DNA from: a virus
Direction: 5' to 3' (one strand)
Virus record (IMG/VR): IMGVR_UViG_3300010430_000501
Span: 1 to 22,167 of that record
DNA length: 22,167 nucleotides
Below are positions 1-22,167 of this stretch, one piece after another; the stretch's first letter is position 1, and the number at the start of each line of letters is the position of its first letter. Both the position numbers and the translations under genes were made by a program. Below the pieces are notes generated by a model. The model made no database searches and had not been told where the DNA came from. It saw only the letters and a list, made by a program, of their open reading frames with translations.

Positions 1-96
1 ATTCCTAATTGGAAACCATACGAACGACATCAACGTCCAGTACGTTTTAAAGAGTACGGATCCCAGAAAGCATACATGAGAAGAACCACGACTTGA
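1..96 (+). CDS. C-terminal end of an unidentified protein (5' truncated)
   Basis: Frame 1 is open from the first base and ends with TGA at 94-96, giving 31 residues rich in Arg, Tyr and Lys (ends MRRTTT). The gene begins outside the window. The next gene starts 44 bases later with its own ribosome binding site, which fits a same-strand phage operon. The basic composition would suit a nucleic-acid-associated early phage protein, but no motif is recognisable. It could be a chance open stretch because it is so short. Confidence 0.4.
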   Translation: MPNWKPYERHQRPVRFKEYGSQKAYMRRTTT

Positions 97-140
97 TCAG
101 AGCAATATGACATCTAAGGAATCGACATCTAGGAGGATCT

Positions 141-557
141 ATGAGAATCAAACAGCTGTTATATGAACAAGACCATATCGATAGTTTCATTAAAGAGCTA
201 GAGAACAAAATAGAATTTCAAGAATACAATAAGTATGAAGCTGGTATGTCAGCCAACACGGACGGGATGCCATCGGCCAAAGGGAAAGTATCAGATCCCA
301 TTTATCTGAACACGGTCAACATAGAAGAGATTGAAGAAGAAATAGAGAAGCTGAAGAGTGAGATCCAGAGACAAAGAGATCAGAAGGCAAGAATAGCCGA
401 GAAGGTTAATGCCCTACCAGAAAGACAACGGGTGATCATTGGTTTAAGGTATTTTGGTAAACGTCACCCATGGCATAAGATAGCGAGAGGATTAGGCATA
501 TCAATTAGACAATGCCAACGAATGCATAGAGAAGCTTTAAAAGGATTATCCGAGTAG
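141..557 (+). CDS. Phage late transcription regulator, sigma-70 region-4-like (ArpU/DUF1492-like)
   Basis: The 138-residue protein starts at an ATG preceded by AGGAGG at 132-137. Residues about 60-92 are a charged coiled-coil helix. Residues about 93-137 form a sigma region-4-like helix-turn-helix beginning LPERQRVIIGLRYF, followed by IARGLGISIRQCQRMHREAL as the turn and recognition helix. This is the layout of ArpU/RinA/DUF1492 proteins, small DNA-binding activators that in Bacillota temperate phages are encoded just before the terminase genes and switch on packaging and structural genes. The position here, about 1.2 kb before terS, agrees. An intrinsic terminator overlaps its stop codon, so it ends a transcript. 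The family assignment is from motif pattern and position; direct control of the late operon is inferred. Confidence 0.8.
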   Translation: MRIKQLLYEQDHIDSFIKELENKIEFQEYNKYEAGMSANTDGMPSAKGKVSDPIYLNTVNIEEIEEEIEKLKSEIQRQRDQKARIAEKVNALPERQRVIIGLRYFGKRHPWHKIARGLGISIRQCQRMHREALKGLSE

Positions 558-580
558 CGCACCTAGTGTGCTGCTTTTTT
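556..580 (+). terminator. Intrinsic terminator after the late-regulator gene
   Basis: A 7-bp stem (556-562 with 566-572, one G-T pair, 3-base loop) begins inside the stop codon and is followed by GC and six T residues (575-580). It separates the regulator transcript from the promoter at about 597-626. Confidence 0.8.
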
Positions 581-583
581 ATT

Positions 584-626
584 ACAACAAAAGTTGTTGA
601 CGTGACAACATATGTTGTGGTAACAT
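584..626 (+). promoter_or_regulatory. Promoter with twin palindromic operators ACAAC-N4-GTTGT
   Basis: Two inverted repeats with identical half-sites lie at 584-597 (spacer AAAA) and 605-618 (spacer ATAT; a perfect 14-bp palindrome). Their centres are 21 bp apart, two helical turns, so a protein would bind on the same DNA face. A -35-like TTGACG (597-602) sits between and touches the first site. With an 18-bp spacer it meets a -10-like TAACAT (621-626). The second palindrome fills the promoter spacer. The geometry fits a repressed or autoregulated promoter for the small genes from 684 on. The repeats are directly visible; promoter activity and the binding protein are inferred. Confidence 0.6.
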
Positions 627-683
627 ATGGATATACCAATGAAAGGAGGTTGACACATATCACTGTGGAAAGGAGGAATACCA

Positions 684-866
684 ATGCGTATACAGTTTGC
701 ACCCGGGTCTTTACCGTCAAATGGTTTAGATACAAAAAAAGCAAAGAAGAGTTGCTGTAACAACTCCCCTTCGCAAAACAACCATTTGAATCTTACTTCA
801 CCGAAGAAAATAGTAGCCGTTGGCCGATGGGATGCATCGAACCGACAACTAAAATTTGTAATCTAA
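684..866 (+). CDS. Small basic hypothetical protein (60 aa)
   Basis: Start chosen because AAAGGAGG lies 7 bases before the ATG, an ideal ribosome binding site. The product is 60 residues, rich in Lys, Asn and Ser with a CC pair at 24-25, and has no membrane segment or recognised domain. It is the first gene after the twin-operator promoter. A different frame is open over the same stretch to 760, but it has no usable start near an SD sequence, so this frame is preferred. Function is unknown. It may be an early regulator or host-takeover peptide, but nothing in the sequence shows that. Confidence 0.5.
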   Translation: MRIQFAPGSLPSNGLDTKKAKKSCCNNSPSQNNHLNLTSPKKIVAVGRWDASNRQLKFVI

Positions 867-888
867 TTATACCATAAGTTAGCCAATT

Positions 889-906
889 GGGGTACTTCGG
901 TACCCC
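889..906 (+). other. UUCG tetraloop hairpin upstream of a ribosome binding site
   Basis: GGGGTAC, TTCG, GTACCCC forms a perfect 7-bp stem closed on a UUCG tetraloop, an exceptionally stable RNA fold. The SD sequence AGGAGG of the next gene begins 9 bases later (915-920). It lacks a T-run, so it is a poor intrinsic terminator. It may stabilise the 5' end of a processed mRNA or affect translation of the 64-aa gene. The structure is visible; the function is inferred. Confidence 0.65.
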
Positions 907-925
907 TTCTAAATAGGAGGCCAAC

Positions 926-1120
926 ATGAGAGTAGTGAAACGTGTAAATAGACTGAAGATAATGAAATTGAATAAGAGAGATTTAGAATATAGAGAAGAT
1001 CTACCAGCTGAACAATATATCATTTTGGATGAAGATGATATCGAAGTTGGCGTGGACGTTGAGGATAGTTTGGAAGTATGCATTGAGTTTGCAAGAGCAT
1101 ACGAGCATGAGGAGGAATAG
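926..1120 (+). CDS. Small acidic hypothetical protein (64 aa)
   Basis: The ATG is preceded by AGGAGG at 915-920 with 5-base spacing. The first 20 residues are basic (MRVVKRVNRLKIMKLNKR) and the rest is strongly acidic, including a run DEDDIEVGVDVED and an EHEEE tail, so the protein is polarised in charge. No signal peptide, membrane segment or known domain is visible. It is followed after 3 bases by the 154-aa gene, whose SD lies in this gene's last codons, so the two are probably co-translated. Acidic small phage proteins of this size include DNA mimics and inhibitors, but there is no specific evidence for such a role here. Confidence 0.7.
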   Translation: MRVVKRVNRLKIMKLNKRDLEYREDLPAEQYIILDEDDIEVGVDVEDSLEVCIEFARAYEHEEE

Positions 1121-1123
1121 GAT

Positions 1124-1588
1124 ATGATGAAGAGAATTGTTGAAACAGGTTGGGTGTACTTTGCACATGCGTATAAGACGTACGGGAAAGACAGAGCGGC
1201 TGGAAGTAGAGCATGGAACCGGGTGAATATGGATCACCCGACCATGGCCAGAGTGGAAGATGGTGTGAAGTATGTACACATCGATGCACTTAGAGAAATG
1301 TGGGGAGATATACCTGAGCTGGCTGAATATGAAGTTGATACTGAAGCAGTTTCGTTGACCATAAACATGTGCGAAACAGGCCAGAAATGTAGGACGAAAC
1401 TAGGTGAAGAATCAAATATTTATATTCGTAGGCTTACAAGAGCTTTAGAAAAGGACGATTTGAGGCAGTTTTATAACACTGTAATAGAAATATGTAACAT
1501 ATCTAGGGTGTCTGTACCAATTGAGCTTTTAACCAATGTGAGAGTAGATTACCGGCTACAGTACGGATTTATTGCTGGATTGGTGTAA
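1124..1588 (+). CDS. Hypothetical protein, 154 aa, helical C-terminal half
   Basis: The start at 1124 has GAGGAGG about 8 bases upstream, within the end of the previous gene. Residues about 1-70 contain several aromatics and a possible small alpha/beta unit (YVHIDALREMWGDIPEL). Residues about 90-154 look wholly helical and end with YGFIAGLV. I do not recognise the family with confidence. The C-terminal part (SNIYIRRLTRALEKDDLRQF, then a helix pair closing with the hydrophobic YGFIAGL) reminded me of helical ends of some type I CRISPR Cas8-type subunits; this is a weak recollection, not a match. It is the last gene before the terS leader region and has no terminator right at its end. Confidence 0.7.
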   Translation: MMKRIVETGWVYFAHAYKTYGKDRAAGSRAWNRVNMDHPTMARVEDGVKYVHIDALREMWGDIPELAEYEVDTEAVSLTINMCETGQKCRTKLGEESNIYIRRLTRALEKDDLRQFYNTVIEICNISRVSVPIELLTNVRVDYRLQYGFIAGLV

Positions 1589-1624
1589 TTTTTACTATAT
1601 GTCACTTTTTTTAAGCTAAAGCCT

Positions 1625-1639
1625 GTGATATACTATACT
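1625..1639 (+). promoter_or_regulatory. Extended -10 promoter upstream of terS
   Basis: TG at 1627-1628, one base, then TATACT at 1629-1634 is a good extended -10 element. An overlapping second TATACT sits at 1634-1639. No good -35 hexamer is present at 17 bp, where there is only a T-run. Transcription would start near 1641-1646 and meet an intrinsic terminator within about 50 bases. Probable late-operon promoter; inferred from sequence only. Confidence 0.5.
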
Positions 1640-1654
1640 TGAGATAATTTTAAG

Positions 1655-1693
1655 AGGATCCCTTCCAAGATTTGGAACAGGGTCCTTTTTTAT
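1655..1693 (+). terminator. Leader terminator between late promoter and terS
   Basis: A two-part hairpin: outer 7-bp stem (1655-1661 with 1680-1686, one T-G pair), a small internal bulge, then a perfect 6-bp stem (1663-1668 with 1672-1677) on a 3-base loop. It is followed by T1686-T1691. This is a strong rho-independent terminator, on the same strand as and only about 50 bases downstream of a likely promoter, and before terS. It may end readthrough from the early genes or act as a controlled attenuator of the late operon. Confidence 0.85.
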
Positions 1694-1724
1694 TTGGCAT
1701 AATTGGAATTGGGGTTGAAATTGC

Positions 1725-2261
1725 GTGAATACAAAGCGAGAAAATCTATCCGGCCAACAGCTACAAGCATTGGAATTACTAGCTAACGGCGAAATGAATA
1801 AAGACGTTGCCGCCGAAATTGGCGTGACTCCTCAAACGATTTCTAACTGGAAACGTAAGGATGATCTCTTCATTGCAGAGCTAGAAGCTACGTTGAGGCG
1901 TAAATTGGACAAAGCTGTCCCTAAAGCTATCAAAACTATGATCGAGCTCATGGATAGTAACCATCCTCAGATCAGGTTTGCGGCGGCCAAGGATATATTA
2001 GATAGGCGCGGTATAAAAGCACCAGAACGAGTAGAACACACAGGAGCCGGTGGCAATCCTATTATGGTCGCTGACGTGACGAGTATTATGTCTGAAGCTG
2101 AGAAAGCTCAGTTAATAATGAACGCGGCGAGAGCTATCGAGGATCCTGAGTATGAAATAGTAGAAGACGAACCGAAAGTTCCAGATCTGGCGGAAATGAT
2201 CGAGGATCCTGAGCAAGATACTGGGGATCTGAAAGCCGATGATCTGGATTTTTTAGACTAA
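1725..2261 (+). CDS. terS: Terminase small subunit (TerS)
   Basis: This 178-residue protein has a helix-turn-helix at about residues 8-45 (LSGQQLQALELLANGEMNKD, then VAAEIGVTPQTISNWKR), a central oligomerisation-like helical part with HPQIRFAAAKDILDRRG at about 80-95, and a very acidic C-terminal tail from about 140 on. This is the layout of phBC6A51-type small terminases, which bind the packaging site and load DNA onto TerL. The terL gene follows after 248 bases. The GTG start has only a weak SD (GGGG, about 11 bases upstream), so translation is probably low. It is preceded by a leader terminator and followed by a long inverted repeat. Confidence 0.85.
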   Translation: MNTKRENLSGQQLQALELLANGEMNKDVAAEIGVTPQTISNWKRKDDLFIAELEATLRRKLDKAVPKAIKTMIELMDSNHPQIRFAAAKDILDRRGIKAPERVEHTGAGGNPIMVADVTSIMSEAEKAQLIMNAARAIEDPEYEIVEDEPKVPDLAEMIEDPEQDTGDLKADDLDFLD

Positions 2262-2262
2262 A

Positions 2263-2300
2263 TTAACTATTCGCATAATATGTATTTAGCGAATAGTTAA
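2263..2300. repeat. Perfect 12-bp inverted repeat just after terS
   Basis: TTAACTATTCGC (2263-2274) and its exact reverse complement (2289-2300) flank a 14-base AT-rich loop, starting 2 bases after the terS stop codon. No T-run follows on the plus strand, so it is not an ordinary plus-strand terminator. The position between terS and terL suits a protein-binding or packaging-initiation element, or an mRNA 3'-end stabiliser. A smaller inverted repeat CGCTGA/TCAGCG follows at 2309-2331. Confidence 0.75.
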
Positions 2301-2362
2301 AATTAACCCGCTGATTTCAAGGGTTTCAGCGATTCGATTTTTCGATCACGAAGAACTGGCAA

Positions 2363-2389
2363 TTGAAAACCCTTTCAAACTGGTATTAA
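2363..2389 (+). promoter_or_regulatory. Weak promoter candidate upstream of terL
   Basis: TTGAAA (2363-2368) and an extended -10-like TG-G-TATTAA (2381-2389) are separated by 15 bases, which is shorter than ideal. If used, the transcript would start near 2396, cross the tandem repeats, and meet the hairpin terminator at 2442-2488 before terL, repeating the arrangement found before terS. Low-confidence prediction. Confidence 0.3.
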
Positions 2390-2408
2390 TGGAAATAAAT
2401 TCAAGCAA

Positions 2409-2428
2409 ATTCGACAATATTCGACAAT
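2409..2428. repeat. Exact tandem repeat of ATTCGACAAT (2 copies)
   Basis: The 10-bp unit ATTCGACAAT occurs twice head to tail (2409-2418, 2419-2428), about one helical turn per copy, in the terS-terL gap. Related TTCGAT strings occur at 2333-2345. Ten-bp phasing is typical of binding sites for an oligomeric protein; TerS binding is a possible role, inferred only from position. Confidence 0.65.
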
Positions 2429-2441
2429 AAATGACATACAC

Positions 2442-2488
2442 AGCCCTGTGCGGTCGCATACTCTCCTAGCGATCTGCACGGGGCTTTT
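2442..2488 (+). terminator. Strong leader terminator upstream of terL
   Basis: A 10-bp stem (2442-2451 with 2476-2485, one T-G pair) continues into a 6-bp stem (2452-2457 with 2469-2474) after a single T bulge, then an 11-base loop. T2485-T2488 follow, a short T-run. The stem ends about 22 bases before the terL start codon. A terminator directly before an essential late gene implies antitermination, a second promoter, or a role in mRNA processing. Confidence 0.75.
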
Positions 2489-2509
2489 GTATAGAATCGA
2501 AGTGGTGCT

Positions 2510-4054
2510 ATGTTAACTCATGCTGCAGTAGTGGCAGCTCTGGAAGATGAGCGCAAAAGATGTGAAAATGATTTCTATTTGATCAATACATACGGATGGT
2601 TCAAAGATCCCAATGCGCCTGATGGATCAGGTAAGTCAAAGTTTGTACTCTGGCCGAAGCAAAAGGATCTATACACGTCGTGGGACAACAACCGATTAAA
2701 CATAACACTTAAAGCACGTCAGCTGGGTATATCTTGGCTGGCTTTATTTTATGCCTTCTGTAATCTACGTAGGACGAAAGGCTATGACGTGTCAGCGATC
2801 TCACAGTCTGACCGTGAAGCAATGGGCCTTGTCGACCGGCTAGAGTTCATTTTGGAGAACATGCCGTCGTGGATCATCATTGAAAAGAAGAAGGCGCCCA
2901 AGGGGTACAACGGGCATACATATGAAAAGACAGCACATGAAGTGACTATTTATCATCCAGATTCGGATGTAACCAGTATATTCAGGGCGCTACCGACCAG
3001 TCAGAACGCCGGCCGTTCCTTTACCTCCTCCCTTGTGATAATGGATGAGTGGGCGTTCCAGCAATGGGCTGGGGAAGTATTTACGGCGGCATTCCCTACC
3101 ATCAACAACCCTTCGGGTGGCCGAGTCCTTGGGATCTCGACTGCTCAGAGGGGTACTTTTTTCGAAGAGCTCTGGGCGGATCCTTTACAATTCGGATTTA
3201 GCGCAGTGTTTCTCCCCTGGTGGACGGATCCACGGCGTAACGAAGCTTGGATGGCCGCCACGAAGAAAGCACTTAGAAAGAACAACAAGTACATGCAAGA
3301 GTACCCAGCCACGCCGGAAGAGGCCTTCAGTGCTGGTGAAATGACAGCATTCCCAGAGTTCAGCTACGGGATCCACGTATGTCCATCCTTTAAGATACCG
3401 GATCATTGGACAAGATGGATGTCATGCGACAACGGATTCACGGATCCTTTCGCTTGGTATTGGTTCGCAGTATCCGAAGATGGAGTGATTCATGTCTACA
3501 GGGAGTACTCACGCGAACGTGACGACGATAGGATCTATTACACGGACCAAGGTAAGGAAGTAAACGAACGCAGTCAACGCACAGACGCCAATGGAGATGT
3601 ATCACTCGAAGATATAGAGGTAATTGTAACTGGACTCGATGCATGGAACACTAACCACCGTGACCAAACAGGTAAACGCCTGATCGATTACTATATCGAA
3701 GGTGGCATTGAGTACGGATTCGCCAAAGCTGTTACCGATCGACGTTTAAGGAAAGCAACCGTGGCTGAATACCTGAAGCACATCGATGATGGCCAAGGTG
3801 GATTTACGGCCAAGGTACAAATACACGACACGTGCACACACCTGATAGCTACCCTTCCTAAGTTACTCAATGACGAGAAGGATGCAGAGAAGGTTGCAGA
3901 CAGCAAGATAGATAACCAATATGACTCATTCGGGTACGGCTTGATCTACCACCATGCGGAAAGATCTGAGACACCTGAAGAAGAGCTCAGTGAAGTACAA
4001 CGACGGAAGTCACGTAAGATCAAAGCCAACAAGCGACGTAAAAGGTTGCGATAA
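2510..4054 (+). CDS. terL: Terminase large subunit (TerL)
   Basis: This 514-residue protein is the packaging motor: an N-terminal ATPase and a C-terminal RNase H-fold nuclease that cuts the concatemer. Visible motifs are a phage-type Walker A KARQLGIS (68-75), Walker B LVIMDE (175-180) and coupling motif GISTA (208-212). The nuclease acidic residues are D307 (MSCDNGF), D377 (VTGLDAW) and D468/D472 ([10 protein letters not shown]). The last 20 residues are strongly basic. Length is typical. The start has a modest SD (AAGTGGTG) and lies after a terminator hairpin. The GATC tetranucleotide is unusually frequent in this gene. Neighbours are terS upstream and a probable immune-evasion gene 16 bases downstream. 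Confidence 0.95.
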
Positions 4055-4070
4055 CCGGGAGGAGAGGCAC

Positions 4071-4418
4071 ATGAAACTTAACACCATTCAGAAGAGAGAA
4101 AACTTAAACGCAGTATTCGCAACAGACCACAAAGGTAAGGGTGGTGCACATTATAGGTACGAGATCGAGACAGGTGATGTGAAGACTAGGTTACTATTTC
4201 AGAACGGACCACGTAAAGAGGTTGGATCTATCTCAGGTGTGCTCGATGTAGACTTGTTGGAGATCTGCAGACACAGGCTGCAATGTTTCCAAGATGGACC
4301 CTATGCATCACGTGAGAACGCAGTCGCACTTACTAAGATTGAAGAAGCCCTCATGTGGCTCAACAGACGTGTAGAAGACAGAATCGAACGTAACGTACTC
4401 GGCAAAGATGCGAAATAG
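4071..4418 (+). CDS. Acb2/Tad1 hairpin-family protein, probable cyclic-nucleotide sponge (anti-CBASS/anti-Thoeris)
   Basis: Start 4071 is chosen over an in-frame upstream ATG inside terL because GGGAGGAGAGG lies just before it. The 115-residue protein shows a pattern I associate with Acb2/Tad1-type hairpin phage proteins: a small beta part with [12 protein letters not shown] (41-52), then two helices, [13 protein letters not shown] (62-74) and [20 protein letters not shown] (81-100), joined by DGPY. Characterised members bind and sequester the cyclic nucleotide signals of CBASS or Thoeris systems without degrading them. The usual Gly-rich end of such homologues is here NVLGKDAK. It sits between terL and a structural gene, a common place for accessory genes. 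The family call is from recalled motif pattern; sponge activity and ligand are inferred. Homologues are often labelled only hypothetical. Confidence 0.65.
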
Positions 4419-4429
4419 GAGGGGTTAAT

Positions 4430-4585
4430 GTGAACATGCTAAGAGACGAGACATTTCAAGTATACGGAAGTGACACAGAGTCACAACCACAACCAAGATG
4501 GGCCGATAAGGCTGACTATCTGTATGACGCCGACACAGGTGTACGCTACGTGTGGCACGGCGGCGAATGGAAGGTTATGAAGTAA
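4430..4585 (+). CDS. Small hypothetical protein (51 aa)
   Basis: The GTG start at 4430 has TAGGAGG 6 bases upstream; an internal ATG at 4436 is a possible alternative. The 51 residues are hydrophilic, with QPQPRWADKADYLYD and a Trp-rich end VWHGGEWKVMK. It lies 11 bases after the Acb2-like gene and 12 before the LamG gene, so it fills the gap exactly. A similar short WHGGEW-type ending is common in tiny structural beta modules of phage proteins. Function unknown. Confidence 0.65.
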   Translation: MNMLRDETFQVYGSDTESQPQPRWADKADYLYDADTGVRYVWHGGEWKVMK

Positions 4586-4597
4586 GGGGATGATCTT

Positions 4598-7003
4598 ATG
4601 AAGTTTCCAACGAACAGAATAAGTCCCGCAGCACTGCGGCGAACAGAACCACTAGACACCCATAAGAACGACGGATTACAAGCCCTCATAGTCGAAGGCA
4701 ACGATCGCAACGGTGGCAGCAGTAGACCAGCGGTACCAGGCGTCGAGATTATCGCAGACGAAAGTACACGGGTAGAAACGCCGATCACGGACAGGATGCT
4801 AAACAACAACTTTAGGATGAGGGCAAAGGCAAGAGTCGGAACCCAATACCACAGGGGTATTTGTGGAGTAGTTAATGGCGGTGACGATAGGTTATATTTA
4901 GCAACAGAGCAGTCATATGTATCGTATGGGATAGGTAAAAGCTCTTTTATGCACATGCTTAGTCTTGCAATGGGGGATACGATTGAGGTTGAGGCTATTT
5001 ATTCAAACAATCTACTAAGCTGTTGGTTTAATGGCGAAAAAGTTGCCACCGATCGCGCATCTATTAGAAATATAGGTGACGGATCATTGCAATTGGTCAC
5101 ATCAGGTAGTGATTCAGCAAGGTATACGGGCGCACTGTTAGAGTTTGAGGTTGAACTCTATGAAACAGGCGTGACCTACACCCTCAACACAATACCGTTA
5201 AACGGCGGAGTGTATGAGTTAATCCCTAATGACGGATCGGAGCCTTTGTTGTGTCAACAATATGTTGCACCTTCCGCGCCTACTCAACTTAATACGGAAG
5301 TCGTAAGTATGCAAGATAAGTATGGATACACTGAAGCTGGCGGAAACAAACTCCCTTGGGCTTACGGTAGTAATAGTTTGAGTGATTTATGGGCGTTAGG
5401 GTACGTTCACGATTCAAGCAATGTTGAAACTATGGTAGATGGGACATACACCGCCACAGCTACCAAGCAGTACGGCAGAATATACGTTTACGATATGAAT
5501 GTTATTAAAGGACATACATATTACTTTTCTCTAATTGCAAGTAGATTGTCGGACAAGGTGTCATTCACCGTTCGACACAATACAGTACCTTGGTCAACTT
5601 TCGTAAGTTGCGATGTACCAATAACAGGGGTACCAACAAAGGTCGCTGATATAGGAGTTATCACAGAGGACGGGGTGGTGGGATTTAACGCTCAAGACTC
5701 GAATGCTTCGGGATGGCAACCCTTCACTATGAAAGATCCTCTTGTCTTAGATCTGACAGTCATAAATGAAGTAAGACCTGACCTGGATGTTTTGAACATG
5801 AGTGTAGAAACGATCATGTTATTAGAGGATGTGTTGGTTAAGATCCAACAGTTACATTTTGACAAGAAGGGCGTTAAGCAAGTTCCGACAAACTATCTAT
5901 CGCCCAATTCTTTAGATGGTGTTACTAACACAGCTTATGCTGGGGATGTTGAGTTCCTAACAACACCTCAGATTATAGTTGCAGACAAAAACACTTACAT
6001 TGAGCTTGAAAGGTGGAACCTTGGGTCTGAACATATCATTGAGTTTGAGTCAAAGTATGTAGGTGGCAATGTAATCTTAGGTGACTCTGAAAGTGGGAGA
6101 TCTGCAATAATCTATGGTGGGGATTTATTGAGATATAGAAATGATGTAGACAACTCTAATGATGTAAGCATAGAGGACTATCACAAGTGGTGTGAGTATA
6201 GAGTCGAAGTTGAGAAAACCAACATTAAGATATATAAGGACGATTCTTTAATAATGGATCAGACTAAAGAAGAGAATGACTTCTATCTAGGTAGGATTTT
6301 CTCGTATGAATCAGATAGCTACAGATATGAGGGAGCTCTTAGGGGGTTGAGGATCACTAAAGATAATGTGGTCTACACCTTAAATACAATTCCAGACTCA
6401 AACGGAGTATACACATTTATTCCTAACGATCCGACAGTAGAGCCGATATTGTGTCAACAGTATTTAGCACCAGTGAGCCCAACGGTTGATGATTGGGACG
6501 CAGATGAAATGTTGAATAAGAATGGTTATTCGGTTAGTAGGGCGTTAGGGAAGAACAAGGGCTACACCTACGACTCAAAAGGCACATTGCCAGTTCCACA
6601 TGGCACTCTCATTCCCAACTATCCCGACGGTGTGACATCGACGGCTTATGTCGACGGCGCGCATCCTGAAGGGCAGTACCAAGGCAGTCAGTATCTCACT
6701 CACCCGGTCGGGCAGTGCCGAGGCCGTGTGAAGTATGACATTGAGGTTGTAGGTGGAAATTGGGAGGCCGGCAGTTCGCTTAAACTAGCGGATACCTACC
6801 ATGAGATCGCTAAAGCAGATACACAGCGTATATGGACTGAGCTAGATGGGTCGCCAAAAGAGGTACCGATCGCGACTTTAGCAGAAACGACCAACAATCA
6901 GTTATTCGTTAATAAAACGCGGCAAACGGTAAGTTGGTATGACGCACCTCTCACAGGAGAGGCCTTAAAGAGAGCTAAACTATTGCAAGGATTGGAGGGT
7001 TAA
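4598..7003 (+). CDS. Large modular LamG-like (concanavalin-fold) repeat protein, possible virion decoration or adhesin
   Basis: This 801-residue protein has duplicated modules. Module 1 (about 60-235) and module 2 (about 428-635) both end with YTLNTIP...GVY..IPND....LCQQY.AP (from residues 194 and 593). Both contain an ELE/EFE strand-rich core with a WFNGEKVA or IYKDDSLI strand, as in LamG/concanavalin-like lectin folds. The module start PN..DGVT.TAY occurs near 435 and again at 672, so a third, shortened copy forms the C-terminus. No signal peptide or membrane segment is visible, consistent with assembly into the virion. Codon and base use in the middle (about 4840-6560) is more AT-rich than the ends, suggesting swapped-in modules. 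Its place between terL and portal is unusual for a fibre-like protein; a head fibre or capsid decoration is my inference. Carbohydrate binding is possible but unproven. Confidence 0.7.
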   Translation: MKFPTNRISPAALRRTEPLDTHKNDGLQALIVEGNDRNGGSSRPAVPGVEIIADESTRVETPITDRMLNNNFRMRAKARVGTQYHRGICGVVNGGDDRLYLATEQSYVSYGIGKSSFMHMLSLAMGDTIEVEAIYSNNLLSCWFNGEKVATDRASIRNIGDGSLQLVTSGSDSARYTGALLEFEVELYETGVTYTLNTIPLNGGVYELIPNDGSEPLLCQQYVAPSAPTQLNTEVVSMQDKYGYTEAGGNKLPWAYGSNSLSDLWALGYVHDSSNVETMVDGTYTATATKQYGRIYVYDMNVIKGHTYYFSLIASRLSDKVSFTVRHNTVPWSTFVSCDVPITGVPTKVADIGVITEDGVVGFNAQDSNASGWQPFTMKDPLVLDLTVINEVRPDLDVLNMSVETIMLLEDVLVKIQQLHFDKKGVKQVPTNYLSPNSLDGVTNTAYAGDVEFLTTPQIIVADKNTYIELERWNLGSEHIIEFESKYVGGNVILGDSESGRSAIIYGGDLLRYRNDVDNSNDVSIEDYHKWCEYRVEVEKTNIKIYKDDSLIMDQTKEENDFYLGRIFSYESDSYRYEGALRGLRITKDNVVYTLNTIPDSNGVYTFIPNDPTVEPILCQQYLAPVSPTVDDWDADEMLNKNGYSVSRALGKNKGYTYDSKGTLPVPHGTLIPNYPDGVTSTAYVDGAHPEGQYQGSQYLTHPVGQCRGRVKYDIEVVGGNWEAGSSLKLADTYHEIAKADTQRIWTELDGSPKEVPIATLAETTNNQLFVNKTRQTVSWYDAPLTGEALKRAKLLQGLEG

Positions 7004-7006
7004 ACT

Positions 7007-7351
7007 ATGTCAGTAATGGTAATTGAAGAAGCCGTGGAGCAAATGAAACGGCAGGACCTAATCTGGGTGAATGTTGGAACGGGCGACATATGCCCTGAAA
7101 TCATACACGGTGAAACGGGCGTAGAAAAAACCTGGAAACAAGCCGGGTATTTCTCTAAGATGATCAACGACGAACGGTACGTAATGCCGCTCAGTACCCA
7201 CCTATCCCTAGAAGGTGAGCCGACAGGCAATTATCAAGAAATGGGCCGGGACACCTTCGCACTGCTTTTAGCAAAATGGGCGGCGGTATTTGGCAACGAT
7301 AAGATCTTTGTTAATGACTACTTACCGCAAGATGAAAGTGAGGAAATATAA
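7007..7351 (+). CDS. Hypothetical phage protein (114 aa)
   Basis: ATG at 7007 follows the LamG gene by 3 bases, with a GGAGG at about 6993 inside the end of that gene. The protein is soluble and acidic, with VNVGTGDICPEIIHGETGVE near 23-42 and a helical C-terminal half rich in aromatics. No known domain is recognised. Its stop overlaps the next start as TAATG (7349-7353), so the two are translationally coupled. Position before the portal suggests a minor head or assembly protein. Confidence 0.75.
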   Translation: MSVMVIEEAVEQMKRQDLIWVNVGTGDICPEIIHGETGVEKTWKQAGYFSKMINDERYVMPLSTHLSLEGEPTGNYQEMGRDTFALLLAKWAAVFGNDKIFVNDYLPQDESEEI

Positions 7352-7839
7352 TGGGTCAAGCAACAAGTCAAGCATTTGGATTATATGATGCAGTGCACCG
7401 GATAACGTGCGACGTTTACGGTTGCCGTAAACCTGCAGCTAAGTATATCGGTAAAGGCACGCTGCCGTACGATCGGTTCAATTTGTGCCAGGAGCACACG
7501 ACAGCACTATTGGAGTCACTAAACCCACCACCGTCAGTAGAGTTCCCGGAAAATGAGAACGAAGGCGTTGAAGAGGTTGAAGTTAAACCGGACGTGCACG
7601 AAGTGGTAGAAGGCAATGGGCCAGCGATTTTGTTAGAAAAGGGCTTCGCTGAAGAAGCTGAAGAAGAACTAGAGTTACCCGGCTGGATGGCCATGGACGC
7701 TGAAGAGCTGAAAGAGAACCATTCAAAACCGGAGCTACAAGCCATATTGGTAGGACTGGGCCTTGAAGAATCATTTAAAGAAAGAACCACGATTCCTGAT
7801 CTGATCCAGTTAATTCTTAAGAACAGGGGTGCACAGTAA
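7351..7839 (+). CDS. Zinc-site plus HeH/LEM-like domain protein (162 aa)
   Basis: The start is coupled to the previous stop (TAATG). Residues C20, C25, C46 and H49 form a CX4C-X20-CX2H set likely to bind zinc. A highly acidic linker (about 60-110, many Glu) follows. The last 45 residues (ELKENHSKPELQAILVGLGL, then a turn and IPDLIQLILKNRG) look like a HeH/LEM-type two-helix domain common at the ends of phage head-operon proteins. The stop is again coupled to the next start. The combination suggests a small adaptor in capsid assembly or packaging; the exact role is unknown. Confidence 0.75.
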   Translation: MGQATSQAFGLYDAVHRITCDVYGCRKPAAKYIGKGTLPYDRFNLCQEHTTALLESLNPPPSVEFPENENEGVEEVEVKPDVHEVVEGNGPAILLEKGFAEEAEEELELPGWMAMDAEELKENHSKPELQAILVGLGLEESFKERTTIPDLIQLILKNRGAQ

Positions 7840-8081
7840 TGAGCGATACGACAATTGTAATTTCACTATTAGTCTTCCTGATTATGATGGAAGGCTTTTT
7901 TATTGCCTTTTTAATGCAGTCCCAGCAACGCGAGAGGGAAACCTTACTCAACCGAGTAATGGCCAAAGACTACAACGAGTACAAAACCCTTGAATCAGGG
8001 GCGGATCCTGCGAAACCGATGGGCAGCCCCCACCGGCTGAAACATGAAGCGAACCTGAGCCAAGGGCACAAGTATGACTAA
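7839..8081 (+). CDS. Small single-span membrane protein (80 aa)
   Basis: The start is coupled by TAATG to the upstream gene. Residues about 5-27 are a hydrophobic helix (IVISLLVFLIMMEGFFIAFL) followed by a charged hydrophilic tail, so an N-out, C-in anchor is likely with no cleavage site. Placement just before the portal gene is odd for a holin; small membrane proteins in this position are known in several Gram-positive phage head operons but their job is not established. It could aid assembly at the membrane. No function can be assigned from sequence. Confidence 0.7.
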   Translation: MSDTTIVISLLVFLIMMEGFFIAFLMQSQQRERETLLNRVMAKDYNEYKTLESGADPAKPMGSPHRLKHEANLSQGHKYD

Positions 8082-8095
8082 GTGGAGGTGATGCC

Positions 8096-10135
8096 GTGTT
8101 TGAAGTTCTAAAAGACGCCGGTAAGAACATTGCTGAAAGTATGGGGATTAAATTACATAAGGAAAAAGAAGATCCTGCGACGCCTTGGAAGAATAAAGCC
8201 GGCCAACCCATCTACGTAAGTAGCATGTTGGCGTATGTGAAAGACGAGTTTGACAAACGTAGTCAAGAGCGTATGATGTTAGAGCTTCAGTGGCGGTTAA
8301 ACATTAACTTCGCAGACGGCAATCAGTTTGTGGAAATCAACTCTCAAACCAACCGGATCGAAGAGACGCAGCGCTTGTTCTGGTATCAGGAAATGGAGGC
8401 AATGAACCAGATCGCCCCTATTCTCGAGACACGGCAAGCCAAACTAAAGCGTTTAAATTTGATATTAAAAGCCCGACCGGCCAGTGGTGATCGAGAAGAC
8501 ATTGCAAGCGCCAGGTTATCGAATAAACTCTTTGCCTCCATCCGATCTGAACGCCGGATGCAGAAGCTTGAAGCCCAAGCGGACATATGGATGGAAGTGT
8601 GCGGAACGGCTTTCTGGAAGAACGGCTGGGAAAAGGATATGGGCCAAGTGCTCGGTTACCTCGAGGAAAACGGTAAAAAAGAAACCGTTCGCGAGGGGGA
8701 CTACGACCCTGAAGTTATATCACCTTTTGAAATGTTTCCGGATTCTATCTGGAACAGTGATCCTTCAGAGTGTAAGAGTTTAATACGCCGCCGGGTCATG
8801 CACATTAACGACATTGAAAGCAAACACGGGAAACGTCTTGAAGGTAAAGAGGTATCCGTCTTTAATATCCAAGGATCCTCGTACATGTCGGGTGGTGCCT
8901 CTGTTAAATCAGGCACAGGTATGTTTGGTGTTCGTAAGAAAAAAGATCATTTAGAAGTATTTGAATACATGGAAATGCCCTCAGATCTCTACCCTGAAGG
9001 GCGTTATTTTATATGTACTGAAGAAGAGGCTCTGGAAATGGGCGGGTTGCCTTACAAAGTGGGCGACGATGGCCAGCCGGCGATCCATTACACCTCTCAA
9101 AAGTGTTTAGAAGTAGAAGGCCGTTTCTTTGGTAAGTCTGTTGTTGAAAGGTTGATCCCGGTACAGCGTCGTTACAATGCGATCAAGAACCGGAAAGCTG
9201 AGTATTTGAACAGAGCAACCATAGGGAACTTAGTTGCAGAACGTGGCAGCTTGAACACGGACGTGATCGAGGAGCACGGAATTGAGCCGGGCATGATAAT
9301 TGAGATAAAGCCTGGTACTCAAATGAATCCCTATTTCCTGCAGTACCCGTCGTTACCGCACACCTTTGAGACTGAAGAACAGTCTTACGATAGGTTGTTT
9401 GTAACCATATCGGGTGTGTCTGAAATATCTCGAGATTCCAACGCGCCGGTAGGTGTTAACTCGGGGATCGCGTTACAGATCTTACAGGAACAAGATGATA
9501 CCAGGTTATCCCTTACGGGTGATAACAAGAAACAAGCTCACATTGATAACGGTCGGATGCAAGTCCGGTTGTATAGACAGTTTGCAGAGACACCGAGACT
9601 TCTGAAGACGTCGGGCCAAGATGAAGCGCCGGACGTAATGGATTGGGTTGGATCGGATCTCACAACGGATGACATCTTTATTGAAGGTGCAACCATGCTT
9701 GCTGAAACATTGGCTCAACGCCGTCAGATGGTCTTTGACCTCATGGATAAGGGAGCCTTTAACGATCCTGAAACGGGTAACATCGGCCGTGCGGGACGAG
9801 CTAAACTGTTTGAAATGCTTGAAATGGGTAATTGGGAAGACTTCGATGGTGACGATAATTCGAACGCTCACCTTAAACGTGCAAACCGCGAGATTCAACA
9901 TATGATCTCAGAAATGCCAGTGACGGTTGCGGAGTACGACGACGATATCCTACACATTTCACGACATAACAACTTCCGTCTAAGTGCGGAGTTCGAGGAG
10001 CTGAAGCATAGCAAGCCAGAAGTGGCGGCCATGATCGACGCCCACATTGAGCAACACATTCAAGCCTTGCAGCTGAAGACAATGCAAAGTCAACCACAAG
10101 AACCGGCTGCAGAAGAGAAAGGAGTACCAATGTAA
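8096..10135 (+). CDS. Portal protein, P22-like
   Basis: This 679-residue protein is the dodecameric portal through which DNA enters and leaves the head. The start is the GTG at 8096, with GTGGAGGTG about 6 bases upstream; a nearby ATG at 8091 is out of frame. Typical P22-like features are the long N-terminal helical part, the crown/wing region with FEMFPDSIWNSDPSECKSLI at about 210-230, the stem/clip stretch RRYNAIKNRKAEYLNRAT (about 358-375), and ISGVSEISRDSNAPVGVNSG (about 441-460). A C-terminal helical tail with Gln/Glu/Ala runs ends the protein. It is followed by scaffold and coat genes in the canonical order, with TAATG coupling to the scaffold. GATC sites are dense: about 20 in 2 kb by eye. 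Confidence 0.9.
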   Translation: MFEVLKDAGKNIAESMGIKLHKEKEDPATPWKNKAGQPIYVSSMLAYVKDEFDKRSQERMMLELQWRLNINFADGNQFVEINSQTNRIEETQRLFWYQEMEAMNQIAPILETRQAKLKRLNLILKARPASGDREDIASARLSNKLFASIRSERRMQKLEAQADIWMEVCGTAFWKNGWEKDMGQVLGYLEENGKKETVREGDYDPEVISPFEMFPDSIWNSDPSECKSLIRRRVMHINDIESKHGKRLEGKEVSVFNIQGSSYMSGGASVKSGTGMFGVRKKKDHLEVFEYMEMPSDLYPEGRYFICTEEEALEMGGLPYKVGDDGQPAIHYTSQKCLEVEGRFFGKSVVERLIPVQRRYNAIKNRKAEYLNRATIGNLVAERGSLNTDVIEEHGIEPGMIIEIKPGTQMNPYFLQYPSLPHTFETEEQSYDRLFVTISGVSEISRDSNAPVGVNSGIALQILQEQDDTRLSLTGDNKKQAHIDNGRMQVRLYRQFAETPRLLKTSGQDEAPDVMDWVGSDLTTDDIFIEGATMLAETLAQRRQMVFDLMDKGAFNDPETGNIGRAGRAKLFEMLEMGNWEDFDGDDNSNAHLKRANREIQHMISEMPVTVAEYDDDILHISRHNNFRLSAEFEELKHSKPEVAAMIDAHIEQHIQALQLKTMQSQPQEPAAEEKGVPM

Positions 10136-11073
10136 TGTATGAGAAATCAATACGACCAATGAAGGTCTTTAAGTCTTCTGACTTTAAGATAAATTTGCAA
10201 CACCATAACGGGTTGTTCCCCGAGGGCCATACTGGCGTGAATCCACTGTTAGCGGATCCAGAGCCGGCGGCCCCTGCGGAACCTGTGGACACAACTGGGG
10301 GCGGTGGCGCACCAGTGGATGATCCAGCCCCCGATTCAACACCTGCAGAACCGGACCCCAGTCCACAGGCAAGCCCTGCCCCTGGCTTCGACATTAGTCA
10401 ACTGATCGAGGGCGTAAAGGAGGCAGTCGTTCAAGGAAACCAGTCCGTTTTGGATGGGATCCAGAATTTGAACAAACCTGATGAACCGGCTGCGGATCCA
10501 GAACCAACGGGACCAACGCAGGAAGAGATTGACGCCTTTAATGAAGAATGGCGCGAAAAGCTCTACGATAACCCCTATGAACTCATGCAGGAAATGCAGA
10601 AGATCGCTGCAGAAAATGCAGACGCTAAAGTCCAACCTATTTTGGACCAACAGCAAAAAGAACAGATGCGAACGAAGGTTGAACAAGAAGTAGCTACGTT
10701 CATATCAGAACATGAAGATTTTCACGATCATGCTGACTTAATGGTTGAGTTCTTTACGAAATACCCAGATCTACGAAACATGGAGGGCGTGACTGAGCTT
10801 GCGTACAACTATGCACGCGGCACTCAGTATTCAGCACCACCGACGCTCGACGACTTTGTAGGTCAAGAAGGCAACATTGAAAAACTCAGTGCTAATGAAA
10901 AGATCCAGGAGCTTGTAGTCCAAAACTACCTGAAGGGGATCAAGGACGGCCAACCGCCATCGAGCTTCGGCGGCAAGGGAGGCGCACCGGCACCGACACC
11001 AACGGAACGACCTAAGACACTGGCTGAAGCAACGGCGTTAATGAATGCGACCTATGCCTCAAAAGGCCACTAA
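10135..11073 (+). CDS. Capsid scaffolding protein
   Basis: The start overlaps the portal stop (TAATG). The 312 residues have a low-complexity Pro/Ala/Glu/Asp-rich N-terminal half (about 35-130), then long charged helices with NPYELMQEMQKIAAENADAK (about 143-162) and a Gln/Lys coiled coil. A segment HEDFHDHADLMVEFFTKYPD follows at about 195-214, and a Gly/Pro linker leads to a short C-terminal helix (LAEATALMNATYASKGH). This layout, between portal and coat genes, is typical of scaffolds whose C-terminal helix binds the coat protein. No protease motif is seen, so the scaffold is probably released or cleaved elsewhere. Confidence 0.8.
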   Translation: MYEKSIRPMKVFKSSDFKINLQHHNGLFPEGHTGVNPLLADPEPAAPAEPVDTTGGGGAPVDDPAPDSTPAEPDPSPQASPAPGFDISQLIEGVKEAVVQGNQSVLDGIQNLNKPDEPAADPEPTGPTQEEIDAFNEEWREKLYDNPYELMQEMQKIAAENADAKVQPILDQQQKEQMRTKVEQEVATFISEHEDFHDHADLMVEFFTKYPDLRNMEGVTELAYNYARGTQYSAPPTLDDFVGQEGNIEKLSANEKIQELVVQNYLKGIKDGQPPSSFGGKGGAPAPTPTERPKTLAEATALMNATYASKGH

Positions 11074-11088
11074 GAGGAGGAAATTTAT

Positions 11089-12288
11089 ATGTCAATGATT
11101 ACTATGGCAGCTATACAAGATGCTTTAAAGAATTATTATATCGACGCTATTCGTCACCAGATGAACTACGGATCAACGGCGTTAGCAGCACAGCTTGAAA
11201 AGACTTCTAAAAACATTGTAGGTGATAAGATTACTCGTTACTTGCGTTACGGCCGTAATGGCGGTGTAGGTAATCGCGCCGACGATGGTACCATGCCAAC
11301 ACCAGGTTCTCGTAAAGGGTTCCAGATCACGACGGGCACAAAGAACATGTTCGGTTCGCTTCAGATCACTTCAAAGTCGATCAAAGCTTCAAAAGGGAAC
11401 AAAGCTTCGTTTATCAACCAGCTTACGACAAATTTAGAGGAGCTTTTGACAGATGCGAAGGACAACTTCGGTCGTCAACTTTACGGCGACGGTGAAGGTA
11501 TCTTAGCACTTGCGACAGCCGCGGGATCTTCGGGAGCTGTGGTTAAAGTTGCAGATGCAGACTCCCTTCGTTATTTATATGAAGGTATGCGCGTAGATGT
11601 GCTGGACGCAGCGACGAAAGTCACGAAACGAGCAGACGCACTAGAAGTGGCTTCCATCGATAAGGACGCAGGAACGATTACACTTGAAAGCGCCGTGGGT
11701 TCTGCAGTAACAGACAACGACGTTATCTGTGTACAAGGTTCATATGGCTTAGAATTAACAGGCATGGAAGCGATCTTTAACAAATCGACGATCTACGGTG
11801 TAGATCGATCGGCTATGAACTGGATGAAGCCTAACATCATCAACGTTGGTGCAAGCGCAGGTTCGACAGCTGAACTCGACGAGCTTAAGATCCAAGAAGG
11901 TTTGGATGAGATCGAGATTGCAACAGGCGAGTCTGCTAACTTTATGATCGGTTCGTACGGCGTGCGTAGAGCTTACCAGTACTTGTTCCTTTCTAGCAAG
12001 CGTACAGTGAACACGTTGAAGCTCGAGGGTGGTTTTACAGCGCTTGACTACAACGGTACGCCGTTTACAGCTGACCGTTACTACAAGAAAGGCACGTTGG
12101 ACTTGATCAACACCAAGTCATTAACACTTGATCGTTTAGACGACTGGGGTTGGGCAGACGAAGACGGCAACATGTTACACCGTATGACGTCGAAAGCTGC
12201 TTATGAGGCTGTCTTAGAATGTTACGGCGACCTTATGTGCGACCTTATGAAGTCGAACACGCGTCTTCAGTTTATTACACAGCACTAA
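11089..12288 (+). CDS. Major capsid protein, HK97 fold
   Basis: This 399-residue protein is preceded by an excellent SD (AGAGGAGG, 11072-11079) and uses codons such as CGT, GGT and AAC that suggest strong expression. Recognisable coat features are the N-terminal helix with YGSTALAAQLEKTSKNIVGD, the loop GFQITTGTKNMFGSLQITSK, and a spine helix with NLEELLTDAKDNFGRQLYGD. A beta-barrel-like insertion (about 150-220) carries a VDVLDAATK...ITLESAVGS pattern, and an FMIGSYGVRRAYQYLFLSSK segment follows. This is the coat type often annotated simply as phage major capsid protein next to P22-like portals. There is no N-terminal delta domain of HK97 type; scaffolding is provided by the separate upstream gene. 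An intrinsic terminator follows closely. Confidence 0.9.
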   Translation: MSMITMAAIQDALKNYYIDAIRHQMNYGSTALAAQLEKTSKNIVGDKITRYLRYGRNGGVGNRADDGTMPTPGSRKGFQITTGTKNMFGSLQITSKSIKASKGNKASFINQLTTNLEELLTDAKDNFGRQLYGDGEGILALATAAGSSGAVVKVADADSLRYLYEGMRVDVLDAATKVTKRADALEVASIDKDAGTITLESAVGSAVTDNDVICVQGSYGLELTGMEAIFNKSTIYGVDRSAMNWMKPNIINVGASAGSTAELDELKIQEGLDEIEIATGESANFMIGSYGVRRAYQYLFLSSKRTVNTLKLEGGFTALDYNGTPFTADRYYKKGTLDLINTKSLTLDRLDDWGWADEDGNMLHRMTSKAAYEAVLECYGDLMCDLMKSNTRLQFITQH

Positions 12289-12301
12289 AATGCAGTATAT
12301 C

Positions 12302-12335
12302 GAGGTAGGCCTTTTATGGGTCTACCTCTTTTTTA
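12302..12335 (+). terminator. Intrinsic terminator after the major capsid gene
   Basis: A 10-bp stem (12302-12311 with 12319-12328, one G-T pair) with a 7-base loop and a T-run from 12329 to 12334. It lies 14 bases after the coat stop codon, so it probably sets a high coat-to-tail transcript ratio by partial termination. No obvious promoter lies between it and the next gene. Confidence 0.9.
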
Positions 12336-12353
12336 TTTGAAAAGGGGAGAGTT

Positions 12354-12770
12354 ATGCGAAAACTACTAAATCAATCGGTAAGCAACGGTCAATCTTTAGG
12401 GAGTTATTTGAGGAACCGACCGCATTTAACCTTGATCACACATGATGTGTATGACATATCAGGTCGGGTCCAGGCCTATGATCCAACGTTCTTTATTGTG
12501 AGAAATAAGCCTAAAGAAACCTATGAGATCCACAACATTGATAATGGACGCAACACCTACTGTTTTACGGCCAAGGAACTAGATGCACGCGTGATCGAAA
12601 CGCTGCGTAAAACGGATACGAAAGTTCATGGCGTTCATACGCTGTACGACGAACTTGAGCTGCAGAACCAAAAAGAAGAAGAGCAAAAGAAAAAAGATCG
12701 TCGCGACGTTGCGGAAGGGCTTGCCAGAGAAACGGCCGGCCACATGAAGAAAGCATTTGCACATATGTAA
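12354..12770 (+). CDS. Hypothetical phage protein with small beta fold and charged coiled coil (138 aa)
   Basis: ATG preceded by AAAAGGGGAGAG. The first half (about 1-85) contains LTLITHDVYDISGRVQAYDP and further short strands, resembling a small Sm/SH3-like barrel. Residues about 100-125 are a highly charged helix (NQKEEEQKKKDRRD). It follows the coat terminator and precedes the adaptor, where some phages encode a head decoration or accessory protein. The SH3/Sm-like idea is only a fold impression, and the function is unknown. Confidence 0.7.
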   Translation: MRKLLNQSVSNGQSLGSYLRNRPHLTLITHDVYDISGRVQAYDPTFFIVRNKPKETYEIHNIDNGRNTYCFTAKELDARVIETLRKTDTKVHGVHTLYDELELQNQKEEEQKKKDRRDVAEGLARETAGHMKKAFAHM

Positions 12771-12782
12771 GGTGGTGAGCTT

Positions 12783-13322
12783 ATGAAAATGAAAACCATA
12801 TGCACCCATGCGAATTTACACAATGGTCGGGAAATAGCAGATCCTATCGCGATTTTATATGCGAATGAAGCTTTGAGTATGCTGGCGACCTTGTACGATT
12901 CAGCATGTAAACGAGATACCTCAACTCTAGGGGATCTGGCTGAAGATACGTGGGTAGATCTTCCTGAAGGGTGCATCAATGTTACGCGAGTGAAAGTAGA
13001 GGGCTATGAGTCCTTAACCTGGCAAGCTTCACAGGGACAAATTAAGTTTCCTCAGAGCGCAGCGTCGAACGTGACTATGGAATACCTTCGGAAGTCAAAT
13101 GACATTAGTACCATTGAAGAGGTCCCAGAGATCAGTGAGTTGTATCATACGGTCTTGTCTTTATTTATAGCAAGCCGTGAAAGATCACGCCTATTCGGGG
13201 ATCAGGAATCAGAGTCTCAACGGCTCATGGGTGAGTTTCATGCTGAAGCTGCAGCCGCAGACCTGCGTATTAAAAATCAGAAAAACGGGCCGAAGTATAT
13301 CGGCAAACGTAATTTTGTGTAG
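12783..13322 (+). CDS. Head-tail adaptor protein (gp4/gp6-like)
   Basis: The 179-residue protein starts at an ATG with AAGGTGGTGAG upstream. It is mostly helical: an N-terminal helix with NEALSMLATLYDSACKRD, a short beta insertion (INVTRVKVEGYESLTWQASQ, about 65-84), then an IPEISELYHTVLSLFIASRE-like helix and a C-terminal helix with ESESQRLMGEFHAEAAAADL. A helical ring protein with this position (after coat, before the hub) is the adaptor that docks under the portal, as P22 gp4 or the gp6/gp15 families do. The family call rests on shape and position rather than a diagnostic motif. Confidence 0.7.
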   Translation: MKMKTICTHANLHNGREIADPIAILYANEALSMLATLYDSACKRDTSTLGDLAEDTWVDLPEGCINVTRVKVEGYESLTWQASQGQIKFPQSAASNVTMEYLRKSNDISTIEEVPEISELYHTVLSLFIASRERSRLFGDQESESQRLMGEFHAEAAAADLRIKNQKNGPKYIGKRNFV

Positions 13323-13330
13323 GTGATTAG

Positions 13331-15352
13331 ATGATACAAAAATTATATGACAAAGTAACAGGATACAACGACACCGCGTCACCCAGCGAGTTGAAAGACA
13401 CAGAGTGTCGGATCCTTTTAAACATGGACTTGGACGAAAGTGGCGGCGCGATTACGAGATCGGGTTTTGACAAGATCAACAATACAATCTTTGGCCATGA
13501 AGTAGAACAAGAGATTGAGTGGCTGGTGAATGGCGTTTCTCGGAAACTGGTTGTGATGAATAGTAAAGTGTTCCTCATGGACAACGACGGTGCCTTAACA
13601 GAAAAGTTGGCAATTGACGACGCCCATATCGATACTATCACAATACAAAACATACTCTACATCATGGATGGATCTGAGATCTATGAGTGGGGGAAAAGTA
13701 ATTATGACGCCAGTGAAACATCGATCGATATAAAGGTTAGTGAGGTGATCTTTAATCTACCTGCGTCAAGCGGCGGCGGTGTAGAAGGTAATTTCTACAA
13801 GGCTAAAGCAGCACATGGAACAACGAACCTTTCTACTGAAAATTTTAGTAACACAACAAAATGGGAAGACGTGACGGATATCAAAGGTGTGATATCTAGC
13901 GTGATACGGCCTGTAACACCAAAAAATGGAGGCTCTAAAGAAAAGGTTAAACTGGTTATTAATTATATGGCCAACACAGCAGGTGACGCTACAATCACCC
14001 TGAATGGCGTCGATAAAAAAGTAACTTTAGCTGCAGACGATACCGCGACGGCCATAGCAGGGAAGATCCGAAGTGCATCATACACTGGGTGGACAACGAG
14101 CGGAGCTGGTAACGAGGTATATTTTGAGGCTACTACTGAAGGGGCAAAGACGGGCGCTTTTTACGATCCTGGTAAAACCGGTGCTTATGGAGCCGTATCC
14201 ATTGAACAGGAGGGCTCTTCCGACGACAACAGCATTGATGATGTGAAGAAGTGTACAAAGTTTGAGCAACACGAGTATTCGAAAAGGATTTTTGCTGTCG
14301 GAAATCCTGATAATCCAACGGCGGTGTACTACTCAGAATTTAACCGTCTCGATTATTGGCGTTCAGACAGTGAACTTTATCCAACAACGCCTGAAGCTGA
14401 AGCCATAGCGCTACTGCCTTTAGATAACGTTATGCTGGTGGGCTTTAACAATAGCTGGTGGTATTGGGCTGGTATTGAAGTTGGCGTGGATGCGCTCTGG
14501 CGAAGGCTACCGATTCCCTATGGACCTATATCCCATAAGTCTGTTGTGCTGACACCTTTTTCATTTACCTTTACTTCTGCGACAGGGGTGTACACCATCC
14601 AATCCAGTATATTGAGTCAAGAAGCTTTGATGATTCAGTCTGATCGGATGATCGTACCCTTGAGTAAGAATAAGGTGGATAAAACCATCAAAGGAATTGT
14701 TAAACCCTATCTGGCCAAGGCGATCTATCACGATAACAAGTACATGTTGGCTTATTGCGACGACCCCCTGTTAACCAGAAACAATAAGGTCTTGGTCTTT
14801 CACGATACAACCAACGGGTTTACCAAGTGGGACGGGCTGCAGGTTAACGGATGGAATAAGACGTCGGATAACGAATTGCGTATAGCCACTAAAAACTTTG
14901 TTCTTCAGAGTAAAGCAGGAAAGATCTCAGACATAAACACGGATACGGGAGCTGATAAAGCGATCCAATCCCATATTAAAACAAAGGATTTAGATTTAGG
15001 CGATCCCTTGGGATCAAAGTACGTATTATTCGTATACCTTTTAATGAAACAATTCGAACTGATGGAAACTCAAGCAACACTCAGTATTGTTGCAGATTAT
15101 AAAGCGCGGTTATTTACAGACGTTCCTTTAGACGAGTCTTTTATATGGGGACGTTCTTGGGGCCGAGTTTGGGGATACCGTGAGTTGATGGAGCTTGAAG
15201 CCGAGCTGAAAGAAAAAGCTTCACGGTTCTCTATAGAGATCAAAGATGAAACTTTAGGGAATCAAATTGGTTTTTACGGTGTAGGTTTTAGTTTTTTAAA
15301 GTTAAGACCTGAAGCTACTTCAATAGATGATGGAAGGGGGTTGATCAAGTAA
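13331..15352 (+). CDS. Tail hub/stabilisation protein, P22 gp10-like, with inserted domain
   Basis: This 673-residue protein starts at an ATG with GTAGGTGATT upstream. The core resembles beta-propeller hub or nozzle proteins of short-tailed phages (P22 gp10 type): RIFAVGNPDNPTAVYYSEFN (about 318-337), LDYWRSDSELYPT, an IALLPLDNVMLVGFNNSWWY blade, SHKSVVLTPFSFTFTSATGV and MLAYCDDPLLTRNNKVLVF. The final propeller blade is followed by KTKDLDLGDPLGSKYVLFVY and a WGRSWGRVWG motif. Residues about 145-300 look inserted: a carbohydrate-binding-like part (YKAKAAHGTTNLSTENFSN, TTKWEDVTD) followed by an Ig-like module with TITLNGVDKKVTLAADDTA and TSGAGNEVYFEATTEGAKTG. It probably closes the portal channel after packaging and receives the fibres encoded next. 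Confidence 0.8.
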   Translation: MIQKLYDKVTGYNDTASPSELKDTECRILLNMDLDESGGAITRSGFDKINNTIFGHEVEQEIEWLVNGVSRKLVVMNSKVFLMDNDGALTEKLAIDDAHIDTITIQNILYIMDGSEIYEWGKSNYDASETSIDIKVSEVIFNLPASSGGGVEGNFYKAKAAHGTTNLSTENFSNTTKWEDVTDIKGVISSVIRPVTPKNGGSKEKVKLVINYMANTAGDATITLNGVDKKVTLAADDTATAIAGKIRSASYTGWTTSGAGNEVYFEATTEGAKTGAFYDPGKTGAYGAVSIEQEGSSDDNSIDDVKKCTKFEQHEYSKRIFAVGNPDNPTAVYYSEFNRLDYWRSDSELYPTTPEAEAIALLPLDNVMLVGFNNSWWYWAGIEVGVDALWRRLPIPYGPISHKSVVLTPFSFTFTSATGVYTIQSSILSQEALMIQSDRMIVPLSKNKVDKTIKGIVKPYLAKAIYHDNKYMLAYCDDPLLTRNNKVLVFHDTTNGFTKWDGLQVNGWNKTSDNELRIATKNFVLQSKAGKISDINTDTGADKAIQSHIKTKDLDLGDPLGSKYVLFVYLLMKQFELMETQATLSIVADYKARLFTDVPLDESFIWGRSWGRVWGYRELMELEAELKEKASRFSIEIKDETLGNQIGFYGVGFSFLKLRPEATSIDDGRGLIK

Positions 15353-18300
15353 TGAAATACCAAAGACAGTTTACCTCAGATGAAGGTCAAAAATCAACGG
15401 GCCTTGGTGGACCAGATCAACTAGAAAAAGAATTTGATAAAATTGGTGTGTTTTTGGATCCAGACGCAACACATGAAGATGGATCTCAGGGCGGGATCGG
15501 TCCTGAAAACTTACAACCAGGGGCGACCACTGACGCAAATATCGGAGATCGAACCGTCAATCAAAATATAACGACAACTGTAGGAAACACAGGGAGCCTT
15601 ACTTTTTTACTGTCCTGGATTGTGAAGATGATAAAAACGGTAACGGGCCGTACCAATTGGTATGACAGCCCGACTCGAAACATGGAACAGCTGGATACAG
15701 ACCTTGCAACTCTCGAAGCTCCTGGGGCGATTAACGACGTGTTGATAGGCGACCGGACAATTAATCAGATGGCTCAACCGCCTCAACCGGGATCGTGGGA
15801 TACGAGCGGCGTAGGGACGTTGTTATCGTATATTGCAAATACGCTGCAAAGAATCACAGGCATGTCCCATTGGTCTGGAACGCCACCCCGAAATTTGTTT
15901 AATTTGAACGCTGATGTGGTTAACCATAAGGGGGATATTAATAATCCCCACGGTGTTGATCGTTCACAACTGGATGTGTATTCTACTACTGAAGTAAATG
16001 GAATCAAAGAGAATTTAGCGGGTCCAGGTCGCGTTTCAGAGACGATCAAAGGCAACAATGATGCCGTGACAGCTGCCCAGCAGCAGTTGGATACACATGG
16101 AGCATCTACAGGGAACCCTCATGTTGTTACAGCAGAGCAGGTGGGGGCCTACAGTAAAACGGAGATGCAGACAGCTGGACAGGCGACCTTACACTGGAAC
16201 AATTTATCGAACGTTCCTAACCTGGCCGACTCTTCTTGGAAACCTGCAGTAAGTACCTACGATCTACTCCCAGTTTCAAGCAACGTCGTAGACGATATGC
16301 GTATTGTTGCAGATGATGGCGACGGTAAAACGGCCATGTATCGATGTAAAGCGACTGCAGGGGTCCGATTAGATCAGTGGGAAAAACTAGCCGATTTAGA
16401 TTGGACCAATGATCACGGGGCCTTGGTTGGATTGAATGACGACGATCACCCTCAGTACGCACGTACCGACGGAACGCGTAAGTACACAGGTCCGATCGAC
16501 TTAGATGGGTTCGCGATTCTTAATGCGGTCTTTAACCCTTCAGATACAGAGCCGGCCACACCCAAGGTAGGTATGCTCTGGTACGATACAGGCAACCAGC
16601 AACTTAAAGTCTACAAGGGTGCAGCTGCAGGTTGGACCGATATCTCAGGCCAAGGTGCGATTGCAAGGCGTGTTGAGATTACAGCAAGTCCAGGACAGAC
16701 AGTCTTTGCTATTGATGAAGGTGGACAGTTTAAGTATGAAGTAGGGACTTGTACCATGGGCGTCTACTTGAAAAACTCAGAGGGGATGTACGAACGCCTT
16801 GACGAAGACAGTTACACAGAATCGAGCTCCCTGACGGTAACGCTTAACAGTGGAGCCCTCTTAAATGATCAGTATATGTTCGAGTGGTTTGAAAACACAC
16901 CGGCCATTATTAATTTAGCGGTTCAAAAAGACGGTACGCTTCAAGCTAATTTGAATGCGGACTTACTGGATGGACAGCATGGATCCTACTATCTGAATGC
17001 GGATAATCACACTGAAGGAGTCATCAACAGATTGTTTACAGCGCTTCTCAGAGATAAACTGAACAACATTGAAGCCGGCGCAACCGCTGATCAAACAGCT
17101 GATGAAATACTGGCTTTAATAAAATCAGTTACCTCGGGCAGTCTGCAATTGAATGACAACGTACAACTGCAATTTGGCTCTGCTTCGGGTGGCGATTTTG
17201 TTATCTATCACGATGGAACAAACCAGATTATCAAAAGTTATAAACATGGCTCACCACTTTATATACAAGGTGAAGATGTAAGTGGTAGTCTTAAGAATTT
17301 AATCCTTGCAGACCCAGATTCAAGTGTAAGATTGTATTATGCGGGAACTGAAAAATTTGCAACTACAGCAGATGGGGTAAAAGTGATAGGTCAGTTAGAA
17401 ACTGATCAAGTAAGGGTTTTAGATGATGCAGGATACGCAAGAGGTCTTTTTCATTATGATGATGCTCAAGAAATGATGATCTTACGAAGTCTCAAACATG
17501 GTGCGGTCGTAGCAATTCAAGGGGAAAATTATGCGACAGGTACAAATAAAAACATATTGATTGCCGATCCAGATGGCGCTACTACCATATATCATGCAGG
17601 AACATCAAAACTAGCGACAACAGCATCGGGCATTAATGTAACGGGAGCGTGTTTGGAAAATAATTTAAGGTTGGCAAATATGCAGACAGTAGGTACTGCA
17701 AGTGATGACCCTAATGCTACATTAAACGGTTTAATACTGACAAATCATGCCAATAGTCCTAACGCTATAGCTGGTAACGGTGGTTATTGGTATGTTGAAA
17801 CAAGATTTTATAATAATGTAAGTGCAGGAGCAAATAGAACGCAGTATGCCACATGTTATGGTTCTTCACCGACAATGAATGGAAAAATGTATATAAGAAG
17901 TTATTATTCATCTTATGGGTGGTCAGATTGGAAGGAAGTAGGTGGTGGAACAATGTTAGTAAAAGCAAGTGATACATTACAACATACAATAAGGAGTGCG
18001 GAGTATTCGAGTCCATTGAATCAAAACATACCAGCTATGGTTGGGATATTAATTCCAAAGTTTTCAGGATCAATTAGAGTTAAAGCAGATCTAGGTTGTG
18101 AAGTAGGGACTTCTGCATATTGTCGATTAGGTATTTTAGCAACAGATATGGGTGGAGGTGGTAGTTCACGTCCTACACAGCCCCACGCATTAGGTAATTA
18201 CGGTACTGATGTTTATATAGGTAAGCCCATAGGAACGTCTTTAGCAAATGCAACAGTATATATGAGTACAATAGCATATTTAAGTGGAAGTACTTATACT

Positions 18301-18438
18301 TCTATAAATTCTGATGTAATGGTTAAAGCAGGAGAGCCACTAATTTTTGGTATCTGGAATCCAAATAATTCTCTAAATCCTAAAATTAAAAATTTAACTG
18401 TTTCCTATACTGAAGTTACTAGTACAGAAGTGCTGTAA
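15352..18438 (+). CDS. Tail fibre / receptor-binding protein (modular, pyocin-knob-like)
   Basis: The 1028-residue protein is coupled to the hub stop (TAATG). It opens with two related modules (about 64-125 and 132-195) each with IGDRT.NQ, a hydrophobic helix and a W-x-x-P-x-R-N end. The middle has fibre repeats with NPHGV or NPHVVTAEQVGAYSKTE, LVGLNDDDHPQY (about 362-373), LLDGQHGSYYLNADNHTEG and DKLNNIEAGATADQTADE (about 569-586). Two tandem beta repeats follow (about 605-690, 705-775) sharing KHG...IQGE, ILADPD and Y.AGT.K.ATTA.G. A pyocin-knob-like part ends YIRSYYSSYGWSDWKEV (about 845-861), then a Ser/Gly/Tyr-rich C-terminal beta module. From about 17150 on the DNA is clearly more AT-rich, as expected of an exchanged receptor-binding end. 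It should recognise the host surface. Confidence 0.85.
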   Translation: MKYQRQFTSDEGQKSTGLGGPDQLEKEFDKIGVFLDPDATHEDGSQGGIGPENLQPGATTDANIGDRTVNQNITTTVGNTGSLTFLLSWIVKMIKTVTGRTNWYDSPTRNMEQLDTDLATLEAPGAINDVLIGDRTINQMAQPPQPGSWDTSGVGTLLSYIANTLQRITGMSHWSGTPPRNLFNLNADVVNHKGDINNPHGVDRSQLDVYSTTEVNGIKENLAGPGRVSETIKGNNDAVTAAQQQLDTHGASTGNPHVVTAEQVGAYSKTEMQTAGQATLHWNNLSNVPNLADSSWKPAVSTYDLLPVSSNVVDDMRIVADDGDGKTAMYRCKATAGVRLDQWEKLADLDWTNDHGALVGLNDDDHPQYARTDGTRKYTGPIDLDGFAILNAVFNPSDTEPATPKVGMLWYDTGNQQLKVYKGAAAGWTDISGQGAIARRVEITASPGQTVFAIDEGGQFKYEVGTCTMGVYLKNSEGMYERLDEDSYTESSSLTVTLNSGALLNDQYMFEWFENTPAIINLAVQKDGTLQANLNADLLDGQHGSYYLNADNHTEGVINRLFTALLRDKLNNIEAGATADQTADEILALIKSVTSGSLQLNDNVQLQFGSASGGDFVIYHDGTNQIIKSYKHGSPLYIQGEDVSGSLKNLILADPDSSVRLYYAGTEKFATTADGVKVIGQLETDQVRVLDDAGYARGLFHYDDAQEMMILRSLKHGAVVAIQGENYATGTNKNILIADPDGATTIYHAGTSKLATTASGINVTGACLENNLRLANMQTVGTASDDPNATLNGLILTNHANSPNAIAGNGGYWYVETRFYNNVSAGANRTQYATCYGSSPTMNGKMYIRSYYSSYGWSDWKEVGGGTMLVKASDTLQHTIRSAEYSSPLNQNIPAMVGILIPKFSGSIRVKADLGCEVGTSAYCRLGILATDMGGGGSSRPTQPHALGNYGTDVYIGKPIGTSLANATVYMSTIAYLSGSTYTSINSDVMVKAGEPLIFGIWNPNNSLNPKIKNLTVSYTEVTSTEVL

Positions 18439-18493
18439 AAAGAAGAGAAGAGAAGAGAAGAGAAGAGAAAAGAAAAGAAGAGAGGAGAGGAGA
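18437..18493 (+). repeat. All-purine pentanucleotide tandem repeat (AGAAG)n
   Basis: From 18441 the units run AGAAG five times, AGAAA twice, AGAAG once, AGAGG twice, then AGATA. The whole stretch 18437-18493 contains only A and G. It fills the space between the fibre stop codon and the chaperone ATG (18498), and the last units supply the GGAGAGGAG ribosome binding site. Simple repeats of this length are prone to slipped-strand copy changes. Because it is untranslated, changes would alter SD context or spacing rather than reading frame. Polypurine tracts can also form triplex DNA. Confidence 0.95.
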
Positions 18494-18497
18494 TAAA

Positions 18498-19040
18498 ATG
18501 AAAATTGGATTTAGTAATGGGTGCAAGAGCGGTAAAGAGTTAATAAGCATGTTTAACTTAGATGCAAGTAATATTGAGAATCTTGACGATTATAATTATG
18601 TAATACTGCCTGATGATTTTTCGTTTACAATGGAAAATAGCACAATTCTATACAATCACGATGAAGACACCTTTGAATTTGTTGATAGTGAAGGTAAGGT
18701 TTTTGACTTGTTAGAAGATGCGAAGCTTGAGAAACGAGCAGAGTTAAACCAAAGGTGTGAAGAAGAAATAGTCAAACCGATCCTGTACAAAGACCACTCC
18801 TTTAAAATGACAAGAGACGATCAATTGAACTTATCGCTTGTCAAGGATCTTATTGAAATGACGGGGCAGACGCAGCCCTATGATGGGGTTTTATTTGTCA
18901 TGGAAGAGGTTAAAGAGTTGGCCCTTTTATTCGGTGCGCAGTTCTACGAAGCTTGGAATAAAAACCAAGAGCTTAAAAGCATCTTGGATTCAAGTGACAC
19001 GGACACATTCGAAAAAGTACAGGCGATCACATGGGAGTAA
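18498..19040 (+). CDS. Tail-fibre assembly chaperone-like protein (DUF4376-like)
   Basis: The 180-residue protein starts after the purine repeat. The N-terminal part (1-75) is an acidic beta region typical of fibre-assembly proteins (VILPDDFSFTMENSTILYNH). The C-terminal part matches the DUF4376-type pattern: KLEKRAELNQRCEEEIVKPI with a following strand, MTRDDQLNLSLVKDLIEMTG, YDGVLFVMEEVKELALLFGA and a last helix EKVQAITWE. Such proteins help fold or trimerise the distal fibre and lie just after the fibre gene, as here. The early part of the gene is AT-rich like the fibre end, consistent with co-transfer of fibre tip and chaperone. Its 3' end overlaps the next gene by 10 bases. Confidence 0.75.
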   Translation: MKIGFSNGCKSGKELISMFNLDASNIENLDDYNYVILPDDFSFTMENSTILYNHDEDTFEFVDSEGKVFDLLEDAKLEKRAELNQRCEEEIVKPILYKDHSFKMTRDDQLNLSLVKDLIEMTGQTQPYDGVLFVMEEVKELALLFGAQFYEAWNKNQELKSILDSSDTDTFEKVQAITWE

Positions 19041-19483
19041 AAACACATTACCTAGTAAGCTATACAGGTGGCGGCTTCTTTGGGTGGGTGGTCAAATTGA
19101 AATCAGGACCTTATTCTCATTCAGCCTTATTGAAACCGGATAAAACCCATGTGGTTGATGTCAACTGGTATCACCGGTTAAAGATACGTCACCTTGCAGC
19201 ACGAAAAGGAAGTTATGAATTAACACCCTTGCAGCTTGACGTTGAAAAGGTAGAAAGTTTTATAAAAAAATACTTAGATACACCTTATGACAAAAAAGGC
19301 GTAATTTCTTTTATAGTGCCATGGATCAAACACGATCCACGGTTTTTTTATTGCTCAGAATTTATGAGAGATCTTATTTACGGTGCGGGCGATTACCCAG
19401 AATTAGAAGCTATTTTAAATGAACCAACGGCACCAACTAAACTGAAAAACACAGTAGAACAAGACGTAAAGGAGGTTACTTAA
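19031..19483 (+). CDS. Permuted NlpC/P60-like hydrolase (YiiX/YebB-type)
   Basis: This 150-residue protein overlaps the previous gene by 10 bases. It shows the permuted papain-like arrangement: a His in SGPYSHSALL (H30) comes first and the Cys in FFYCSEFMRD (C108) later, with a conserved TPYDKKG turn at 84-90. In ordinary NlpC/P60 enzymes the Cys precedes the His. Family members are thiol hydrolases acting on peptidoglycan peptides or lipid/amide bonds. No signal peptide is present. The gene is coupled to the following protease gene by TAATG. A role in wall opening at entry or lysis is inferred; an acyltransferase-like activity is also possible for this superfamily. Confidence 0.75.
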   Translation: MGVKTHYLVSYTGGGFFGWVVKLKSGPYSHSALLKPDKTHVVDVNWYHRLKIRHLAARKGSYELTPLQLDVEKVESFIKKYLDTPYDKKGVISFIVPWIKHDPRFFYCSEFMRDLIYGAGDYPELEAILNEPTAPTKLKNTVEQDVKEVT

Positions 19484-20592
19484 TGAACTTTGAAGAGACG
19501 CTTAAGATCCCTGGCTATTGGGATCTTTTTGAACACACAGGTCGACAAGCTTTCTATCACCAAGGGATCTACGGCCAAAATACGACGGTCATTGTTATGG
19601 ATTCAGGGTGTAATGACCATGTTGAATTTGAAGACCGTGTTATCTGCAGATACAACGCAGTGGACGGGTCTGAAGAAGTATACGATCACAACGGCCACGG
19701 TACGGCCATGGCTGGCGTTATTGCCGGGAAACATGGCATGATGCCCCTGGCTAAGATCGTCATTGTTAAGATAGCTGACGAGAACGGTAATATCTATTTA
19801 CACCACATTGAGGCCGCTTTGGAATGGGCTGCAGCGTACAGAGATCCAGAAACAGGAGAGCCGGCGGACATTATTTCTATTTCGGCCAGTGCGGCTTCAG
19901 GCAGCAAACGATTAAGAGAAGGGGTTCAGGATTGTGAAGATCTGGACATCCTTATTTTTTCGTCTGCAGGTAACAACGGAAATGGACAAACCAGGTACCC
20001 GGCCAATGATCCAAGAGTGGTCGCGACGTGTGCGGTGGACTCCTATCTTGAGTTAGAAGACTATTCAAGCTACAACCAACGTATGATGTTCTGTATGCAC
20101 GGAACGCAAATAATGACAGCTGATCACAAAACAAGAGACGGTTATAAAACATCGACCGGAACTTCGCCGGCGACACCCATGAACGCGGGTACGGCCGGTT
20201 TAATGCGAAGCAAGTACAAGTTTGTACATAATCGTAGAATGACCAATAAGGAAACGCGCGACTTCATGGCCCTGAGTGCCATTGATTTAGGAGCAGTGGG
20301 CTACGATAACAAGTATGGTTTCGGATTCCCTACACTGGATCCTTCGGCACCCCGTGAGTGGACCGTGGTGGTTCCGATCGGCAGCTGCTACATTTACGAT
20401 GGCGGCATTGCAACGAAGATAGACCAACCGGCGGAGATCGACCCGGATACCAACCGAACCATGGTGCCCCTAAGAGCTTTAGCAGAAGCCTTGGATAAAG
20501 AGGTAACCTGGAATGCAGAAAGTCGCACGGCAGGTTTTAGACCACCCAAGTGCACACCGGCTACCGCTAAACCACTGGACGTACGGAGGTAA
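19483..20592 (+). CDS. Subtilisin-family (S8) serine protease with C-terminal Cu-amine-oxidase-N-like domain
   Basis: This 369-residue protein carries an intact catalytic triad: D40 in VIVMDSG, H72 in HNGHGTAMAGVIAG, and S228 in TGTSPATPMNAG. The oxyanion-hole Asn N164 is in SSAGNNGNG. There is no signal peptide or long propeptide, as in intracellular subtilisins, so it is either active in the cell or carried in the virion. Residues about 292-352 (VVVPIGSCYIYDGGIATKID, TMVPLRALAEALDKEVTW, NAESRTAGF) match the Cu_amine_oxidN1 pattern, a small domain found on secreted surface proteins of Bacillota. SD GGAGG lies at 19471-19475. Its location between a wall-hydrolase gene and membrane/wall genes suggests degradation of surface or S-layer protein at infection. 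Subtilases are rare among phage structural genes. Confidence 0.9.
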   Translation: MNFEETLKIPGYWDLFEHTGRQAFYHQGIYGQNTTVIVMDSGCNDHVEFEDRVICRYNAVDGSEEVYDHNGHGTAMAGVIAGKHGMMPLAKIVIVKIADENGNIYLHHIEAALEWAAAYRDPETGEPADIISISASAASGSKRLREGVQDCEDLDILIFSSAGNNGNGQTRYPANDPRVVATCAVDSYLELEDYSSYNQRMMFCMHGTQIMTADHKTRDGYKTSTGTSPATPMNAGTAGLMRSKYKFVHNRRMTNKETRDFMALSAIDLGAVGYDNKYGFGFPTLDPSAPREWTVVVPIGSCYIYDGGIATKIDQPAEIDPDTNRTMVPLRALAEALDKEVTWNAESRTAGFRPPKCTPATAKPLDVRR

Positions 20593-20596
20593 GGAC

Positions 20597-21082
20597 ATGG
20601 AGTTAATCTTAGATAACTTGGACTTAGGAGTTAGTGCGATTTTAATAAGCATATGTTTGTCAGCGATTTACGGTATTGTGATCAAGTTACCTAAGAAGCT
20701 GGAACAATACATTCCCGACTCTTTGGCATTGGTGAAAAGCTTTCAAGCCACCCTTGCCGCAAACACGGAAGTCATGCGTAGGTCGAATGAAATGCACGAT
20801 CAAGGGTGCCATTTTGAACAGATAGCCGACAGTCGACTCAGACAGATCCGGTCACAGATGGAAGAAATGCGAAAGGATTCAGATGAACGTTACGGCGAGG
20901 TTTGGGACTTAACAAACAAGTTGATTGATAATTTATCGGTGATCCGATCGGAAATGCAGATGTTACCTGCAGAACTTGAAAAAACAATCATAAAGGAAAT
21001 GAGTGTTATCAGTACAAAGATGGCTGAAGTTAATGCGTCGATTGCACAGTATACCACGCAGGTCCAACAGTTAAAGGGGTGA
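20597..21082 (+). CDS. Membrane-anchored coiled-coil protein (161 aa), possible lysis-associated
   Basis: Start 20597 is chosen because GGAGGT ends 7 bases before this ATG; an in-frame upstream start lies inside the protease gene and lacks an SD. Residues about 9-30 form one membrane segment (LGVSAILISICLSAIYGIVI). The rest is a long helical coiled coil with heptad-like patterns (RLRQIRSQMEEMRKDSDER; LSVIRSEMQMLPAELEKTI; ISTKMAEVNASIAQYTTQVQ). Topology resembles XhlA-like holin partners or spanin-like proteins, but one span and large size make a classic holin unlikely. It could anchor or organise the neighbouring hydrolases. Function is inferred from position only. Confidence 0.7.
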   Translation: MELILDNLDLGVSAILISICLSAIYGIVIKLPKKLEQYIPDSLALVKSFQATLAANTEVMRRSNEMHDQGCHFEQIADSRLRQIRSQMEEMRKDSDERYGEVWDLTNKLIDNLSVIRSEMQMLPAELEKTIIKEMSVISTKMAEVNASIAQYTTQVQQLKG

Positions 21083-21086
21083 TTGA

Positions 21087-22167
21087 ATGGGGATCCATGA
21101 AAAGCAATTAGAACACGCTAAAGATAATGCAAAAAACAATAAGGATGCAAGTGTAAGGAAAGCTGCACGGGATTTTATTAAGAGGTACGAAAGTGGCGAC
21201 CCCTCGGCCACAGGTAAGAAAAATTCTACGAGCTCACCTGCTAAAAAGAATTCGTCTTCTTCGTCTAAATCAGGCAAAGGGTACGGGAGCTCTTCAACAA
21301 ACAGGAACGGGCACACCACAGTCGATAATACGGGCAGCAGCTTAAACACGGATCAACGTAATGCACAGTCGTGGATCAACGACGCGAAGTCAGGACTCGG
21401 GGGCATGGATGCCTACAAGGCCAACCAGCAAAAAGCCTATAGCAAAGCTATTGAAAGTGGTGATCAAAGCCGAATCGATCGCTTAAGGGCTGATATGCAA
21501 CGCGTGGGATACTCACTTGACTCCACGGGTAACTCTCAGAAAACGGGCAACAACAGCCGAACAGGGAATGGCTACTCCTATGTTGATGATTATGGATTTT
21601 CGCACACTGTTAAGAGTCTTGAAACAGCCGAAAAATACGGAACAGACGTAGACGGCGACGGGAAAGCAGACGTGTTTAATTACGAAGGCGACTTCGGAGG
21701 CGGCTATGCCAAAGACAAAAACGGCAACAGAGCCTACCTGAATCTGCCCGGATCGAGAGCCTACGGTAACGATATTAAAAACGAGGTAAATTACAACACC
21801 ATTGACGGGAGTGGACTTGCTAAGTTTGGCTCTGGTGGAAACCAAAGCGCCCAAGGTGTTACGGAAACCATCAACCCGCACTCTGTTGTTTCCAGTGCTT
21901 CAGCTTCTTCAGCTACACCACAATTCGCTAAGAACTTAGCCTACGGTGCAAGGGGTGACGAGGTTTCTCAGTTACAAAAAGCCCTTGGGGTTGAAGCAGA
22001 CGGGATCTTCGGGAAAGACACCCGAGCTGCCGTTTTAGCTTACCAAAAGAACTCGGGGTTGAGTACTGACGGTGTTGTAGGTAAAGATACGTGGGCGTCG
22101 GTGTTCCAAGCACCAGGTAAAGAAGAAGGTAACGAGAATACGGGGAACCTTCCTGATTGGGCCGTGA
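21087..22167 (+). CDS. Virion/wall-associated protein with EF-hand-like loop and peptidoglycan-binding domain (3' truncated)
   Basis: An ATG at 21087 with AAAGGGGTGATTGA upstream opens a frame that stays open to the window end (360 residues so far). A charged N-terminal helix is followed by a Lys/Ser/Gly-rich linker (about 40-75). A dockerin or EF-hand-like calcium loop DVDGDGKAD sits at 187-195 (D187, D189, D191, D195) and a Ser/Ala linker near 270. A PG_binding_1-like domain follows at about 280-342 with YGARGDEVSQLQKALG, VEADGIFGKDTRAAVLAYQK and TDGVVGKDTWASVF. This domain binds cell-wall glycan. The missing part may hold an enzymatic or ejection-protein region. It could be an endolysin, a tail-tip lysin or an internal virion protein. 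Confidence 0.8.
   Translation, partial: MGIHEKQLEHAKDNAKNNKDASVRKAARDFIKRYESGDPSATGKKNSTSSPAKKNSSSSSKSGKGYGSSSTNRNGHTTVDNTGSSLNTDQRNAQSWINDAKSGLGGMDAYKANQQKAYSKAIESGDQSRIDRLRADMQRVGYSLDSTGNSQKTGNNSRTGNGYSYVDDYGFSHTVKSLETAEKYGTDVDGDGKADVFNYEGDFGGGYAKDKNGNRAYLNLPGSRAYGNDIKNEVNYNTIDGSGLAKFGSGGNQSAQGVTETINPHSVVSSASASSATPQFAKNLAYGARGDEVSQLQKALGVEADGIFGKDTRAAVLAYQKNSGLSTDGVVGKDTWASVFQAPGKEEGNENTGNLPDWAV

Follow-up and report, generated by a model that had tools for sequence, protein, structure and literature searches.

A 22,167-base stretch of viral DNA, which is the entire virus record and is referred to here as the window, encodes a full-length Tad1 of the CbTad1 type, a further member of a known family. 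The 115-residue product of this gene, tad1, is highly likely to act as a signal sponge, as judged from its homology to CbTad1, and we put the probability of the full explanation, with hexamer, ligands, late expression and counter-defence included, at about 0.93.

Identity and predicted fold of the tad1 product

The tad1 gene (4071..4418, + strand) begins with an ATG at 4071 and ends with a TAG at 4416-4418. Direct reading of the sequence also located a GGAGG-type ribosome-binding site, GGGAGGAGAGG, at about 4057..4067 on the same strand. A longer version of the gene starting at 3954 was discarded, as it overlaps terL and both the relatives and the ribosome-binding site favour position 4071. 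The motifs FQDGPY.SRENA.ALTK.EEA.MWL and LLFQNGP.KEVG, which a sequence-only reading had reported for this open reading frame, are indeed present in it. Scanning for promoters and terminators detected no + strand site adjoining tad1, and the number of sites found was not above that in shuffled sequences.

The same reading had assigned the protein to the Acb2/Tad1 family, and this assignment held in both HMM and structural comparisons and could be narrowed to full-length Tad1. Pfam family PF24729 (Acb2_Tad1_hairpin) matched the product with an E-value of 3.5e-8 and 33.9 bits, above the curated gathering cut-off of 27, and the unnamed PHROG 2428 matched it at 1.6e-29. A phmmer search against solved structures aligned CbTad1 (7uav, 7uaw, 8smd, 8kbe-8kbh) with residues 2-115 of the window protein (E 1e-34), with 69 of the 115 aligned residues identical (60%); CmTad1 (1e-15) and gp184 (6e-5) were also recovered.

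The single-chain AlphaFold model, for which 35 relatives were used along with the window protein, reached a pLDDT of 86 and a pTM of 0.71. It consists of an N-terminal β-sheet half (4110..4202, + strand; strands at residues 14-17, 29-34, and 37-43) followed by a C-terminal two-helix hairpin (4245..4388, + strand; helices 59-75 and 81-106), which Pfam and the alignment also delimit and which contains F73, N83, R100, and R104. An antiparallel β-sheet followed by two long helices is the architecture of Tad1. Acb2 shares with the window protein the PF24729 two-helix hairpin and the sponge principle, but it is an all-helical protein of about 94 residues without the β-sheet half (PMC12043709), a form that the strands of the model do not fit. 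Because the N-terminal β half is present, we consider the window protein a Tad1 rather than an Acb2, and the latter identity was discarded. When the model was compared with known structures by Foldseek, it matched CbTad1 at TM 0.90 (8smd among the entries), both in complex with gcADPR (E 2.4e-13) and with 1′,3′-cADPR and cA3, CmTad1 being the next real match (TM 0.85). Beyond the Tad1 entries, Foldseek returned nothing at an E-value of 0.1 or better, and no Acb2 structure was significant.

Among the known Tad1 proteins, that of a Clostridium botulinum prophage, CbTad1, resembles the window protein from end to end, including the C-terminal tail and the putative ligand residues. CmTad1 (8kbb, 8kbc, 8kbd) shares the fold and the hairpin signature at about 36% identity, with an N-terminal half that is divergent in sequence, and the founding member, Tad1 of SBSphiJ7, is 43% identical over residues 20-115. 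The C-terminus of the window protein (NVLGKDAK) had earlier been described as divergent, with the consequence that ligand choice was in doubt. This description proved wrong, as RNVLGKDAK aligns with RNVLGTNTK of CbTad1 and RNVLG..K is the CbTad1 tail; since the tail is canonical, the doubt about ligand choice that was derived from it falls.

Putative ligand-site residues and selection

We take F82 and N92 of CbTad1 to be contacts for gcADPR, and R109 and R113 presumably contact cyclic trinucleotides; the numbering of all four fits the CbTad1 sequence. In the alignment, these four positions correspond to F73, N83, R100, and R104 of the window protein, which are kept in 93, 92, 93, and 94, respectively, of 94 distinct full-length relatives. 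R48 is likewise kept, and the window protein retains nearly all positions conserved at 95% or more in this set; conservation of the C-terminal R107 and G111 is at least 97% among the relatives. The window protein departs from the family at K89, where 91 of the 94 relatives have H, and at two further nearly conserved positions (C66 for V and Y28 for H), and its β-hairpin is 8 residues shorter than that of CbTad1. Because of these three changes and the shorter hairpin, the affinity or ligand preference of the window protein may differ from that of CbTad1.

Codon comparison with the nearest relatives gave a clear pattern that points to purifying selection on tad1. With respect to the 70%-identical relative at locus L081, 50 of the 82 positions with an identical residue use a different codon, and the differences at codon positions 1, 2, and 3 number 34, 19, and 72, respectively.

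Genomic placement of tad1 and its relatives

All major genes of the window lie on the + strand, in the order ArpU/sigma-like regulator, terS, terL, tad1, unmatched genes, portal, capsid, fibre-like gene, and subtilase, as assigned with Pfam and PHROGs. The terminase small subunit (terS, 1725..2261; phrog_2538, 8e-25) and large subunit (terL, 2510..4054; phrog_2, 1.8e-25) precede tad1, and terL ends 16 bases before it. Downstream are a P22-like portal (8096..10135; PF16510, 2.6e-14), the major capsid protein (11089..12288; phrog_14242, 7.6e-68) and a large fibre-like protein (15352-18438). Close to where the record ends, a further gene (19483-20592) encodes a protease of the subtilase family that is joined to a copper amine oxidase N-terminal-like domain. 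The position between terL and the head genes is thus as the sequence-only reading had given it. Because tad1 is packed between terL and the portal and capsid genes, it is probably expressed from the late structural transcript, as far as gene order indicates.

Between tad1 and the portal gene lies an 801-residue protein (4598-7003) with no Pfam or PHROG match. It has two apparently related halves, as the motifs YTLNTIP..GVY..IPND and CQQY are found twice, and is possibly a decoration or adhesin protein. Near relatives of the terL, portal, and capsid of the window are almost absent from the phage and viral-contig collections searched, and the capsids nearest to its own, at about 25% identity, belong to actinobacterial phages. 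When viral contigs were searched with the capsid and portal genes no relatives were found, and the search with terL gave one weak relative. Locus L011/L119 alone has a portal (36%) and a capsid related to those of the window; its tad1 is placed just ahead of terL.

The placement of tad1 was surveyed in 128 full-length Tad1 loci of at least 45% identity, taken from viral contigs and bacterial genomes and collapsed at 95% identity to 81 non-redundant loci, in which terL, portal, MuF, and capsid genes were labelled by transitive BLAST from PHROG-identified seeds. A terL, portal, MuF or major-capsid gene was located within 3.5 kb of tad1 in at least 45 of the 81 loci, and in all 45 these head genes were on the same strand as tad1. 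The value of 45 is a lower bound, because head genes that have no relationship to the seeds escape the labelling. Head genes flanked tad1 on both sides within 6 kb in 26/81 loci, and after collapse at 80% identity a head gene was nearby in 31 of 59. The capsid genes at these loci form six groups without detectable similarity to each other at an E-value of 1e-8. Of the 33 contigs with a length of 34 kb or more, 21 were positive, against about 10 expected if tad1 fell at random into a 14-kb zone (P 4e-5). The null behind this value is rough, since some of the loci depend on one another and the width of 14 kb was estimated by us.

The commonest slot had the order portal, MuF, tad1, scaffold, capsid, and was occupied on the same strand alongside unrelated capsid families (L014:4995-5360, L018, L032, L004, L107, and L134, among others). 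In other loci, tad1 was beside terL (the window, L092, and L119) or directly after the capsid gene (L054 and L016). In the five cultured phages inspected, Tad1 is encoded outside such slots, for the most part in regions of DNA metabolism or without annotation, and the SBSphiJ7 gene, unlike that of the window, occupies another region of a large Herelleviridae phage genome and is not beside terL. Locus L074:3893-4246 is orf71 of Lactococcus phage 1706, a Tad1 homologue annotated as 'structural protein'. By profile search, 511 Tad1-encoding stretches are present in IMG/VR. Our literature search, which covered few subscription papers, found no earlier report of head-module placement of Tad1.

Proposed function and the capsid trigger

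Tad1 sequesters signals without degrading them and assembles as a hexamer of three dimers, in which the dimer pockets hold gcADPR or cyclic dinucleotides and two trimer interfaces hold cyclic trinucleotides (PMC12043709). CbTad1 also triggers the Panoptes system, probably via sequestered 2′,3′-c-di-AMP (PMC12657218). As the window protein is 60% identical to the experimentally characterised CbTad1 and retains all of the putative ligand residues, a sponge function like that of CbTad1 accounts for it best. By homology to CbTad1, it would form a stoichiometric sponge as a trimer of dimers. Pockets at its dimer interfaces would accommodate gcADPR and certain cyclic dinucleotides, and cyclic trinucleotides would be taken up at two further sites, distinct from these pockets and lying on the trimer axis. 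In an infected cell, Thoeris and CBASS signals would thereby be kept below the level that activates the effectors, and the sponge would probably be made from the late structural transcript, along with the capsid protein, the molecule recognised by some Thoeris sensors.

A bias towards CBASS, with selection acting on the trinucleotide sites at the trimer axis and with binding of gcADPR weak or lost, seems unlikely to us. This idea agrees with the essentially invariant R100 and R104, with the substitution of K89 for an almost invariant H, and with the rarity of ThsB_TIR, detected in 2 of the 19 genomes that hold Tad1 relatives; the presumed gcADPR contacts F73 and N83 are however retained as well, and SMODS was detected in 0 of the 19, so the survey gives CBASS no support either. 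A search of the host genomes for STALD matched no control. The bacterial genomes with close Tad1 relatives are, by their descriptions, mostly of Clostridia from gut or anaerobic sources.

It is very improbable that a Tad1-fold protein came to serve in the virion or in head assembly and for this reason lies in the head module. The recurrent adjacency to MuF, scaffold, and capsid genes and the 'structural protein' annotation carried by the homologues of Lactococcus phage 1706 and Bacillus phage P59 would fit such a role, but conservation of the ligand-site residues as in CbTad1 is better accounted for by ligand binding, Tad1 homologues occur outside head modules, and many head modules function without Tad1. 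We give hardly any credence to a decayed Tad1 that has lost ligand binding: despite the shortened β-hairpin and the three changes at nearly conserved positions, the frame is intact, the purifying pattern strong, the pocket conserved, and the fold confidently predicted.

In staphylococcal and streptococcal Thoeris, the activator is the major head protein of the phage, and the structural region of phage PhiNM1 comprises the portal gp39, the minor head protein gp40, the scaffold gp42, the capsid gp43, and gp41, a small ORF with no assigned function (PMC12578639); judged by its number, gp41 lies between gp40 and gp42. Because the capsid protein triggers some Thoeris systems, co-transcription of sponge and trigger is a testable hypothesis: if both were read from one late operon, production of the sponge would coincide with that of the signal. 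That CbTad1-type sponges recur in the head operon for the sake of co-production with the capsid trigger, and that this coupling arose independently in several capsid lineages unrelated to one another, we propose tentatively, as a conjecture that falls somewhat short of probable. The distance between tad1 and the capsid gene is typically 0.5-1.2 kb among the relatives. Two points qualify the hypothesis: in the window this distance is 6.7 kb, and a tolerant insertion site would be a simple alternative account of the head-operon position.

The window adds one Tad1, and it does so from a divergent phage: in the collections searched, the terminase, portal, and capsid of this phage are matched by few close relatives or by none. 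The placement pattern carries greater weight than this additional Tad1 itself. Should a link between sponge and capsid genes hold, gene order would offer a clue to which phage protein triggers a nucleotide-signalling defence, and the unnamed small genes in the slot between MuF and scaffold would become candidates for counter-defence.

Follow-up and report, generated by a model that had tools for sequence, protein, structure and literature searches.

A phage subtilase fused to a CuAO_N unit recurs between tail-fibre and lysis genes and may act on host surface proteins

The window, the whole stretch of DNA analyzed here, comprises the complete record of a 22,167-base linear IMG/VR virus. From left to right it carries terminase, portal, capsid and tail-type genes, followed by a gene for a 1028-aa tail fibre-type protein identified by similarity search (15352..18438, + strand) and a tail-fibre-assembly-like gene with a sub-threshold match to DUF4376 (18498..19040, + strand). 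Downstream of these are a 150-aa gene (19031..19483, + strand), a subtilase gene (19483..20592, + strand), a one-TM coiled-coil gene that is holin-like by position only (20597..21082, + strand), and a PG_binding_1 gene identified with Pfam, the 3' end of which is lost at the end of the record (21087..22166, + strand). No sure holin or catalytic endolysin was seen in the window up to the record end. The 150-aa gene overlaps the subtilase gene from upstream, has no Pfam match and matches the oddly named phrog_1128 (5.6e-7). Because it contains GPYSHSALL and FYCSEF motifs, its sequence suggests a permuted NlpC/P60-like (YiiX-type) hydrolase. The head proteins of the window found only distant matches, at about 25% identity, in the Actinobacteria phages Jasmine, Shocker and DS1, and a DNA-level phage search with the head region found no match. 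Scans of viruses and genomes with the subtilase, the major capsid protein and the product of the 19031 gene as single proteins also returned no match. Promoter and terminator scans of the window gave no more signals than shuffled sequences. A purine-rich run of GAAGA/GAGAA repeats (18440-18492) was found directly before the 18498 gene.

The subtilase gene, placed in the phage late operon at its tail-fibre end, encodes a 369-aa fusion protein matching the phrog_3677 protease (5.1e-47). It consists of a Peptidase_S8 catalytic domain (residues 31-281; 19573..20325, + strand), supported by Pfam (2.7e-34), AlphaFold and Foldseek, and a single Cu_amine_oxidN1 unit (residues 294-349; 20362..20529, + strand). 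This unit (PF07833; 2.2e-8) scored 34.4 bits, or 38.4 bits when the C-terminus was searched alone, against a curated Pfam cut-off of 24.2 bits; the match is confined to model positions 52-105 of 108, in its second half, and corresponds to one repeat unit. AlphaFold modelled it with low confidence only, and its assignment rests on Pfam. The ATG at 19483 overlaps the TAA of the preceding gene, and an AAGGAGG ribosome-binding site (19469..19475, + strand) lies inside the end of that gene; this strong site, AAAGGAGG, is 7 bases 5' of the ATG. The catalytic residues Asp40 (DSG motif; 19600..19602), His72 (NGHGT; 19696..19698) and Ser228 (GTSPATP; 20164..20166) and the oxyanion Asn164 (SAGNNG; 19972..19974), all on the + strand, are invariant in alignments of the family defined below. 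AlphaFold predicted a subtilisin fold with a pLDDT >90 across the catalytic domain, Foldseek matched this model to subtilisins (E 5e-24), and the solved structures nearest by sequence were intracellular subtilisins. By triad order, oxyanion Asn and predicted fold, the protein is identified as a subtilase (MEROPS S8, PF00082) and a predicted protease. The preliminary description had the coordinates, frame, length and complete triad right, and the search that it proposed for PF00082 and PF07833 recovered both. Pfam found S8 and CuAO_N only in the protein and no peptidoglycan-cleaving domain. In the window protein a Pro follows the catalytic Ser (20164-20169) where relatives have Met; this is the same change as the M222P of engineered peptiligases among the structure matches.

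We then considered export and folding signals. As previously proposed, no signal peptide was found: the best 19-residue stretch within the first 60 residues averages 0.16 on the Kyte-Doolittle scale, and the open frame upstream of the ATG adds 14 residues only. None of the nine family members has a signal-like N-terminus. Pfam detected no I9 inhibitor propeptide in family members, and the LIPY/F N-terminal propeptide motif, present in most viral ISP-like proteins, is absent from the window protein and from the whole family in the nine-member alignment. Judged from sequence, the window protein would be classed neither as a secreted subtilisin, marked by a signal peptide and I9, nor as an ISP, marked by LIPY/F. 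The alignment further revealed a shortened calcium-1 loop (GKHG; 19726..19737, + strand), with 16 residues between the catalytic His and the Pro of GMMP in the window protein. Across the nine members the corresponding span, ending at the GxAP Pro, measures 16-17 residues; of 70 comparison subtilases in which it could be measured, 58 have 22. The family gap, 5-6 residues, falls at the calcium-1 loop of subtilisin. Engineered subtilisins without this loop do not depend on calcium and require a propeptide less for folding; the shortening would therefore suit a propeptide-less enzyme. Activation of the enzyme by extracellular calcium at the Ca1 site was considered and then dropped, since that loop is shortened.

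We searched 398 Bacillota genomes with the protein. Two matches stood out (5.5e-46 and 8.6e-43), the next host subtilase scoring 6.3e-30. These chromosomal proteins, of 359 and 360 aa, combine an S8 domain with a degenerate CuAO_N1 unit and lack a signal peptide. Each gene has an asparaginase-type gene on one side and a GlnRS gene on the other, with no prophage visible around it. A third chromosomal copy came from the same order, with an extra broken copy on its contig; this one Bacillota order, the source of all three, includes a genome named Peptococcaceae bacterium UBA7185. An alignment with the chromosomal copies, used on IMG/VR, retrieved five viral contigs (L211, L212, L214, L215 and L288), of which L212 belongs to an entry that is apparently an isolate genome. 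We define the family as these nine proteins, namely the window protein, the five from phage contigs and the three chromosomal copies, which share the N-terminus, the triad and the C-terminal unit. The CuAO_N1 cut-off was passed by L211, L214, L288 and L178 and narrowly by L212 and L215, while L177 scored below it. Further searches found no family member in 391 and 63 genomes of classes reached via Tissierellia and Syntrophomonas MAGs (run without a positive control, and with few candidates per genome scored in the first), only generic S8 matches in 245 genomes of the Paenibacillus family, and no record with a locus covering 80% of L211 in a collection of 50,697 phages. A plasmid hit, H80, was rejected as an S8-CuAO fusion, being a secreted RHS-type protein. 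Some looser relatives were also seen. L290 is a looser S8 with a divergent C-terminus, and L266 a distant S8 with a C-terminus that is CuAO-like by eye and has no Pfam match; both lie in the same kind of tail/lysis place as the family genes. L180 and L182 (L348, L349) are chromosomal non-secreted S8 proteins with C-termini CuAO-like by eye; they fall outside the family clade, in neighbourhoods of housekeeping genes.

The phylogeny against host subtilases that had been suggested was constructed from the catalytic domain only. The window protein fell in a ten-row clade with the family proteins and L290 (support 98/93), on a long branch and with the inner order of the clade not settled. As a caution, its leave-one-out HMM score of 222.8 bits did not exceed those of L290, L182 and SP-15. 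L194, a secreted host S8-CuAO protein that carries I9 and matches CuAO_N1 in full, was located elsewhere in the tree. Because L194 branches apart from the family clade, the S8-CuAO pairing arose more than once. The pairing, initially regarded as unusual, is thus not unique, occurring in five more phages, three chromosomal copies and an ordinary secreted host protein.

In all five relative phage contigs, the S8-CuAO gene was located between tail-fibre and lysis genes. A holin gene adjoins it in three of them, upstream in two and downstream in one. In L211 the start of the S8 gene lies 11 bases beyond a Phage_holin_4_1 gene. In L214 a holin-like gene, tied by tblastn to the L211 and L212 holins, is followed by the S8 gene from the very next base. 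In both, an M23+SLH or M23+SLH-like gene is next. In L212 a tail fibre gene is followed by the S8 gene and then by a holin and Amidase_3. In L288 a tail-fibre-type gene precedes the S8 gene, which overlaps an M23+SLH gene; a holin is further on. In L215 it follows fibre-type genes and precedes ejection-like giant proteins, and an M15-like endolysin lies 7.5 kb on. The tail/lysis cluster of the preliminary description was therefore borne out in part: tail-fibre-type genes stand upstream in the window, whereas a catalytic endolysin is not visible there and the lysis side is seen in the relatives. Lysis-type queries matched every one of 7 family contigs and none of 62 other viral contigs, a comparison biased by queries taken partly from the family contigs. 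When 20 window proteins were searched against the relative contigs with tblastn (E<=1e-3), only the S8-CuAO protein matched, apart from CuAO units in L080 and L082. As no other window gene matched, the S8-CuAO gene moves alone, as a module, between unrelated phages. In the gene after S8 (L211:9038-9631, L214:9034-9630, L288:9098-9691), the HLH half of an M23-type motif comes first, the HxxxD half (HWGLDGV/HWALDAV) second, and SLH last; this order suggests circular permutation of an M23 endopeptidase.

We next examined where the C-terminal unit occurs elsewhere. Hosts carry CuAO_N as a wall/surface-type domain, in agreement with the preliminary description, and host CuAO proteins mostly start with a hydrophobic stretch (by a crude measure), in contrast to the phage ones. 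In known phages, it was found on annotated endolysins, a glucosaminidase and amidases. The endolysins of Paenibacillus phages Pd_22F, phiBP and PG1 and of a Syntrophomonadaceae phage share the C-terminal domain and the lysis-end position with the window protein, but their catalytic part cuts peptidoglycan, not protein. Viral contigs also carried CuAO_N on trypsin-like (L080), papain-like (L082, L085) and VanY (L087) proteins, none with a signal peptide; the trypsin-like call in L080 and the papain-like call in L082 are weak, sub-threshold Pfam matches. The three protease-CuAO genes (L080:3178-4038, L082:4206-5366, L085:661-1641) were within tail/lysis regions. The fusion principle thus appears to recur with other protease folds. 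We found no literature match for CuAO together with phages.

Compared with known subtilases, the window protein shares the catalytic fold, Asp-His-Ser order and oxyanion Asn of secreted and intracellular subtilisins but differs in the absence of a signal peptide, I9 and LIPY/F, in the shortened calcium-1 loop and in the added CuAO_N unit. The PHROG 3677 protease and the ISP-like phage subtilases of SP-15, BSP12, FADO and MTATph1 are likewise phage S8 proteins without an export signal. The genes of these four, however, lie away from lysis genes. Many viral relatives of the ISP-like type start with LLPY or LIPF, none of those checked with Pfam has CuAO_N, and they branch apart. The 'extracellular serine protease' of Baoshanvirus (Staphylococcus phage Golestan101-M) is encoded inside a tail/baseplate cluster but has no CuAO_N and occupies another branch. 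A Bacillota lysis enzyme with a surface-binding module, as proposed here, is known in LysBT1, a prophage amidase with SLH, and the B. cereus S-layer has been proposed to keep this endolysin off peptidoglycan (PMC12285257). LysBT1 differs in being a peptidoglycan amidase with SLH rather than CuAO_N; in three family phages, SLH is on the gene after S8. A 350-aa Siphoviridae protein annotated 'S-layer homology domain' (BFVD A0A8S5T9E9) resembled the subtilase model in fold (E 2.4e-15) and is possibly a phage subtilase with SLH.

The recurrence of the fusion at one kind of place suggests that phages cut host surface proteins with it on entering or leaving the cell. The surface-directed role put forward earlier fits two observations: the gene recurs where tail-fibre genes meet lysis genes, and phage endolysins carry the same domain. 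With holin genes beside it, a role at lysis is favoured no less than one in the virion. We give an even chance to a late phage protease that reaches the wall via the holin at lysis and cuts surface or S-layer proteins; for this account we infer the timing, wall binding, holin route and substrate. The subtilase would be made without a signal peptide or propeptide, fold in the cytoplasm as a subtilisin lacking the calcium-1 loop, and accumulate alongside other late proteins. On holin opening, it would cross the membrane together with the endolysin, and its CuAO_N1 unit would anchor it at the cell wall. There it could cut S-layer or wall-attached proteins; left intact, these would bar the endolysin or hold back progeny. 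Against this, the chromosomal copies outside prophages indicate that cells too use the architecture, perhaps in the cytoplasm, and an active propeptide-less protease in the cytoplasm would need some restraint. Exit versus entry is the most doubtful step, and the data do not firmly separate the two.

An entry protease, carried on the tail or ejected, could instead open an S-layer or surface protein coat at adsorption. The S8 gene comes after tail-fibre genes in the window and its relatives, the next genes in L215 and perhaps in the window look like virion proteins, and Staphylococcus Baoshanvirus phages hold a different subtilase in their tail/baseplate cluster. That subtilase, the one phage S8 whose annotation puts it in a tail cluster, nevertheless branches elsewhere, no tail-attachment domain was seen in the window protein, and in three relatives the gene adjoins a holin rather than lying within baseplate genes. 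We regard entry as the main rival, though rather unlikely. Still less probable is a processing or host-takeover protease that stays inside the cell and cleaves late phage proteins, such as fibres and ejection proteins, or else proteins of the host cytoplasm, docking its substrate through the CuAO unit. The missing signal peptide, the nearest solved structures, the chromosomal copies and the intracellular-type subtilases that large Bacillus phages have outside lysis regions are in its favour; the distance from the capsid genes, the tail/lysis junction in relatives, the lysis-gene flanks (matched in family loci and in none of the 62 others, with the biased queries noted above) and the wall/surface nature of CuAO_N in hosts argue the other way. 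Prohead maturation, also raised earlier, was rejected, as 7.2 kb separate the gene from the major capsid gene upstream of it, S8 is not the prohead protease fold, and non-prophage chromosomal copies exist. Chromosomal relatives could point to an accidental recent pickup of a host gene without a phage role, the case named earlier as refuting. This is very improbable: the window protein is only about 30-32% identical to them (nearest about 32%), the gene occupies the same kind of place in phages sharing no other matched window gene (six phages with the window), the catalytic residues are kept, and the G+C of the catalytic domain (0.476) is in line with neighbouring genes.

More broadly, and only tentatively, phages of some S-layered or protein-coated Bacillota may possess a dedicated proteolytic lysis arm, in which cytoplasmic proteases of several folds (S8, trypsin-like, papain-like), each joined to CuAO_N as a wall-binding unit, would reach the wall with the endolysin and strip the surface layer. 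In two reviews, of tailed-phage envelope breach and of Gram-positive adsorption (PMC6116005, PMC9863714), no word in the main text starts with 'protease'. A portable subtilase with a wall module, at one kind of place in unrelated phages, makes the need for proteolysis in crossing or leaving protein-coated cells directly testable. As natural subtilisins without a propeptide and with a shortened calcium-1 loop, the family could also be of use to enzyme engineers. In L214, a C-type-lectin-like target gene and a reverse transcriptase gene (L214:2942-4189 and 4564-5865) were found upstream of the S8-CuAO gene and likely constitute a diversity-generating retroelement.
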